64,000 nucleotides of DNA from Desulfovibrionaceae bacterium (GTDB lineage: Bacteria > Desulfobacterota > Desulfovibrionia > Desulfovibrionales > Desulfovibrionaceae): positions 1 through 64,000 of the forward strand of contig JADFXV010000009.1 in NCBI GenBank assembly GCA_015233395.1, read 5' to 3'. Shown piece after piece: positions 1-64,000 of the stretch. Both the position numbers and the translations under genes were made by a program. How positions within the stretch are numbered: position 1 is the first letter of the stretch; the number at the start of each line of letters is the position of its first letter. The notes under the pieces were generated by a model. That model was not told the DNA's origin and searched no databases. It saw nothing but the letters and a program-made list of their open reading frames with translations.

Positions 1-45
1 TTTTGTCCACAAAAGGTTCCTCCCCCGGTTCTCTTTTTCCCGCCC
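1..45. repeat. Partial family-A intergenic repeat at left edge
   Basis: Short piece with the hairpin core TTTTGTCCACAAAAGG followed by TTCCTCCCCCGGTTCTC. The same core recurs at about a dozen other gene borders in this window (for example 6591-6722, 32299-32377 and 43502-43582). It sits just beyond the carB stop codon. Confidence 0.7.
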
Positions 46-64
46 CGCGCGCTCCAATCAATCT

Positions 65-3295
<3,231 letters not shown>

Positions 3296-3462
3296 GGCTC
3301 GGGAGTCTACTTGGTTGGAGGCAATACGGAGAAACACTCCGGCTCTTCCGGCGACGAAACGAAGGCGGACCCGCCGCCCGCAGTGATGTAAGCGATAAAC
3401 CGGCCAGGGGCAAGTTTTTTGACGCTGCGGCGGCTGTCGAATACTATCAATGGTTTCAGTAG

Positions 3463-4572
3463 TTAGGATATTCCCAGGAGCTTGGCGAGCGCGGGCTCCG
3501 CGGCCAGGCGGTCGATGAGCTTGCGGTGGCCGGCGGGAAAGGCCAGGCCGTCGAGGTCCGCAAGCCTTGCCCAGGCGGACCGGGTGGCCGCGTGCAATAC
3601 CGGAGCAGGGGGCGCGGGCGGGTCGGCCAGGCGCAGGGCGAAACAATGCAGCGTCACCCGGTAGGTGGTGTAGCCGTGCTTGATGACGGCCAGCCGGTTT
3701 GCGACCGCGACGGCCATTTCGGTCTCCTCGGCGAATTCGCGGACAACGGCCGCCTCCGGCGTCTCGCCTGGTTCGACCCGGCCGCCGGGAAATTCCCATA
3801 ACCCGGCCCAGACGCCGGACGGCGTGCGTTTCTGGATGAACACCCGGCCCTCGTGGATAAGCAGCCCGCTGGCCACGGTGAGCGGCGTCACGGCCTTGGC
3901 CGGACCGAGCACCGGCCGTTCCGGCACGATGTCCAGGTGGCGCGCCCGGCAGTGCGCGCTGACCGGGCAGGCGCCGCAGCGCGGCTTTTTCGGGGTGCAC
4001 ACCAGCGCGCCCAGCTCCATGACCGCCTGATTGCACTGGCGGGCGCGGCCCTTGGGTATGAGCTCGCGGGCAAGCGCAGCCAGGCGTTTTTTGGTCGCGG
4101 CGAGAGAAACCGGCTCGTCCACGTCGAAGAGCCTGGAGAGAAGGCGCACGGCATTGGCGTCCACGGCCGGCTCGTCGCGCCCGAAAGCCAGGCTGGCGAT
4201 CGCCCCGGCGGTGTAATCGCCGATGCCGGGCAGCGCGCGCAGCGCCGCCGGATCGTCCGGCAAGCGCCCGCCGTGGCGGCTGACGACGATCCGCGCCGCC
4301 TTGTGGATATTCTTGGCCCGGGAGTAATAGCCCAGGCCTTCCCACAGCTTGTGAACGTCCTCGATGTCCGCCGCCGCGACCGCGCGCGCGTCCGGGAAGC
4401 GCTGCATCCAGCGGTTGAAATATACGACCGCCCGGTCCATCCGGGTCTGCTGGAGCATGATCTCGGAAATCCAGACCTGATAGGGGTCGTAGGTTTCGCG
4501 CCAGGGCAGGGGACGGGCGCTCTTCTCAAACCAGGCGAGCAGCAAGGAGGCGATGGCGTTGGACGAGGACAT
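3463..4572 (-). CDS. mutY: A/G-specific adenine glycosylase
   Basis: Base-excision repair enzyme that removes adenine mispaired with 8-oxoguanine. The 369-aa protein carries the catalytic Glu37 ([11 protein letters not shown]), the helix-hairpin-helix [12 protein letters not shown], the catalytic Asp138 ([13 protein letters not shown]) and the [4Fe-4S] cysteines at 192, 199, 202 and 208 (C-x6-C-x2-C-x5-C). These are the same positions as in the E. coli enzyme. The C-terminal third is a Nudix-like 8-oxoG recognition domain with an intact-looking Nudix box ([21 protein letters not shown]). It lies upstream of carB in the same direction, 167 bp away. Confidence 0.96.
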
Positions 4573-4604
4573 GAGGGAAGGACCGGGCGAAGCAGAGTCG
4601 CGCG

Positions 4605-5699
4605 TTACATGTCGACGTATTTGCGCACGAACGAGATGATGAAGGCCGAGGTGGTGACGATGCCGACCAGGCCTTCGCCGACCGTGATCAGGCGCGTCGC
4701 GCCCATGGGCACGATGTCGCCGAAGCCGAGCGTGGTGAAGGTTACGCCCGAGAAGTAGACGGCCTCGAAAATGGATAAGCCGTGTACGGTCATTGAATCG
4801 GCGGAGCGGACGAACGAAGCCAGGGGCGTGGAGTAGAAAAGGGAAAAGCCCAGAATGATGATCAGCCCGAGCAGAACCATGCGCTTGGGATAGATGAAGC
4901 CGCCGACCGCGATCATGAACAGCCGCATGGCGCGGTTTTCCTGCAGTTGCACCGTGGCCGCGTATTTGTAGTGGCTGGCGCAGGTCTTGCTCGAACCGAT
5001 CGAGGAATAGCGTTGGAGAAAATCGAAGGTCTTGAGCAACTGGCTGCCTTCGCAGCCGGCGTTGGCGAAATAGCGGGGGCGGCCTTCGATGAAGGCGAAG
5101 AGCGCATGGGTGTCCATGATTCTCTTGTGCTGCCTTTCGCCGGCCAGCAGGTTGCGCGAATCGATCTGCTCGTGGTCGAAAACCACGGCGCCGGTCTGGT
5201 TTTCATTGAAGGTATAGAACGAAAAGGTGTTGAGGGTGCAGACGAGTTCGGCGATGTCGTTGAATTCCAGGGTGAAGTGGGCGATGCTTGAGCTGGTTAC
5301 GGTCAGCTTGGCGACTTCGCTCTTGGCCACGGTCAGGGAGCGGGCGTTGACGTTGGAGAAATGGACGTCCGCGCCGGCGAGCGAATGCAGCAGGATCTTG
5401 CCGGTGACCACGACGTGGTCGAGTTCGATTTTGGCGGGACGCTCGCGCCCGGTCACCAGCAGATTGCCGTGGATGACGCAGTCGCGCAGCCGCAAGGTTT
5501 CCGCGCCGTCCACCACGAAATCGTGATCGACGATGATCGCGTCCTGGATGCCGGTGCGCCCGGCGACATCGCCGGCGCGAAGAACGGCGAGCCGGCCGCC
5601 CAGGCGTTCCGGTTCGGCCAGGACCCGCTCCAGCCCCCTGATATTGTGGACGTGCGCCTGCTTGAGGATGTGGCCCAGGTTCGATTTTTTATCGGTCAT
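4605..5699 (-). CDS. Two-TM potassium channel-like protein with beta-helix-like N-terminal domain
   Basis: A 364-aa protein. The last ~105 residues hold a TM helix (around MVLLGLIIILGFSLFY), a pore loop with the selectivity-filter sequence TTLGFGD, and a second TM helix (LITVGEGLVGIVTTSAFIISFV), the Ion_trans_2 layout. The N-terminal ~190 residues are soluble. They read as short beta-strand rungs alternating hydrophobic and polar residues (for example LRLRDCVIHGNLLVTG and KIELDHVVVTGKILLHSL), suggesting a right-handed beta-helix like pentapeptide-repeat or bactofilin domains. The ATG at 5699 begins MTDKKSNLG and lies 26 bp after gpmA, so the two are probably cotranscribed. I infer an ion channel gated or scaffolded by the beta-helix; the ion and signal are unknown. 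Confidence 0.75.
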   Translation of the reverse strand: MTDKKSNLGHILKQAHVHNIRGLERVLAEPERLGGRLAVLRAGDVAGRTGIQDAIIVDHDFVVDGAETLRLRDCVIHGNLLVTGRERPAKIELDHVVVTGKILLHSLAGADVHFSNVNARSLTVAKSEVAKLTVTSSSIAHFTLEFNDIAELVCTLNTFSFYTFNENQTGAVVFDHEQIDSRNLLAGERQHKRIMDTHALFAFIEGRPRYFANAGCEGSQLLKTFDFLQRYSSIGSSKTCASHYKYAATVQLQENRAMRLFMIAVGGFIYPKRMVLLGLIIILGFSLFYSTPLASFVRSADSMTVHGLSIFEAVYFSGVTFTTLGFGDIVPMGATRLITVGEGLVGIVTTSAFIISFVRKYVDM

Positions 5700-5725
5700 G
5701 CAAGCGCGTCCCGGTGCGGCCTGGG

Positions 5726-6472
5726 TTATTTTTTCTTGAGCTGATCGGCCACGGCCTTGATCTGCCTGGCGATCTCTTCCGGGTCGCCCAGGTAGTAGTG
5801 TTTGATGGGCCGCAGCTCCTTGTCGAGCTCGTAGACCAGCGGCACGCCGGTGGGGATGTTGAGTTCGGTGATCTCGGCTTCGCTGATGTCGTCGAGATAC
5901 TTGACGATCGCCCGGATGGAGTTGCCGTGGGCGGCGACCAGAAGCCGCTTGCCCGACTGGACCTGCGGGGAGATGGTCTCGAACCAATAAGGCAGGGCGC
6001 GGGCCACGGTGTCTTTGAGGCATTCGCTTGCCGGCAATTCGTCCGGCGAAAGCGCGGCGTAGCGCGGATCGAAACGGGGATGGCGGGTGTCGTCCGCTTC
6101 CAGGGCGGGCGGCTGCACGTCGTAGCTGCGCCGCCAGATCTTGACCTGGGCCTCGCCGAACTTCTCGACCATCTCGACCTTGTTCAGGCCCTGGAGCGCG
6201 CCGTAGTGGCGCTCGTTGAGCCGCCAGGTCTTGAAAACCGGCAGCCACATCAGGTCCATTGCGTCGAGCACGATGTTCAGGGTCTTGATCGCCCGTCGCA
6301 GGAAGGAGGTATGACAGATATCGAAGACGAAGCCCGCTTCCTTGAGGAGTTTGGCCCCGGTCTTGGCTTCGCCCACGCCGAGTTCGCTCAGGTCGACGTC
6401 GGTCCAGCCGGTGAAACGGTTTTCAAGGTTCCAGACGCTCTGGCCGTGGCGGATAAAGACGATCTTGTGCAT
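5726..6472 (-). CDS. gpmA: 2,3-bisphosphoglycerate-dependent phosphoglycerate mutase
   Basis: Interconverts 3- and 2-phosphoglycerate in glycolysis and gluconeogenesis in the cytoplasm. The 248-aa length is typical. The phosphohistidine motif [10 protein letters not shown] (His9), the signature [24 protein letters not shown] and the second catalytic His in [15 protein letters not shown] are all visible. It is followed 26 bp downstream by the channel gene. Confidence 0.96.
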
Positions 6473-6518
6473 CGTGTTTCTCCAAGCTGTCGGTTTTTAG
6501 ATAAAGTTGAGATTGAAA

Positions 6519-6580
6519 ACCAGAACCACTGTTATTTTCGCCGGGGGCCTGCGTCCCCCGGCCCCGGCTTTGGATAAAAG
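6519..6580. repeat. Family-D intergenic repeat
   Basis: Begins CAGAACCACTGTTATTTTCG and continues with a GC palindrome (CCGGGGGCCTGCGTCCCCCGG) and TTTGGATAAA. A close relative lies at 29993-30058, and fragments lie at 29927-29947 and inside the 5' end of the gene at 58395-60011. Confidence 0.6.
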
Positions 6581-6590
6581 CTGCGGAGAT

Positions 6591-6722
6591 CGGGGGAGGA
6601 ACCTTTTTTGAAAAAAAGGTTCCTCCCCCGACCCCCCACCTCCAAAAAACTTTAAAGTTTTTTGGGGAAAGGGGGGCCGGGGGAAAACCCCTTTTGTTCA
6701 CAAAAGGGGTTTTCCCCCGGTT
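6591..6722. repeat. Family-A intergenic repeat (full copy)
   Basis: Three nested hairpins in 130 bp. The first is CGGGGGAGGAACC with its complement around an A/T core. The second is AAAAAACTTTAAAGTTTTTT. The third is CGGGGGAAAACCCC with its complement around TTTTGTTCACAAAA. It fills the gap between the gpmA start and the thiC stop, and may act as a terminator or an mRNA 3' stabiliser. Confidence 0.75.
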
Positions 6723-6735
6723 CTCTTCCTTTTCT

Positions 6736-8007
6736 CTAAAGCTCTTTCATCTTAATCGCGCACAGTTTGCCGCACATGGCGCATTCTTTTTCATGGCTGT
6801 GGGACTGGCGGCGGCGTCTGACGATCTGGGGATCGAGGGCGGCCACGGCCATGGCTTCCCAGTCGAGCGCGGCGCGCGCTTCGGAGATGTTGCGTTCGCG
6901 GGCGACCGCCCAGGGGCGGCCGAGCGCGGCCTCGGCGCACTGGGCGGCGATGCGCGAGGCGATCACGCCTTCGTGGGTGTCGCTTAAGTCCGGCAAGGTC
7001 AGGTGTTCGGCCGGGGTGAGGTAGCACAGGAAATCCGCGCCGTGGTACGCGCCGAGCGCGCCGCCGATGGCGCCGGAGATGTGGTCGCGGCCCGGGGCGG
7101 CGTCGGTGGCCAGGGGGCCGAGCACGTAGAGCGGGGCGAAGTGGGTCAGGCGTTTGGCCGCCTGGATCTGGCTCGCGATCAGGTGCAGGGGCACGTGTCC
7201 CGGGCCTTCGATCATGACCTGGACTCCGGCCTCCCAGGCGGTGAGCGTCAGTTCGCCGAGGTTGACCACCTCTTCCCATTGGGCGGCGTCGCCCGCGTCG
7301 GCTCCGGCCCCGGGCCGCAGCCCGTCGCCGAGGCTGATGACCACGTTGTGGCGGCGGCAGATGTCGAGAATCCGGGCGTAGTTTTCGAGCAGCGGGTTTT
7401 CGCGGTCGTGTTTTCGCATCCAGCGCGAGAGGATCGAGCCGCCGCGCGAGACGATGCCGAGCACGCGCCGGCCTTCCCCGGCCAGGGCGGCGGCGCGGAC
7501 GGTGACGCCGGCGTGCAGGGTCATGAAGTCCACGCCCTGTTCGGCCTGCTTGGCGATTTCCTCAAGCAGCTCGGCGGCGCTGAAATCGGCGGGATCGCCG
7601 CCGGCGTTGGCGTGTTTCTGGGCCACGGCGTAGATGGGCACGGTCCCGAGCGGCAGGCGCGAGGCCGCGAGCATGGCCCTGCGGATGGCGTCCAGGTCGC
7701 CTGCGGTGGACAGGTCCATGATCGTGTCGGCGCCGGCGGCCTCGGCTGCTTTCAGCTTTTCGATTTCCAGGCCCGGTTCGCAGATAAACGGCGAGGTGCC
7801 GATGTTGGCGTTGATCTTGATGCGTCCGGGCTGGCCGATGAGCGTGGGCAGGACGTCGGGATGGGCCGGGTTGGCGAGCAGGACCATGCGTCCGGCGTCG
7901 ATCAGGATTTCGAGCTCCTCGGTCGCCAGGTGTTCGTAAGCGGCGAGGTCGTCGCGGCTTGCGGCCAGAATTTTGGCCAGGACGTCGTTTTTCGCGAGTA
8001 GGGGCAT
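6736..8007 (-). CDS. thiC: ThiC-family radical enzyme (phosphomethylpyrimidine synthase, or BzaF-like paralog)
   Basis: ThiC rearranges aminoimidazole ribotide to HMP-P, the thiamine pyrimidine, using a [4Fe-4S] cluster and SAM. The 423-aa protein is the short anaerobe-type form. It has KINANIGTSPF, the EGPGHVPLHLI block, APGRDHISGAIGGA, the ISEARAALDW helix and a C-terminal cluster motif CAMCGKLC. That motif is C-x2-C-x3-C, one residue tighter than the C-x2-C-x4-C of E. coli ThiC. The start at 8007 has AGAGGA seven bases upstream. The N-terminus is divergent and I see no THI-box riboswitch in the 220-bp leader. The related 5-hydroxybenzimidazole synthase BzaF therefore remains possible. Confidence 0.8.
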   Translation of the reverse strand: MPLLAKNDVLAKILAASRDDLAAYEHLATEELEILIDAGRMVLLANPAHPDVLPTLIGQPGRIKINANIGTSPFICEPGLEIEKLKAAEAAGADTIMDLSTAGDLDAIRRAMLAASRLPLGTVPIYAVAQKHANAGGDPADFSAAELLEEIAKQAEQGVDFMTLHAGVTVRAAALAGEGRRVLGIVSRGGSILSRWMRKHDRENPLLENYARILDICRRHNVVISLGDGLRPGAGADAGDAAQWEEVVNLGELTLTAWEAGVQVMIEGPGHVPLHLIASQIQAAKRLTHFAPLYVLGPLATDAAPGRDHISGAIGGALGAYHGADFLCYLTPAEHLTLPDLSDTHEGVIASRIAAQCAEAALGRPWAVARERNISEARAALDWEAMAVAALDPQIVRRRRQSHSHEKECAMCGKLCAIKMKEL

Positions 8008-8230
8008 ATATTCCTCTGAGGCCGGGCGCGGCTTTGTTCCCGGCCAGTTAGCACGAAAATCGCGGAAGGACAAATATCTCCGGCAGCCGGAGCCGAGGGC
8101 GCTCGCGGCCCGTCGCGCCCCGTGCGTCGCGGCGAAATTTTCCGGCCCGGCTCTCTTGCCAAACGTCTTTTGATGGTATATCTGCTTTTGTTTCCAGCGT
8201 AGTTTATCAAGGATCGATCAAGGAGTCGTC

Positions 8231-8452
8231 ATGAAAGAGGGTATCCATCCCAAGGTCTTCAAGGCCAAAATTCGCTGCAACTGCGGCTACGAATCCGAGG
8301 CCCTGACCACCAAAGGCCAGGAAATGGCCGTGGAAATCTGTTCCAATTGCCATCCCTTCTACACCGGCAAGCAGCGCTTCGTGGACACCGCCGGCCGCAT
8401 CGACCGCTTCCGCAAGAAGTACGCGAAGTTCGAGGAAGCCAAGCCCGCCTAG
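8231..8452 (+). CDS. rpmE: 50S ribosomal protein L31
   Basis: A 73-aa ribosomal protein of the zinc-binding type, with Cys16 and Cys18 (CNC) and Cys37 and Cys40 (CSNC), and the typical [20 protein letters not shown]-terminal segment. The Shine-Dalgarno CAAGGAG sits just before the ATG. It heads the conserved rpmE-DUF1385-prfA-prmC cluster and diverges from thiC. Confidence 0.97.
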
Positions 8453-8548
8453 CGTCTCCCCGGACGCGGCCCCTTGCGGCCGTCCCCCGTGGGGCCGAAT
8501 CAGGGGGCGTGGTCTTGCGTTCCTGCGTAAAGTACCGGTAACGAGTTG

Positions 8549-8626
8549 AATAATTTAAAGTTTTCTGGAAAAGGGATGCAGGGGGGAAACCTTTTGGTCA
8601 CAAAAGGTTTTTCCCCTGCTCTTTCT
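8549..8626. repeat. Family-A intergenic repeat
   Basis: TTTAAAGTTTTCTGG followed by the hairpin AACCTTTTGGTCACAAAAGGTT and a pyrimidine-rich tail, between rpmE and the DUF1385 gene. Same organisation as the other family-A copies. Confidence 0.65.
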
Positions 8627-8645
8627 TCCTCCCCCCGGACTTGCC

Positions 8646-9605
8646 ATGTCTTCTGAACCTCGCATCGATCCCGTCGGCGGCCAGGCGGTCATGGAAGGCG
8701 TCATGATGCGCTCGCGCAACCGCCTGGCCATCGCCGTGCGCAAGCCTGACGGCGACGTGCTGGTCGAGGTGCGGCCCTGGTTTTCGCTGACCGGCGCCTC
8801 CATCCTCAAGAAACCCCTGATCCGGGGCTTTCCGGTTCTGCTTGAAACCCTGGTCAACGGCCTGTCGGCGCTCAATTTTTCGGCCAAGCAGTGCATCGAC
8901 GAAGAGACCGACGGCGAGCTCAAGCCCTGGCACATGGCGCTCACGCTGACCGCCGCCGTGGCCATGGCGCTCGGGCTGTTCGTGGTTGCGCCGCACCTGC
9001 TTTCACTCGGGCTTGCCGCCCTGAAAGTCAGCGGCGGCGTCGATTCCCTGTCCTTCCATCTCTGGGACGGCGCGATCAAGCTCTTCATTTTCGTGGGCTA
9101 TATCCTGGCCATCTCGCTCGTCCCGGACGTGCGCCGGGTGTTCGCCTACCACGGCGCGGAACACAAGGTGATCCGGGCGTATGAAAAAGGCGTCGACCTC
9201 TCGCCCGAAACCGTGCGGATCTTCTCGCGGCTGCACCCGCGCTGCGGCACGGCCTTCGTGCTTTTCGTCCTGGCCATCAGCATCGTGCTCTACGCCGTGC
9301 TCGTGCCGTACCTGATGACCTGGTGGGCGCCGCAAAACGCCGTGCTCAAACAGGCCTACGTCATCGCCATGAAATTTTTCCTGATGATCCCGATCAGCTC
9401 CCTGGCTTTTGAGATCATCAAACTATCCGGCAGGTTCCAGGATAATTTCCTGTGCCGGCTGCTCACCTTCCCGGGGCTGGCCCTGCAACGGCTGACCACC
9501 AAGGAACCCGACGACGGCCAGATCGAAGTGGCCATCGCCGCGCTCACCGCCGCCTTGGGCGAGAGCTGCGATGACTCCGAAGTTCCTTCGGCCATGAAGG
9601 ATTGA
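8646..9605 (+). CDS. DUF1385 integral membrane protein
   Basis: A 319-aa conserved protein of unknown function that, from general knowledge, often lies beside rpmE and prfA. The N-terminus carries the family signature [27 protein letters not shown]. Several membrane segments follow (around residues 98-125, 140-160, 205-225 and 235-260). Between them is [15 protein letters not shown], and then [13 protein letters not shown]; both are conserved in DUF1385. The DNA before the ATG has no convincing Shine-Dalgarno. The gap to prfA is only 4 bp, so translation is probably coupled. Confidence 0.85.
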
Positions 9606-9609
9606 CGCC

Positions 9610-10683
9610 ATGTTCGCCAAACTCGAAGACATCGAACGCCGCTATCTGGATCTGGAAAAAGACCTTTCCGATCCCGCCGTGCTCGGCGATCAGGAGCGCT
9701 ACAAAAAAATCACCAAGGCCCACGCCGATCTGGGCCAGGTCGTGACCGTCTTTCGCCGCTACAAGCAAATAGCCCGGGATCTCGAAGACAACAAGGAACT
9801 GGCGAACGACCCCGATCCCGAGATCCGCGAAATGGCGCGCCAGGAAGCCGATTCCCTCAAAGAGGCCCTGCCCGCCGTCGAAGAGGAGATCAAACTCCTG
9901 CTGCTGCCCAAAGACCCCAAGGACGATAAAAACATCATCCTGGAGATCCGGGCCGGCACCGGCGGCGACGAAGCCGGCCTGTTCGCCGGCGACCTCTTCC
10001 GCATGTACATGCGCTACGCCGAACGCAAGCGCTGGAAAGTGGAAATGATCTCGGCCAGCGAGACCGGAAACGGCGGCTTCAAGGAAGTCATCGCCTCGAT
10101 CGCGGGCGAGAAAGTGTACTCGAAACTCAAATACGAATCCGGCACGCACCGCGTCCAACGCGTGCCCCTGACCGAATCCCAGGGCCGCATCCACACCTCG
10201 GCCGCCACCGTGGCCATCATGCCCGAAGCCGAGGAAGTGGACATGCACATCGAAGCCAACGAACTGCGCTTCGACGTCTACCGCTCCAGCGGCCCGGGCG
10301 GCCAATCGGTCAACACCACCGACTCGGCCGTGCGCGTCACCCACATCCCCACCGGCCTGGTCGTCATCTGCCAGGACGAAAAATCGCAACACAAAAACAG
10401 GGCCAAAGCTCTCAAAGTGCTGCGCGCGCGCCTGCTGCAACAAAAAGAAGAAGAACAACGCAAGGAAATGGAAGCCGCGCGGCGCTCCCAAGTCGGCAGC
10501 GGCGACCGCAGCGAACGCATCCGGACCTACAACTTTCCCCAAGGCCGCATCAGCGACCACCGCATCGGCATGACCCTGTACCGGTTGGAAACCTTCCTCG
10601 ACGGCGATATCGACGAAATGATCGAAGGACTCAACAGCCACTACCAAGCCGAAGCCCTCAAACAACAAGCCCAGGACGCCTAG
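9610..10683 (+). CDS. prfA: Peptide chain release factor 1
   Basis: Recognises UAA and UAG stop codons and triggers peptidyl-tRNA hydrolysis. The 357-aa length is standard. The GGQ catalytic loop [17 protein letters not shown] and the codon-recognition region [14 protein letters not shown] (PxT form) are visible. An AAGGA Shine-Dalgarno precedes the ATG. PrmC, the enzyme that methylates the GGQ glutamine, is encoded next. Confidence 0.97.
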
Positions 10684-10687
10684 GGGA

Positions 10688-10731
10688 TAATCCCTCCGGG
10701 GTCCAGGGGCAGAGCCCCTGGGGCAACGCGA
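10688..10731. repeat. Short GC-rich inverted repeat between prfA and prmC
   Basis: CCTCCGGGGTCCAGGGGC then AGAGCCCCTGGGGC, a minimal family-B hairpin (CCAGGGGC with GCCCCTGG). It fills the short prfA-prmC gap and ends just before the GAGGTAA ribosome-binding site of prmC. Confidence 0.5.
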
Positions 10732-10738
10732 GGTAACG

Positions 10739-11605
10739 ATGGCGAGGCAGACGGTGCGGGACATTCTCGGCAAGTCCGAGGAGTATTTGAGCGGCAAGGG
10801 TGTGGACAGTCCGCGTTTGTCTGCCCAGTTGTTGGCGGCGTTTGCGCTCGGCATGGACCGGATGCGGCTTTTTTTGGATTTGGACCGGCCGCTTGGCGAC
10901 GCCGAGTTGGATTTGATCCGTCCTTTGATCGCCAGGCGCGGCCGGGGCGAGCCCGTGGCGATGATCGTGGGCGAGAAGGAATTTTTCTGCCGGCCGTTCG
11001 CGGTCTGTTCCGAGACGCTTACGCCGCGTCCGGAGACGGAGCTGCTCATCGAGATTGTTCTGGAGCGCGTGGGCCGCGCGGCAGCGATTCGTTTCGCCGA
11101 TTTGGGCGCGGGTTCGGGTGTTTTGGCCGTGACCGTGGCCTGCGAATTGGCGGGCGCCGCTGGTGTGGCCGTGGACGTGAGTCCCGGCGCGCTCGCTGCG
11201 GCGCGGGCCAACGCCGAGCGCCACGGGGTCGCGTCGCGTATCGAATTCGTGCTCGGCGATTTCGGGGACGTTCTGGCCGGCGGCGGCTACGACGTGATCC
11301 TGACCAATCCGCCGTACGTGAGCGAGGCGGAGTACGCGGGCCTATCGCGCGAGGTGCGCGATTTCGAGTCCAAAAGCGCGCTCGTGCCGGGGGCAAGCGG
11401 TCTTGAGGCGTACCGGTCGATCGCTCCGGCGGCGTATGCGGCGCTTTCGCCCGGCGGCTTTGTGGCCGCCGAGATCGGGTGGACCCAGGGCGAGGCCGTG
11501 TCCGGGATTTTTGGCGCGGCCGGTTTTGAGAGCATCCGGGTGCGCAAGGATTTAGCCGGTCTGGACCGGGTTGTCCTGGCGGATAAACCCGCCTCTACGG
11601 CGTAA
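10739..11605 (+). CDS. prmC: Release factor glutamine N5-methyltransferase
   Basis: Methylates the glutamine of the GGQ motif of release factors using SAM. The 288-aa protein has an N-terminal helical substrate domain and a Rossmann methyltransferase domain with the SAM motif ADLGAGSGVLAVTVA and the catalytic NPPYVSEAEYAGL tetrapeptide. Position directly after prfA is the classical arrangement. GAGGTAA precedes the ATG. Confidence 0.95.
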   Translation: MARQTVRDILGKSEEYLSGKGVDSPRLSAQLLAAFALGMDRMRLFLDLDRPLGDAELDLIRPLIARRGRGEPVAMIVGEKEFFCRPFAVCSETLTPRPETELLIEIVLERVGRAAAIRFADLGAGSGVLAVTVACELAGAAGVAVDVSPGALAAARANAERHGVASRIEFVLGDFGDVLAGGGYDVILTNPPYVSEAEYAGLSREVRDFESKSALVPGASGLEAYRSIAPAAYAALSPGGFVAAEIGWTQGEAVSGIFGAAGFESIRVRKDLAGLDRVVLADKPASTA

Positions 11606-11638
11606 GACGGGCCGGAGGGCTGTGGATTCGGCGGCATG

Positions 11639-11676
11639 TGTGTTGTTTTCGACACATCTGTGGTGTGGGCGACACA
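11639..11676 (+). promoter_or_regulatory. Tandem 18-bp dyads upstream of a sigma54-type promoter (candidate activator sites)
   Basis: TGTGTTGTTTTCGACACA at 11639-11656 and TGTGGTGTGGGCGACACA at 11659-11676 are two imperfect dyads of the form TGTG-N10-CACA, spaced exactly 20 bp. They lie about 67-105 bp upstream of the -24/-12 element, the usual place for a bacterial enhancer-binding protein. The activator is unknown. Confidence 0.55.
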
Positions 11677-11740
11677 ATGCACGAGCGCAAAGACTGGCGA
11701 GTTAAGCACATAATATCGGGATGTTATCCTGTATAAAAAG

Positions 11741-11757
11741 TTGGCATAAGGCTTGCT
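11741..11757 (+). promoter_or_regulatory. Sigma54-type (-24/-12) promoter
   Basis: TTGGCATAAGGCTTGCT matches the TGGCACG-N4-TTGCW consensus with GG at 11743-11744 and GC at 11755-11756, exactly 10 bases apart. Predicted transcription start is near 11768. No long gene follows; a strong terminator lies about 60-95 bases downstream. Confidence 0.7.
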
Positions 11758-11767
11758 GATGAAGAGA

Positions 11768-11864
11768 TCAGAGATGACTGCGGTGTCCGCCCACTCCGGT
11801 CGTCGATTTTTCCCCCTCAATGCGAGGAAAGCCCCGGACCGCCTGGTTCGGGGTTTTCCTTTTT
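11768..11864 (+). ncRNA. Candidate sigma54-dependent small RNA (about 97 nt)
   Basis: Defined by the predicted start of the sigma54-type promoter and the U-run of a strong intrinsic terminator. The body holds CGGTGTCCGCC, GTCGTCGATTTTTCCCCC and the terminator stem. A short open frame starting ATGACTGCGGTG crosses the terminator and has no good ribosome-binding site, so I prefer a regulatory RNA. No match to a known RNA family is claimed. Confidence 0.5.
11828..11864 (+). terminator. Intrinsic terminator of the candidate small RNA
   Basis: 13-bp stem AAAGCCCCGGACC / GGTTCGGGGTTTT (two G-T pairs) around the loop GCCT, followed by TTTTCCTTTTT. It separates the sigma54 transcript from the downstream small gene. 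Confidence 0.8.
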
Positions 11865-11904
11865 CAGCGGCTCGTTGTGCCGGCGTCTGCGTTTGTCGCA
11901 AAAA

Positions 11905-11990
11905 AGTGGTTTTGTAGCGCCTCCGGCGGCCAAAGGGCTGCGCCCTTTGGAATCCCATATCATTTTAGGTTGTTGCGCAGGCGATTTGTG
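11905..11990. repeat. Family-C intergenic repeat
   Basis: Contains GCGCCTCCGGCGGCCAAAGG, then GCTGCGCCCTTTGGAATCCC and ATCATTTT. The reverse complement matches the elements at 36175-36262 and 51005-51105. No gene is seen between the small RNA and 12146 apart from this repeat and the promoter at 12063. Confidence 0.65.
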
Positions 11991-12062
11991 GGCGTGAGCT
12001 GGCGAAGAATAAATTGAACGAGAGGCTCGGACAAGATTGGGAAAAAAAGTTTCGCTCAGGGC

Positions 12063-12090
12063 TAAAGATTCGCTCGGCGCCGGCCGATAA
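12063..12090 (+). promoter_or_regulatory. Sigma28 (FliA)-type promoter
   Basis: TAAA at 12063-12066 and a perfect GCCGATAA at 12083-12090, with 16 bases between them (consensus 15). Predicted start is near 12098, giving a leader of about 49 nt to the small gene at 12147. This would place that gene in the flagellar late regulon. Confidence 0.6.
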
Positions 12091-12146
12091 GCACGGTGTA
12101 AGGACCATCAGGTCCGGCGTAGGCGCGGCAAAAGGCGGTGAGCGAC

Positions 12147-12389
12147 ATGACGGCGTCGGTAAGCGAAGGTTTCGCCCCGCCAGGGGTTTGGGTCGGCGAA
12201 AAAGCCGTTTCGGGCCAGGCGACCGGGGACGCCCTCGGCGGCGCGGCGGCGTCCGGCGTGGCCGCGGCGCAAAATCCGGCGGCAGTTTCGCAAGCGGCGA
12301 CGGCGGCGGCTCAGACCAACGACCAGGCGGTTCAGGCCGCGATTTCCCAGGCCACGGGCAAGGGGATGAAAGTCAACACCGTAGTCTAG
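12147..12389 (+). CDS. Small Ala-rich protein, candidate flagellar-regulon (YjfB-like?) protein
   Basis: An 80-aa protein starting MTASVSEGFAPPGVW. It has an Ala/Gln-rich middle (AATAAAQTNDQAVQAAI) and the C-terminus GKGMKVNTVV. No signal peptide, TM or cysteine is seen. The ATG at 12147 follows GGTGAG; an in-frame GTG at 12138 is less likely. It shares its C-terminal pattern (GKGxxxxTVV) with the 69-aa protein at 22273-22482, and both genes are preceded by GGCGGTGAGCG. A sigma28-type promoter upstream suggests a motility role. Resemblance to short YjfB putative motility proteins is only a guess. Confidence 0.6.
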   Translation: MTASVSEGFAPPGVWVGEKAVSGQATGDALGGAAASGVAAAQNPAAVSQAATAAAQTNDQAVQAAISQATGKGMKVNTVV

Positions 12390-12417
12390 TCGACAAATCA
12401 ACCGGTTTTTCAAACAA

Positions 12418-12460
12418 CAACGGTCCAGTCTCTTGCGAGGCTGGACCGTTGAAGTTTTTT
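12418..12460 (+). terminator. Strong intrinsic terminator between convergent genes
   Basis: Stem CAACGGTCCAG / CTGGACCGTTG extended inward by CTC/GAG around the loop TTGC, followed by AAGTTTTTT. It ends the small gene at 12147 and lies just beyond the dnaK stop on the other strand. A family-A fragment (TTTTGGAGATGGGGTTTTCC) follows to 12486. Confidence 0.85.
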
Positions 12461-12485
12461 GGAGATGGGGTTTTCCCCCGGTTCT

Positions 12486-14417
<1,932 letters not shown>

Positions 14418-14546
14418 ACGATGTATCCTCCCTCAATTTCGGTCAATGGGAATATGTTTTCGGCCCTCGCGGGCCATTGTGAAAATGTTGTCAGCAATAT
14501 AGGGCCGATCGCTTCAGAGTAAAGGGGCGGCCCGGTAAAAATAGCC

Positions 14547-15098
14547 CTAGCCGCCCCGATTGATCATGACCTTGGCCGGGCGCACCAGCCGTCCGCGCAG
14601 GCGAAAGCCCTTCTGCACCACCTGGGCGACGGTCTCTTCGGGCAGGTCCCGGATGCTCAACGCGCCGAGGGCCTCGTGGAATTCCGGGTTGAACGCCTCG
14701 CCCACCGAGCCGAATTCCTCCAGCCCGTGGCGGGACAGGGTTTCGGAGAAGGCCTTGCGCGTCATCTCGACGCCCATGAGCAGGTTGCGGCAGGCCTCGT
14801 TGCCCCGGCCGTGGGCCAGGGCCAGATCGATGTTGTCGAGCACGGGCAGCATGTCGGCGATGACCGATTCGCCTGCGTAGCGCAGGAATTCTTCCTTTTC
14901 CTTGGCCAGGCGCTTCTTGAAGTTTTCGGACTCGGCCAGGATGCGCAGTTTCGCTTCGGTTTCGGCGGCCAACTGGCGCCGGCATTCTTCGAGTTCGTCT
15001 TGCGGCGAAACGGATATTACGACCGTGTCCTCGGCCGGGGCCGTATCCCCCTCGGCCGGGGCATGCTGGGTTTTGCCGTTTGGATCCTTGGCGGGCAT
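14547..15098 (-). CDS. grpE: Nucleotide exchange factor GrpE
   Basis: Releases ADP from DnaK. The 183-aa protein has an acidic disordered N-terminus (residues 1-45), a long coiled-coil helix (EECRRQLAAETEAKLRILAE and the NFKKRLAKEKEEFLRYA region) and the C-terminal beta domain with VVQKGFRLRGRLVRPAKVMI. The frame is open further upstream. The ATG at 15098 was chosen because AAGGAG sits 7 bases before it and the length fits. Order grpE then dnaK, without hrcA or dnaJ. The stop codon lies in a GGGGCGGC/GCCGCCCC hairpin that could act as a weak attenuator before dnaK. Confidence 0.95.
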   Translation of the reverse strand: MPAKDPNGKTQHAPAEGDTAPAEDTVVISVSPQDELEECRRQLAAETEAKLRILAESENFKKRLAKEKEEFLRYAGESVIADMLPVLDNIDLALAHGRGNEACRNLLMGVEMTRKAFSETLSRHGLEEFGSVGEAFNPEFHEALGALSIRDLPEETVAQVVQKGFRLRGRLVRPAKVMINRGG

Positions 15099-15204
15099 GG
15101 ACTCTCCTTGGACTGTGATGCGGGCGTCTGGCGGCCCTTGTGCGCTCTGCCCCGGACGGCAGTGAAGATGCCCGGGAACTCGGCGAATCTGGGCAAGTCT
15201 GGGC

Positions 15205-15232
15205 ATAATAAACCCGTATCGGGGTTTGTCAA
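15205..15232 (-). promoter_or_regulatory. Sigma70-type promoter for grpE-dnaK
   Basis: On the minus strand, TTGACA (15232-15227), a 16-base spacer and TATTAT (15210-15205). The predicted start gives a leader of about 100 nt to grpE. No CIRCE inverted repeat is seen, so HrcA control at this site is not supported. Confidence 0.6.
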
Positions 15233-15399
15233 TCGTCAGGAACGCAAAAAAACGCTCGAAGCGGCGCCGGGGACGTTTTTTCGGAAAATTGGGCCGGGCA
15301 GCGGCGGCCTTTTGCACCGGAAATGTCCGTTGCGGCTGAAAACGGGCGTCAAAAGGCCTGGAAGACGAAAGGCGGGTCGCGAATCGCCGGCGGCCCCGG
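15233..15399. other. Intergenic stretch, nothing recognised
   Basis: Gap between the grpE promoter and the stop codon of the 525-aa gene. I see no gene, repeat family or clear terminator in it. Confidence 0.5.
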
Positions 15400-16977
15400 C
15401 TACGGCTTGACCCCGAACAGGGCGAGGATCTCGCCGACCTTGGCCGAAAGATTGGTGGTCACCTTGGCGATCTTCGGCAGGTTGAGGACGACCGCGAATT
15501 CGATCTTCAGCGGGGCGGTTTCAAAAGCCTGGCGCAATGCGGCCGACAGCCGTTCGTCGAAATTGAGCAGTGTGCAGGCGTTGTCGAGATCGGGCAGGGT
15601 TTTGATTTTATAGAGCAAAATCCCTTCGGCGTCCGGGTCCGGCTCGAAGAGCTGCTTCTGCCGGATGCGGTTGAGGCCGACGGCGGCCATGACGCTTAAG
15701 GTCTCCGGGGTCAGGCGGCGGTTGCGCAGGATGCGGATGGCGAATTTGCCGCATTCGGATTCGCCTCGTTCGCGCAGGATGTGCAGGAATTGGAATTCGT
15801 AGAGCAATTCCAGCACGGCTTCCACCTGAGCAGGGGCGAACACTCCCAGTGGCGCGACGATGGTCGCGGTTTCGCGGGGTTCGAAGTAGCGCAAAGCCCG
15901 GGTGAAGTCGTTCTTGAGGCAGTCGAGCCCGATGGCCGCGCCGCAGGCCGAGGCGGCCGCCTGATCCTTGATGCAAACGGCGTCCGCCGCCGGGTCGCTC
16001 TGCTTTGCGCCGCCTCCGGTTTCATCGGCCGCGTTTCCGGAAAGGGCTCCGGCCAGAGCTGCCGCGAGTTGCCCGGCGACGGTGTCCATGGTCACGATCC
16101 GGGCCAGATGCGCCGCGTCCGGGCGGCCTTTGACCCAGGCCAAAGCCTTATGCTCGCCGGATTGGAGCCAGGCGGCCAGAATGTCCGCTGTCCTGGCCGA
16201 TTCCGGCGCCGCCGCGACCGCCGCGAACTTTTCCTGCAAGCGGGTCTGGGCGATGGTCTTGTCCGTGCCGGCCAGGCGCGACAGCACCTCGTCGAAGGGG
16301 AAGGTCATGGTCAGGAACTGTCCGTCCCGGGCCAGACGGGTGCGTTTGGCGGCGATAAGCTCTTTGTAGGCCGCCTGGACCACCCCGAAGGCGAAGTTCT
16401 CGATCAGGGCCTTGAAATACGGTTCGCCGAAACCGGCGGTCTCGGAGACCTCGTCGATGCGCTGCACCGCCTGCTCGCCGTGGCGGGCGATGATCGCGTC
16501 GCTTAGGTTGTCCTTGGCCAGCCCGGCCTGGAAGGTCAGGGCCTGGAGGCATTTGATCAGGATGGCTTCGGCGGCGGCGACCTCGAACTCCAGGCGGGGC
16601 AGGGCGGTCTGGTCCTGGTTGATGGTCGCCTTGGCGTGGCGGTTGACGGCCACGATGAAGTTCTCGATCCAGTTCTTGACGTGGATGTGGGCCGGATGGT
16701 CCACCGAGCGCCGCAGCATGATGTCGAAGAGGCTGAAGCGTTCGGTTTCGAGCAGGGGGAATTCGGAAAGCCGTTCGAGATTGACGCTGGCGAGCTCCAT
16801 GAGCAGGTCGCGTTCGACGATGTCGCGCCGGGTGTTGATGCCCTTCAGGGCTTCGAGCTTGGCGTGGTAGGAGGCGAAACGGCCAAGGGGCGCGGCCGGG
16901 ATTTTGGGGGGCGCGGCCGTGTTGTCTTCGCCCGCTGCTTGGGCCTGCGCGGGCGCAGCGGCAGTTTCTTCGCTCAT
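15400..16977 (-). CDS. Conserved-looking hypothetical protein, 525 aa
   Basis: I do not recognise this protein. It has a disordered Ala/Pro-rich N-terminus (residues 1-30), then mostly alpha-helical sequence with motifs such as FERFSLFDIMLRR-like ERFSLFDIMLRRSVDHPAH, WIENFIVAVNRHAK and LVEL-type helices, and a low-complexity break near residues 310-335 (NAADETGGGAKQSDPAAD). No signal peptide or membrane segment is apparent, so it is probably cytoplasmic. Codon use matches its neighbours. It sits alone between grpE-dnaK and the cyclotransferase pair, in the same direction, so it could be read from an upstream promoter. It is clearly coding by its length and clean antiparallel frames, but its function is unknown. 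Confidence 0.8.
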   Translation of the reverse strand: MSEETAAAPAQAQAAGEDNTAAPPKIPAAPLGRFASYHAKLEALKGINTRRDIVERDLLMELASVNLERLSEFPLLETERFSLFDIMLRRSVDHPAHIHVKNWIENFIVAVNRHAKATINQDQTALPRLEFEVAAAEAILIKCLQALTFQAGLAKDNLSDAIIARHGEQAVQRIDEVSETAGFGEPYFKALIENFAFGVVQAAYKELIAAKRTRLARDGQFLTMTFPFDEVLSRLAGTDKTIAQTRLQEKFAAVAAAPESARTADILAAWLQSGEHKALAWVKGRPDAAHLARIVTMDTVAGQLAAALAGALSGNAADETGGGAKQSDPAADAVCIKDQAAASACGAAIGLDCLKNDFTRALRYFEPRETATIVAPLGVFAPAQVEAVLELLYEFQFLHILRERGESECGKFAIRILRNRRLTPETLSVMAAVGLNRIRQKQLFEPDPDAEGILLYKIKTLPDLDNACTLLNFDERLSAALRQAFETAPLKIEFAVVLNLPKIAKVTTNLSAKVGEILALFGVKP

Positions 16978-17104
16978 GGTGTCGCCGTCCGGATGCCGAG
17001 GTTTGCTGCTGATTTTTTAACGATACGGGATTTTCCCCGGTTATGGAAGAGCGCGAAAGCGGAAATCCGCGCCGGCGCGCCGATCGCGGGGGCCGGGGGA
17101 GCGG

Positions 17105-17344
17105 TTATTCCCGGTGCAGGGACATCATGGCGAATTCGGCGCACACGTCCTCGGCCAGGGTTTCGGGCCAGACCGTGACGAAGGTCTTGCCGCGCGCGTT
17201 CTCGAAATTCTCCACCATGGGCCTGGGGGCGTGGCATTTGCAATAGCCATAGTCGTCGCGCAGGATTTCTTCCGGCGGACAGTACCGGTCTATGGCCGCA
17301 ATCGGGCCTTTCCAGTGTTTGCAAAGCGAACATTTGGGCTTCAT
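17105..17344 (-). CDS. Small Cys-rich (zinc-ribbon-like) protein
   Basis: A 79-aa protein starting MKPKCSLCKHWKGP. It carries a CxxC (CSLC), a further CPPEE cysteine and a YCKCHAPRP cluster, a pattern suited to binding zinc or another metal; the conserved-looking tail is ETLAEDVCAEFAMM. The ATG at 17344 was chosen over an upstream in-frame start because AAAGGA lies in front and it overlaps the TGA of the cyclotransferase gene by four bases (ATGA). That implies translational coupling. Function unknown. Confidence 0.75.
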   Translation of the reverse strand: MKPKCSLCKHWKGPIAAIDRYCPPEEILRDDYGYCKCHAPRPMVENFENARGKTFVTVWPETLAEDVCAEFAMMSLHRE

Positions 17345-18207
17345 TGCGCATCCTTTAAGGCGGGGTTTGGCCGGTCCGGGGAGGCAAGCCCCCGCCAATC
17401 GACTTCCACGACGAACAGGCGCGGCCACAATTTGCCTGTGAGGTAAAGCCAGCCGCTGCCCGGGTCGTAGGCGATGCCGTTGAAGACTTTTTCGCTCCCC
17501 GGAGGGCAGGAGGCCGGCCGCAACGCGGTCATGTCCAGCCAGCCCAGCACCTTGCCGCCGGCCGGGGATATAACCGCAATCTTGTCGGAATACCAGATGT
17601 TGGCCAGGATCATTCCCCGGACAAAAGCCAGGGCGTTGAGCCTGTCGACAGGCGCGCCGTTGTCGGTCACCTCGATCGTCCTGACCGGCGCGAAGGTCGC
17701 CGGGCTATGGAAATACAGGCGGTTGGAACCGTCGCTGCGGATGAAATCCCGGCCGTCGAAGGCCAGGCCCCAGCCCTCGCCGCCCTGGGGCAATTCGCCA
17801 AGCGGAGCCAGGGTCGCGGCGCTGTACTTGCGCACCGTGTTTTCTTTCCAGGTGAGCTGGTACAGCACGCCGCCGCTCGCGGCGAGGCCTTCGCCGAACA
17901 GGCGCGCGGGCAAAACCTGGCGCTCAAGCGCCGCGCCGGTCGCCGGATCGATCCGGCGCAGCTCGGAATGGCCGTAAAGCCCAGTGCTCTCATATAATTT
18001 TCCGTCTAGCAGGAGCAGCCCCTGGGTGAAGGCGGTCTCGTCGTGCGGCGCCTCGCCGGCCTTGCGCCAGGAAAGCTCCGGCGCCCCGGAAGCGGCGCGG
18101 CCGGCGGCGGGAAACAGCGCCGTCAGGGTCAAAAAAAGCGCCAGCGGCGGCAAAAGCCTTGACAACGGGCGGGGTTTGGATAAGAAAAACCGTCGAAACT
18201 CGATCAC
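17341..18207 (-). CDS. Glutaminyl-peptide cyclotransferase (plant/bacterial beta-propeller type)
   Basis: Would convert N-terminal glutamine of peptides to pyroglutamate. About 288 aa: an N-terminal signal peptide (LLPPLALFLTLTALFPAAGRA), then the beta-propeller family blocks AFTQGLLLLDGKLYESTGLYG, LFGEGLAASGGVLYQLTW, GEGWGLAFDGRDFIRSDGS, ANIWYSDKIAVI, VFNGIAYDP and LTGKLWPRLFVVEV (Glu_cyclase_2). The putative catalytic Glu of YESTG is present. The start is uncertain: GTG at 18207 lacks a Shine-Dalgarno and TTG codons a little downstream are possible. It is likely periplasmic. It overlaps the downstream Cys-rich gene by 4 bp and diverges from the 46-aa membrane protein gene. Confidence 0.82.
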   Translation of the reverse strand: MIEFRRFFLSKPRPLSRLLPPLALFLTLTALFPAAGRAASGAPELSWRKAGEAPHDETAFTQGLLLLDGKLYESTGLYGHSELRRIDPATGAALERQVLPARLFGEGLAASGGVLYQLTWKENTVRKYSAATLAPLGELPQGGEGWGLAFDGRDFIRSDGSNRLYFHSPATFAPVRTIEVTDNGAPVDRLNALAFVRGMILANIWYSDKIAVISPAGGKVLGWLDMTALRPASCPPGSEKVFNGIAYDPGSGWLYLTGKLWPRLFVVEVDWRGLASPDRPNPALKDAQ

Positions 18208-18222
18208 GCAAGGAGACGCGCC

Positions 18223-18363
18223 ATGATTTCCGAACTGATCCACAACATGGGACATTCCTCGGCCCAGGCCTTCTACGGCGTCCCGGCCATCTACATCTAC
18301 CTGTGCATTATCGTGGGCGTGGCCTTCTACCGCATCAAGCAATTCAAGAACGACCATCATTAA
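18223..18363 (+). CDS. 46-aa single-pass membrane protein
   Basis: Reads MISELIHNMGHSSAQAFYGV then PAIYIYLCIIVGVAFYRIKQ and FKNDHH. A perfect AAGGAG lies 7 bases before the ATG. One hydrophobic helix (residues 21-36) is followed by a basic stretch, so the C-terminus should be cytoplasmic. The N-terminal part is His-rich. It diverges from the cyclotransferase gene with only 15 bp between starts and is followed by a clear terminator at 18502. No family recognised; a small accessory subunit of a membrane complex is one possibility. Confidence 0.7.
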   Translation: MISELIHNMGHSSAQAFYGVPAIYIYLCIIVGVAFYRIKQFKNDHH

Positions 18364-18424
18364 AAACCCTTCGGCCCGGGATTTTCTCCCGGTCCGCGCG
18401 CTGTGAACTTCGATAAAAACCAAA

Positions 18425-18460
18425 GCGGCCGGAACATCCTCGCAGGATAATTCCGGCCGC
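18425..18460. terminator. Hairpin, terminator-like on the minus strand
   Basis: GCGGCCGGAA / TTCCGGCCGC 10-bp arms with an inner ATCCT/AGGAT stem. On the minus strand it is followed by TTTGGTTTTTA, so it may stop transcription coming from tpx. Confidence 0.55.
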
Positions 18461-18478
18461 CCGATATGGCAAGCCCAG

Positions 18479-18529
18479 CCCGACCGCCCGACCGCCCGAC
18501 CGCCCGACCGCAATGTCGGGCTTTTTTTT
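18479..18529 (+). terminator. Terminator preceded by four tandem 8-bp units
   Basis: The stem GCCCGAC / GTCGGGC around CGCAAT is followed by eight T residues (18502-18529). Just upstream the unit CCGCCCGA is repeated about four times (18479-18510), so several copies could form the 5' arm. It ends the 46-aa gene transcript. Confidence 0.8.
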
Positions 18530-18531
18530 GT

Positions 18532-18690
18532 CCCCCAGGGGCGCTGCCCCTGGACCCCGCCGGGGGCGATGATCGCCCCCGGACCCCCGCATCGGGAGAC
18601 ACGGCCGAGCCCCCTGACGCGGGGGTCCGGGGGGCATCATGCCCCCCGGCGAAGGGGGTCCAGGGGGAGGCGGAGCCTCCCCCTGGTCTT
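18532..18690. repeat. Family-B GC-rich palindromic repeat (full copy)
   Basis: Chain of hairpins: CCAGGGGC/GCCCCTGG, CCGGGGGCGAT/ATCGCCCCCGG, GGGGGGCATCATGCCCCCC and AGGGGGAGGCGGAGCCTCCCCCT. It ends two bases before the tpx stop codon. Related copies lie at 22089, 27686, 28103 and 52592. Confidence 0.8.
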
Positions 18691-18691
18691 C

Positions 18692-19207
18692 TTACGCCAG
18701 CGCGCGGGCGGCTTTTAAGGCGGCGTCGTAATCGGGTTCGGTGGCGACTTCCTTGACGATTTCGACGTATTTGATCGCGCCGGTCCTATCGACCACGAAC
18801 ACCGCCCGCGCCAGCAGGTGCAGTTCCTTGATCAGCACGCCGTAAGCCTGGCCGAAGCCGGCCGACACGTAGTCCGACAGGGTTGCGACCGCCTCGACTC
18901 CGGCCGCGCCGCACCAGCGCTTCTGGGCGAAAGGCAGGTCCATGCTCACGGTCAGGATTTTGATGTCCGGACCGAGCCCGGCCGCTTCCTTGTTGAAACG
19001 CCGCGTCTCCAGGTCGCAGGTCGGCGTGTCCAGCGACGGCACCGACGAGATGATCAGAACCTTGCCGGCGAAATCCGCCAGCGTCTTTGGCTTGAGGTCG
19101 TTGTCGGCGAGCGTGAAATCCGGGGCCTTGTCGCCGGGCTTGAGTTCCGGGCCGAGCAAAGTCAGCGGGTTGCCGTGGATGGTGACGATACCGGTGCGCT
19201 CTTTCAT
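18692..19207 (-). CDS. tpx: Thiol peroxidase (atypical 2-Cys peroxiredoxin)
   Basis: Reduces hydrogen and organic peroxides using thioredoxin; typical protection in anaerobes. The 171-aa protein has the Tpx signature SVPSLDTPTCDLETRRFN, with the peroxidatic Cys in TPTCD, and the resolving Cys in KRWCGAAG. The N-terminal TGIVTIHGNPLTLLG fits Tpx. AAGGAG lies 7 bases before the ATG at 19207. It is monocistronic between repeat elements. Confidence 0.95.
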   Translation of the reverse strand: MKERTGIVTIHGNPLTLLGPELKPGDKAPDFTLADNDLKPKTLADFAGKVLIISSVPSLDTPTCDLETRRFNKEAAGLGPDIKILTVSMDLPFAQKRWCGAAGVEAVATLSDYVSAGFGQAYGVLIKELHLLARAVFVVDRTGAIKYVEIVKEVATEPDYDAALKAARALA

Positions 19208-19310
19208 GATGGCTCCTTGTGGGGATGAAATTCGGATCATAATTGTCTTATATACAGGCTTTTCGGAAATGTCCAAACAAAAAACAAGCAAATTGACATG
19301 ACCGCCCCGT

Positions 19311-19412
19311 ACTGGCAAAACTTTGAAGAGCGGGGGGAAACTTTTGTGAACAAAAGTTTCCCCCCGCGCCCCCCTTCAAAAAACTTTTCCCAGTTCCGCG
19401 CCGTGCGCGGAA
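19311..19412. repeat. Family-A intergenic repeat
   Basis: CGGGGGGAAACTTTTGTG and its complement around AACA, followed by CCCCCCTTCAAAAAACTTTT. The gap from 19208 to 19577 holds this element and the family-E element at 19475. I see nothing else in it except the alaC ribosome-binding site. Confidence 0.7.
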
Positions 19413-19474
19413 CTGGAAATATTTTTTTGAACACGGCGCGGGCGAACATGTTGCCGGTGAACCATATATGGACT

Positions 19475-19552
19475 CCCCTGTCGAGGGGGTCCGGGGGGTT
19501 CAACTGCGAGTTGCGAAGGTCTTCCTTCGCTTACTCGCAGTTAATCCCCCGG
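19475..19552. repeat. Family-E 78-bp repeat with internal dyad (copy 1)
   Basis: Contains AACTGCGAGT...ACTCGCAGTT enclosing GCGAAGG...CCTTCGC. The reverse complement is present at 32169-32246 with about two mismatches over 62 core bases, and identity continues into the flank CCCCTGTCGAGGGGGT. It lies just upstream of alaC. Confidence 0.85.
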
Positions 19553-19577
19553 CGTGATCCGATTGGAAGGAGCGATC

Positions 19578-20750
19578 ATGTTTAAGTTTGCGCGGATGGA
19601 CAGGTTGCCGCCGTATGTTTTCGCGGTGGTGACGGAGCTCAAGCAGCAGTTGCGGCGCCAGGGCGAGGACATCGTGGACATGGGCATGGGCAACCCCGAT
19701 TTGCCCACGCCCAAGCACATCGTGGACAAGCTCATCGAGGCCGTGCGCAAGCCGGTCAACCACCGGTATTCGGCTTCCAAGGGCATTCCCGGCCTGCGCA
19801 AGGCCATGGCCAACTGGTATGCCAACCGGTACGCGGTCGAGCTCGATCCGGACACCGAGGTCGTGGCCACGCTCGGCGCCAAGGAAGGCATGGCTCATTT
19901 GGCGCTGGTCATGCTGCGCACCGGCGACGTGGCCTTCGCCACGGACCCGGCCTATCCCATCCATCCGTATTCCTGCATCATCGCCGGCGCGGACGTGCGG
20001 CGCATCCCGGTGGGCCTGGACCGCGATTTCATCGCCGACCTGGAGCTCGCCATGCGCCAGACCTGGCCGCAGCCCAAGGTCCTGTTCATCTCCTATCCGC
20101 AGAATCCGACCACGGCCACGGTGGAGCTCGAATTTTTCGAGAAGATCGTGGATTTCGCCCGCGACAACAATCTCATGGTCGTCCACGATCTGGCCTATGC
20201 CGATCTGGCCTTCGACGGCTACAAACCGCCGAGTTTTCTGCAGGCCAAGGGCGCCAAGGACGTGGGCGTGGAGTTCTTCTCCCTGTCCAAAAGCTATTCC
20301 ATGGCCGGCTGGCGGGTGGGTTTCTGCTGCGGCAACAAGGAGATGGTCCACGCCTTGACCCGCGTCAAAAGCTACCTGGACTACGGCATTTTCCAGCCCA
20401 TCCAGATCGCCGCCGCCGTGGCCTTGAACGGCCCGCAGGAGTGCGTCCATGAGATCTGCGAGGTGTATCGCGAGCGCCGCGACTGCCTGATCGACGGGCT
20501 TGCCCGCATCGGCTGGAACGTTCCCCCGCCCAAGGCCACCATGTTCGTCTGGGCCAAGATTCCCGAGCCGTTTTTGCATATGGGCTCGGTCGAATTCTCC
20601 AAGTTGCTGCTGCGCGAAGGCCATGTGGCCGTCTCGCCGGGCCTGGGCTTCGGGCAAAGCGGCGACGACCACGTGCGCTTCTCGCTGATCGAGAACAAGC
20701 ACCGCACCCAGCAGGCCATCCGGGGCATCAAGAAGGCGCTTTCCAAATGA
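19578..20750 (+). CDS. alaC: Alanine-synthesising aminotransferase (AlaC family)
   Basis: PLP enzyme of aminotransferase fold type I that makes alanine from pyruvate and glutamate. The 390-aa protein tracks AlaC (YfdZ) of E. coli closely. It has the N-terminal [32 protein letters not shown], the PLP-contact [30 protein letters not shown], the PLP-lysine motif [15 protein letters not shown], and the closing [20 protein letters not shown]. The ATG at 19578 is preceded by GGAAGGAG. It overlaps hom by four bases. This alaC-hom pairing is common in Desulfovibrio relatives; the enzyme's precise amino acid partner here is inferred from the family. Confidence 0.9.
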
Positions 20751-22045
20751 CGGCCGCCGCGCGCGACACGGTGCATATCGGCATCGCCGGCCTCGGCACG
20801 GTGGGCTCGGGACTGGCCGAGGCCATCGCGCTCAACGCCGACTGGACCCTGCGCAAGATCGGACGGCGGATCGCGGTCAAGACCGTGCTCGAACGCGAGG
20901 CGCATCGCGGCGCGCTCACGCTGCCGCCGGGCGCTGCGTTCACTTCCGACCCCGAGGTCATGCTGTCCGATCCGGACATCGCCATCGTGGTCGAACTGAT
21001 GGGCGGCATTCCCTTTCCGTTTGAATTCATCAAAAAGGCGCTCGAACACGGCAAGCACGTGGTCACGGCCAACAAGGCCCTGCTCGCCGAGCGCGGCGGG
21101 GAGCTCTTCGACCTGGCCGCCGCCAAGGGCCTGGGCCTGTATTACGAGGCCAGCGTCTGCGGGGCCATCCCGATCGTCGCCGCGCTCAAGGACGGACTCT
21201 GCGGCAACCGCATCGACTCGGTCACCGGCATCTTAAACGGCACCGCCAACTACATCCTGTCGCGCATGAGCCAGGCCGGCCTGTCGTTCGCGGACGCCTT
21301 GCGCGAGGCGCAGCAGCAGGGCTTCGCCGAGGCCGACCCGACGCTCGACATCGAAGGCCTGGACGCGGCCCACAAGCTCATCCTGCTCATCCGCCTGGCC
21401 TTCGGACTGGACTATCCCTACAAGGCGCTGCCGGTGACCGGCATCGCCAAAATCACGCCCCAGGACATCGCCTTCGCCCGGGAGTTCGGCTGCCGCATCA
21501 AGCTGATCGGACAAGCGAGCCTGGAAGACGGCCAGGTCCAGGCCGGGGTGCATCCCATGCTGCTCGACAAGCACTACCTGCTGGCCGGAGTGGAGGGAGC
21601 GTACAACGCGGTCCGGGTGGAGGGCGACGCCTCGGGCCCGATCAACCTGCACGGCAAAGGGGCGGGCGGCCTGCCCACCGGCGGCGCGGTCCTGGGCGAC
21701 ATCATCGCCCTGGCCAAGGACGGGGCGCACCCCAACAACACCGGCTTCTTCAGCCAGAATTTACCCCAAGCGTCCATCGCCGCGGCCGAGGAACACGCCT
21801 GCGGCCACTACATCCGCTTCAACGTCGCCGACCGGCCGGGCGTCATGGCCTCCATCTCCGGCGTCATGGGCGAACTCGGCATCAGCATCGCCAGGGCGGT
21901 GCAAAAAGGCGTGGAAGCCGGCGACAACGTGCCGATCGTCTTTTTGACCCACAAAGCCAAACTCGCGGCCGTAACCCGGGCCATCGACCGGATCGGCGCC
22001 ATGCCCTTCATCGCCGAACCGGCCGTACACCTGCGGGTGTTGTAA
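20747..22045 (+). CDS. hom: Homoserine dehydrogenase
   Basis: Reduces aspartate semialdehyde to homoserine for threonine and methionine synthesis. The 432-aa protein has the NAD(P)-binding [12 protein letters not shown], the conserved [16 protein letters not shown] and [18 protein letters not shown] blocks, the [19 protein letters not shown] catalytic region and a C-terminal ACT domain ([19 protein letters not shown]) for feedback control by threonine. The ATG overlaps the alaC TGA (ATGA), so the two are translationally coupled. Confidence 0.97.
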
Positions 22046-22088
22046 CCGGGACTGCGCCCGGCCCTGCCGGGGCTGCGCCCGGCCCCTC

Positions 22089-22239
22089 CCAGGGGCGCCG
22101 CCCCTGGACCCCGCCGGGGGCGATAATCGCCCCCGGACCCCCATGTCGGGGGGGGCGGCCGCGCCCATTGACGCGGGGGTCCGGGGGGCATCATATGCCC
22201 CCCGGCGGGGGTGCAGGGGGCAGCGCCCCCTGCCGGCTC
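22089..22239. repeat. Family-B GC-rich palindromic repeat (full copy)
   Basis: CCAGGGGCGCCGCCCCTGG, CCGGGGGCGATAATCGCCCC, GGGGGGCATCATATGCCCCC and AGGGGGCAGCGCCCCCT hairpins in a row, immediately after hom. The downstream small gene begins about 35 bp later. Confidence 0.8.
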
Positions 22240-22272
22240 TTATTGATCGGCGGTGAGCGGAGACCGCAGACT

Positions 22273-22482
22273 ATGGACATGGTCGACTTAAATAGCGCGG
22301 GCGTCTCGCCCGGGGCGGTGGAGCGAGGTCTCCAGGGCGTCCAGGGCTCGTCCCAGCCGGCCGCCGGGAGCGGCAGCCTCGTGCCCGTGTCCAACGTCCA
22401 GGACGCCGCCGGCCCGGATTCTCCGGCTGCCTCGCTCGGCCGGATGCTGGGCAAGGGAACCCTGATCGACACGGTGGTTTAA
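22273..22482 (+). CDS. Small protein sharing its C-terminus with the 12147 protein
   Basis: A 69-aa protein: MDMVDLNSAGVSPGAVERGL, a Ser/Gly/Pro-rich middle, and the C-terminal SLGRMLGKGTLIDTVV. The last ten residues (GKGTLIDTVV) parallel GKGMKVNTVV in the protein at 12147-12389. No signal peptide or TM. The ATG at 22273 follows GGAGA by ten bases; GGCGGTGAGCG upstream is also found before the other gene. Small motility-associated proteins (YjfB-like) have a similar size and C-terminal feel. Unlike the other copy, no sigma28 box is visible here. Confidence 0.55.
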   Translation: MDMVDLNSAGVSPGAVERGLQGVQGSSQPAAGSGSLVPVSNVQDAAGPDSPAASLGRMLGKGTLIDTVV

Positions 22483-22572
22483 GGACGCGCGGGGAGACCG
22501 GGGGGCGTCTGCGGGACTTGCAAACGCCGGCCCGGCGGCGTATATTTTCAGCCGCATTTTCAACATTCAAGC

Positions 22573-22597
22573 CGCCCGGAGAAAAACCGGGCGTTTT
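22573..22597 (+). terminator. Intrinsic terminator ahead of prmA
   Basis: CGCCCGG / CCGGGCG 7-bp stem, loop AGAAAAA, then TTTTC. It ends the small-gene transcript a few bases before the prmA start, so prmA would need its own promoter or read-through. Confidence 0.6.
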
Positions 22598-22608
22598 CAT
22601 TGGACGCC

Positions 22609-23505
22609 ATGCCGGCTCAGCTCAAACGCATCGATATCCGGCTCGACGGCGAATTCGGCGCCTTGCCGGACGACCCCACGGGCCTGCTTGAGGATCTGAC
22701 GGTCTTTTTGAGCGCCCGCGCTCCCCAGGGTTGGGAGGAGTTGCCGTCGCCAGACGGCGGTCTGGTCGTGCGGGTGCATCTGGAAGACCATCCCCTGGCC
22801 GACGCCCTGGCCCGCGACCTGCGCCGGCGCTGGCCCGGGCTCGACATCGCGCAAGAGACCATCGAGCGCGAGGACTGGGGCGCGTCCTGGATGGAATTCT
22901 TCACGCCCATCGAGATCGGCGGGCGCTTTGAGATCGTGCCGCCCTGGCTGGCCCAAGCCGACCATCACGGCCGCGAGGCGATCGTGATCGAACCCAAGAT
23001 GGCCTTCGGCACCGGCCATCATCCCACCACCGCCCTGTGCCTGGAGGCGCTGACCGTCGTGGCCGCGGGCGGCGGGATCGCCCCGGGCGGCCGTTTCCTG
23101 GATCTGGGCACGGGCACGGGCATCCTCGGCATCGGCCTGTGCAAACTGGGCCTGACCGGCGTCGGCCTGGACATCGACCCCCAGGCGATCGCCTGCGCCG
23201 CCGAAAACGCCAAGGCCAACGCCGTGGCCGAACGTTTTTCTCTGGCCGTGGGCAGTCTGAACTGTCTGCCGGCCGCAGCGCGCTTTGAGATCGTGGTCGC
23301 CAACATCCTGGCCGGGCCGCTGCGCGAGATGGCCGGGGAACTGGTCTTGCGGCTTGCGCCTGGCGCGCCGCTCGTGCTCTCGGGCATTTTGACCGGTCAG
23401 GCCGGGGCCGTGGCCGACGCCTATGTTTCCCTCGGCCTGGACGCGCCCGAGGAACGGCGGCAAGACGAATGGTCGGCCCTGATCTTCCGGACGAGCGGGA
23501 CATGA
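22609..23505 (+). CDS. prmA: Ribosomal protein L11 methyltransferase
   Basis: SAM-dependent methylation of ribosomal protein L11 in the cytoplasm. About 298 aa: an N-terminal substrate-recognition domain (residues 1-100, EREDWGASWMEFFTPIEIGG), the linker IEPKMAFGTGHHPTTALCLEAL typical of PrmA, and a Rossmann SAM domain with LDLGTGTGILGIGLCKLG and VANILAGPLREMA. ATG at 22609 is preferred to an in-frame TTG at 22600. Neither has a strong ribosome-binding site. Confidence 0.93.
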   Translation: MPAQLKRIDIRLDGEFGALPDDPTGLLEDLTVFLSARAPQGWEELPSPDGGLVVRVHLEDHPLADALARDLRRRWPGLDIAQETIEREDWGASWMEFFTPIEIGGRFEIVPPWLAQADHHGREAIVIEPKMAFGTGHHPTTALCLEALTVVAAGGGIAPGGRFLDLGTGTGILGIGLCKLGLTGVGLDIDPQAIACAAENAKANAVAERFSLAVGSLNCLPAAARFEIVVANILAGPLREMAGELVLRLAPGAPLVLSGILTGQAGAVADAYVSLGLDAPEERRQDEWSALIFRTSGT

Positions 23506-23536
23506 GCGGCATGACGGGCATGACGGCGGCGGCGAC

Positions 23537-24196
23537 ATGAAACGCGGCCCGCTGCTCATGCGGATGTTCGAAGCCATGTCCGGAGCGCTCGGGCCGAGCG
23601 GATGGTGGCCGGCCAAGACGCCTTTTGAAACCGCCGTGGGCGCGGTGCTGGCCCAGAACACCAATTGGGGCAACGCGGCCAAGGCCATGGGAAATATCGA
23701 GCGCGCCGGGGTCATGGACTGCGCCGCGCTTTTGGCCTTGACCCCGGAAGCCCTGGCCGAACTGATCCGTCCGGCCGGGTATTTCCGCCTCAAGGCGGCG
23801 CGGCTTCGAGCGTTGCTGGAATTTGTGGACGCCGCCTGCGGCGGCGACCCGGCTGCTCTGGCCGCCTGGCCTCTGGAAACCGCCCGGGAAAGGCTGCTCA
23901 CGGTCCGGGGCGTTGGCCCGGAGACCGCCGACAGCATCCTGCTTTACGCCGCCGGACTGCCCAGTTTCGTGATCGACGCCTACACCCGGCGCATCCTCTC
24001 CCGGCACGGCCTGGCCCCGGCCGATGCGCCCTACGACGAACTGCGCGATTTTTTCATGGACGCGCTGCCGCCGGACGCGCCTCTTTACAACGAAATGCAC
24101 GCGCTTATAGTCAGAGTCGGCAGCGCCTATTGCAAAACGAAATCGCCGGCCTGCCGCGAGTGTCCGCTTGAAACCTTCGGCGACATCCATTTGTAA
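23537..24196 (+). CDS. Endonuclease III-like DNA glycosylase (HhH-GPD family)
   Basis: A 219-aa base-excision repair protein. The helix-hairpin-helix LLTVRGVGPETADSILLYA and the catalytic Asp in FVIDAYTRRILSRHG are present. Where EndoIII has the AP-lyase lysine (GVGRKTA), this protein has glutamate (GVGPETA), so it should be a monofunctional glycosylase like MagIII-type enzymes. Only three cluster cysteines (199, 206, 209) are seen; the fourth expected position (215) is glycine. The substrate is not predictable from sequence. The downstream EnvC-like frame overlaps its 3' end. Confidence 0.82.
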   Translation: MKRGPLLMRMFEAMSGALGPSGWWPAKTPFETAVGAVLAQNTNWGNAAKAMGNIERAGVMDCAALLALTPEALAELIRPAGYFRLKAARLRALLEFVDAACGGDPAALAAWPLETARERLLTVRGVGPETADSILLYAAGLPSFVIDAYTRRILSRHGLAPADAPYDELRDFFMDALPPDAPLYNEMHALIVRVGSAYCKTKSPACRECPLETFGDIHL

Positions 24197-25295
24197 CGCG
24201 TCCGGCCGGTTCGGCCGCGCGTGCCTGCTGTTCGCGGGCGCGCTCCTGTGCGTATCGCTGGCTGACGCGGCCTCGCCGTTTGGCCAATCCGGCCGATCCG
24301 GCCGAACCCCGGCGCGCCAAAGCGCCATTGAGGAGCGTATCGGCCAGCTCTCTCCCGGCCCGGCGGGCGCGCAAAGCGAGCTTGACCGCCCGAGAGGCGA
24401 GCAAGAGGCGCGGGCGGACGAATACCGCCGCCTCGAAATCGAAAAAAAACGGGCCGAGGCGTACGCCGCCAGGCTGGCCCGGGCCCTGTGGCCCGCGGCC
24501 GTGGGCGGCAGGGTAAGCGCCGGCCGGGTGCGCCAGTCCGGTTGGGACGAGAACGACCGGCGTTTCTGGTGGCTGGCGGCGGTTTCCAGGCAGGCCGCCG
24601 AGGCGGCCGGAGAGTATGCCCGGCAGGCGTCGCTTTTGGCCGCCAGCCTGGCGCGCGGCCAGGCCGTGCGCGACGGCATGGAGCGCCTGGGCGAACGGGT
24701 GGAGCAAAGCCGGGAGCGGCTTGGCGGGGAGCGGACCGATTTGCTCGCCGAACCGGACGAACTGGCCAAACTGGCCGAACGGGCCGAACGGGCCGAACGG
24801 GCCGAACGGGCGGAACAGGCGGAACAGGCTGGGCAGCGCGGCGACGCGTTGGATCTGGGCGCGGAACTGGCCAAATTGGCCGGGGCCGCCCCCTCGGGCG
24901 CGGCGCGCGCGCTCGGCGGCCTGCAAGCCGCGCGCGGCAAATTGCCCTGGCCGGCAGCCGGGGAATTGGCGGGCGCGCCCCCGAACGCCAAGGGCGTCGG
25001 CTTTTCCACCGCGCCCGCCGCGCCCGTGTCCTGCGTGTATCCCGGCGTGCTGGTTTTCGCCGGGCAGGTCCGGGGAATGGGGTCGGTGGCGGTCGTGGAC
25101 CACGGCCGGGGCTATTTTTCCGTCTACGCCTATCTTGAACGCGTCGTCGCCGAGCCGGGAAAATATTTGGAGGCGGGCCAAATCCTGGGACCGGCCGGAA
25201 ACTATCCTCCGGCCGGCGGTTTCGGGGTCTATTTTGAATTGCGTTTCCATGAAAAAGCTATTAATCCTGAAATGTGGCTGGTTGCCGGTCAATAA
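24168..25295 (+). CDS. EnvC-like murein hydrolase activator with degenerate M23/LytM domain
   Basis: About 375 aa: a signal peptide (ACLLFAGALLCVSLADAA), a long coiled coil rich in Arg/Glu/Ala (residues about 45-240) and a C-terminal LytM/M23-like domain (YPGVLVFAGQVRGMGSVAVV, DHGRGYFSVYAYL). The zinc ligands of active M23 peptidases are not intact (YAYL instead of YxHL), as in EnvC activators of amidases. The start is uncertain: the TTG at 24168 overlaps the previous gene by 29 bp. Inside the coil the DNA unit GCCGAACGG is repeated four times (24764-24830), giving (AER)n. It is followed by ctpA, a common pairing. Confidence 0.8.
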   Translation: MKPSATSICNASGRFGRACLLFAGALLCVSLADAASPFGQSGRSGRTPARQSAIEERIGQLSPGPAGAQSELDRPRGEQEARADEYRRLEIEKKRAEAYAARLARALWPAAVGGRVSAGRVRQSGWDENDRRFWWLAAVSRQAAEAAGEYARQASLLAASLARGQAVRDGMERLGERVEQSRERLGGERTDLLAEPDELAKLAERAERAERAERAEQAEQAGQRGDALDLGAELAKLAGAAPSGAARALGGLQAARGKLPWPAAGELAGAPPNAKGVGFSTAPAAPVSCVYPGVLVFAGQVRGMGSVAVVDHGRGYFSVYAYLERVVAEPGKYLEAGQILGPAGNYPPAGGFGVYFELRFHEKAINPEMWLVAGQ

Positions 25296-25333
25296 AATCA
25301 AGAGCCGGCGGGACCCTATTTGGAGGCCTAAGT

Positions 25334-26608
25334 ATGCGTCTGCGTTATAAATTGATCCTTGCGGCAGCTCTCATCGCCACCTTTTCCCTGGGCGCGTTCG
25401 CCGCCGAAGAGGATCGGTTCGGCCCGCTCAAGCGTTTCATCCAAGTCATGGACTTGATTGAAAGCCATTACGTCACCCCGGTCTCGCGCACCGAACTCAT
25501 CGACGGCGCCATCGTCGGCATGCTCCAGCAACTCGATCCCCATTCCAGTTTCATGACCAAGGACGAGTTCAAGGAAATGCAGGTGTCCACCTCCGGCGAA
25601 TTCGGCGGCATCGGCATCGAAATAAGCCAGGAAAACGGCCGTCTGGTGGTCATCTCGCCCATCGAAGACACCCCGGCCGACAAGGCCGGCATCAAGGCCG
25701 GAGACACCATCCTGGAAATCGAAGGCGTGCCCACCCAGGATATGACCCTGGTCGAGGCCGTCTCCAAGATTCGCGGACCCAAGGGCAAGGCCGTCAACCT
25801 GACCGTCATGCACAAGGGCTCCCAGAAACCCGAGAAGTTCCGCGTCATGCGCGACACGATCCCGATCGTTTCCGTCAAGCTCAACGAACTCCAGGACGGC
25901 TATGTCCTGTTGCGCCTGACCCGCTTCAACGAAAACACCACCTCCGAGATGACCGACATGCTCACGGGCTACCAAAAGGGCGGCAAGCAGATCAGGGGCA
26001 TCGTCCTGGATCTGCGCAACAACCCCGGCGGCCTGCTCGACCAGGCCGTGGGCGTGGCCGACGCCTTCCTGTCCCAGGGCAAGATCGTCTCCATCAAGGG
26101 CAGGGCCGACAACCAGCAAAAGGATTACGACGTCAAACGCACCGGCGCCAAGTTCGACGCCCCCATGGTCGCGCTCATCAACGCCGGTTCGGCCTCGGCC
26201 GCCGAAATCGTGGCCGGAGCGCTGCAAGACCAGAAGCGCGCCCTGCTCATCGGCGAAAAGAGCTTCGGCAAGGGCTCGGTCCAGACCGTCATCCCCCTGG
26301 CCGACGGCTCGGGCATCAAGCTGACCACCGCCCTGTACTACACCCCCAGCGGCCGCTCCATCCAAGCTCAAGGCATCGAGCCCGACATCAAGGTGCCCCT
26401 GCAGGAAAGCGCGGCCGTGGAAAAAGACCTCTTCGGCAGCGGCCACCGTTTCCGCGAAAGCGACCTGCGCCGACACATCGAAAACAGCGAGAAAAAGAAG
26501 TCCGAGGCGGCCGACGCCAAGCAGAAGGTCAAGGAAATGATCGAGAAGGACAACCAGTTGGCCCTGGCCCTGGACCTGCTCAAAAAGAACATCGTCTCGG
26601 TGAACTAG
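25334..26608 (+). CDS. Carboxy-terminal processing peptidase (S41 family)
   Basis: Periplasmic serine protease of the CtpA type. The 424-aa protein has a signal peptide (KLILAAALIATFSLGAFA), a PDZ domain (residues about 85-165, VVISPIEDTPADKAGIKAGD), and the catalytic Ser in INAGSASAAEIVAGAL and Lys in GEKSFGKGSVQTVI. The ATG at 25334 is preceded by TTGGAGG. The gene order EnvC-like, CtpA, YibQ-like suggests a cell-envelope operon. Confidence 0.93.
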   Translation: MRLRYKLILAAALIATFSLGAFAAEEDRFGPLKRFIQVMDLIESHYVTPVSRTELIDGAIVGMLQQLDPHSSFMTKDEFKEMQVSTSGEFGGIGIEISQENGRLVVISPIEDTPADKAGIKAGDTILEIEGVPTQDMTLVEAVSKIRGPKGKAVNLTVMHKGSQKPEKFRVMRDTIPIVSVKLNELQDGYVLLRLTRFNENTTSEMTDMLTGYQKGGKQIRGIVLDLRNNPGGLLDQAVGVADAFLSQGKIVSIKGRADNQQKDYDVKRTGAKFDAPMVALINAGSASAAEIVAGALQDQKRALLIGEKSFGKGSVQTVIPLADGSGIKLTTALYYTPSGRSIQAQGIEPDIKVPLQESAAVEKDLFGSGHRFRESDLRRHIENSEKKKSEAADAKQKVKEMIEKDNQLALALDLLKKNIVSVN

Positions 26609-26648
26609 GCCTGAACGGGCCTGCGAACCCCGAGACGACCCCGGAAAC

Positions 26649-27680
26649 ATGAGCGATTTCCGGTCTTGGACGCGGGAGGCGAGCGGCGCGTTGCGCCGCC
26701 TCCCGCCCCGGGACCGCCTGAGAGCCCTCGTCTTCGGCGTCTTCGCCGGCTCGCTGGCCGCCGCCCTGGCCGGCGGCTTTCTCCTGCGCGAACCGCGCCT
26801 CGTCCCGCCTGAACTCGAACCGCAAATCATCGCCGCCTTGCCGCAACCCGAGGCGCCGCAACCGGCCGCCCCGCAACAGGCCGAGCCGCTTATTACCCCC
26901 GAACCCGCCGCCCCGCCCGCCGGCGGCGAACCCTTCGTCTACGAGGAACACCACGCCTTCCCGTCGGCGACGCCCCAAAAGCCCGAACCTGCCCCGCCGC
27001 AAGGTCCCATCCATCCCGGCGCCAAATTGGCCGTGGTCATCGACGACCTGGGAGAGTCCGCCGCCTTCGCCAGAAAACTCGTGTCGCTCGGAATCCCCCT
27101 CACCCTCTCGGTCATGCCCCGCCTGAGCGAAACCCGGGAGACCGCCAAACTCGGCGCCTCGGCCGGACTCGACGTGATCCTGCACCAGCCCATGCAGCCC
27201 CAACGACACTATTTTTTCCCGCAAGACAGCGGGGCGCTGACCATGGACATGGACCCCAAAGCGATCCGAACCGCCCTGGCCGTCAACCTGGCCGCAAATC
27301 CCGAGGCCAAGGGAGTCAACAACCACATGGGCTCGCGCTATACCGAAAGCGCCGAACGCATGGCCGTGGTCCTGGAATTTCTGAAGGCGCGCGGCCTGTT
27401 CTTCCTCGACAGCCAAACCACCCCGAACAGCCGCGCCGGCGAAGCCGCCCGCCGCGCCGGCGTCCGGATCTATTCCCGGGACGTCTTCCTCGACAACGTG
27501 CGCGGCGTCCGGGCCATCCTCAACCAACTGCGCCAAGCCGAACTTATCAGCCTGCACCGGGGACAGGCCATCGCCATCGGACACCCCTATCCCGAAACCC
27601 TGGCGGCTCTGACCATCTGGGCGGGCCAGCGCGATAAACGCGTACGCCTGGCCAGACTGAGCGAACTTGCGCCGCATTGA
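26649..27680 (+). CDS. Divergent polysaccharide deacetylase family protein (YibQ-like)
   Basis: A 343-aa protein with one N-terminal TM anchor (residues about 27-46), a Pro/Glu-rich linker (50-120) and a deacetylase-like NodB-related domain (AKLAVVIDDLGESAAFARKL, VILHQPMQPQ, GVNNHMGSRYTESAERMAVV, FFLDSQTTPNSRA). This is the DUF610 or YibQ family, usually linked to envelope genes near CtpA and EnvC as here. The predicted periplasmic domain may act on peptidoglycan or other envelope sugars; the substrate is unknown. Confidence 0.85.
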   Translation: MSDFRSWTREASGALRRLPPRDRLRALVFGVFAGSLAAALAGGFLLREPRLVPPELEPQIIAALPQPEAPQPAAPQQAEPLITPEPAAPPAGGEPFVYEEHHAFPSATPQKPEPAPPQGPIHPGAKLAVVIDDLGESAAFARKLVSLGIPLTLSVMPRLSETRETAKLGASAGLDVILHQPMQPQRHYFFPQDSGALTMDMDPKAIRTALAVNLAANPEAKGVNNHMGSRYTESAERMAVVLEFLKARGLFFLDSQTTPNSRAGEAARRAGVRIYSRDVFLDNVRGVRAILNQLRQAELISLHRGQAIAIGHPYPETLAALTIWAGQRDKRVRLARLSELAPH

Positions 27681-27685
27681 AAACG

Positions 27686-27853
27686 CCAGGGGCGCTGCCC
27701 CTTACCCCCGCCAGAGGAGGCTCCGCCTCCTCTGGACTCCTCCGCCGGGGGCGATAATCGCCCCCGGACCCCCGTGACAAGGGGCTCGGGCGCGCCCCTT
27801 GACGAGGGGGGGGCATCATGCTCCCCGGCGGGGGTGCAGGGGGCGGCGTCCCC
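27686..27853. repeat. Family-B repeat, left copy flanking the zinc-ribbon gene
   Basis: CCAGGGGCGCTGCCCC, CCAGAGGAGG/CCTCCTCTGG and CCGGGGGCGATAATCGCCCC hairpins. The first ~115 bp are almost identical, in the same orientation, to 28103-28220 on the other side of the gene at 27884. Confidence 0.85.
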
Positions 27854-27883
27854 TACCGCAACGAACATCCTTTTGGAGGGACC

Positions 27884-28096
27884 ATGCCGACCGATATTGA
27901 AATCGCCTGTGAAAAATGCCTTGAAAAGGGCGTCATCACCATCGAACCCGACGTGAACGAACTGTCGGCCAGCGGCAAGATAGAAATCGAGGATCCCTGC
28001 CCCCTGTGCGGCGGCAAACTCAGCGCCCCCAGCGGGCGCTACAAGAAGGATAGCAGCGGAAAACTCGTCCGCACCGGCGATTTCGACGGGAAGTAA
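27884..28096 (+). CDS. Small zinc-ribbon protein
   Basis: A 70-aa protein: MPTDIEIACEKCLEKGVITI and later ENP-like DPCPLCGGKLSAPSGRYKKD. Two CxxC pairs (CEKC and CPLCGG) form a zinc ribbon. The ATG at 27884 is preceded by TTTGGAGGG; the frame is open further upstream through the repeat but has no start signal there. It is bracketed by near-identical direct repeats, so its promoter must lie within or before the left repeat. Function unknown; DNA-, RNA- or protein-binding is likely from the fold. Confidence 0.75.
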   Translation: MPTDIEIACEKCLEKGVITIEPDVNELSASGKIEIEDPCPLCGGKLSAPSGRYKKDSSGKLVRTGDFDGK

Positions 28097-28102
28097 GGAA
28101 GA

Positions 28103-28220
28103 CCAGGGGCGCTGCCCCTTACCCCCGCCAGAGGAGGCTCCGCCTCCTCTGGACTCCTCCGCCGGGGGCGATAATCGCCCCCGGACCCCCATGACAGGGG
28201 GCTCGGCCGCGCCCCCTGAC
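28103..28220. repeat. Family-B repeat, right copy flanking the zinc-ribbon gene
   Basis: Direct repeat of 27686-27803 with few differences. It is followed at 28221-28262 by a family-C-like fragment (TTTCCAAAGGGGCTCAGCCC and CTTTGGCCCCCGGAGGG) just before the asnS stop codon. Confidence 0.85.
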
Positions 28221-28263
28221 GGGGTTTCCAAAGGGGCTCAGCCCCTTTGGCCCCCGGAGGGTA

Positions 28264-29634
28264 TTAAAATTCCAATTGATTGTACGCTCTGGGGTAGGCG
28301 ATGACGTCGCGGATGTTGGTTACGCCGGTGATCATCATGAGCAGTCGTTCAAAGCCCAGTCCGAAGCCGGCGTGCGGCGCCGAGCCGAAGCGGCGGGTGT
28401 CCAGGTACCAGCCGTAGGCTTCAAGCGGCAGGGAAAGTTCCGTAATGCGCGCCGTGAGGACGTCGAGGCGTTCTTCGCGCGCGCTGCCGCCGATCAGTTC
28501 GCCCACGCGCGGCACGAGCAGGTCCATGGCGGCCACGGTTTTGCCGTCGTCGTTTTGGCGCATGTAGAAGGCCTTGATATCCTTGGGGTAATCGTAGACC
28601 AGCACCGGTCCCTTGACGTGGACTTCGGCCAGGTGGCGTTCGTGTTCGGTTTGCAGGTCCAGGCCGAAGCTGACCGGGTACTCGAAGTTTTTGCCCGAGG
28701 CGCGCAGGATGTCGATCGCTTCGGCGTAGGGCAGCCGCGCGAAGGGTTTGGCGAGGAAGGTTTCCAGGGTGGCGAGGACGGTCGTGTCCACGAATCTGGC
28801 GAACAGCTCCAGGTCGTCCTTGCAGGCGGTCAGGGCGTGTGCGGCCAGATGTTTGAGAAAGGCCTCGGCCATGTCCATGTCGTCGGTTAAATCCGCGAAG
28901 GCCATTTCCGGCTCGACCATCCAGAATTCGGCGGCGTGGCGCGGGGTGTCGGATTTTTCCGCCCGGAAGGTCGGGCCGAAGGTGTAGACGTCGCCGAGAG
29001 CCAGGGCGAAGGGTTCGGCGGCGAGTTGTCCCGAGACGGTCAGGTAGGCCGGCTTGCCGAAGAAGTCGCCCGCGCCGCCGGTTCCGGGCGAGCAGGGGGC
29101 CTGGGCGGTTACGCGGAAGAGTTCGCCCGCGCCCTCGCAGTCCGAGCCGGTGAGGATGGGCGTGTGCAGGTAGACGAAGCCGCGCGCGGCGAAAAAGTCG
29201 TGGATGGCGAGCGAAAGCGACGAGCGGATGCGGAAGAGCGCGCCGTATTTGTTGGTGCGCGGCCGCAGGTGGGCGATCTGGCGCAGGAATTCGTCGGAAT
29301 GGCGTTTTTTCTGGAGCGGGTAGGTTTCCGGATCGGCCGCGCCGATCAGTTCCAGGCGCGTCGCCCGGATCTCCCATTTCTGCCCCTTGCCCGGGGAGGC
29401 GATGAGCGCCCCGGAAACGGCCACGGCCGCGCCCGTGCCCATGTCGCGGACCAGCCCGAAGCCTTCGGCCGCGCTGTCGGCCACGACCTGAATCCCGGCC
29501 AGGCAGGAGCCGTCGTTGATTTCAAGGAAGGAAAAGTCCTTGGCGTCGCGCCGCGTGCGCACCCAGCCTTTGATGCAGATGGCGTCGGAAGGGGATTCGG
29601 AGGCGAGGGCGGCTTTGATTTTGGTTCGTTCCAT
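28264..29634 (-). CDS. asnS: Asparaginyl-tRNA synthetase
   Basis: Charges tRNA-Asn. The 456-aa class II synthetase has the N-terminal OB-fold (ICIKGWVRTRRDAKDFSFLE), motif 2 region (TFRAEKSDTPRHAAEFWMVE), and motif 3 FGLGFERLLMMITGVTNIRD with the closing VIAYPR typical of AsnRS rather than AspRS. ATG at 29634. Confidence 0.96.
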   Translation of the reverse strand: MERTKIKAALASESPSDAICIKGWVRTRRDAKDFSFLEINDGSCLAGIQVVADSAAEGFGLVRDMGTGAAVAVSGALIASPGKGQKWEIRATRLELIGAADPETYPLQKKRHSDEFLRQIAHLRPRTNKYGALFRIRSSLSLAIHDFFAARGFVYLHTPILTGSDCEGAGELFRVTAQAPCSPGTGGAGDFFGKPAYLTVSGQLAAEPFALALGDVYTFGPTFRAEKSDTPRHAAEFWMVEPEMAFADLTDDMDMAEAFLKHLAAHALTACKDDLELFARFVDTTVLATLETFLAKPFARLPYAEAIDILRASGKNFEYPVSFGLDLQTEHERHLAEVHVKGPVLVYDYPKDIKAFYMRQNDDGKTVAAMDLLVPRVGELIGGSAREERLDVLTARITELSLPLEAYGWYLDTRRFGSAPHAGFGLGFERLLMMITGVTNIRDVIAYPRAYNQLEF

Positions 29635-29861
29635 GGCGGTGTCCGGGGAAGAAATATTTTGAGAAAGTATAGGTGAAGCCAGGGAAAAGGTAAAACATGA
29701 TAAAAAAAGGGGCTGTCCTCGCTAAGGGATTCGTTTTCCGCTTTCCTGGGACCGGGGGGGCCGGGGGCGAAGCCCCCTTGTATGTTATTCGTTTCTCAAG
29801 CCCTTTTCCCGCCGTGACATAGCGGTTAGGGAGGAGGTACGGGGAGGCGGGGTGAGCCTCC

Positions 29862-29893
29862 CCGCCGTGCTCCCCCATGGGGGAGCACGGCGG
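29862..29893. repeat. Perfect 32-nt palindrome in a repeat-rich gap
   Basis: CCGCCGTGCTCCCCCA followed directly by its exact complement, 16 + 16 bases with no spacer. It lies in the ~500-bp gap between asnS and the HicB-like gene (29635-30136). That gap otherwise holds a small GC repeat near 29740-29780, a partial family-D piece near 29927 and the family-D element at 29993. No gene is seen in the gap. Confidence 0.8.
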
Positions 29894-29992
29894 CCGTTGA
29901 AATTTCCGGCAGGCCGAAGCCCCCTGGGAAAAAACCAGTGGTTCTGGCTTTCCTCTTCAAAGGACTGACGCGTTCAGGCTGCGAAAGCAGAA

Positions 29993-30058
29993 AATCAAAA
30001 CCACTATTTTCCCCCAGGGGGCCGGCGCCCCCGGCCCCCGCTTTAAGATAAAGCAGAA
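29993..30058. repeat. Family-D intergenic repeat
   Basis: AAAACCACTATTTTCCCCCA followed by GGGGGCCGGCGCCCCCGGCC and CCCGCTTTAAGATAAAG. Same order of blocks as 6519-6580. Confidence 0.6.
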
Positions 30059-30136
30059 AATACACTTCAACAGTTTAATAACATTACGAAAGATACGGAT
30101 TGTCGCTTGTTAGCTAGGACAGCCCCAACTTTTTTT

Positions 30137-30565
30137 CTACTCGAATCCCAGCACCAGTTTCTTCCCCATGGCCGTGGCCGCCTTGTCGAGCGTTTTGAGC
30201 GACGGCCAATGGGTCGGGTCTTCCAGGCGCTTGGCCGACGGCCAGGACGTCTTGAGCGCTCTTGCAAGCTCGGCCAAGGAACGCTCGCCGCGCGTGAAGC
30301 GCACGAGCAGCGCCGCCTGGACCTTGGCCTCCGGGGCGATATAATGCGCGCCCGCGACACCGGCCGAGGGAAGGGGGATCGCGTCGTCGTCTTCGAGCTT
30401 GAGCGCGAGAATTCCGGTCAACGCTTCGGCGGCGTTGAACAGGGTCTCTTCTTCCGTGTCCCCTTCGCTGAAAGCGTCTAGCAAATCCGGAAAACGCGCG
30501 AAAAAGCCGCCGCCCGCCTGGGGCTCGAGGGTCACGGGGGAGCTGATATTCATGGAGCCGATCAT
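30137..30565 (-). CDS. HicB-like antitoxin-family protein, no HicA partner seen
   Basis: About 142 aa. The N-terminal half has the HicB fold signature (FFARFPDLLDAFSEGDTEEE, then ALTGILALKLEDDDAIPLPS). The C-terminal half is a helix-turn-helix (SLAELARALKTSWPSAKRLE with DPTHWPSLKTLDKAATAMGK). HicB normally neutralises the HicA mRNase and binds its own promoter. No ~60-aa HicA-like frame with the usual SHHxF-type histidine is visible on either side. Start is uncertain (30565 or 30553; no clear ribosome-binding site). Confidence 0.72.
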   Translation of the reverse strand: MIGSMNISSPVTLEPQAGGGFFARFPDLLDAFSEGDTEEETLFNAAEALTGILALKLEDDDAIPLPSAGVAGAHYIAPEAKVQAALLVRFTRGERSLAELARALKTSWPSAKRLEDPTHWPSLKTLDKAATAMGKKLVLGFE

Positions 30566-30756
30566 AGGAAATTCATATATTAGATTCGATTCGCCAACAA
30601 GGAACGATTTGGCTTGCTGCCTTCGGTATAAGCCCCCGTCTTGCCTAACCGGCCCAAACAGGCTAATTTTCGATTTTTCCGGCGCCACGTAGAGCCGGAA
30701 AATCCCCACAAACCGCTCGTTCCGCCCCCGCGGGACTTTGCCGAGGATACGGCTGT

Positions 30757-32163
30757 ATGGGCTTTTTCTCACGCATCAAGAAAATCTGGACCAAGGAAGA
30801 ACAGGCCGCCGCAGCGGAAACCACGGCCGCCGCCGCAACCGCCGCCGCGTCCGGCGCGGCGGCTCACGCCGGCCCCATCCCTCCGGTTTCTCCCGCTTCG
30901 CCCCTTTCGCCAGTCCCGCCCGTTCAGCCGGTCACGCAATCCGGACCGGACGGCGCCGCGCCCCCGGACGCGCTGGCTGCCGAACTCGGCCTGGCGCTGC
31001 GCCAAGCCGAACCCAGGCTCTCGGTGTGGCTGGCGATCATCCTCTCCGGCGTCGACGCCGTCTCGCCGCTGCTCTGGGAGCGGCTGCGCTTCCTGCTCGC
31101 CAGCCTGGAAGTCCCGGAGGCCGAAGCGGGCGCGTTTATCGACGCCTTCGCCAAGTGGCTGGCCATGATGGAATACACCGAGGTCGAAGAGTTCCGGGGC
31201 GAGCTGCAATACCGCCTGGCCCTGGCGCTCGATCTCGAAGACGAAGAGGACGAACGCAGCCGGCTGCTGCTCAAGCTCTCCCAAGGGCTGGCCAAAACCA
31301 AGGAATTGGTCGCCAAGCGCCTCGACCACCTGCTCGCCTCTCACGGCGCCATCGACGCGGCCTTCTGGGAGGAACTCGAGGAAATCCTCCTCACCGCCGA
31401 CATCGGCCACGCCCCGGCCGCCAAACTGCTCGAACGCCTCAAAACCCGCGCGCGCAAGGAAGGCGTCGTCGATCCGGCTCGCTTCAAGGACTTTTTGGCC
31501 GCCGAACTGACCGACATCCTGGCCCCGAAAAAAGCCATCAAGGCCGTCAATCCGCCCGAAGTCGTGCTCGTGGTCGGCGTCAACGGCGTGGGCAAAACCA
31601 CCACCATCGCCAAACTCGCCCACCGCGCCCGCATGGGGGGCAAAAAAGTGCTCATCGCCGCCGGAGACACCTTCCGCGCCGCCGCCATCGAACAACTTGC
31701 GATCTGGGCCGAACGCGCGGGCTGCGGCTTCTACGCCAAAGGCGCGAACGCCGACCCGGCCGCCGTGGCCTACGAAGCTCTGGCCCTGGCCCTGGCCGAA
31801 CACTACGACATCCTCTTCGTCGATACCGCCGGACGCCTGCACACCAAAACCAACCTCATGGAAGAACTCAAGAAAATCGAACGGGTGTTGGCCAAAAAAC
31901 ATCCCGGAGCGCCGCACCGCACCATCCTCGTGCTCGACGCCACCACCGGCCAGAACGCGCTGTCCCAAACCAAAATCTTCAACCAGGCCGTGGGACTCGA
32001 CGAAATCGTCATGACCAAACTCGACGGCACCGCCAAAGGCGGCGTCATCGTGGGCATCGCGCTCGAATACGGCGTGCCCATCACCTTCGTGGGACTGGGC
32101 GAAAAAATGGAAGACCTGCGCCCCTTCAACGGCGCCGACTTCGCCAGGGCGCTGGTGAACTAG
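30757..32163 (+). CDS. ftsY: Signal recognition particle receptor FtsY
   Basis: Receives SRP-ribosome complexes at the inner membrane. The 468-aa protein has an N-terminal MGFFSRIKKIW membrane-binding segment, an Ala/Pro-rich variable A domain (residues 15-75) and a helical insert (80-175). The NG GTPase domain follows, with G1 VVGVNGVGKTTTIAKLA, DTFRAAAIEQL, G3 FVDTAGRLHTKTNLMEEL, G4 TKLDGTAKGG and the closing VPITFVGLGEKMEDLRPF. The start codon is ATG at 30757. Confidence 0.96.
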   Translation: MGFFSRIKKIWTKEEQAAAAETTAAAATAAASGAAAHAGPIPPVSPASPLSPVPPVQPVTQSGPDGAAPPDALAAELGLALRQAEPRLSVWLAIILSGVDAVSPLLWERLRFLLASLEVPEAEAGAFIDAFAKWLAMMEYTEVEEFRGELQYRLALALDLEDEEDERSRLLLKLSQGLAKTKELVAKRLDHLLASHGAIDAAFWEELEEILLTADIGHAPAAKLLERLKTRARKEGVVDPARFKDFLAAELTDILAPKKAIKAVNPPEVVLVVGVNGVGKTTTIAKLAHRARMGGKKVLIAAGDTFRAAAIEQLAIWAERAGCGFYAKGANADPAAVAYEALALALAEHYDILFVDTAGRLHTKTNLMEELKKIERVLAKKHPGAPHRTILVLDATTGQNALSQTKIFNQAVGLDEIVMTKLDGTAKGGVIVGIALEYGVPITFVGLGEKMEDLRPFNGADFARALVN

Positions 32164-32168
32164 AGATG

Positions 32169-32246
32169 CCGGGGGATTAACTGCGAGTAGGCGAAGGAAA
32201 ACCTTCGCAACTCGCAGTTGAACCCCCCGGACCCCCTCGACAGGGG
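32169..32246. repeat. Family-E 78-bp repeat with internal dyad (copy 2, inverted)
   Basis: Inverted copy of 19475-19552, starting six bases after the ftsY stop. The dyad AACTGCGAGTAGGCGAAGG / CCTTCGCAACTCGCAGTT could fold as a terminator-like hairpin. Confidence 0.85.
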
Positions 32247-32298
32247 CCGGGGCAGGGATGGGCATATTGCACAATTTTTGGTGACACTTTATTTGAAT

Positions 32299-32377
32299 TG
32301 TTAAAGTTTTTTTGGGGAAAGGGGGTCTGGGGGAAAACCCCTTTTTGTTCACAAAAAGGGGTTTTCCCCCAGATTCG
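32299..32377. repeat. Family-A intergenic repeat
   Basis: TTAAAGTTTTTTTGGGG then TGGGGGAAAACCCC and its complement around TTTTTGTTCACAAAAA. It lies immediately upstream of frdA, ending about 25 bp before the ATG. Confidence 0.75.
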
Positions 32378-32403
32378 CCACTTCTTATCCAAAGGAAACC
32401 GGC

Positions 32404-34425
32404 ATGCAAACCTTTCATACTGACTTGTTGTGCGTCGGCGCGGGCCTGGCGGGCGAGCGGGTGGCGATCGCCGCCGCTTCGGCCGGGTTTTCGGCCATGT
32501 GCCTGTCCATCGTGCCGGCGCGGCGCTCGCATTCGGCTGCGGCCCAAGGCGGCATGCAGGCGGCGCTCGGCAACTGCGCCATGGGCGACGGCGACGACCC
32601 GGACGTGCATTTCGCCGACACGGTCAAGGGTTCGGACTGGGGTTGCGACCAGGAAGTGGCCCGGCTTTTTTGCGACAGCGCGCCCATCGTCATGCGCGAG
32701 CTGGCCGCCTGGGGCGTACCCTGGAACCGCGTGGTCGCGGGCCGGTCGAGTTATTTCAAGGGCGGCGCGCAGTTCGAGAAGATCGAGAAGAAGGAAAAAG
32801 AGGGGTTGATCACGGCCCGCGCCTTCGGCGGCACGGCCAAGTGGCGCACCTGCTACACCTCCGACGGCACCGGGCACACGGTGCTGTACGCCATGGACAA
32901 CAAGGCGGCCCAGCTCGGAGTGCCGGTGCACGACCGCACCGAGGTCATCGCGCTCATCCACGACGGCGAAAACTGCCTGGGCGCGATCGCCCGCAGCCTG
33001 CGCAACGGCGAGTTGTCGGCGTATCTGGCCAAAGCGACGCTGATCGCCACCGGAGGTTTCGGGCGCATCTACCGCGAATCCACCAACGCCGTGATCAACG
33101 ACGGCGGCGGGTTGATATCCGCGCTCGACACCGGCCTGGTCCGGCTCGGCAACATGGAGGCGGTGCAGTTCCACCCGACCGGCATCGTGCCCACGGACAT
33201 TCTGGTCACCGAAGGCTGCCGGGGCGACGGCGGCACGCTGCTCGACGTCAACGAAGAACGCTTCATGCCCGAATACGAGCCGGAAAAGGCCGAACTGGCC
33301 TCGCGCGACGTGGTCTCCCGGCGCATGACCGAACATATGCGCCGCGGGCTGGGAGTCAAAAGCCCCTACGGCGACCATCTGTGGCTCGACATCCGCCATC
33401 TGGGCGAAAAACATATCCGCTCCAAGCTGCGCGAGGTGGACGAGATCTGCAAATATTTCCTCGGCGTGGACCCGGTGCGCCAGCTTATCCCGGTGCGGCC
33501 GACGCAGCACTATTCCATGGGCGGGGTGCGCACGGACGCAAGCGGCGCTGCGTACGGCCTGGCCGGGCTGTTTTCCGCCGGCGAGGCCGCCTGCTGGGAC
33601 CTGCACGGTTTCAACCGCCTGGGCGGCAATTCCCTGGCCGAAACCGTGGTCGCGGGCATGCTCGTGGGCCAAAAGACGGTCGAATTCCTCAAGGGCCGCC
33701 AGGTGAATTTCTCCACGGCTGTGATCGAGGACGCCGTCGCCCGGCAGAAAGACCGCATCGGCCGCCTGATCGCCAAGACCGACGGCAAGGAAAACGTCTT
33801 TAGCGTCAAAAACCGCATGCACGACGCGATCATGAAGGGCGCAGGCATCTTCCGCAACGGGACCGACCTGGCCGCCTGCGTGGACGAGCTGCAAGACACG
33901 CTCGACGCGGCCCGCAAGGTGGGGCTTTCCACCAACGGCCGGGGCGCGAGCCCGGAGCTGACCCTGGCGCTGAAAATCGAAGGCATGGTCAAGCTCGCCC
34001 TGTGCGTGGCCTTCGGGGCGCTCAAGCGCACCGAATCGCGCGGCAGCCACAGCCGCGAGGATTATCCCGAGCGCAACGACCGCGACTGGCTGGTGCGCAC
34101 GCTGGCCAGCTGGCCGGACGGCGCGGACCTTCCGCTGCTCGAATACGAGAGCGCCACCGAAGTCTTCGAGATTTTGCCCGGCGATCGCGGCTACGGCGGC
34201 GGCGCGATCATCCCCATGCCGCCTCCCGCCGCGCCGGGCGAGCAAGGGACGCCAAGCGGCCCCGCCGAACAGACCGCGACTGCGTCGACCGGCTCGACCG
34301 GTTCGGCCGGGTCGACCGGTTCGGCCGCTGCGCCGCCGACCCAAGGCAGACTCGCCGAGACCGGTTCGCCCAATACGGCCGGTTCGCCTCACGCCGGCGC
34401 GGACGCCGCCCAAGGGGACAAATAA
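32404..34425 (+). CDS. frdA: Fumarate reductase flavoprotein subunit
   Basis: Catalytic FAD subunit of quinol:fumarate reductase (or succinate dehydrogenase). The 673-aa protein has the dinucleotide site LLCVGAGLAGERVAIAAASA, the covalent-FAD histidine in RRSHSAAAQGGMQAALGN, the substrate region EAVQFHPTGIVPTDILVTEG and VRPTQHYSMGGVRTD, and the late FNRLGGNSLAETVVAG. It is closer to the Wolinella-type layout than to E. coli FrdA. The last ~65 residues are an unusual low-complexity Gly/Ser/Thr/Ala/Pro tail encoded by short tandem repeats (34282-34332). It is followed by frdB with 2 bp between them. Confidence 0.92.
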   Translation: MQTFHTDLLCVGAGLAGERVAIAAASAGFSAMCLSIVPARRSHSAAAQGGMQAALGNCAMGDGDDPDVHFADTVKGSDWGCDQEVARLFCDSAPIVMRELAAWGVPWNRVVAGRSSYFKGGAQFEKIEKKEKEGLITARAFGGTAKWRTCYTSDGTGHTVLYAMDNKAAQLGVPVHDRTEVIALIHDGENCLGAIARSLRNGELSAYLAKATLIATGGFGRIYRESTNAVINDGGGLISALDTGLVRLGNMEAVQFHPTGIVPTDILVTEGCRGDGGTLLDVNEERFMPEYEPEKAELASRDVVSRRMTEHMRRGLGVKSPYGDHLWLDIRHLGEKHIRSKLREVDEICKYFLGVDPVRQLIPVRPTQHYSMGGVRTDASGAAYGLAGLFSAGEAACWDLHGFNRLGGNSLAETVVAGMLVGQKTVEFLKGRQVNFSTAVIEDAVARQKDRIGRLIAKTDGKENVFSVKNRMHDAIMKGAGIFRNGTDLAACVDELQDTLDAARKVGLSTNGRGASPELTLALKIEGMVKLALCVAFGALKRTESRGSHSREDYPERNDRDWLVRTLASWPDGADLPLLEYESATEVFEILPGDRGYGGGAIIPMPPPAAPGEQGTPSGPAEQTATASTGSTGSAGSTGSAAAPPTQGRLAETGSPNTAGSPHAGADAAQGDK

Positions 34426-34427
34426 TC

Positions 34428-35186
34428 ATGGCCAGAATCCTGTCCTTTTCCATCTTCCGCTACAATCCGGGCGACCCGGCGAGCGCGCCGCGCCTGGACA
34501 ATTTCCTGCTCGACGAAAGCGACCGCATGACGCTGTTCATCGCCCTCACTCGCCTGCGCGAGGAGCAGGACGCCTCGCTGCAATTCGATTTCTGTTGCCG
34601 CGCGGGCATCTGCGGCGCTTGCGGCATGGTCATCAACGGCCGGCCCGGTCTGGCCTGCCACACCAAGACCAAGGACCTGCCCAAGGAGATCACGCTTTTG
34701 CCCCTGCCCGGCTTCGACCTGGTCGCCGACCTGTCGGTGGACACGGGCAAGTGGTTTCGGGCCATGTACCGGCGCGTGGAGTCCTGGGTGCACACGGACA
34801 AGGCGTTTGATCCAGCGGCCGAGGAAGAGCGCATGGACAACGCCCTGGCCGAACAGATCTACGAGCTTGAGCGCTGCATCGAATGCGGCTGCTGCGTGAG
34901 CGCCTGCGGCACGTCCCGGATGCGCCCGGATTTCCTCGGCGCGGCGGGCTTAAACCGCATCGCCCGGTTCATGATCGACCCAAGAGACGAGCGAACCGAT
35001 TCGGATTATTTCGACCTGGTCGGCAACGACGAGGGCGTCTTCGGCTGCATGGGCCTCCTGGCCTGCGAAGACATCTGCCCCAAGGAGATCCCCTTGCAGG
35101 ACCAGCTTGGGATATTGCGGCGAAAGATGGCTTTTACGGCGGTGAAGGACATTTTTCGGATGAAGGAGAAGGGGAAGAAGAAGTAG
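34428..35186 (+). CDS. frdB: Fumarate reductase iron-sulfur subunit
   Basis: Electron-transfer subunit. The 252-aa protein has the [2Fe-2S] motif CCRAGICGACGMVINGRPGL with a fourth Cys, the [4Fe-4S] motif CIECGCCVSAC, and a second cluster motif CMGLLACEDICPKEIPL. ATG at 34428 overlaps nothing and lies 2 bp after the frdA TAA. A gene for the membrane cytochrome b subunit (FrdC) is not found on either side, so it must lie elsewhere if the complex is membrane-bound. Confidence 0.93.
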   Translation: MARILSFSIFRYNPGDPASAPRLDNFLLDESDRMTLFIALTRLREEQDASLQFDFCCRAGICGACGMVINGRPGLACHTKTKDLPKEITLLPLPGFDLVADLSVDTGKWFRAMYRRVESWVHTDKAFDPAAEEERMDNALAEQIYELERCIECGCCVSACGTSRMRPDFLGAAGLNRIARFMIDPRDERTDSDYFDLVGNDEGVFGCMGLLACEDICPKEIPLQDQLGILRRKMAFTAVKDIFRMKEKGKKK

Positions 35187-35201
35187 AAAATTGGGCAATC
35201 A

Positions 35202-35318
35202 TCAAAACTTGAGTCGATTCCCTCGGACGCGCACGGCGTATTCGCCGGGAGGAGTTTTCTCCTCGGCGATAGCCAAGGCTTCCCGAGCGCTCATAACTAT
35301 TCGGCTATGTTGATTCAT
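35202..35318 (-). CDS. Possible 38-aa small protein
   Basis: MNQHSRIVMSAREALAIAEE followed by KTPPGEYAVRVRGNRLKF. GAGGGG lies upstream of the ATG, and the gene would sit 19 bp after the YtfJ-like stop codon, as part of the same transcript. The basic, amphipathic tail is not typical of noise, but the frame is short and no family is recognised. Confidence 0.35.
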   Translation of the reverse strand: MNQHSRIVMSAREALAIAEEKTPPGEYAVRVRGNRLKF

Positions 35319-35337
35319 GCTTGATCCCCTCGCGGCC

Positions 35338-35967
35338 TCAATACTGCGTCGGCTCGATCGGGCGGCTTTGCGCGGCGTCGCCCGGGCCGGATGTTTGCCC
35401 GGCCAGGGGTTCGCGCTCCAAGGAAGCCACAAGACCGATGAATTCCGGTATCTTGGCCTGATCCATCTTGCCGCTGGCGATGAACCGGCAGACGCCGTTT
35501 TTATCCAAGACAACGATGGTCGAGTTGCGCGGCGGCAGCCCCCAGCAGCGGCGGACCTCACCGGTGGTGTCGTAGAGCACGGCCGAGCCGTATTTGCGGG
35601 CCTTGAACTTGCCTATGGCCCGGATGAGCGTGTTGGGCAGCCAGCTCGCCTGGCAGTCGGCGATGCCCAGGCCCACCACCAGATCCTTGGCGAGCTTGCC
35701 GGACTCGACCGCCTGTTTGACGGCCTCGCTGACGGCCTCGTTGGTGTCGCGGTGGTCCGGATCGGCATGGTTGACGATGAGCACCCGGCCTTTGAACTGC
35801 GCGGGCGAACGCATGACGCCGTCGTTGTCCGGCAGGGAAAACGAGATCGGACTGCCGCCCGGCCCAAGCGGACAAGACGCCCCGGTTTGGGCGGCCGCAG
35901 GCCAGGCGAGCGCAAGCTGGACCAGAATGGCCAGCAGTACGCCGCGAAAATGATGCGCCATTGTCAT
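35338..35967 (-). CDS. YtfJ-like periplasmic thioredoxin-fold protein
   Basis: About 209 aa: a signal peptide (RGVLLAILVQLALAWPAAAQ), then a thioredoxin-like domain (FSLPDNDGVMRSPAQFKGRV, LIVNHADPDHRDTNEAVSEA) with the YtfJ-type block STIVVLDKNGVCRFIASGKM. No CxxC redox pair is present. The last ~20 residues are a Pro/Ser-rich tail. Start chosen at the ATG of MTMAHHF (35967); M at 35961 is equally possible, and neither has a clear ribosome-binding site. Role unknown. Confidence 0.7.
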   Translation of the reverse strand: MTMAHHFRGVLLAILVQLALAWPAAAQTGASCPLGPGGSPISFSLPDNDGVMRSPAQFKGRVLIVNHADPDHRDTNEAVSEAVKQAVESGKLAKDLVVGLGIADCQASWLPNTLIRAIGKFKARKYGSAVLYDTTGEVRRCWGLPPRNSTIVVLDKNGVCRFIASGKMDQAKIPEFIGLVASLEREPLAGQTSGPGDAAQSRPIEPTQY

Positions 35968-36174
35968 ATCGTTTCGTTCGGGCGGGAGGCCGGGCGGCCG
36001 GCGGGCCGACGGCAGCGTCTCCGCCGAGGCCGCGCTCCGGAAATCCCGCGCCACGGGCCAAAATTAGCGCCGCGACCGGTTGCGCGACGCTCGCCTGCGC
36101 CCATGATCGTCATTCGATCATCCTACCATATTCAAAATTCAAGTCCAGAGAGCTTCATGCAAATTTCATTCGCC

Positions 36175-36262
36175 GCCCTGCGAACTCGCAACACGGCCGG
36201 GCGACTCACAAATTACAAGGGATTCCAAAGGGCGCCGCCCTTTGGCCGACGGAGGCGCCAAA
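36175..36262. repeat. Family-C intergenic repeat
   Basis: ACTCGCAACACGGCC then GGGATTCCAAAGGGCGCCGC and CCTTTGGCCGACGGAGGCGC followed by CAAAAACCACT. It resembles 51005-51105 and the complement of 11905-11990. The gap 35968-36440 otherwise holds only the promoter at 36381. Confidence 0.7.
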
Positions 36263-36380
36263 AACCACTCGTTGGACAAGTCCCTCCAGACTCTCGATCT
36301 TTGCCGGACGGCGAGGCGGCGCCCGGTCGCAAACGGCCGGCGCGGCGTCTGGCCGCTTCCCGAATTCTTTTTGACGCTCG

Positions 36381-36410
36381 TTGACATCATTTAAAAAAAT
36401 CCTGTATGGG
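36381..36410 (+). promoter_or_regulatory. Sigma70-type promoter for the metallophosphoesterase-cupredoxin pair
   Basis: TTGACA at 36381-36386, an 18-base A-rich spacer and TATGGG at 36405-36410, giving a short leader to the ATG at 36441. Confidence 0.5.
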
Positions 36411-36440
36411 GATGCCATCAATCCGAAAAAGGAGTCCGTT

Positions 36441-37331
36441 ATGGCGATGCAACGACGCGAATTCTTGAAGCTGGCCGGGATCGGCAGCGTCTTTCTGGTC
36501 ACGGGCCTTGGCAGGACGGCCCTGGCCGCCGGGGAAAAATCCATGGTCGAGAATTTCACCTTCGTGCAGATGAGCGATTCGCACTGGGGATTTTCCGGAG
36601 CGCCGGTCAACCCCGAGGCGGCGGTCACGCTCAAAAAAGCCGTGGCGGAAGTCAACGCCCTGGCCAAACGTCCGGATTTCATCGTATTCACAGGGGATTT
36701 GACCCACACGACCGACGATCCCCAGGAACGCCGCAAGCGCCTTCGCGAGTTCAAGGAGATCATGAGCGGGCTTTTGGTCAAGGATGTCAAATACATCCCC
36801 GGCGAGCACGACGCCTCGCTCGACAACGGCGAGGCCTTCAAAGAGTTCTTCGGCCCGACGCACTACGCCTTCAACCACAAGGGCGTGCATTTCATCGCGC
36901 TCGACAACGTCTCCGACCCGACCGCGAGCTTGGGAGAGGAGCAATTGCAATGGTTTGGCGCCGAGCTCGCCAAGCTGGACAAGAACGCGCCTCTGGTGGT
37001 CGTCACGCACCGGCCGCTGTTCGATTTGTATCCCCAGTGGGACTGGGCCACGCGCGACGGCGCCAAGGCCGTGGCCATGCTCGAACCGTTCGCCGACGCG
37101 ACGGTGCTCTACGGCCACATCCACCAGGAAAACCATTTCATGACCGGGGCCGTCCCGCACCACGCCGCCAAGTCGCTGGTCTTCCCTCTGCCCGCGCCGG
37201 GCTCGACGCCCAAACGCGTTCCGGTCCTCTGGGACCCGGCCGCGCCGTTTCAGGGCCTGGGCGTGCGCGGCGTTGCGGCCATGGCGGGGAAAAAGAGCGT
37301 CGAACTGACCGAATATCCTCTGAAGGGCTAA
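36441..37331 (+). CDS. Tat-exported calcineurin-like metallophosphoesterase
   Basis: A 296-aa protein. The N-terminus MAMQRREFLKLAGIGSVFLV is a twin-arginine signal (RREFLK), so it should be exported folded. The metallophosphoesterase ligands are visible: QMSDSHWGF, VFTGDLTHT, PGEHDA (GEHD in place of GNHD), VVVTHRPLFD and LYGHIHQENH. AAAGGAG lies before the ATG. It is followed 3 bp later by a CuA-type cupredoxin gene. The substrate is unknown; the pairing suggests a periplasmic redox or respiration-related role. Confidence 0.85.
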   Translation: MAMQRREFLKLAGIGSVFLVTGLGRTALAAGEKSMVENFTFVQMSDSHWGFSGAPVNPEAAVTLKKAVAEVNALAKRPDFIVFTGDLTHTTDDPQERRKRLREFKEIMSGLLVKDVKYIPGEHDASLDNGEAFKEFFGPTHYAFNHKGVHFIALDNVSDPTASLGEEQLQWFGAELAKLDKNAPLVVVTHRPLFDLYPQWDWATRDGAKAVAMLEPFADATVLYGHIHQENHFMTGAVPHHAAKSLVFPLPAPGSTPKRVPVLWDPAAPFQGLGVRGVAAMAGKKSVELTEYPLKG

Positions 37332-37334
37332 CAT

Positions 37335-37703
37335 ATGAACATGAAATCGAAACAGCGCGCGTCAATCTTCGTTCTGCTGCTGGCGTTCGGCCTGTGCCTC
37401 GCCGCCTTGAGCGCCACCGCGCAGGAAGCCAAGATCATCAAGATCACGGCCCAGCGCTTCAAGTACACGCCGGATGAGATCGCCCTGAAAAAAGGCGAGC
37501 CCGTGGTGCTCGAATTCACCTCTTTGGACCGGTTGCACGGATTTTCCTGTCCGGACTTCGGTATCCGCGCCGACATCGCCCCCGGTAAAACGGCCAAGGT
37601 CAGCTTCACCCCGGACAAGACGGGCCGATTCCTGTTCCATTGCGACATTTTTTGCGGCAGCGGCCACGAGGACATGGCCGGCGTGTTCGTGGTCAAGGAG
37701 TGA
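37335..37703 (+). CDS. Periplasmic CuA-type cupredoxin (CoxII-like domain)
   Basis: A 122-aa protein with a signal peptide (FVLLLAFGLCLAALSATA) and a cupredoxin domain. The CuA ligand set is intact: an upstream His in RLHGFSCPDFG, and CDIFCGSGHEDM, which is C-x3-C-x3-H-x2-M as in cytochrome oxidase subunit II and nitrous-oxide reductase. It has no membrane anchor and no oxidase genes around it, so it may be a soluble electron carrier or copper site. It is cotranscribed with the metallophosphoesterase and closed by a strong terminator. Confidence 0.85.
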   Translation: MNMKSKQRASIFVLLLAFGLCLAALSATAQEAKIIKITAQRFKYTPDEIALKKGEPVVLEFTSLDRLHGFSCPDFGIRADIAPGKTAKVSFTPDKTGRFLFHCDIFCGSGHEDMAGVFVVKE

Positions 37704-37727
37704 CCCGCCCGCCCTAAAAAATCGCCC

Positions 37728-37774
37728 AAAAAAGCGATCCCCGGCCGGATAATCCAGCCGGGGATCGCTTTTTT
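37728..37774. terminator. Strong bidirectional intrinsic terminator
   Basis: 18-bp perfect arms: AAAAAAGCGATCCCCGGC and its complement, loop CGGATAATCCA, with the T-run forming part of the arm. It serves the cupredoxin operon on the plus strand and the MFS gene on the minus strand. A family-A fragment (AAAATTTTTCGGAAAGGG) follows at 37785-37815. Confidence 0.88.
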
Positions 37775-37829
37775 CCACCCATCAAAATTTTTCGGAAAGG
37801 GTTTCCCCCGATCTTTTTTCTTTCCCCCT

Positions 37830-39032
37830 CTATTTCTTCCGCGAGACAAGCCTGCCGCGCAGCGGCCAGGTCAACGGCGCGGCGGCGAGCACGAGCAGGG
37901 CGGTGGCGACCATAGCCCGGTCCACGCCCAGGACGTCGCCGAGCAGGCCATAGAGAAAAGGCGACAGCGCGCCCGCGCCGATGGCGCCGGTGTAGAAAAA
38001 GGCGAAAGCGGCGTCGCGGCCGCCGTCCTCGACGAGTTCGGGCACGCTGCCGTAGAGTACGCTGGAGGTGCCGTTGAGGGCCACGCCGAGAAAGGGGCAC
38101 AGAACCAATGCGGCCGCAAGCGGGGCGTACACCATGGCGCAGATGCCCGCAGCCGTGGCCGCCTCGGTCAGGATGACCGAGCGCAGAACGCCGGCGCGGA
38201 AGGCGAGCAGGCCGCAAACCAGTTTTCCGGCGGCTCCGCCGGCGAAGAGCAGGGCGAGCGCCAGGCCGATGACGGACATGTCCGCGCCCTTGTCCTTGAG
38301 CACGAAAGGCAAAAAAGTGAGAAATCCCATGCGGGTGGCGCTGTCGAGCACACCGATGGCGGTGAGCGCGCCGAAGGCTTTGGTCATGGCGAAGCCCAGC
38401 CTCGCGGTTGCGGCCTGCCCGGAACTCAGGGACGGGGCCGCTTGGGCCTGGCCGGCGAGCATGGCGGCGACCAGGACGGCCGAGGCGATGCCGACGGCGG
38501 CCATGACCCGGATGGCCGTTTCCCAGTCGGTGCGGGCGATGATCAAGGCGGCCATGGCCGGGAAGGCGAGTTTTCCCAGGTCGCCGACGAAGTTGTAGGT
38601 GGACAGCGCATTGCGCGAACTCGCCCCGCCGAAGGCCCGGGAAACCGCCGCCGAGGCCAGGGGGTGCTGGGCGCTTGAGCCCATGCCGCCCACGATCAAC
38701 AGGACGGCGAAAAGCGGGACGAAGCGGGTGAAACTGGCGGCGGTCAAGGCCAAGCAGGTGAGCAGCGTCCCGGCGGTCAAGCTGCGGACGAGTCCGAAGC
38801 GGTTGCCGAGCGCTCCGGCCGGCATCTGGAAAGCGGCCAGGGAACCGGAAAAAAGCGTTTTGAACAGCCCGACATCGGAAAAATTCAAGGAAAAAAGCTG
38901 CTGCCAGACCGGGAAAAAGACATAGAGCATGTCGGTTAAGCCGTCATGGGTCAGGTGGGCCAAGCAACCGGCGAAGAGAATCCGCCGGCTGCCCGGCGCC
39001 GGCGTCTGGCTTGCCGCTTTTTTCTCGTTCAT
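37830..39032 (-). CDS. Major facilitator superfamily transporter (Fsr-like)
   Basis: A 400-aa membrane protein with about 12 predicted TM helices. The N-terminal HLTHDGLTDMLYVFFPVWQQ segment and the early NRFGLVRSL loop resemble the fosmidomycin-resistance (Fsr) branch of MFS exporters. The ATG at 39032 (MNEKKAAS) has no clear ribosome-binding site; an in-frame TTG lies at 39059. It is the last gene of a possible minus-strand run from 41589, though a 62-bp gap separates it from the PspA-like gene. The substrate is unknown. Confidence 0.75.
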   Translation of the reverse strand: MNEKKAASQTPAPGSRRILFAGCLAHLTHDGLTDMLYVFFPVWQQLFSLNFSDVGLFKTLFSGSLAAFQMPAGALGNRFGLVRSLTAGTLLTCLALTAASFTRFVPLFAVLLIVGGMGSSAQHPLASAAVSRAFGGASSRNALSTYNFVGDLGKLAFPAMAALIIARTDWETAIRVMAAVGIASAVLVAAMLAGQAQAAPSLSSGQAATARLGFAMTKAFGALTAIGVLDSATRMGFLTFLPFVLKDKGADMSVIGLALALLFAGGAAGKLVCGLLAFRAGVLRSVILTEAATAAGICAMVYAPLAAALVLCPFLGVALNGTSSVLYGSVPELVEDGGRDAAFAFFYTGAIGAGALSPFLYGLLGDVLGVDRAMVATALLVLAAAPLTWPLRGRLVSRKK

Positions 39033-39094
39033 TTTCTGATATATTGTAGCCTCTTGCAAAAGGGCGTCCCCCGGGCGGAGCCTTTTGCCCTCCC

Positions 39095-39859
39095 CTACTT
39101 CTTAAGCGCCGCCAGGCGTTCGGCGAGCGAGGCCGAGCCCGCCGGTTTTTCGCCGGCCGCGTCGCGCAGGGCCTGGGCGATGAGCGGGTCTTCGTCGTGC
39201 GCGGGCGGGGTGAGCAGGACGGCTTTTTCCTTGTGCGCCGCCGCCTGGATTTCCAGTTCGTCCGCGCGTTTGTTCATGGCTTCCAGGGCCGTGCCCATGG
39301 CGCCGGCCTGTTTGGTGATTCCGGCCAGCATTTTGGCGCGCTCTTCCTGTTCGGCGGCCTTTTGGGCCTGGAGCTGGGCCGTGTTCATGCGGCGCTGGGC
39401 GTCGGTGAGGTTCGCGCGGGCGGTCTTGAGGCGTTCGGAGGCGGTTTTCACGGCGCTGTTTAGGTCGTCGTAATAGCTTTTGGCTTCGCCAGCCTGTTTG
39501 GCCTCGCGCTCGACCTTGGGCAGCATGTCTTCCAGATCGGCCACGAGTTTGGCCAGCGAGGCTTCGATCGCGGCCTTCCGGGCCGGGTCGGCCTCCTGGT
39601 CCAGTTGGGCCTGGAGACGTTCGGCGGCGGTCACGCGCAGGTCGTAATTCTTTTTGATTTCCCCGGCTTCCTTGATTTCGCGGTCGTAATCGTTTTTGGC
39701 CTCGACCATCTGGCGGGTCATCTTGGTGAGCGCCTCGTCGAGCTGGCCGATTTCGGCCTCCGAGGCCCCGGCCGGGTCGAACTGCACGAGCATCTGCATG
39801 AATCCGGTCTGGACGTCCTCGGCTTTGGTCAGGGCGAAGTGTTTCAGGAAATCGAACAT
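39095..39859 (-). CDS. Coiled-coil protein, possibly PspA/YjfJ-like
   Basis: A 254-aa, almost entirely helical protein with long coiled-coil segments (RLQAQLDQEADPARKAAIEA, RLKTARANLTDAQRRMNTAQ) and no signal peptide or TM, starting MFDFLKHFALTKAEDVQTGF. By shape it resembles PspA/IM30 proteins. Its position next to a DUF2491 (YjfK) gene recalls the E. coli yjfI-yjfM cluster, where YjfJ is PspA-like. That assignment is an inference from context, not from motifs. Confidence 0.6.
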   Translation of the reverse strand: MFDFLKHFALTKAEDVQTGFMQMLVQFDPAGASEAEIGQLDEALTKMTRQMVEAKNDYDREIKEAGEIKKNYDLRVTAAERLQAQLDQEADPARKAAIEASLAKLVADLEDMLPKVEREAKQAGEAKSYYDDLNSAVKTASERLKTARANLTDAQRRMNTAQLQAQKAAEQEERAKMLAGITKQAGAMGTALEAMNKRADELEIQAAAHKEKAVLLTPPAHDEDPLIAQALRDAAGEKPAGSASLAERLAALKK

Positions 39860-39878
39860 GGCTGTCTCCTTGATATGA

Positions 39879-40904
39879 TTATGTTTTCGATTTGCGCAGG
39901 ATAAGCAGGCCGCCGGCGGCCACGCCGATGACGCCGATCACGGCCAGGGCGGTCCAGCCCGAGCCCGCCTTCGGCTCCTCCGGGGTTTCCTTGACCACGG
40001 CGTCGGCGGCGTAGGCCATGGAGGGATCGAGTCCTTCGGGAATGCTTCCGGGTTTGACGGGCGCGCCCTCTTTGCGCATCTGGTCGATTTTGGCGTCCAT
40101 TTCGACCAGTTGCTTTTTCAGGTCGGCATTGCTCTGGGCGAGCTTGTCCGCTTCCTGGCGCCAGGCCTGCACGCCCGGATCGTTCTGGTTGTTGTAGTAG
40201 AAATTGTTCCCGTTCGTGTGGCTGAGCAGCATCCACAGGAACATGGCGTCCCAGAAGCCGAACGAGGGATAGCTCATGTAGGCGTAGGACGGCGCGCGCC
40301 AGCCCAGGCCGGAATAGTAGCGGTCGCGGTCGGCGCGGTAATCGGAATAATTGGACCAGGTGCGGCCGGGACTCGCCTGGGGTTGTCCCGCCGCGCCCGC
40401 CGGATTGCCGGTCTTGCCGAACTTGGCGTTATAGTCGTTGTAGGAGGCGAGCGACGACTGCTTCCGGATGCCCGAGGCCCCGGCCGTGGAGAAGGACGAC
40501 CCCTGCGTCGCGGTTGCGGTCTGGGACTTGGCCGCAACGCCCGAGGAATTCGACCAGGTCGAGCCCGATTGGCCCGAAGATGCAGCGCTCCCCGTGGCGG
40601 GCGGACCGGAAACGGCCGTTCCCGAGGAACTCGACCAGCCGGATTGGCCGGACTGGCCGGATTGGCCGGATTGGCCGGATTGGCCGGAAGAGCTTGTTCC
40701 GGGACCGAAGGGCTTGGAGGTCGTCGAGCCGCTCGAACTGCTCCAGGAGCCGGACGACGAGGGGCGCGAACTCGATCCGGAACTGAACGAACTGCGCGAC
40801 CCGCCGCCCCCGCCGGACGAGCTTTTGGCCGCGGCGAAATCGGCCAGCCCGCAAGCGGCGACAAGAAGCCCGGCCAGGGCCAGGACGTAAACGGTGCGTT
40901 TCAT
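39879..40904 (-). CDS. Low-complexity exported membrane protein with (SGQ)n repeat
   Basis: About 341 aa: a signal sequence with a possible lipobox (ALAGLLVAACGLADF), a Ser/Gly-rich region (residues about 25-150) with a run of SGQ triplets, and a central Trp/Tyr-containing part (WRAPSYAYMSYPSFGFWDAM). A coiled-coil stretch (ADKLAQSNADLKKQLVEMDA) follows, and a C-terminal TM ends in ILRKSKT. The (SGQ)n run is encoded by a 9-bp tandem repeat at 40638-40690. ATG at 40904 was preferred to 40910 for better GGAG spacing. It lies between the YjfK-like and PspA-like genes. Function unknown. Confidence 0.7.
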   Translation of the reverse strand: MKRTVYVLALAGLLVAACGLADFAAAKSSSGGGGGSRSSFSSGSSSRPSSSGSWSSSSGSTTSKPFGPGTSSSGQSGQSGQSGQSGQSGWSSSSGTAVSGPPATGSAASSGQSGSTWSNSSGVAAKSQTATATQGSSFSTAGASGIRKQSSLASYNDYNAKFGKTGNPAGAAGQPQASPGRTWSNYSDYRADRDRYYSGLGWRAPSYAYMSYPSFGFWDAMFLWMLLSHTNGNNFYYNNQNDPGVQAWRQEADKLAQSNADLKKQLVEMDAKIDQMRKEGAPVKPGSIPEGLDPSMAYAADAVVKETPEEPKAGSGWTALAVIGVIGVAAGGLLILRKSKT

Positions 40905-40917
40905 AAACATTTCTCCG

Positions 40918-41589
40918 TCAATATACGTTCAGGGAAGGCAGGGGGATGTCCACGCCGATCCAGGCGCGTATCAACGCACTTTCCGGGGCGCTTTCCGGGG
41001 CGCTTTCGGGGGCGCCGCCCAGCGCGGCGTCCGCGGTGAGCAGGCAGTATTCGCGGACCTCGCCGGCTTCACGGGAATAGAGCATCATCTTGTGCTCGAC
41101 GACCCGGGGCGGGGCCTTGGGGTCGGCATAGATCGTTTCCGTCAGGGCCACGGGCTCGGCCTGAGCGCCGTCGCCCCAATCGCGCCCGTAGGTTTTGCCG
41201 TTGGGCGCGTTCAGGTCCGGGCCGCCGATCAGCCCGCGCTCGCCGAGCCAGGTCTCCCAGTCGCCCTCGGACTGGGGATAGATCTCTTGGGCGAGGTGGA
41301 AGAGCGTCGCGTCGTTGACCGTCAGGTCCGCGCCGCAGTTGAACTGGACCAGGTAGGCGTCCTCGCCCGAACGCGCGTACGCCCGCACGATGACCAGGCC
41401 GAAGACGTTGGAAGCGGACACCGCGCCGGCCACCAGATCCCCGACGGGCAAAGGCACGGTCAGGTCCGCGCCGTCAAACAGCAAAGCCTGGGCCGGATCG
41501 ACGCTGATGATCGCGCCCGGGCGCAAATCCAGGGGCAATTTGGGATAGCCCGGGTCCTTGCCGTCGCCTCTGAGTTTTTCCCAAAACAT
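40918..41589 (-). CDS. DUF2491 (YjfK-like) protein
   Basis: A 223-aa protein starting MFWEKLRGDGKDPGYPKLPL. It has the family-like blocks RPGAIISVDPAQALLFDGAD, YLVQFNCGADLTVNDATLFH and EIYPQSEGDWETWLGERGLI with an ETIYAD-x-EHKMMLYSRE ending. AGAGGA precedes the ATG at 41589. Near the C-terminus, ESAPESAPESA is encoded by a 12-bp tandem repeat (40976-41020). It heads a minus-strand cluster with the two genes downstream. In enterobacteria YjfK belongs to an uncharacterised envelope-associated cluster. Confidence 0.7.
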   Translation of the reverse strand: MFWEKLRGDGKDPGYPKLPLDLRPGAIISVDPAQALLFDGADLTVPLPVGDLVAGAVSASNVFGLVIVRAYARSGEDAYLVQFNCGADLTVNDATLFHLAQEIYPQSEGDWETWLGERGLIGGPDLNAPNGKTYGRDWGDGAQAEPVALTETIYADPKAPPRVVEHKMMLYSREAGEVREYCLLTADAALGGAPESAPESAPESALIRAWIGVDIPLPSLNVY

Positions 41590-41882
41590 AAACGTCCTCT
41601 CGGATTGCGCGAGTTGTGCGGGTTGGGGTTGCGAACCGGCGGACGAACCGCCAGGGAGGCTTATAGTCCGTCGGCCCTCCGAAAGAAAGCCTCTTGGGGG
41701 CGCGTCCGTCGCCGGCGCCGCAATGTCACACGCCGCCAAGCCAAAAGACGGCGAAGCAAGTACATAATGCCTGCCCAGGCAATGTCCATACCCTGAAAAA
41801 CGCCGGGCGGCATGCGCGCCCCCCTTTTCATCGGCGCGTTTTTATGGGACAAGGCGGCATCGACGCAAAGGAGTTGACGAGG

Positions 41883-42326
41883 ATGGCCAAGCTCAATTGG
41901 AATCCGTGGGCCGGCATGGACGAAGTCAAGGACGAACTGGGCAGGATCATTTCCCAGGCCTCCGGCAGGCCGGTCAAACGCGTCTCGGAATCCGGATATC
42001 TTTGGACCCCGGCGGCGGACGTGCTCGAAACGCCCGTAGCGATCGTCATCCGGGTGGAACTGGCCGGAGTCGAACGCGAAGACGTGGTCGTCGAGGCCAG
42101 AGGACAATCGGTCTGGGTCTTCGGCGAACGCCGTTTCGACAAAGATCCCCACGGCGGCGTCTACCAAGCCCTGGAGCGTTCATACGGCCCGTTCGCCCGC
42201 CGCTTTGCGCTGTGCGAAGACGCGGACCGCCAGGGCATCGGCGCGACCTTCGCGGGCGGCCTGCTGGAAATCGTCATCCCCAAGATGCGCCCGAAAGCCG
42301 CAAAACGCCGCATCCCCATCGAATAG
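41883..42326 (+). CDS. Small heat-shock protein, Hsp20/alpha-crystallin family
   Basis: A 147-aa holdase-type chaperone. The alpha-crystallin domain spans about residues 38-135 (WTPAADVLETPVAIVIRVEL, VEREDVVVEARGQSVWVFGE, ALERSYGPFARRFALCEDAD) and ends in the I-x-I-like tail RRIPIE. AAAGGAG precedes the ATG at 41883. An upstream in-frame ATG (MGQGG) is possible. It is 44 bp upstream of ispG. Confidence 0.85.
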   Translation: MAKLNWNPWAGMDEVKDELGRIISQASGRPVKRVSESGYLWTPAADVLETPVAIVIRVELAGVEREDVVVEARGQSVWVFGERRFDKDPHGGVYQALERSYGPFARRFALCEDADRQGIGATFAGGLLEIVIPKMRPKAAKRRIPIE

Positions 42327-42370
42327 GACGCGCATATCGCCGGGGCGCCGTCCCGGCCCGCGAAGCCAGC

Positions 42371-43462
42371 ATGTCAAGCCCCGATTGCCGCCACGGCGCT
42401 CCGAAACGCCGCCAGACCAAACCCGTCCGCCTGGGCGGCCTGGTCATCGGCGCAGGCAGCCCCATCCGGGTGCAGTCGATGACCAATACCGACACCCGGG
42501 ACGCGGCCGCGACCATCGGCCAAATCAAAGCCCTGGCCGAGGCCGGTTGCGAAATCGTACGCCTGGCTGTGCTCGACGACAAGGCCGCGAGCGCCCTGCC
42601 CGAAATCAAACGCGCAAGCCCCGTGCCGCTGGTGGCCGACATCCACTTCGACCACCGGCTGGCCCTGGCCGCGGCCGAGGCCGGAATCGACGGACTGCGC
42701 CTGAACCCCGGCAACATCGGCGGCGTGGACGCCGTGGACAAGGTGGTGCGGGCGGCCAAACAGCGCGGCATCCCCATCCGCATCGGCGTCAACAGCGGCT
42801 CGGTGGAAAAAGACCTGCTCGCGCGCTTCGGCGGCCCGACCCCGGAAGCCATGGTCGCAAGCGCCCTGGGACACGTGCGCCTGCTCGAAGAACGGGGCTT
42901 TGACCAAATCAAGATTTCTCTGAAATCCTCAAACGTGCCCGACACAGTGGCCGCTTACGGCCTGCTCGCCCTGCAGTGCGACTACCCGCTGCACATCGGC
43001 GTCACCGAAGCCGGAACGCCGGCCCGGGGCGCGGTCAAATCCGGCGTGGGACTCGGCATCCTGCTCTACCAAGGCCTTGGCGACACGCTGCGAGTCTCGC
43101 TCACCGGCGACCCGCTGCTGGAAATGCCCGTGGCCTGGGAAATCCTGCGCTCGCTGCACATCCGGGCGCGCGGCCCGGAAATTGTCTCCTGCCCGACCTG
43201 CGGCCGCACCGAAATCGACCTGGCCGGCCTGGCCGAAGCGGTTGAAACCAGACTGCGCGGCGTATCGCGCGTATTCAAAGTCGCGGTCATGGGCTGCGTG
43301 GTCAACGGACCCGGCGAGGCGCGCGAAGCCGATATCGGCATCGCCGGAGGCCGCGACTGCGCCGTCGTCTTCCGCAAAGGCGAAGTGCTGCGCAAAATCC
43401 GGGGCGAAGCCAATATCATCCCGGAATTCATGACCGAACTGGAGAAATATTTGGGCGGATGA
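42371..43462 (+). CDS. ispG: 4-hydroxy-3-methylbut-2-enyl-diphosphate synthase
   Basis: [4Fe-4S] enzyme of the MEP isoprenoid pathway; ispDF for the same pathway is at 52774. The 363-aa protein has VQSMTNTDTRDAAATIGQIK, LVADIHFDHRLALAAAEAGI, LRLNPGNIGG, the cluster cysteines in SCPTCGRTEIDL and VMGCVVNGPGEAREADIGIA. ATG at 42371 gives a standard length. Confidence 0.96.
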   Translation: MSSPDCRHGAPKRRQTKPVRLGGLVIGAGSPIRVQSMTNTDTRDAAATIGQIKALAEAGCEIVRLAVLDDKAASALPEIKRASPVPLVADIHFDHRLALAAAEAGIDGLRLNPGNIGGVDAVDKVVRAAKQRGIPIRIGVNSGSVEKDLLARFGGPTPEAMVASALGHVRLLEERGFDQIKISLKSSNVPDTVAAYGLLALQCDYPLHIGVTEAGTPARGAVKSGVGLGILLYQGLGDTLRVSLTGDPLLEMPVAWEILRSLHIRARGPEIVSCPTCGRTEIDLAGLAEAVETRLRGVSRVFKVAVMGCVVNGPGEAREADIGIAGGRDCAVVFRKGEVLRKIRGEANIIPEFMTELEKYLGG

Positions 43463-43501
43463 ACGCCCCCGGACCTCCTCGGCAAGGGGGGAAACTATGT
43501 C

Positions 43502-43582
43502 ATATAATTGTAAAAGTTTTTAGGGGAAGGGGGTTTGGGGGAAACCCCTTTTGTTCACAAAAGGGGTTTCCCCCAAATTCGA
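43502..43582. repeat. Family-A intergenic repeat
   Basis: GTAAAAGTTTTTAGGGG then TGGGGGAAACCCC and its complement around TTTTGTTCACAAAA, ending in CCCCCAAATTC. It fills the ispG-proS gap. Confidence 0.75.
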
Positions 43583-43630
43583 CTCCCTCCCCCTCCACTC
43601 CACCACCGCACGCCACAAAAAGGATTCGCC

Positions 43631-45352
43631 ATGAAATTATCCGCGTACTACGCTCCCACGCTCAAGGAAGATCCCGCCGAGGCGGATGTGGTCAGCCACA
43701 AGTTATTGACCCGGGCCGGGATGATCCGCAAGTTGACTTCGGGCATCTACACGTTTTTGCCGTTGGGGCTTCGGGCGCTCAACAAGGCAGCGAAGATCGT
43801 GCGCGAGGAGATGGACCGGGCCGGGGCGCTTGAGATTCTCATGCCGGCGGTGCAGCCGGCGGATTTGTGGCGCGAGACCGGGCGTTGGGAGGTCTACGGC
43901 AAGGAGCTTTTGCGGTTCAAGGACCGTCACGACCGCGATTATTGCCTCGGGCCGACGCACGAGGAGGTGGTGACCGACCTGCTTCGCGGCGAGATCAAGA
44001 GTTACCGGCAGTTGCCGCTCAACGTCTATCAGATCCAGACCAAGTTCCGCGACGAAATCAGGCCCCGGTTCGGACTGATGCGCGGCCGCGAGTTCGTGAT
44101 GAAGGACGGCTATTCCTTCGACAAGGACGAGGACGGCGCAAACGCCGCCTACCAGGCGATGTACGCGGCCTATGGGCGCATTTTTACGCGTCTGGGGCTG
44201 GAATTTCGCGCCGTCGAGGCCGATTCCGGGGCCATCGGCGGCAGTTTTTCACACGAGTTCATGGTGTTGGCCGAGACCGGCGAGGACACCATCGCGGCTT
44301 GTCCGAAATGCAGCTACGGCGCCAACCTGGAAAAGGCCCAGGTGATGTGCGCCTTGCCCATGGCGAGCGGAGACGCGGGCAAGGTGGAGGAGGTGGCGAC
44401 TCCGGGGGTGAAAACCATTGCTGAAGTGGCGGCTTTTTTGAATGTCGGCCCGGAAGAGATTTTCAAGACCCTGCTTTTCATCGCCGACGGCAAGCGCGTC
44501 GCGGCTTTGGTGCGCGGCGACCGCGACATCAACGAGGTCAAGCTCAAGAATTTTCTCGGCGCTTCGGAACTGGCTCTGGCCGCGCCCGAGGAGGTCGAGG
44601 CCGCGACCGGCGCGCCGGCCGGGTTCGCCGGGCCGGTCGGGCTTGGCGTGGACACGATTTACGCCGACCAGGAGCTGTGCGCCGGGCTGGAGTGGATTTG
44701 CGGGGCCAACAAGGCGGACACGCATTTGCGCCGCGTCAACCTCAAGCGCGACGTCGGGCTGACCGGGTTCGCCGATTTGCGTAGCGTCGCCGAGGGCGAC
44801 CGGTGTCCCGGCTGCGGCGAACAGCTCACGCTGCGCCGGGGCATCGAGGTCGGCCACGTGTTCAAGCTCGGAACCAAGTATTCCGAGTCCATGAAAGCGC
44901 TGTTTCTCGACGAAACCGGGGTCGAGCGGCCGATGATCATGGGTTGCTACGGCATCGGGGTGTCGCGCATCGTGGCTGCGGCCGTCGAGCAGAACCACGA
45001 CGAGAACGGCATCCTCTGGCCGCCGTCCATCGCGCCGTTCGAGGCGGTCGTCGTCGATCTTTCCGGCAAGGACGAGGCCGCCAAAGCCAAGGCGGCGGAG
45101 ATTTACGAAATGCTCAAAACGCTCGACGTGGAGACGGTTTTGGACGACCGCGACGAACGTCCGGGCAGCAAATTCAAGGACGCGGACCTGATGGGTTTTC
45201 CCTTGCAGCTCGTGGTCGGCGGCAAGGGCCTCTCTCGCGGCGTCGTCGAGGCCAAGGACCGGCGCACGGGCGTGAAAAGCGAACTGCCGGTCGAGGGTTT
45301 CGCGGCGGCGTTTGAGGCCTGGCGGGACACGGTGCGGAAGGGGTGGGAATAG
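43631..45352 (+). CDS. proS: Prolyl-tRNA synthetase (bacterial type with editing domain)
   Basis: Charges tRNA-Pro and clears Ala-tRNA-Pro. The 573-aa class II protein has [20 protein letters not shown], motif 2 ([20 protein letters not shown] and [11 protein letters not shown]), the INS editing insertion (residues about 225-385, [20 protein letters not shown]), motif 3 ([20 protein letters not shown]) and the C-terminal anticodon-binding domain. AAAAAGGA precedes the ATG. Confidence 0.97.
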
Positions 45353-45358
45353 CGGCCC

Positions 45359-46753
45359 ATGCCCCACATTTTCGAAGTCCGCGATCTCGCCCGGGCGCTC
45401 AAAAACGTCCTTGAGGGGCAATTTCCCTTCGTGTTCGTGCGCGGGCAGGTGTCGAACCTGTCCAAGCCCGCCTCCGGGCACATCTATTTCACGCTCAAGG
45501 ACGACGAGGCCGCGCTGGCGGTGGTCTGGTTCAAGGGCTCACGGGCGGCGACGGGCGGGGGCTTTGATCCCGTCACCGGCGAGGTGTTCGAGGACGGCGG
45601 GGCGGGCGGCGCCGGGCGAGCTCTCGAACTGGCCGACGGCCAGGAAGCCCTGTGCGGCGGCCGGATCACCTATTATCCGCCGCGCGGGACCTGCCAGCTG
45701 GTGGCCGAGGTGGTCCAGGACCTGGGCCAGGGCCAGCTGTACCTGCGCTTCGAGGCCTTGCGGCGCGAGCTGGCGGCCAAGGGCTATTTCGACGCCTCGC
45801 GCAAGCGGGCGCTGCCCTATCATCCGGCGCGCGCGGCCGTGGTCACCTCGCCCACGGGCGCGGCCGTGCGCGATTTCATCCGCGTGGCCCGGGTTCGCGG
45901 GTATGGCTGCGAGGTGCGCGTCTACCCCACGCCGGTGCAGGGCGAGGCCGCGCCGGCGGCGATCGCCTCGGCGATCGAGGCGGCCAACGCCGGCGGCTGG
46001 GCCGATATTCTGGTCCTGATCCGGGGCGGCGGCTCGATCGAAGATCTATGGGCCTTCAACACTCTGGAAGTGGCCGAGGCGATTTTCCGCTCGCGCCTGC
46101 CGGTCATCTGCGGCGTGGGCCACGAGGTGGACACGACCATCGCCGACCTGGTCGCGGACGTGCGCGCGGCCACGCCCTCGCACGCCGCCCAGATCGTCTG
46201 GCCGGAACGCGAGACTCTGATCCAGACCGTGGACGAGGCCGAAACAGCGCTGACGCGCGCGGCAGGCATTTGGCTGGCGCTCAAGTCCCAGTCCCTGTCG
46301 CGCCTCGAAACCCGGCTGGCCTGGCTCTCGCCCCAAGCGCGGCTCTCGCGGCTGGCCGAGACCCTGACCTCGCTGTCCGGCAGGCTGCATGCCGCCTTCC
46401 AGCGGACATTGTCCGACAGCGAACGCATCCTGGCCAATCTGGAAACGCGTCTGGCGGCCCGCTTTAGTCCCGAGGCCCTGGCCGCGCGCGCGCGCGCGCT
46501 CGACGCGCTGACGCGCGAGCTTGCCAAGGCCATGGCGCATTTCCTGCTCGCCAAGCAGTCCGGCCTGGATCTGCTTGAAGCGCGCCTCACCGCGCTCAAT
46601 CCCCATGGACCGCTGGCGCGCGGCTACAGCCTCGTGACCGTGTCGCGCACCGGCAAGCTCTTGCGCGGACCGGCCGAAGTCGAACCGGGCGACGCGCTGG
46701 CCATCGACGCCAAGCACGGCCGGGTGACGGCCGTGGTCGCGCCCGACGCGTAG
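45359..46753 (+). CDS. xseA: Exodeoxyribonuclease VII large subunit
   Basis: Degrades single-stranded DNA with the small subunit XseB. The 464-aa protein has the N-terminal OB-fold (FVFVRGQVSNLSKPASGHIY, FTLKDDEAALAVVWF with a Gly-rich insertion after it), the catalytic region (VVTSPTGAAVRDFIRVARVR, RGGGSIEDLWAFNTLEVAEA, GVGHEVDTTIADLVADVRAA) and the long coiled-coil C-terminus. It starts 6 bp after proS. No xseB-like frame follows. Confidence 0.94.
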   Translation: MPHIFEVRDLARALKNVLEGQFPFVFVRGQVSNLSKPASGHIYFTLKDDEAALAVVWFKGSRAATGGGFDPVTGEVFEDGGAGGAGRALELADGQEALCGGRITYYPPRGTCQLVAEVVQDLGQGQLYLRFEALRRELAAKGYFDASRKRALPYHPARAAVVTSPTGAAVRDFIRVARVRGYGCEVRVYPTPVQGEAAPAAIASAIEAANAGGWADILVLIRGGGSIEDLWAFNTLEVAEAIFRSRLPVICGVGHEVDTTIADLVADVRAATPSHAAQIVWPERETLIQTVDEAETALTRAAGIWLALKSQSLSRLETRLAWLSPQARLSRLAETLTSLSGRLHAAFQRTLSDSERILANLETRLAARFSPEALAARARALDALTRELAKAMAHFLLAKQSGLDLLEARLTALNPHGPLARGYSLVTVSRTGKLLRGPAEVEPGDALAIDAKHGRVTAVVAPDA

Positions 46754-46984
46754 CGCTCGGCGATACCCCGGCCCCGCCTCGTTCCCGTCCGCCTTCCGCA
46801 TTTCTCCAGACTCGCCATCCTTTTGACGCCAGGCTCGGCGCGGCCTACCGGAAAAGCCGTTTGAATCCGGACGGTTAAACAACACGAGACGGCTTCTTGC
46901 CCTCCAGGAGAATAATTTATTATTTCAGTGTGTTGTCTCGATATCCAAAACTGAACCATCCGATATATCAAACGAATTTCATGA

Positions 46985-47000
46985 CGGAACGGATATTGCT
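46985..47000 (+). promoter_or_regulatory. Sigma54-type (-24/-12) promoter for the NlpC/P60 gene
   Basis: CGGAACGGATATTGCT: GG at 46986-46987 and GC at 46998-46999, exactly 10 bases apart, with TTGCT matching the -12 half. Predicted start near 47011 gives a 19-nt leader. Upstream AT-rich DNA holds CAACAC and GTGTTG in inverted orientation (about 46876-46934), which might be activator sites. Confidence 0.6.
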
Positions 47001-47029
47001 GCTCCTTGGAAAAAACTCCGGATAAGGCC

Positions 47030-47926
47030 ATGTCCTACGATGTAGCGGGTATGCTGCAATATATGCGGGAACGCCAGGTGAACGCGTTGTCCGGCCAAGC
47101 GCAAAGCGCGCCGCGCGCCGCGCCGGGCGCCGATTTTTCCGGGGCGCTCGACGCCGCTCACGACAAGGCCGTGCTCTCGGCCCTGATGCCGGACCCGAAC
47201 GCGCCCGCCTTCAACGAACGGCGCTTCGCCTTCGACCCAAGCCGGATCCGGCTGCCGGTGGACAAAAGCCTGCGCCATCCCGACGCGCCGCCGGACGAAG
47301 CGACGCCTCGCGCCGCCGCCATCGCAAACGCCGCCGAGACGGCCGCCTGCCGCGAGATGCAAGACGAGGCCGCGCTCCCAGGCCAGCCGAGCGCCATGAC
47401 TGCGGCGGAAGAGTCGCGCCTGGCTACCCAGGCCCAAAACGACCTCGCCGCCATCGCCCGCCACAACGCGAAACTCCCGATCGCCGGCAAGAGCCGGGCA
47501 GGCTTACCCGAACCCGAACGCATCAAAGACCTCGACCCGCTCCAAAGTCAAAATCAACCCCCGGCCGAACGACTCCTCGGCGCCGCCCAATCGCTGCTGG
47601 GCAAACCCTACCGCAGCGGCGGCGAATCGCCCCGGGCGGGCTTTGACTGCTCCGGCTTCACCAGCTACGTCTACGGCAAAATGGGCCTGGAACTGCCGCG
47701 CAATTCCCGCCAGCAATTCGCCGAGGGACGCGAAATAGCGCCCTCGGAACTCAAAAAAGGCGACCTTGTCTTCTTCGGGAGCAAAAAACACATCTCACAC
47801 GTCGGCATCTACGCCGGCGACGGCAAGTTCATCCACAGCGGCAGCGAATCCGGACACGTCAAAATCAGCGACCTCTCAGACCCCTACTGGAAAAACCGCC
47901 TGGCCGGCTGCCGCAGACTATTGTGA
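47030..47926 (+). CDS. NlpC/P60 cysteine peptidase without a signal peptide
   Basis: A 298-aa protein. The C-terminal ~120 residues form an NlpC/P60 domain with the catalytic Cys in GFDCSGFTSYVYGKMGLELP, His in HISHVGIYAGDGKFIHSGSE and the family block LPRNSRQQFAEGREI. The N-terminal ~170 residues are soluble and low in structure (MSYDVAGMLQYMRERQVNAL, Ala/Pro-rich) with no hydrophobic export signal. A peptidoglycan endopeptidase is expected, but how it leaves the cytoplasm is unclear. The sigma54-type promoter upstream hints at flagellar or stress control. An in-frame TTG at 47006 would start before the predicted transcript. Confidence 0.8.
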   Translation: MSYDVAGMLQYMRERQVNALSGQAQSAPRAAPGADFSGALDAAHDKAVLSALMPDPNAPAFNERRFAFDPSRIRLPVDKSLRHPDAPPDEATPRAAAIANAAETAACREMQDEAALPGQPSAMTAAEESRLATQAQNDLAAIARHNAKLPIAGKSRAGLPEPERIKDLDPLQSQNQPPAERLLGAAQSLLGKPYRSGGESPRAGFDCSGFTSYVYGKMGLELPRNSRQQFAEGREIAPSELKKGDLVFFGSKKHISHVGIYAGDGKFIHSGSESGHVKISDLSDPYWKNRLAGCRRLL

Positions 47927-47935
47927 GGGGAGAGG

Positions 47936-47989
47936 AGAGGAGACCAGGGGCAAGGCGCCCTTTAGGGCGCCTTGCCCCTGGTCTCCTCT
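47936..47989. terminator. 25-bp perfect hairpin containing the stop codon of the minus-strand gene
   Basis: Arms AGAGGAGACCAGGGGCAAGG plus CGCCC, with exact complement, around the loop TTTA. The loop supplies the TAA stop of the isochorismatase-like gene, whose last eight codons form one arm. It lies directly after the NlpC/P60 stop and may terminate both genes. The CCAGGGGC core resembles family B. Confidence 0.8.
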
Positions 47990-48528
47990 AAATAATCGTC
48001 GGTCGACGCGACCTGCGCGTAGGCCATGCCGAGGGCGGCCATGAACGCACCGTGGACTTGCGGCGCCGGGATCGTCTGGCCTTGAAACGTGAGTGCGGCC
48101 GCGGCGCAGGCGTCGTGCAGCACGGTCGCCTCGAATCCGAGATCCACGGCCGCGCGCACGGTGGCGTCCACGCACATGTTGGTCATCATTCCGGCCACCG
48201 CCAGGCGTTTGACGCCAAGCGTCCGTAATGTACCCAAAAGATCGGTCTCCCGGAAGCTGTTGGGAAAATGTTTGAGCAGCGCCGTTTCGCCGGGCAGGGG
48301 CGCGACCAGGGGATGAATTTGCGCGCCAGGGGAGCCCGGCAGAAAAAACGTCGCCCCGGGCCGTAGCGTCTCGTGGCGGATGTGGACCACCGGCCGTCCG
48401 AGCGACCTGAACCGTTTTAGGGCGTCGCGGGCTTTTTCTCCGGCTTCTTCGGCCCGGTCGAGTTCGAAAGCGCCTCCGGGGAAATAATCGTTTTGCAGAT
48501 CGACGATCAAGAGCGCGGTATCGTTCAC
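47962..48528 (-). CDS. Isochorismatase/nicotinamidase-family cysteine hydrolase
   Basis: A 188-aa protein with the catalytic Asp in ALLIVDLQNDYFPGG, Lys in ALLKHFPNSF and Cys in VAGMMTNMCVDATVRAAVDL, preceded by the cis-peptide VAGMM. The start is a GTG at 48528 with AAGGAGG six bases upstream. The C-terminal EETRGKAP is encoded by the repeat-like hairpin at 47936-47989. The substrate is not predictable (nicotinamide, isochorismate, ureidoacrylate or biuret-type amides). Confidence 0.88.
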   Translation of the reverse strand: MNDTALLIVDLQNDYFPGGAFELDRAEEAGEKARDALKRFRSLGRPVVHIRHETLRPGATFFLPGSPGAQIHPLVAPLPGETALLKHFPNSFRETDLLGTLRTLGVKRLAVAGMMTNMCVDATVRAAVDLGFEATVLHDACAAAALTFQGQTIPAPQVHGAFMAALGMAYAQVASTDDYLEETRGKAP

Positions 48529-48792
48529 GAAAGCCTCCTTGTTGGCGCGGCGGCGGCAGAAGCGCCGGGCCTGCTCGGCCCACGCGTACCCAGGCCGGTT
48601 TGCCCCGTCAATTTTTTTCTGGGGGAAAGCAAGTGTTCCTGTCGCCTTGCGGCGGCGGGAAAACGCTTGGCTCGCCCCGTCAAAGTTTTTCCGAAGCAAG
48701 CGCGGACGCGGGAAAACTCCGTTTGGGCTCGCAAATGGGAATTTCACCCTGATTCTCTCGCCCGGACCGGCATCATCTGGCAGAATCAGGAC
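48529..48792. other. Intergenic stretch upstream of tRNA, nothing recognised
   Basis: About 260 bp between the GTG start of the hydrolase and the tRNA promoter. It contains GCCCCGTCAA twice (near 48603 and 48675), but no gene or family repeat is identified. Confidence 0.5.
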
Positions 48793-48821
48793 TTGACAAG
48801 CGCCCAAAGACCACCTAATGA
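48793..48821 (+). promoter_or_regulatory. Sigma70 promoter of tRNA-Met
   Basis: TTGACA (48793-48798), a 17-base spacer, TAATGA (48816-48821). The start would lie near 48828, about 19 bases before the mature tRNA. Confidence 0.75.
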
Positions 48822-48846
48822 ATCTTGTTCTTTGACCGAAGGCTAT

Positions 48847-48922
48847 GGGCCTATAGCTCAGTTGGCAGAGCCACCGGCTCATAACCGGCAGGTCCCAGGT
48901 TCGAATCCTGGTGGGCCCACCA
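48847..48922 (+). tRNA. tRNA with CAT anticodon (elongator Met, or Ile2)
   Basis: A complete 76-nt cloverleaf: acceptor GGGCCTA/TGGGCCC, D arm GCTC/GAGC, anticodon loop CTCATAA (anticodon CAT at 48880-48882), T arm CCAGG-TTCGAAT-CCTGG and encoded ACCA end. The G1-C72 pair excludes initiator tRNA. The first anticodon-stem pair is an A-C mismatch. Elongator Met and lysidine-modified Ile2 cannot be told apart by eye. Confidence 0.93.
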
Positions 48923-49200
48923 CCGCAGTCCGTTCACGGCGGCCTGTCGCGTGACAAGGGATGCGAAATCATCTTGCCCTCCGGATGACCCGACCGCTTT
49001 GCACGGTCAAACGGTTTGGCGCGGCAGACTGATAAAGGATTGAAATTGTTGGTTCAACGCGAAGCAGTCCAACTCGCGTCCCGGGACTACCCACCAAGGA
49101 CTTTTGCGAAGGCGCTCGGAAGCGGCTCCTGCCGGCCGAAGCGCCTTCCTCATTTCCGGCCAAGCGAAATTTCCCCCCAACCAAGCCTGGGCCGCGCAGC

Positions 49201-50022
49201 ATGCTGATTTCAGGCGTCATCGCCGCTGTTGAACGCATCGCGCCGCTTGCCTTTCAAGCGGACTGGGACACCTCGGGAATCCAAATCGCCGCCACCCGCT
49301 CCGAAATCGGCAAAGTCGCCCTGGCGCTCGACCCCACGCCGGAAAATATCGCCCGCGCCGTGGATGCGGGCGCGGACGTCCTGATCACCCATCATCCGCT
49401 CCTGCTCGCGCCCAGACTCCCAAGCCGCCTGGACGCCTACCACCGGGCGCTGTCGCTGGCCCTCAAAGCCGATTTGTGGCTGTACGCCGCCCATACCTCG
49501 CTCGACGTCCAGCCGGGCGGTCCGGCCGGATGGCTGGCCGAGGAATTGGCCCTGACGAACCGCCGCGTTCTGGAAATCACCGCCAAGGCGGACAATGGGG
49601 CAGAGCTCGGTTTCGGCCTGGCCGGCGACCTGCCCCGGCCCCTGCCCTTCGCGCAATTTTGCGCCGCGCTGCGCCGCCTTGCGCCCGGCATCGCCATGCG
49701 CCTCGCCGGACCCGCGCCCGAAACCGTCGCCCGCGTGGCCTATTGCCCGGGCTCGGGCGCGCAACTTGCGCGAGCGGCCCAGGAAGCGGGCGCGGACGTG
49801 TTCATCACCGGCGACGTGCGCTACCACGCCGCCCTGGAAGCGGCCGAACTGAATTTATGCGTCATCGACGCCGGACATTTTTCATTGGAAGAGGAAATGA
49901 TCCGCCGCCTGGCCGGGGTCTTGGCCGGCCAGTGGACCGGCGGCGGCCCGGCCGTGGAGCGCATCCGCTCTCTGGACCCCTTTGCCGCCCTGCCGGCGGC
50001 CCAACCCGGCGATTGCGCCTAG
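49201..50022 (+). CDS. Nif3-like dinuclear metal centre protein (DUF34)
   Basis: A 273-aa protein of the Nif3/DUF34 family, whose molecular function is debated (a GTP cyclohydrolase I type 2 annotation is common). The metal-binding histidines and acids are visible in DVLITHHPLLLAPR, LYAAHTSLDVQPGG and VIDAGHFSLEEEMIRRLAG, with the N-terminal ADWDTSGIQI motif. It is followed 42 bp later by the zinc-ribbon coiled-coil gene and then rnpB. Confidence 0.9.
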   Translation: MLISGVIAAVERIAPLAFQADWDTSGIQIAATRSEIGKVALALDPTPENIARAVDAGADVLITHHPLLLAPRLPSRLDAYHRALSLALKADLWLYAAHTSLDVQPGGPAGWLAEELALTNRRVLEITAKADNGAELGFGLAGDLPRPLPFAQFCAALRRLAPGIAMRLAGPAPETVARVAYCPGSGAQLARAAQEAGADVFITGDVRYHAALEAAELNLCVIDAGHFSLEEEMIRRLAGVLAGQWTGGGPAVERIRSLDPFAALPAAQPGDCA

Positions 50023-50064
50023 CCCGGCCGCCATACAACGAGAAAGAGCCGAAAGGAGAAAAAT

Positions 50065-50850
50065 ATGTATCTGAAGCAGGTTGAACAATTGGTGATGCTA
50101 CAGAAAATCGACGACGAAATCATTGTGCTCGACGAGGAATTAAGCGGCGCGCCCAAGGAAATCGAGGTCCTGGAGACCGAACAGGCCCGCCTGGCCGAAG
50201 CGGGAAACCAGATTCAGGAAAAGATCGATTTCCTCAAGGCCCAGCAAAGCCGGCTGGAAAACGAGATCGAGGACGATTCGCTCAAGCTCAAAAAAAGCAA
50301 AAGCAAGCTCATGCAGGTCGGCAACACCAAGGAATACCACGCCATGATGCGTGAAATGGACAACCTGGAAAAACTCAACCGCCTGCGCGACGAGGACAAA
50401 CTCGCCGTGGCCGAGGAACTTGGACGCCAAACCGAGGCCATCAACGACCTCGGAGAAAAATCCAAAGCCGTCGCGGCGCAACTGGCCAAAGCCAAAAGCA
50501 ACCTCGACAGCCGCGTCAAGGTCGCGAAAAAACGCCTCGCTCAGCTTGATGAGGCCCGCAAAACCGCCGGAAAAACCGTGCCCAAACCGATCCTCTCCCG
50601 CTACGAATTCATCCGCTCGCGTCTGCACAACCCGGTCATCGTCCATGTCGCCGCCGGCGTATGCTCCGGCTGCAACATCTCGATTCCGCCGCAGGCGTTC
50701 ATCGAACTGCAAAAAGGACAGCAGATCCTCAGCTGCCCCAATTGCCAACGCCTGATCTACTGGCTGGAACATTTCCCGAACGACGCGGCCGAGCCCATCC
50801 CGGCCAAAATCCCGGCCGCCGCCGCGTCCGCGTCCGCCGCCGCCGAGTAG
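50065..50850 (+). CDS. Coiled-coil protein with C-terminal zinc ribbon (DUF164/zf-RING_7)
   Basis: A 261-aa protein: long N-terminal coiled coil (residues about 5-175) and a C4 zinc ribbon (GVCSGCNISIPPQAFIELQK, ILSCPNCQRLIYW) followed by an Ala-rich tail. The family is widespread next to DUF34 genes, as here, and is thought to bind nucleic acid or act as a chaperone-like factor; the exact role is unknown. A purine-rich AAAGGAGAAAAAT precedes the ATG. Confidence 0.88.
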   Translation: MYLKQVEQLVMLQKIDDEIIVLDEELSGAPKEIEVLETEQARLAEAGNQIQEKIDFLKAQQSRLENEIEDDSLKLKKSKSKLMQVGNTKEYHAMMREMDNLEKLNRLRDEDKLAVAEELGRQTEAINDLGEKSKAVAAQLAKAKSNLDSRVKVAKKRLAQLDEARKTAGKTVPKPILSRYEFIRSRLHNPVIVHVAAGVCSGCNISIPPQAFIELQKGQQILSCPNCQRLIYWLEHFPNDAAEPIPAKIPAAAASASAAAE

Positions 50851-50867
50851 AAAGATTTGGAGGGGAG

Positions 50868-50998
50868 AGGGAGAATCGGGGGAGGAACCTTTTGCACTTC
50901 GTTCGGAGGGGAGAGCACGAAAATGAAGACATTTTCTGCTCTCCCCATCTGAACAAAAGGTTCCTCCCCCGAACCCCCTCCTCCAAAAAACTTTCATA
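50868..50998. repeat. Family-A intergenic repeat with insertion
   Basis: CGGGGGAGGAACCTTTTG and, 65 bp later, its complement CAAAAGGTTCCTCCCCCG, then CCTCCTCCAAAAAACTTT. Between the arms lies GGGAGAGCACGAAAATG, a second nested inverted repeat with CATTTTCTGCTCTCCCC. A similar nested copy is at 53991. Confidence 0.7.
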
Positions 50999-51004
50999 GG
51001 CTTG

Positions 51005-51105
51005 GGATGTCGTAGTCGGACTCGCAACACGGCGGAGCAACTCATGAAAATTATGAGGGATTCCAAAGGGCGCAGCCCTTTGACCGCCGGAGGCGTTAAA
51101 AAAAT
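51005..51105. repeat. Family-C intergenic repeat
   Basis: GGACTCGCAACACGGCGGAG, CAACTCATGAAAATTATGAG, GGATTCCAAAGGGCGCAGCC and CTTTGACCGCCGGAGGCG in order, the fullest copy of this family. It lies between the zinc-ribbon gene and rnpB. Confidence 0.75.
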
Positions 51106-51172
51106 TCCTATTTTTGCAAGTCCTCCTCTGGTTTTCAAGTTCCGAGCATGAAGCCCCGGGGCGGCATGCGCT

Positions 51173-51201
51173 TTGACGGGCCGGCAATCCGGCCTTATGC
51201 A
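51173..51201 (+). promoter_or_regulatory. Sigma70 promoter of rnpB
   Basis: TTGACG at 51173-51178, 17-base spacer, TATGCA at 51196-51201. It places the start at 51208, the predicted first base of RNase P RNA. Confidence 0.75.
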
Positions 51202-51207
51202 GTATTT

Positions 51208-51577
51208 GGGAGCCGGACGGGCCATCGCCGCGGACCGCAAGGTCCGGGGAGGAAAGTCCGGGCTTCGCAGGGCACGACGCTGGGTAACTCCCAGGAGGAG
51301 CGATCCTCGGACAGCGCCACAGAAAGCAAACCGCCGCGCGGCAAGTCCGCGCGGTAAGGGTGAAACGGTGGGGCAAGAGCCCACCAGTTGCCGCGGCGAC
51401 GCGGCAAGCTCGGCATACCCCGTCGGAAGCAAGGCCAAATAGGGGGGCGCACGGACCGGCCCGGTTCATGCCCCCGGGTAGGCTGCTGGAGGCCGGGAGC
51501 AATCCCGGTCCTAGAGGAATGATGGCCGCCCGGGCCGCAAGGCCCGGGAACAGAACCCGGCTTACAGTCCGGCTCCC
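51208..51577 (+). ncRNA. rnpB: RNase P RNA, bacterial class A
   Basis: About 370 nt. Conserved core blocks are in order: GAGGAAAGTCCGGGCT, ACAGAAAGCAAACCGCC, AGGGTGAAACGGTGGGG with AAGAGCCCACC, AAATAGGGGG, CTAGAGGAATGATGGCCGCC and ACAGAACCCGGCTTA. The ends pair as P1: GGGAGCCGGAC (51208-51218) with GTCCGGCTCCC (51567-51577). P1 is followed by ATTTTATTT, which may serve as the terminator. Confidence 0.96.
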
Positions 51578-51586
51578 ATTTTATTT

Positions 51587-52585
51587 ATGACGCACACGCG
51601 ACCCGCCGCCCGCATCGTATCCCGGAAACCCGCCCGGGCGGCCGCGCCCGCGCGCCTTCTGTCCGTCCTTGCGCCCCTGGCCGCTCTTTGCGCCCTATGC
51701 GCCCTATGCGCCGGCTGCCCTCGGCAACAAGGGGCGGATCCCGCTACGCCGCTTGCCGCGCCGCCGCGCGAATCGCGCCTGTCGACCGCTCCCGACTCCC
51801 GGCTTTTGAGCTGGACCGTGCGAGGCGGCGCCGTCCTCAAGGCCCTGGTCGAAGCGCCCGGCTTATCCGGCCCGGCTGGTCAGGCCGGCGCGCCCCCCGC
51901 TTCCGCCGATCCCGCCACGCCCAAAGCCGCGCTGGTTCTGTTCGTGGGCGGCGACGGGAAGCTCGGCATGACGGACAGCGGCGACGTGACCGAACACGGC
52001 CAAAATTTCCTGGCGCGCTCGGCCGGTTTGTTCGTGGAGCGCGGCCTGGCCACGGTCCTGATCGACCAGCCGTCCGACGCCGCGTCCGAAGGCTATCGCA
52101 CAAGCGAAGCCCAGGCCAGGGACGCGGCCCTGGTCGTCGATTATTTGCGCGGCCGCTGGCGGATTCCGGTCGTCTTCGTGGGCACGAGCCGGGGGACCAT
52201 ATCGGCGGCCTCGGCCGCCGCCCGCTTGGGCCGGCTTGGCCCGGACGCCCTGGCGCTCACCAGTTCGGTCATGCGCCACAACAAGCGCGGCGCGGCGTCG
52301 GTGTATTCGGCCGGCCTGGAGAGCATCGCCATTCCAACCTTGATCGTGCATAATAAGGGCGACGGCTGTCCGCTGTGCCCGGTCTCGGACACCCCGCGTT
52401 TGCAAAGCGCCTTGACCGGCGCCGCGCGCAGCGAAATCATTCTCATGTCCGGCGGCGGCGGCGCGGGCGATCCCTGCGAGGCGCTCTCGGCGCACGGCTA
52501 CAGCGGAATCGAAAAAGAAACCGTGAGCGCGATCAGCGCCTGGATTCTCGACCCAAACCGCGGCCCCGACCGGCCGCGCCAATAA
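51587..52585 (+). CDS. Alpha/beta-hydrolase-like lipoprotein
   Basis: About 332 aa. The long basic N-terminus leads into a hydrophobic stretch and a lipobox (LCALCALCAGC), so it is probably a lipoprotein. The mature part has an alpha/beta-hydrolase pattern: LVLFVGGDGKLGMTD, the nucleophile elbow FVGTSRGTISAAS (G-x-S-x-G) and LIVHNKGDGCPLCP with a possible acid, plus a late histidine in ALSAHGYSGIE. The ATG at 51587 is 10 bp after rnpB and has no Shine-Dalgarno, so the true start or transcript is uncertain. The repeated LCA triplet comes from a short DNA tandem repeat (51689-51716). Confidence 0.72.
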   Translation: MTHTRPAARIVSRKPARAAAPARLLSVLAPLAALCALCALCAGCPRQQGADPATPLAAPPRESRLSTAPDSRLLSWTVRGGAVLKALVEAPGLSGPAGQAGAPPASADPATPKAALVLFVGGDGKLGMTDSGDVTEHGQNFLARSAGLFVERGLATVLIDQPSDAASEGYRTSEAQARDAALVVDYLRGRWRIPVVFVGTSRGTISAASAAARLGRLGPDALALTSSVMRHNKRGAASVYSAGLESIAIPTLIVHNKGDGCPLCPVSDTPRLQSALTGAARSEIILMSGGGGAGDPCEALSAHGYSGIEKETVSAISAWILDPNRGPDRPRQ

Positions 52586-52591
52586 ACCCAG

Positions 52592-52758
52592 ATCCCCCCA
52601 ACGAGGGAGTCCCCGGACCCCCTCGTTCAGGGGCACGGTCAATACCCCCGGTCGTGGGGGTCCGGGGGCGATCATCGCCCCCGGCGGGGCCTGGGGCAGC
52701 GCCCCAGCGGGGTTTGGGGCGGAGCCCCAGCGGGGTTTGGGGCAGCGCCCCATACCCC
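52592..52758. repeat. Family-B repeat with triple GGGGC-type tail
   Basis: CCGGGGGCGATCATCGCCCC hairpin followed by three tandem hairpins of the form GGGGCAGCGCCCC / GGGGCGGAGCCCC separated by AGCGGGGTTT. It fills the gap up to the ispDF ribosome-binding site. Confidence 0.8.
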
Positions 52759-52773
52759 TTTGATGAGGACATC

Positions 52774-53988
52774 ATGGACCAACCATCCGCCTACGCCGTC
52801 ATTTTGGCCGCCGGGTCGGGCTCGCGCCTGGCCGGGGCGGGCTTGGCGGTCAAGAAGCAATTTTTCGAGCACCGGGGCGCGCCGCTTTTGTGGCACTGCG
52901 CCCGGGCCTTTGCCCGCGTCGCCCGTATTTCCGGGCTGGTGTTCGTGGCGCCGCCGGATGAACTCGCGGCCGTGACGGCCTTGCTCGGCGACCTCTACGC
53001 CCGAGAGAATCTGGGGCTGCCGTATCAGGTCGTGGCCGGGGGCGAGCGCAGGCAGGATTCGGTGTTGCAGGGGCTGACCGCCGTGCCGCGCGAGGTCCGG
53101 TTCGTGCTCATCCACGACGCGGCCCGGCCGTTCGTGACGCCCAAGATCATCGAGGGCGTCGTGGACGCGCTGATGAATGGAAGCCAGGCGGTCCTGCCCA
53201 TGATTGCGGTCACGGACACGATCAAGCGGGTGCGCGGCGGCCTGGTCGCCGAAACTCCCGCGCGCGAGGAGCTCATGGCCGCGCAGACGCCCCAGGGCTT
53301 TGTCCGGCAGGCGTTGGCGAAGGCGTTTTCGCGCGCGCTGGCCGAGGATTGGCAGGTCACCGACGACGCCTCGCTCGCCGAGCGCGCCGGCGTCGCCGTG
53401 AGCGTGGTCGCCGGAGCGCCCGAGAACATGAAAATCACCAACCCCGAGGATCTGCGCTTGCTGACACAAGACGCCCCCCCCTTTCCCATGCCGCGCGTGG
53501 GCTTTGGCTACGACGTGCACCGCTATGCCGCGCCCGGCCAAACGCACAAGTCCCCTCCCCGGCCGCTCAAGCTCGGCGGCGTGCTCATCGCGGGCGCCCC
53601 CGAAGTGCTGGCCCATTCCGACGGCGACGCGCTGCTGCACGCCCTGGCCGACGCCATGCTCGGCTGCCTGGGCGAAGGCGACATCGGCGAGCATTTCCCG
53701 GACTCCGATCCGGCCTTCGAGGCCATCGAATCCGGCATCCTGGTCTCCGAAGTGCTCCGGCGCTTCGCCCCGGCACGGCTGGCCATCGTCCACGTCGACC
53801 TGACCGTGATCGCCGAGACGCCAAGGCTCGCCCCGCACCGCCACGTCATCCGCGACAACGTGGCCGACCTGCTCGGACTCGCCCTGTCCCAGGTCAACGT
53901 CAAAGCCACCACCGAAGAAAAACTCGGCTTCACCGGCGAAAAAAAAGGCCTCAAAGCCGTGGCCGTGGTCACGGCCGTGACCGTTTGA
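52774..53988 (+). CDS. ispDF: Bifunctional IspD/IspF enzyme
   Basis: A 404-aa fusion of two MEP-pathway steps. Residues 1-235 form the IspD cytidylyltransferase (YAVILAAGSGSRLAGAGLAV, FVLIHDAARPFVTPKIIEGV, VTDTIKRV, EELMAAQTPQGFVRQALAKA). Residues about 240-404 form IspF, MECDP synthase (RVGFGYDVHRYA, VLAHSDGDALLHALADAMLG, GEGDIGEHFPDSDPAF, VNVKATTEEKLGFTGEKKGL). GAGGA precedes the ATG. It is upstream of cysS in the same direction. Confidence 0.96.
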   Translation: MDQPSAYAVILAAGSGSRLAGAGLAVKKQFFEHRGAPLLWHCARAFARVARISGLVFVAPPDELAAVTALLGDLYARENLGLPYQVVAGGERRQDSVLQGLTAVPREVRFVLIHDAARPFVTPKIIEGVVDALMNGSQAVLPMIAVTDTIKRVRGGLVAETPAREELMAAQTPQGFVRQALAKAFSRALAEDWQVTDDASLAERAGVAVSVVAGAPENMKITNPEDLRLLTQDAPPFPMPRVGFGYDVHRYAAPGQTHKSPPRPLKLGGVLIAGAPEVLAHSDGDALLHALADAMLGCLGEGDIGEHFPDSDPAFEAIESGILVSEVLRRFAPARLAIVHVDLTVIAETPRLAPHRHVIRDNVADLLGLALSQVNVKATTEEKLGFTGEKKGLKAVAVVTAVTV

Positions 53989-53990
53989 AG

Positions 53991-54215
53991 GGGAAATCGG
54001 GGGAGGAACCTTTTTCTAGCGGAGGCGCCGGCCAGCGCTTCGCGCTGACGGCGCAAGGCGAGAGTAAGAAAATGGGGACATTTTCAACTCTCGCCTTGCC
54101 CCGAACCCCCACCTCCAAAAAACTTTGTAGGGTATAAAAAAGACACATTTTTATCGACTTATATCCACCCTTTAAAGTTTTTTGGGGGAAAGGGGGGTTT
54201 TCCCCCCGATTCATC
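53991..54215. repeat. Family-A intergenic repeat, long nested copy
   Basis: CGGGGGAGGAACCTTTTT, an inner inverted repeat (GGCGAGAGTAAGAAAATG with the complement TCAACTCTCGCC), CACCTCCAAAAAACTTTGTAGG, then TTTAAAGTTTTTTGGGGG and the pyrimidine tail. It separates ispDF from cysS together with AT-rich sequence; nothing else is seen there. Confidence 0.7.
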
Positions 54216-54310
54216 CCCTTCTTCCCCTCCCCTCTCCTCTCCCCGCCCCCCGCTTGACTTCGCGGGCGGGGTCGGTCAGGGAATGCCTTTCAAAATCAAT
54301 GGAGAACGCA

Positions 54311-55771
54311 ATGCGTCTGTACAATACGCTCAGCCACGCCAAAGAGGATTTCGCTCCGGCCGGCCCCTCGGCGGTCAAAATGTACGTCTGCGGCATCACC
54401 GCGTACGATCTGTGTCACATCGGCCACGCCCGTTCGGCGGTGGTCTTCGACGTGCTGGTTCGTTACCTTCGCTATCTGGGAATGCCGGTGACCTTTGTGC
54501 GCAATTTCACCGACGTGGACGACAAGATCATCAACCGGGCCAATCGGGAGGGTGTCGCTCCCGAGGCCTTGTCGGCGAAGTACATCGAGGCCTTTTACGA
54601 GGACATGGACCGGCTGGGCGTTTTGCGGGCCGATTTCGAGCCCAGGGCGACCGAATACATCGGCGAGATGGTGCGTCTGGCGGAGCATCTGATCGCCAAG
54701 GGGCACGCCTACGCCACGCCGGGCGGCGACGTGTATTTCCGGGTGCGTTCGTTCGCCGGGTACGGCAAGCTCTCCGGCCGCGACGTGGAGGATATGCGTT
54801 CCGGGGCGAGGGTGGCGCCGGGCGAGGAAAAGGAAGATCCGCTCGATTTCGCCCTGTGGAAGGCGGCCAAACCGGGCGAGCCGACCTGGGAAAGCCCCTG
54901 GGGTCCGGGCCGGCCGGGCTGGCATCTGGAATGCTCGGCCATGAGCGAGAAGCTGCTCGGCTTGCCGGTCGACATCCACGGCGGCGGCCAGGACCTGATC
55001 TTCCCGCACCACGAAAACGAGATCGCCCAGAGCGAAGCGGCTGCGGACAAGGGTTTCGCGCGCTTTTGGGTGCATAACGGCTTTGTGCGGATCAACGCCG
55101 AGAAGATGAGCAAGTCGCTTGGCAACTTCGTGACCATCCGCGACATCTACGCGTGTTTTCTGCCCGAGACGCTGCGCTTTTTCCTGCTTTCGAGTCATTA
55201 CCGCAGTCCGCTCGACTACTCCGCCGACGCCCTGGCCGAAGCCGAAAAGGGCCTGCGCCGCATTTATTTCGCCCTGGCCCAGATCGAGGAAACCCTGGCC
55301 GCGACGAAGTGGAGCCCGTCCCCGCTGCCCAAGGCCCTGGCCGAGGAATTCGCCTCCTTGCGCCAGGGCTGGCGCGACAGCTTAGACGACGACCTCAACA
55401 CCGCCGGGGCCCTGGGCCAGATTTTCGGCCTGGCGCGCCTGGCCGGACGGGTCATGGACGACAAGGGCCTGCGCAAGAGCGAGGGCGGCCGGGAGCTGCT
55501 GACCGGCGTGCGCGAGGCGCTGCGCGAATGCGGCGGGGTGCTCGGCGTGCCGGCCGGCGAACCGGCCCAATTTTTAGACGCCCTGCGCGAGTGCAGACTG
55601 AACCGCCAAGGCGTCGACAAGGCCAAAATGGAGTCGCTGCTGGCCGAGCGCGCGGCCGCGCGGGCGGCCAAGGATTTCGCCCTTTCGGACACGTTGCGGG
55701 GCGATTTGGAAGCGCTCGGCGTCGAGGTCAAGGACACCCCGGCCGGTCAGACGTGGGACGTGGTGGCGTAA
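54311..55771 (+). CDS. cysS: Cysteinyl-tRNA synthetase
   Basis: Charges tRNA-Cys. The 486-aa class I synthetase has the HIGH motif in CHIGHARSAVVFDVLVRYLR, the zinc site (Cys in KMYVCGITAYD, HLECSAMS and the FPHHENEIAQSEAA region), KMSKSLGNFVTIRD and the C-terminal helical domain. GGAGA precedes the ATG at 54311. Confidence 0.97.
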   Translation: MRLYNTLSHAKEDFAPAGPSAVKMYVCGITAYDLCHIGHARSAVVFDVLVRYLRYLGMPVTFVRNFTDVDDKIINRANREGVAPEALSAKYIEAFYEDMDRLGVLRADFEPRATEYIGEMVRLAEHLIAKGHAYATPGGDVYFRVRSFAGYGKLSGRDVEDMRSGARVAPGEEKEDPLDFALWKAAKPGEPTWESPWGPGRPGWHLECSAMSEKLLGLPVDIHGGGQDLIFPHHENEIAQSEAAADKGFARFWVHNGFVRINAEKMSKSLGNFVTIRDIYACFLPETLRFFLLSSHYRSPLDYSADALAEAEKGLRRIYFALAQIEETLAATKWSPSPLPKALAEEFASLRQGWRDSLDDDLNTAGALGQIFGLARLAGRVMDDKGLRKSEGGRELLTGVREALRECGGVLGVPAGEPAQFLDALRECRLNRQGVDKAKMESLLAERAAARAAKDFALSDTLRGDLEALGVEVKDTPAGQTWDVVA

Positions 55772-55777
55772 GAGAAA

Positions 55778-55850
55778 AACCGGGGGAAACTTTTGTGAAC
55801 AAAAGTTTCCCCCGGCCCCCCTTCCAAAAACTGATCGTGGTGGGTTCGCC
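55778..55850. repeat. Family-A intergenic repeat
   Basis: CCGGGGGAAACTTTTGTG and complement around AACA, then CCCCCCTTCCAAAAACTG. It sits between the convergent ends of cysS and the receiver gene. Confidence 0.7.
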
Positions 55851-55870
55851 CCCCGATTTCTCCGCTCGCC

Positions 55871-56242
55871 TTACGCTTCGTCCCCGACCGCGCGCTTGAC
55901 CGCGGCGACCAGTTCCTTGAGTTTGATCGGCTTGGGGAAAAAATCCGAGACTTCGCCGCGGAAGGCTTCGATGGCGGCGCTCAAATGGGCGAAGGCGGTG
56001 ATCATGATGACCTTGGTCGCGGGATACTTCTCCTTGATCGTCCGCAGAACCTCCATACCGTCGATGCCCTTCATCTTCAGGTCGGTGATGACCAGATCGA
56101 AGGACCGGCCCTTGAGCCGCTCCACGGCCAGCACCAGATCGACGAAGGTTTCGACCTCGTAGCCTTCCTTGCGCAGGGCGATCTTCGCCATGTCGCAGAC
56201 GATCTTTTCGTCGTCGATGACCATGACCACTTTCCCGGACAT
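55871..56242 (-). CDS. Single-domain response regulator
   Basis: A 123-aa CheY-like receiver and nothing else: acidic pocket Asp10-Asp11, phospho-acceptor Asp54 (LVITDLKMKGIDG), the Thr switch (VIMITAFAHL) and Lys in FPKPIKLKELV. It starts one base after the histidine kinase stop, so the two are cotranslated. With no output domain it must act on a partner protein, which could be the RTG-repeat membrane proteins of the same operon. Confidence 0.9.
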   Translation of the reverse strand: MSGKVVMVIDDEKIVCDMAKIALRKEGYEVETFVDLVLAVERLKGRSFDLVITDLKMKGIDGMEVLRTIKEKYPATKVIMITAFAHLSAAIEAFRGEVSDFFPKPIKLKELVAAVKRAVGDEA

Positions 56243-56243
56243 G

Positions 56244-57656
56244 TCACTCCTCCGCGAAGTTTTGGGACGTTATGGCCGGCAGGGTCACGGTGAACGCCGT
56301 GCCCTTGCCGGCCTCGCTTTCCACCCTGATGCTCCCGTGGTGGTTCTTGACGATGCCGTAGCTGATCGACAGGCCGAGCCCGGTCCCGCCGACGCCCTTG
56401 GTGCTGAAAAACGGGTCGAAGACGTGGGACAGGTGTTCGGGCGCGATGCCCTTGCCGGTGTCGCGGACCTCGATCTCGACCGCCGCGCCGCCGGAAACGG
56501 CCCGGACGGCGACGCTCAGGCGTCCGCCCGGCGCCATGGCCTGGATGGCGTTGGTGATCAGGTTGACCAGCACCTGATGGATCTGATGCTCGTCGACGAG
56601 CACCGGCGGCAGCCCTTGCGGCAGGTCCAGCGCCGTGTCGATGGCCGAGACGTCGAGCATGTTGCGCACCAGGGCCATGGTGTGCTCGACCAGCTCGCGG
56701 ACGTCCGCCGTCAGGCGTTGCGACTGCTTGGGCTTGGAGAAATCGAGCAGGTTGATGACCACGTTCTTTATCCGCTCCGCCTCGTTCTCGACCTTTTTCA
56801 TGAACTCCAGGCGCATCGTTTCGTCCAGATCGCCGTAAGACTGCTCGAAGGTCTGGGCGATCATGGAGATGTTGTTGAGCGGATTGGTGATCTCATGGGC
56901 CACGCCGGCCGTGAGGATGCCGAGCGAGGCCAGTTTTTTGGTCTGCAGGAGTTCCTCCTCGCGGTTGCGCAGCTCCTGGGACATGCTGTTCACGGCGCGG
57001 ATCACCGAGGCGATTTCGTTGTTGCCGGGGTGCTCCTCGATCTTGTCGAAGCGTCCCTGGGAGATCGATTTCGTGAGCGTCTCGATTTTCTTCAGGGCGT
57101 TGAGGATGCGGCGCGAAGAAACGGGCGACAGCGCCACGGTGGAGAGCAGGATGGCCCAAAAGGAGAGCAGCATGCCGTTGGTGGAATTGTCGATGATCCG
57201 GTGGACTTCCTTGCGCTCCAGGCGGATCAGGGTTTCGGAGAATTCCCGCAGCTTCTTTCCGGCCGAGCGGATGCGCGCCTCGGCGTCCGCGTCCGGGGGA
57301 CGGTCCTGGCCCGCCTCGGGAAAGGTCTTCCCGTACTCCCCGATATCCTCGACAAGCTCGGCGTAATTGGCCGCGCCGGTGGCCCGGACGATGTCGCCGC
57401 GCATCGAGCCCACCACCTGCTTGGCGCTGGCCAGGCGTTCCTTGATGTCGGCGAGTTCGCCCGGGTCGTTGGACAGGAAATAGTTCTTTTCCGAAAGGCG
57501 CATTTCCAGAAACAGGGTGTTCAGGTCGTCGGCGATTTCCACGAAGGCGAGCTTGGTCAGGATGCGGTTCAGATCGTGATAGGCGAAGGCGGCGATGACG
57601 ACGATCAAGGCCACGTTCACAAAACCGCTGAGCACGATGCCGGTTTTGATCTTCAT
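56244..57656 (-). CDS. Membrane sensor histidine kinase
   Basis: A 470-aa kinase. TM1 is near residues 6-25, a helical periplasmic domain of about 140 residues follows, then TM2 (LLSFWAILLSTVAL), a HAMP-like segment (LTKSISQGRFDKIEEHPGNN) and a coil. The HisKA His box (LGILTAGVAHEITNPLNNIS) and ATPase domain (VLVNLITNAIQAM, VRDTGKGIAPEHL, FSTKGVGGTGLGLSISYGIV) are intact. The ATG overlaps the TGA of the upstream membrane gene by four bases (ATGA). The periplasmic domain looks like a four-helix sensor; the signal is unknown. Confidence 0.93.
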   Translation of the reverse strand: MKIKTGIVLSGFVNVALIVVIAAFAYHDLNRILTKLAFVEIADDLNTLFLEMRLSEKNYFLSNDPGELADIKERLASAKQVVGSMRGDIVRATGAANYAELVEDIGEYGKTFPEAGQDRPPDADAEARIRSAGKKLREFSETLIRLERKEVHRIIDNSTNGMLLSFWAILLSTVALSPVSSRRILNALKKIETLTKSISQGRFDKIEEHPGNNEIASVIRAVNSMSQELRNREEELLQTKKLASLGILTAGVAHEITNPLNNISMIAQTFEQSYGDLDETMRLEFMKKVENEAERIKNVVINLLDFSKPKQSQRLTADVRELVEHTMALVRNMLDVSAIDTALDLPQGLPPVLVDEHQIHQVLVNLITNAIQAMAPGGRLSVAVRAVSGGAAVEIEVRDTGKGIAPEHLSHVFDPFFSTKGVGGTGLGLSISYGIVKNHHGSIRVESEAGKGTAFTVTLPAITSQNFAEE

Positions 57657-58408
57657 GGCTCGATATCCGGTTCGCAGCGCGGAGTTTGAATGTATTCGCC
57701 CCTCACCGGCAGATACCACATCGCGCCGTCGCAGATCATAAGTACGCCGGCCAGGACGAGCAGGACGTCGAGGCCGGTCCAGACGCTGACGCCGAAATAT
57801 TCCACCAGGCCGAGCCCCAGGCCGGTCAGGGTGACTCCGGTGCGCAGAAAGGACAGCCCGGTCCTGGCCCTGGCGGCGATGGTCCGGTAGCAGGCGCCGA
57901 TGGTGCGCTGGGCGGCCACGATGCGCCCGTCGTCGCGCGTCCCGAAATCCCGGGTGAGCCAATGCACGTCCTGTTCCAGGGCGAGCGAGAACAGACAGCG
58001 GTTGCCGAACGCGCTTTGCGCCTGCGCGCGCGTCGCCAGGTCGCCGGGATCGGCGGCGGCGACGGCGACCGAACCGCCGCCGCGCTCGCCGGCCGGAAAC
58101 CAGAGACAGCGGATCGGACAGGCGGCGTGATAGCGGTCAAGCAGCTCGCCCGGAATGCTTAAGCGTTCGTCGAAGGCGATCGCCGGCGCGCCGAAATGGG
58201 CGGCGAGCCGGTCGCGCAAGACATCGCCGGGCACGGCGCAATCCTCGATCAGAACCTTTTGCAGAGATGCCGCGCGCGCGGCCGCCCAGAGCTCGGCCTC
58301 GGAAAATTCCCACCCGTTCGGCCCGTTCGACAGATCCGGCAGATCCGGTAAATCGGCCAGGAGGTCGCGATAGAACGCGGCGGACAGGCGCGGTTCAAGC
58401 GCGGCCAT
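57653..58408 (-). CDS. GspE_N/MshEN-like protein with one RTG-helix transmembrane module
   Basis: A 251-aa protein. Residues about 45-155 resemble the GspE_N/MshEN domain (QKVLIEDCAVPGDVLRDRLA then FGAPAIAFDE and VAVAAADPGDLATRAQA). Residues 165-233 form the module: a heptad helix with repeated arginine-threonine pairs (QRTIGACYRTIAARARTGLS then FLRTGVTL), two TM segments and the closing CDGAMWYLP. The region has some likeness to DUF202 but more RT repeats. Its ATG overlaps the end of the previous gene by 14 bp, and its TGA overlaps the kinase start. Near residues 17-32 short DNA repeats give DLPDLPDL and NGPNG. Confidence 0.75.
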   Translation of the reverse strand: MAALEPRLSAAFYRDLLADLPDLPDLSNGPNGWEFSEAELWAAARAASLQKVLIEDCAVPGDVLRDRLAAHFGAPAIAFDERLSIPGELLDRYHAACPIRCLWFPAGERGGGSVAVAAADPGDLATRAQAQSAFGNRCLFSLALEQDVHWLTRDFGTRDDGRIVAAQRTIGACYRTIAARARTGLSFLRTGVTLTGLGLGLVEYFGVSVWTGLDVLLVLAGVLMICDGAMWYLPVRGEYIQTPRCEPDIEP

Positions 58409-60011
58409 GATCGAAAACCACCTTTTCCCATTGGGTGAACGGCGCGCTGTAATCTGGCAGATCGATTTCAAAATCGCCCGCGCGGTAGGGGAACTGCTTT
58501 TTCCATTTTTCCGCGGGCAAGTGCCAGTAATGGCCGTCGGCGACCAGAACCAGGCCGATGGCCAGGATGCAAAATTCGAGCGACGTCCAAACCGGATTGC
58601 GCAAGCCGAAAGAGACCAGCAGGCCAAGTCCGACGGCGCAAAAATTCATGCCGGTGCGGATCAGGGCCATGCCCGTCCTGGAGCGGCTGAGCGCGGTGCG
58701 GAAGCGGGCCATGAGGTTGCGCCGCTCGGCCAGCACCGTGCGCTCCAACGCCAGGCCGGTCGTGCCGAAAATACCGGGCTTGTCTCCTGGCGCGACCGGC
58801 GGTGGAGCGACCGGGCCGCTTGCGGCGGCCGGAGAACCCAGGTGAGGCGGCAAGAGGAGATCCCAGGCCGTGACGTCGCTTTCCGGGGTCGCGATCGAGC
58901 CGAGGCCGCCCTTGCTTCCATGCCGGCCCGGCACGGACCAGTAAAAACCCTCGACGATCATGAGCAAACCGACGCCGATCAGGGCCGAGTCCGGATAGAC
59001 CCAGACCGGCAGGCCTTTATGCCGCAAAAGAGCGATGCCCACGCCGACCAGGGCGATGCCGGTGCGGGTCAGGGCCAGGCCGGTGCGGAACTTGGCCATG
59101 ACCGAACGCAAGGCGGCCAGCCGCGTCCTGTGCTCGGCCAGGTCCGTGCGCTCCAGGGTCAGGACGCGCCGGCGCATCACCGGCGAGAGTTCGCGCCAGT
59201 TTTCCCGCAAGCCTTCCGCGCCGGCCACCGGTTCGGTGTGGCGGAAGGCCGGCCGCGGGCCGGCGCTCACGGTCTCAAGGACCGTGACGCCCGGACTCCG
59301 CGCGGGCTGGGGAACGGCGATCCTGCGTTTGGCGATGCCGCGCGCCTCGATGTACCAAACAAAACCGTCCGCGACCAAAAAGATCCCGGCCAGGGCCAGC
59401 GCGGCTTCCACGATGGAAAGGTAGCCGAAGCCGAAAATGCGGATCAGGATCAGCGCCGCCGTGCAAAACGACAGGCCGGTGCGCAGCAGGGCCAGGCCGG
59501 TGCGGCCCTTGGCCAGCCTGGTGCGATAGGTCGCGAACTGCGAGCGGCGGATGGCCAGATAGGTGCGCGCCCGGGCCAGGATCGTGCGTCCGGCGCAGGC
59601 CGGAAAACCGGGATTGACGTCCCAATTGTGTTCGACGATCCGAACGACGTCCTCGGGCAGGGCGGCCGTGAACCGAAGTTCGGACACGCCGAGGGCGGCC
59701 TTGATGCGCTCGGCCAGCGCCGGATCGCCGGGATCGGCGGCGATGATCTCGGCCCGGTCCGGGGAGAGGGCCGACGGAACCCACAGCTCTTTCTTGAGAA
59801 GCTCGAAACCGAGGCGGCGCGCCGCGTCGGGCACGGCGATGGATTCATCGAAGGCCGCCACCGGAAAGCCGTCGCGCTCGGCGAACTCGCGCAGCCCGTT
59901 CAGCCGGTTGAGCCGGTTCGGACGGGCCGCGCGCCGCGAAGGCCGGGGCGGCGGCACTCGCGGAAAAAACAGTGGTTCTTGGAGCCTCTTGCAAAATTCA
60001 TATACCGCCAT
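58395..60011 (-). CDS. Three-module RTG-helix transmembrane protein with partial GspE_N/MshEN-like domain
   Basis: A frame of 538 aa. Residues about 42-135 align with the core of GspE_N/MshEN (FPVAAFDESIAVPDAARRLG then EIIAADPGDPALAERIKAAL). The module then occurs three times, at about 141-222, 286-360 and 421-498. Each has RTxLAxx heptads (for example TRLAKGRTGLALLRTGLSF), two TM segments and a closing motif (ADGFVWY, VEGFYWS, ADGHYWH). Pro/Ala-rich linkers separate them. The first ~30 residues are encoded by DNA resembling the family-D and family-C repeats, and the domain lacks the ~60 residues that precede it in the next gene. The true start is therefore doubtful. First gene of the coupled operon. 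Confidence 0.7.
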   Translation of the reverse strand: MAVYEFCKRLQEPLFFPRVPPPRPSRRAARPNRLNRLNGLREFAERDGFPVAAFDESIAVPDAARRLGFELLKKELWVPSALSPDRAEIIAADPGDPALAERIKAALGVSELRFTAALPEDVVRIVEHNWDVNPGFPACAGRTILARARTYLAIRRSQFATYRTRLAKGRTGLALLRTGLSFCTAALILIRIFGFGYLSIVEAALALAGIFLVADGFVWYIEARGIAKRRIAVPQPARSPGVTVLETVSAGPRPAFRHTEPVAGAEGLRENWRELSPVMRRRVLTLERTDLAEHRTRLAALRSVMAKFRTGLALTRTGIALVGVGIALLRHKGLPVWVYPDSALIGVGLLMIVEGFYWSVPGRHGSKGGLGSIATPESDVTAWDLLLPPHLGSPAAASGPVAPPPVAPGDKPGIFGTTGLALERTVLAERRNLMARFRTALSRSRTGMALIRTGMNFCAVGLGLLVSFGLRNPVWTSLEFCILAIGLVLVADGHYWHLPAEKWKKQFPYRAGDFEIDLPDYSAPFTQWEKVVFDHGRA

Positions 60012-60187
60012 GTCAGACTCGCAAGACGGCGGAGCAACATAATATAATATTATGATAAATCATGAAAAAAAATTGAATTTCCCCTTGCAATTTCCGCAAA
60101 AATAGGTTGATGTCAAAACACAGACGCACCGGGACGCGTTGTCCCGGCGCATAATCGGTTCCGGAAAATTTTGAGGAGATCCAAGCA

Positions 60188-60457
60188 ATGGTTAAGTCGA
60201 TTTATGTTGGCAATTTGCCCTTCAGCGCCAGTGATGAAGAAATTCGCGAACTGTTTGCACCGTACGGCGAAGTCCAGTCGGTCAAGCTGATCAGCGATCG
60301 CGACACCGGCCGTTTTCGCGGTTTCGGTTTCGTGGAGATGAACGACGCCGAAGCCCAGAAGGCCATCGAAGGCCTCAACGGCAAAGACATGGGCGGCCGG
60401 AATCTGCGCGTCAACCTCGCCGAGGAAAAACCGCAACGCCCCAAACGTTCCTGGTAA
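60188..60457 (+). CDS. RRM-domain RNA-binding protein
   Basis: An 89-aa single RNA-recognition motif protein. RNP2 is SIYVGNLPFSASDEEIRELF and RNP1 is GRFRGFGFVEMNDAEAQKAI, followed by GRNLRVNLAEEKPQRPKRSW with a short basic tail. GAGGAG lies before the ATG. The leader holds a CCGGGAC/GTCCCGG hairpin (60129-60147). A perfect short palindrome lies further upstream (60038-60054). Such proteins bind single-stranded RNA and are often cold-inducible in bacteria; the target is unknown. Confidence 0.92.
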   Translation: MVKSIYVGNLPFSASDEEIRELFAPYGEVQSVKLISDRDTGRFRGFGFVEMNDAEAQKAIEGLNGKDMGGRNLRVNLAEEKPQRPKRSW

Positions 60458-60495
60458 CCACTCGGCCCGCAAGGGCGTCAGGCATACAGACGCAT

Positions 60496-60523
60496 AGCCC
60501 CGCTTCGGCGGGGCTTTTTTTTT
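60496..60523 (+). terminator. Intrinsic terminator of the RRM gene
   Basis: Perfect stem AGCCCCGC / GCGGGGCT with a TTCG tetraloop and eight following T residues. Confidence 0.93.
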
Positions 60524-60526
60524 GCA

Positions 60527-60572
60527 ATTGGGGGAAGACCCTTTTGTTCGCAAAAGGGGGTTCTTTGGATTT
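60527..60572. repeat. Family-A repeat fragment
   Basis: TGGGGGAAGACCCTTTTG, TTCGC, AAAAGGGGGTTC: a short copy of the family-A hairpin right after the RRM terminator and before the trmL stop codon. Confidence 0.6.
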
Positions 60573-60580
60573 TCTCCTTC

Positions 60581-61054
60581 CTACTTCCCTTCCAGCTCCC
60601 CGGTCTGCCGCAAGGCCTCATACAGCACGAGGGTGGCGGCGTTGGCCAGGTTGAGCGAGCGCACCTTCCCCCAGATGGGGATGCGCACCGCGTTCGGATA
60701 GGCGGCCAGGAGATCGTCCGGCAGACCCGAGGACTCCGAGCCGAAGACCAGGGCGTCCTCGCCGGTGAAGACGAAGCGGTGGTGCGGCTCGCCGCGCGGC
60801 AGGCCTGCGCGGTTGCCGGCCGTGGCCGGAACGATCCGGCAGGGCGCAGCCGCCAGGAAGGCGGTAAAGTCCGGCCAGACCGAAAGTTTGACGTGGGGCC
60901 AATAGTCCAGCCCGGCGCGCCGCAAATGTTTTTCGTCGAGCGAAAAACCCAGCGGTTCGATCAGGTGCAACTCGGTGTCCGTGGCCGCGCACAGTCTGGC
61001 GATGCTGCCGGTGTTGGGCGGAATTTCCGGCGCGAGCAAAACGACGCGGATCAT
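60581..61054 (-). CDS. trmL: tRNA (cytidine/uridine-34 2'-O)-methyltransferase TrmL-like
   Basis: SPOUT-family methyltransferase for the wobble nucleotide of tRNA-Leu isoacceptors. The 157-aa protein has EIPPNTGSIARLCAATDTEL, LIEPLGFSLDEKHLRRAGLD, the knot motif VFGSESSGLPDDLLAAYP and SLNLANAATLVLYEALRQ. It follows dacB on the same strand, 19 bp away. Confidence 0.94.
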   Translation of the reverse strand: MIRVVLLAPEIPPNTGSIARLCAATDTELHLIEPLGFSLDEKHLRRAGLDYWPHVKLSVWPDFTAFLAAAPCRIVPATAGNRAGLPRGEPHHRFVFTGEDALVFGSESSGLPDDLLAAYPNAVRIPIWGKVRSLNLANAATLVLYEALRQTGELEGK

Positions 61055-61073
61055 GCGCTGGGTCTTTCGGAGC

Positions 61074-62648
61074 TTAATCGGCCGAATAGGCGGCGATCAG
61101 GGAGCAGATCTGGTCTTGCAGCGCATGGGCGCCGCCGGGGGCGCAGGGGCCGTTGACGATCACGGCCAAGGCGTAAGGTTTGCCGTCGCGGCCGGTGACA
61201 TAGCCGGACAGGGCGCTGACGCCCTGCATGGTGCCGGTCTTGGCGTGGACCACGCCTTCAGCCGGAGCGCCGCGCATGCGGCGCTGCAGGGTGCCGTCCA
61301 CTCCGGCCACGGGCAAGGACGCGTAGAAATCGGAAAAATATTCGGATTTGTGCATGGAGCGCAAAAGCGCGATCAGGCTGTACGGACTGACGCGGTTAAG
61401 CAGCGACAGGCCCGAACCGTCGGTCATGGCGAATTCCTTCTCGCTCACCCCGAGAGAGCCCATGAAGGAGGTCACGGCGGCCGCGCCGTTTTCCCGCGAA
61501 CCCAGGCCGCGCGCCTGCGCTCCGATGGTTTTGAGCAGCTGTTCGGCGTAGAAATTGTTGCTTTTTTTGTTGGTGGTCCGGATCAGCTCGCGCAACTCCG
61601 GGGAATAGTGGACAAACAGGGTGTCGCGCGTTTGGGAGCCGGCGGCCGGTTCGCGGCTCAGGCGCGTCTTGCCCGCGACCCGAATGCCGGAATTTTTGAG
61701 GGTTTCGGCCAGGGCGGTCATGAAGAACATGCCCGGGTCGTCCACGGTCAGAAGGTATTCGCGCGCCGGGACGCGGATGGACTGGCGCCCGTGCACCTCG
61801 ATGACGTTCGAGGCCGGTTTGCGGGCCACGGACAGGGGCGCGGCGGCTTTTTTGGCGCCGGAGGCGGTCACGGCGCCGTTGTCCACCACGAAGCAGGCGG
61901 CCGGGGGCGTGAGCTCCACTTCGGCCTTGTCGCCCTGCTTGCGGCCGGGCTTGACCACCACGCCGACGCAGTTCTGGTTGAGCGAAAGCGCCCCGGACGG
62001 CGCGGCGTAGGGTTTGAGTTCGTCCTCGGCGCACCAGCCGGGGTAATAGGAAAAGCGCTCGAAGCGCGATTCGTCGCCGACCAGGTCCCCGCCGACGGTC
62101 TTGATCCCTTTGGCGGCGAGCGCTTCGGCGAAACCGGTCATGGCGAAGCCGCCCTCGCCGCCGTACCCGCCGCCGCCGCTGATGGCCGGATCGCCCGAAC
62201 CGACCACGATCAGATCCCCGGTCAGCGTTCCTGCCTTGACCGGCCCGGAAGCGGCCAGAACCGTGGCGTAACGGTAGGCCGGAGAGAGATAGTACAGGCT
62301 CGCGGCGGTGGTGAAGAGCTTCATGTTCGAGGCCGGGGCCATGGGCTCGTGCGCGTTGATCCGCGCCAGAGCCGCATTGCCGGCCAGGGACTGGACGTAC
62401 ACGCCAAGGCGCGAGCCGGCGTATTTCGGATCGCTCGCCAGGGCCTCGATCTTGGCGCGCAGCTGCCTGGCCCCGGCCGATTCGTCGAGCCCGGATTCGG
62501 CCAGGGGCGCAAGCGCCGCCGGCTTTTGCGGCGCTTGCGCCGCGCCCTGGCGGACGGGCTTTTCGGCGCAGGCGGCGAGCGTCAGGACCAGCAGGGCCAG
62601 CAGCGCTCCGGCCAGGCGCCGGGCGGGAAAGCGTAAGCAGCCGGTCAC
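61074..62648 (-). CDS. dacB: D-alanyl-D-alanine carboxypeptidase/endopeptidase, PBP4 type, lipoprotein
   Basis: Periplasmic serine-type peptidase of the S13 family that trims peptidoglycan cross-links. The 524-aa protein has a lipobox (LVLTLAAC), and the three catalytic motifs SNMK (APASNMKLFTTAASLYYL), SNN (NKKSNNFYAEQLLKTIGA) and KTG (VVHAKTGTMQGVSALSG). The start is GTG at 62648, which overlaps the TGA of the GGDEF-EAL gene (GTGA), so the two are translationally coupled. A frame continues far upstream but belongs to the other gene's antisense reading. Confidence 0.92.
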   Translation of the reverse strand: MTGCLRFPARRLAGALLALLVLTLAACAEKPVRQGAAQAPQKPAALAPLAESGLDESAGARQLRAKIEALASDPKYAGSRLGVYVQSLAGNAALARINAHEPMAPASNMKLFTTAASLYYLSPAYRYATVLAASGPVKAGTLTGDLIVVGSGDPAISGGGGYGGEGGFAMTGFAEALAAKGIKTVGGDLVGDESRFERFSYYPGWCAEDELKPYAAPSGALSLNQNCVGVVVKPGRKQGDKAEVELTPPAACFVVDNGAVTASGAKKAAAPLSVARKPASNVIEVHGRQSIRVPAREYLLTVDDPGMFFMTALAETLKNSGIRVAGKTRLSREPAAGSQTRDTLFVHYSPELRELIRTTNKKSNNFYAEQLLKTIGAQARGLGSRENGAAAVTSFMGSLGVSEKEFAMTDGSGLSLLNRVSPYSLIALLRSMHKSEYFSDFYASLPVAGVDGTLQRRMRGAPAEGVVHAKTGTMQGVSALSGYVTGRDGKPYALAVIVNGPCAPGGAHALQDQICSLIAAYSAD

Positions 62649-64000
62649 GAGGTCTCGGGCGCGACCAGGGCCATGGCCGAGCGGGCGCGGATGAGTTCCT
62701 CGGCCGCTTGGGCGGGCAACGGTTTGGCGAACAGGAAACCCTGGCCGGCCTCGCAGCCCAGGGTCTTGAGTTTGGCGAGCTGGCGCTCGGTTTCGATGCC
62801 TTCGGCGATCACGCCGTGCCCGAGAGTGTGGCCCAGGTTGATGACCGTGCGGACAACGGCCAGATTGAGCCGGTTGTCCATGTCGCACACGAAGGTCCGG
62901 TCGATCTTGAGCGTGTCCAGGGGAAAGCTGATCAGGTGGCTGAGCGACGAGTACCCGGTGCCGAAGTCGTCGATGGCCACGGCCGCGCCCAGGCTCTTGA
63001 TGCCCCCGAGTTTGAGCGCCGCCGAGCGGGGGTCTTCCATGATCGCGGTTTCGGTGACTTCCAGCTTCAGGCATTGCGGCGGCAGTTCGGTGTCGGCGAG
63101 CACCCGGGCGATCATCTTGACCAGGCCGGTCTTGAGGAATTGTTTGGCCGAGAGATTGACCGCAATGGTCAGCGGGCCGACGCTGGGATATTTTTTCAGC
63201 CAGCCCGACATCATGGCGCAGGCTTCTTCCAGCACGATCTGGCCGATGGGGAGGATCAGCCCGGTTTCCTCGGCCAGGGGGATGAAATCGTAGGGCGCGA
63301 CCAGCGAGTCGCCGCGTTTCCAGCGCACCAGCGCCTCGAAACCGAGCAGCTTTAGATCGGAAAGCGAGACGATGGGCTGGTAATGCAGGACGAATTCCCG
63401 GTTGTCGATGGCCAGGCGCAGGTTGGTCTCGGCGTCGAGCACGTTTCTGGCCTCGTCGAGCATGCTCCATTTGAAGACCTTGAACCGGCTGCCGCCGAGC
63501 CGCCTGGCCGCGTTCATGGCCAGGTTGGCGTTGCGCAAAAGGTCTTCGGAATGCTCGTAATCGGCCGGCCCGAGCACGATGCCGATGCTGGCGGTGACGT
63601 AAATCGCATGCCCGTCGATGTGCACGGGCTTTAGGAAAAAATCCTTGATGCGCCGGGCCACGATGATGGCCTCGGCCGGATATTTGATCTCTTCGAGCAA
63701 AATCACGAACTCGTCCCCGCCGATGCGGGCCAGGGTGTCCAAGTTGCGCAAAAATCCCTTGAGCTCCTCGGCCACGAAGCGAAGCAGCTTGTCGCCGGTC
63801 GCATGCCCCAGGCTGTCGTTGACCAGCTTGAAGCGGTCCAGATCGAGGAACATGACCGCGTAGGTGTAGTTTTGCCGCCTGCGGGCGCGCTCCATGGCCC
63901 GGTTGATGCGGTCCAGGCACAGGGAGCGGTTGGGCAGGCCGGTGAGCGGATCGTGAAAGGTGCGGTGGGCCAGGATGGTTTCCGCCCGGCGCTGTTCGGT
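62645..64000 (-). CDS. GGDEF-EAL cyclic-di-GMP protein (5' end beyond the window)
   Basis: The visible part runs from the right edge: HDPLTGLPNRSLCLDRINRA begins the GGDEF domain, with an RxxD I-site (RNLD) five residues before an intact GGDEF (ARIGGDEFVILLEE). The EAL domain follows with intact GFEALVRW, ENxLT-like KLEVTETAIMED, DDFGTGYSSLSHL and AEGIETERQL. Both activities look possible; which dominates cannot be told. Sensory domains upstream are off the edge. It is coupled to dacB by a 4-bp overlap. Confidence 0.93.
   Translation of the reverse strand, partial: TEQRRAETILAHRTFHDPLTGLPNRSLCLDRINRAMERARRRQNYTYAVMFLDLDRFKLVNDSLGHATGDKLLRFVAEELKGFLRNLDTLARIGGDEFVILLEEIKYPAEAIIVARRIKDFFLKPVHIDGHAIYVTASIGIVLGPADYEHSEDLLRNANLAMNAARRLGGSRFKVFKWSMLDEARNVLDAETNLRLAIDNREFVLHYQPIVSLSDLKLLGFEALVRWKRGDSLVAPYDFIPLAEETGLILPIGQIVLEEACAMMSGWLKKYPSVGPLTIAVNLSAKQFLKTGLVKMIARVLADTELPPQCLKLEVTETAIMEDPRSAALKLGGIKSLGAAVAIDDFGTGYSSLSHLISFPLDTLKIDRTFVCDMDNRLNLAVVRTVINLGHTLGHGVIAEGIETERQLAKLKTLGCEAGQGFLFAKPLPAQAAEELIRARSAMALVAPETS

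Follow-up and report, generated by a model that had tools for sequence, protein, structure and literature searches.

A probable sigma54-dependent small RNA present in two copies on what may be a retained lpxC switch in an lpxC-less Desulfovibrionaceae genome

We describe a small, stand-alone RNA gene that occurs twice in the genome of a Desulfovibrionaceae bacterium (G000) and that, as far as its sequence allows us to judge, is probably sigma54-dependent and placed on a retained lpxC switch together with the activator of that switch. This reading rests on the observations that the regulator of lpxC has been kept, that lpxC and lpxB have been lost, and that the lpxC promoter of relatives is built alike. 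One copy lies in the window (the whole 64,000-nucleotide stretch of contig JADFXV010000009.1 that was analysed), where it occupies the intergenic region that separates prmC (10739-11605) from a small gene (12138-12389) and comprises the following features, given with their counterparts in the second copy (copy B):

10739..11605, + strand: prmC, followed by lpxC in relatives that make lipid A
11639..11656, + strand: enhancer dyad 1, TGTGTTGTTTTCGACACA, of the form TGTG-N10-CACA and fitting TGT-N12-ACA; its copy B counterpart is TGTGTTGTTTGCAACACA
11659..11676, + strand: enhancer dyad 2, TGTGGTGTGGGCGACACA, identical in copy B
11677..11740, + strand: enhancer-promoter spacer, 44% identical to copy B and so not itself conserved
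11741..11757, + strand: sigma54 -24/-12 promoter, TTGGCATAAGGCTTGCT, from a pattern scan; copy B has TGGCACGGGACTTGCT
11767..11864, + strand: predicted non-coding RNA of ~98 nt, its start placed from the promoter and its end from the terminator
11773..11804, + strand: 5' hairpin, a 9-pair structure in common with copy B
11805..11823, + strand: single-stranded linker with UUUUUCCCCCUCAAUG, 100% identical in copy B and proposed as the antisense seed
11824..11864, + strand: intrinsic terminator with U-run, from fold prediction in both copies

The original prediction had placed a sigma54-type promoter with GG and GC 10 bases apart in this region, and the site was recovered at 11741-11757, where a 10-bp gap in a TTGGCA-N6-TTGCW context separates GG (11743-11744) from GC (11755-11756); the pattern TGGCAYN5TTGCW occurs once in the window, against 0.06 expected. 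The two 18-bp TGTG-N10-CACA dyads that it had described 20 bp apart are likewise present at 11639-11676, their starts and centres 20 bp from each other with 2 bp between the dyads, and such a pair, allowing up to 2 mismatches, was found once in the window and in 0 of 100 shuffles. Measured from their starts, the dyads lie upstream of the promoter TGGC by 83 and 103 bp, a normal distance for an enhancer, as had been supposed. The transcript, earlier put at about 97 nt, has a predicted length of 98 nt (~11767-11864) and a predicted fold of 5' hairpin, open linker and long terminator stem with U-run, with a folding energy of -46 kcal/mol (z = -4.9; 0 of 200 shuffles as stable). The terminator and its U-run were borne out, and the stem was corrected from 13 pairs to 17. 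Together these features support the cassette as a sigma54-type promoter with paired upstream sites and a predicted stand-alone sRNA, a reading already offered in the original prediction and one that fits the shuffles, the conservation by part in copy B, the lack of a conserved frame, the terminator and the separate sigma28-like promoter of the next gene.

Copy B had gone unnoticed in the original prediction, as had the connection to lpxC. It was found by a DNA search of the window genome (E 1e-25), covers the entire cassette (G000:C32:3128-3356, L031, minus strand), is unlinked to the window copy and does not adjoin prmC, standing isolated, flanked on one side by a divergent gene for a chemoreceptor-like protein (HAMP and PAS domains) and on the other by a convergent WbsX-type glycosyltransferase gene. 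Identity between the copies is 92% in the dyads, 71% in the sigma54 site, 62% in the 5' hairpin, 100% in the linker and 90% in the terminator, with 44% in the spacer and 31% downstream outside the conserved parts, a pattern drawn from two sequences that could be one recent duplication. The copy B promoter, TGGCACGGGACTTGCT, is a textbook sigma54 site, and its RNA (~95 nt) is predicted to take the same type of fold (again 0 of 200 shuffles as stable), all 25 base pairs common to both RNAs being preserved. Within the 5' hairpin the 9 common pairs are kept through one double change (U-A to C-G) and two one-sided changes, the covarying pair (n = 1, from two sequences) not being significant. The UUUUUCCCCCUCAAUG linker is predicted to be unpaired in both copies (p about 0.8-1.0).

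The RNA appears to be confined to this genome within the material searched. A covariance search for conserved structure among relatives, named in the original prediction as a means of checking it, was run across 149 family genomes and returned the window copy and copy B at ~119-120 bits each, with scores of at most 39 bits elsewhere and no third copy; the best further match (39 bits) and the others that were inspected look like ordinary terminators and are without dyads or a sigma54 site. A 20-mer core pattern recovered only the two G000 copies from 149 family genomes, the other matches that were checked being unrelated sequence (for example within a coding region in L070 and L071). No copy beyond the two in G000 was found by a DNA-level search of 39 relatives, no close relatives were found by a scan of public genome contigs for prmC homologues, and an Rfam search with the RNA gave nothing near threshold.

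The promoter region has counterparts among relatives. Searching 149 family genomes for the dyad pair identified G064, with an identical 2-bp gap and 20-bp spacing, together with G082 and G128, and in each of these the dyads are followed by a sigma54 site and then by lpxC as the next gene. The same pair lies downstream of prmC in G078, where the contig ends soon after, and prmC is directly followed by lpxC in G063 and G144, in which both genes are in view. A wider survey covered 30 lpxC loci of the family, 26 of them readable automatically; every one of the 26 has a sigma54-like site whose distance to the conserved LpxC start motif downstream is 76-94 bases, and about half have dyads upstream with at most 1 mismatch. 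In D. vulgaris the EBP DVU2934 has lpxC (DVU2917) as its single target and shares one operon with the HD-GYP response regulator DVU2933 (PMC3333781, PMC4114195). The genome-wide search for TGTG-N10-CACA that had also been put forward as a check was carried out in G000, and the two sRNA loci alone combine exact sites with a sigma54 site no more than 250 bp away. We consider the cassette switch most likely to be the ancestral lpxC promoter, still standing after prmC where relatives keep lpxC, a descent argued from position, layout and regulator retention and not from alignable intermediates; the dyads would be sites of the DVU2934-type regulator, to which they are matched by association. Dyad pairs of the TGTGGC type in genera g9 and g36 were set aside as belonging to another regulon: these TGTGGC...GCCACA clusters (L113, L118, L119, L120) have their own sigma54 site, are followed by a dicarboxylate-carrier-like gene and likely mark a separate EBP regulon.

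Profile searches gave no LpxC candidate in G000 (a draft, 98.9% complete) and identified LpxC in 42 of 59 family genomes; LpxB was found neither in G000 nor in any of the 15 lipid A-less genomes compared. Both profiles came back empty in G000 and in genera g9, g10, g15, g36, g37, g42, g51 and g52, and several of these nine LpxC/LpxB-negative genera have genomes in 1-6 contigs; the absence suggests lipid A-less lineages inside the family. Behind prmC, the 15 lipid A-less genomes have tRNAs or unrelated genes, with neither dyads nor a sigma54 site. Lipid A loss falls in more than one branch of the prmC tree, so the history of G000 may be its own.

The regulator itself has been kept in G000 as an intact NtrX-like EBP of 463 aa (G000:C136, L193:8196-9587), with receiver, AAA+ and Fis-type HTH domains and with GAFTGA present, the best NCBIfam model being NtrX at a score below the cut-off. 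It stands directly after a receiver-PAS-HD-GYP gene, which is the DVU2933-DVU2934 arrangement, and this partner is of the c-di-GMP phosphodiesterase type. Orthologues of the DVU2934-type EBP occur in all 16 lipid A-positive genomes tested (14 with lpxC seen directly, G001 with LpxB and G078 with the promoter near a contig end) at 56-67% identity, those included in the tree grouping together with 100/100 support, whereas none was found in the 15 lipid A-less genomes other than G000, where the best matches (at most 49%) are paralogues in the tree; the co-occurrence of this regulator with lipid A genes is not independent of phylogeny. G000 and 7 of the 16 lipid A-positive relatives also have the adjacent HD-GYP gene in common. 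Locating the regulator by synteny near lpxC failed in G063 and G060, and the HD-GYP neighbour identified it instead. In G001 (genus g2), LpxB and the DVU2934-type regulator are accompanied by no match to the LpxC profile, which is probably due to an assembly gap or to recent loss.

The sRNA pair might instead be genuine but newly assembled, with its dyads recognised by another EBP and its position after prmC a coincidence unrelated to lpxC. Room for such an origin is given by the approximately 15 EBPs with an AAA+ core encoded in G000, by the use of TGT-N12-ACA half-sites in more than one EBP family, e.g., QseF/GlrR (PMC6075780), and by copy B, which does not adjoin prmC. Yet in lpxC-bearing genera the same dyad pair with its 20-bp spacing precedes a sigma54 promoter, with lpxC after prmC, and among the lipid A-less genomes the lpxC regulator is kept only in G000, which makes an independent origin unlikely. 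We judge it very unlikely that the cassette is a dead relic, in which the lpxC promoter and leader outlasted lpxC and the transcript is functionless: lpxC is indeed gone with its promoter locus still recognisable, but between the two diverged copies linker and terminator agree at 90-100% of positions against 44% in the spacer, the 463-aa regulator with its GAFTGA is encoded by an intact gene, both the promoter locus and the regulator were lost in lipid A-less relatives, and the RNA is unlike the short lpxC leaders of relatives. A reading frame conserved between the two copies was looked for and none was found, in line with the earlier view that there is no credible gene inside the RNA. Least probable of all is that the transcript encodes a small peptide as a short mRNA or forms the leader of the downstream gene (12138-12389), for although frames do stay open through the terminator (e.g., from the ATG at 11774, and ORF 11820-12017), copy B offers no start codon for the 11774 frame, the frame from the ATG at 11820 is without a ribosome site, differs between copies mostly by non-synonymous changes and diverges after the terminator, and the downstream gene has a sigma28-like promoter of its own (TAAAG...GCCGATAA) kept in both copies.

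Returning to an sRNA pair on a retained lpxC switch, we propose that the phosphorylated DVU2934-type regulator would bind the dyads and activate sigma54 transcription, such that a regulator formerly serving lipid A synthesis would now serve the RNA, lpxC and lpxB being lost. The predicted RNA has its own promoter and terminator, no conserved frame, a stable structure and an exposed conserved segment, as is typical of bacterial trans-acting sRNAs. It would probably act in trans as a post-transcriptional, antisense regulator, in which the exposed C-rich UUUUUCCCCCUC stretch of the linker may be the seed of antisense pairing and the invariant unpaired UUUUUCCCCCUCAAUG linker could pair with purine-rich, GAGGGGG-type Shine-Dalgarno regions, altering the translation of envelope or motility genes. 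More tentatively, we see it as quite possible that the lipid A regulator outlived lipid A, and that an sRNA, later duplicated, took the place of lpxC, the regulator's only ancestral target, at this locus and under the same enhancer and promoter, so that a switch for expressing an enzyme became one for an RNA that serves the remodelled outer membrane of an LPS-less diderm independently of Hfq. Were this true, a regulator would have outlasted the pathway under its control by swapping a protein-coding target for an sRNA, with the ancestral promoter in place, and one regulator with apparently two target loci would offer a simple genetic handle on how an outer membrane is managed without LPS. A lipid A-less group within a family of classical Gram-negative sulfate reducers is also indicated.

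The Hfq profile PF17209 gave no match in six family genomes (G000, G008, G040, G084, G063 and G060) and did give matches in control genomes, and the Hfq of this family may be divergent or absent altogether. This weakens a classical Hfq-type antisense model, so the proposed action of the RNA would proceed without Hfq or with another chaperone. A scan of the genome for antisense targets returned 12 weak two-mismatch sites besides the two sRNA loci and no convincing mRNA target for the linker; one of the 12 overlaps the ribosome site of a HigA-like antitoxin gene, which we do not claim as a target, its duplex energy ranking 13th against 66 window sites. A role as a Csr-type sponge was rejected, repeated GGA loops being absent.

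Multicopy sRNAs with sigma54 promoters under one EBP are familiar from the Qrr sRNAs of Vibrio, which are controlled by LuxO, act in quorum sensing and are Hfq-dependent; the cassette RNA differs from them in sequence and is without an Rfam match. The GlmY/GlmZ system of Enterobacteriaceae, with QseE/QseF (GlrK/GlrR), resembles the cassette in its sigma54 sRNA promoter, multiple TGT-N12-ACA sites, response-regulator EBP, two homologous sRNAs and link to the cell envelope (PMC6075780, PMC7073468). In contrast, the cassette RNA is shorter, its regulator is NtrX-like and not GlrR, and its promoter is apparently shared by descent with lpxC and not through glmY-qseEGF synteny; membership of the GlmY/GlmZ family is excluded by the absent Rfam match. 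Closer to home, sigma54-dependent ncRNAs of D. vulgaris have been reported as targets of DVU0653, DVU0679, DVU1419 and DVU2359, and these too are stand-alone, under control of an EBP and sigma54 and apparently from the same family (PMC4641369, PMC3333781). The class of sigma54-driven sRNAs in Desulfovibrio is already known, and the expectation in the original prediction that a sigma54-controlled sRNA after prmC would be new holds only in part: what appears to be novel is an lpxC promoter and enhancer rewired to an sRNA in an lpxC-less genome, and its duplication. The D. vulgaris ncRNAs differ in answering to other regulators, and two of them adjoin their regulator gene; for DVU2934 the assigned target is lpxC alone, with no RNA, and replacement of lpxC was not reported there. 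The DVU2934-lpxC regulon matches the G000 system in enhancer layout, in the sigma54 promoter after prmC and in a regulator with an HD-GYP neighbour, and differs in that the output in G000 is an RNA at two places, lpxC being absent from the genome.

A second homologous block (73%) lies beside both sRNA copies (window 12041-12430 and L031:731-1122) and holds a gene for a small alanine-rich protein with a conserved sigma28 (FliA)-like promoter, TAAAG-N-GCCGATAA; given that it accompanies both copies, the duplicated unit would join the sigma54 sRNA to a small gene that is likely of flagellar class. Downstream of the window cassette this gene encodes 83 aa, with 0 matches in Pfam/NCBIfam. Elsewhere in the window, 51209-51580 and 48847-48922 hold RNase P class A RNA and tRNA-Met, both ordinary annotation.
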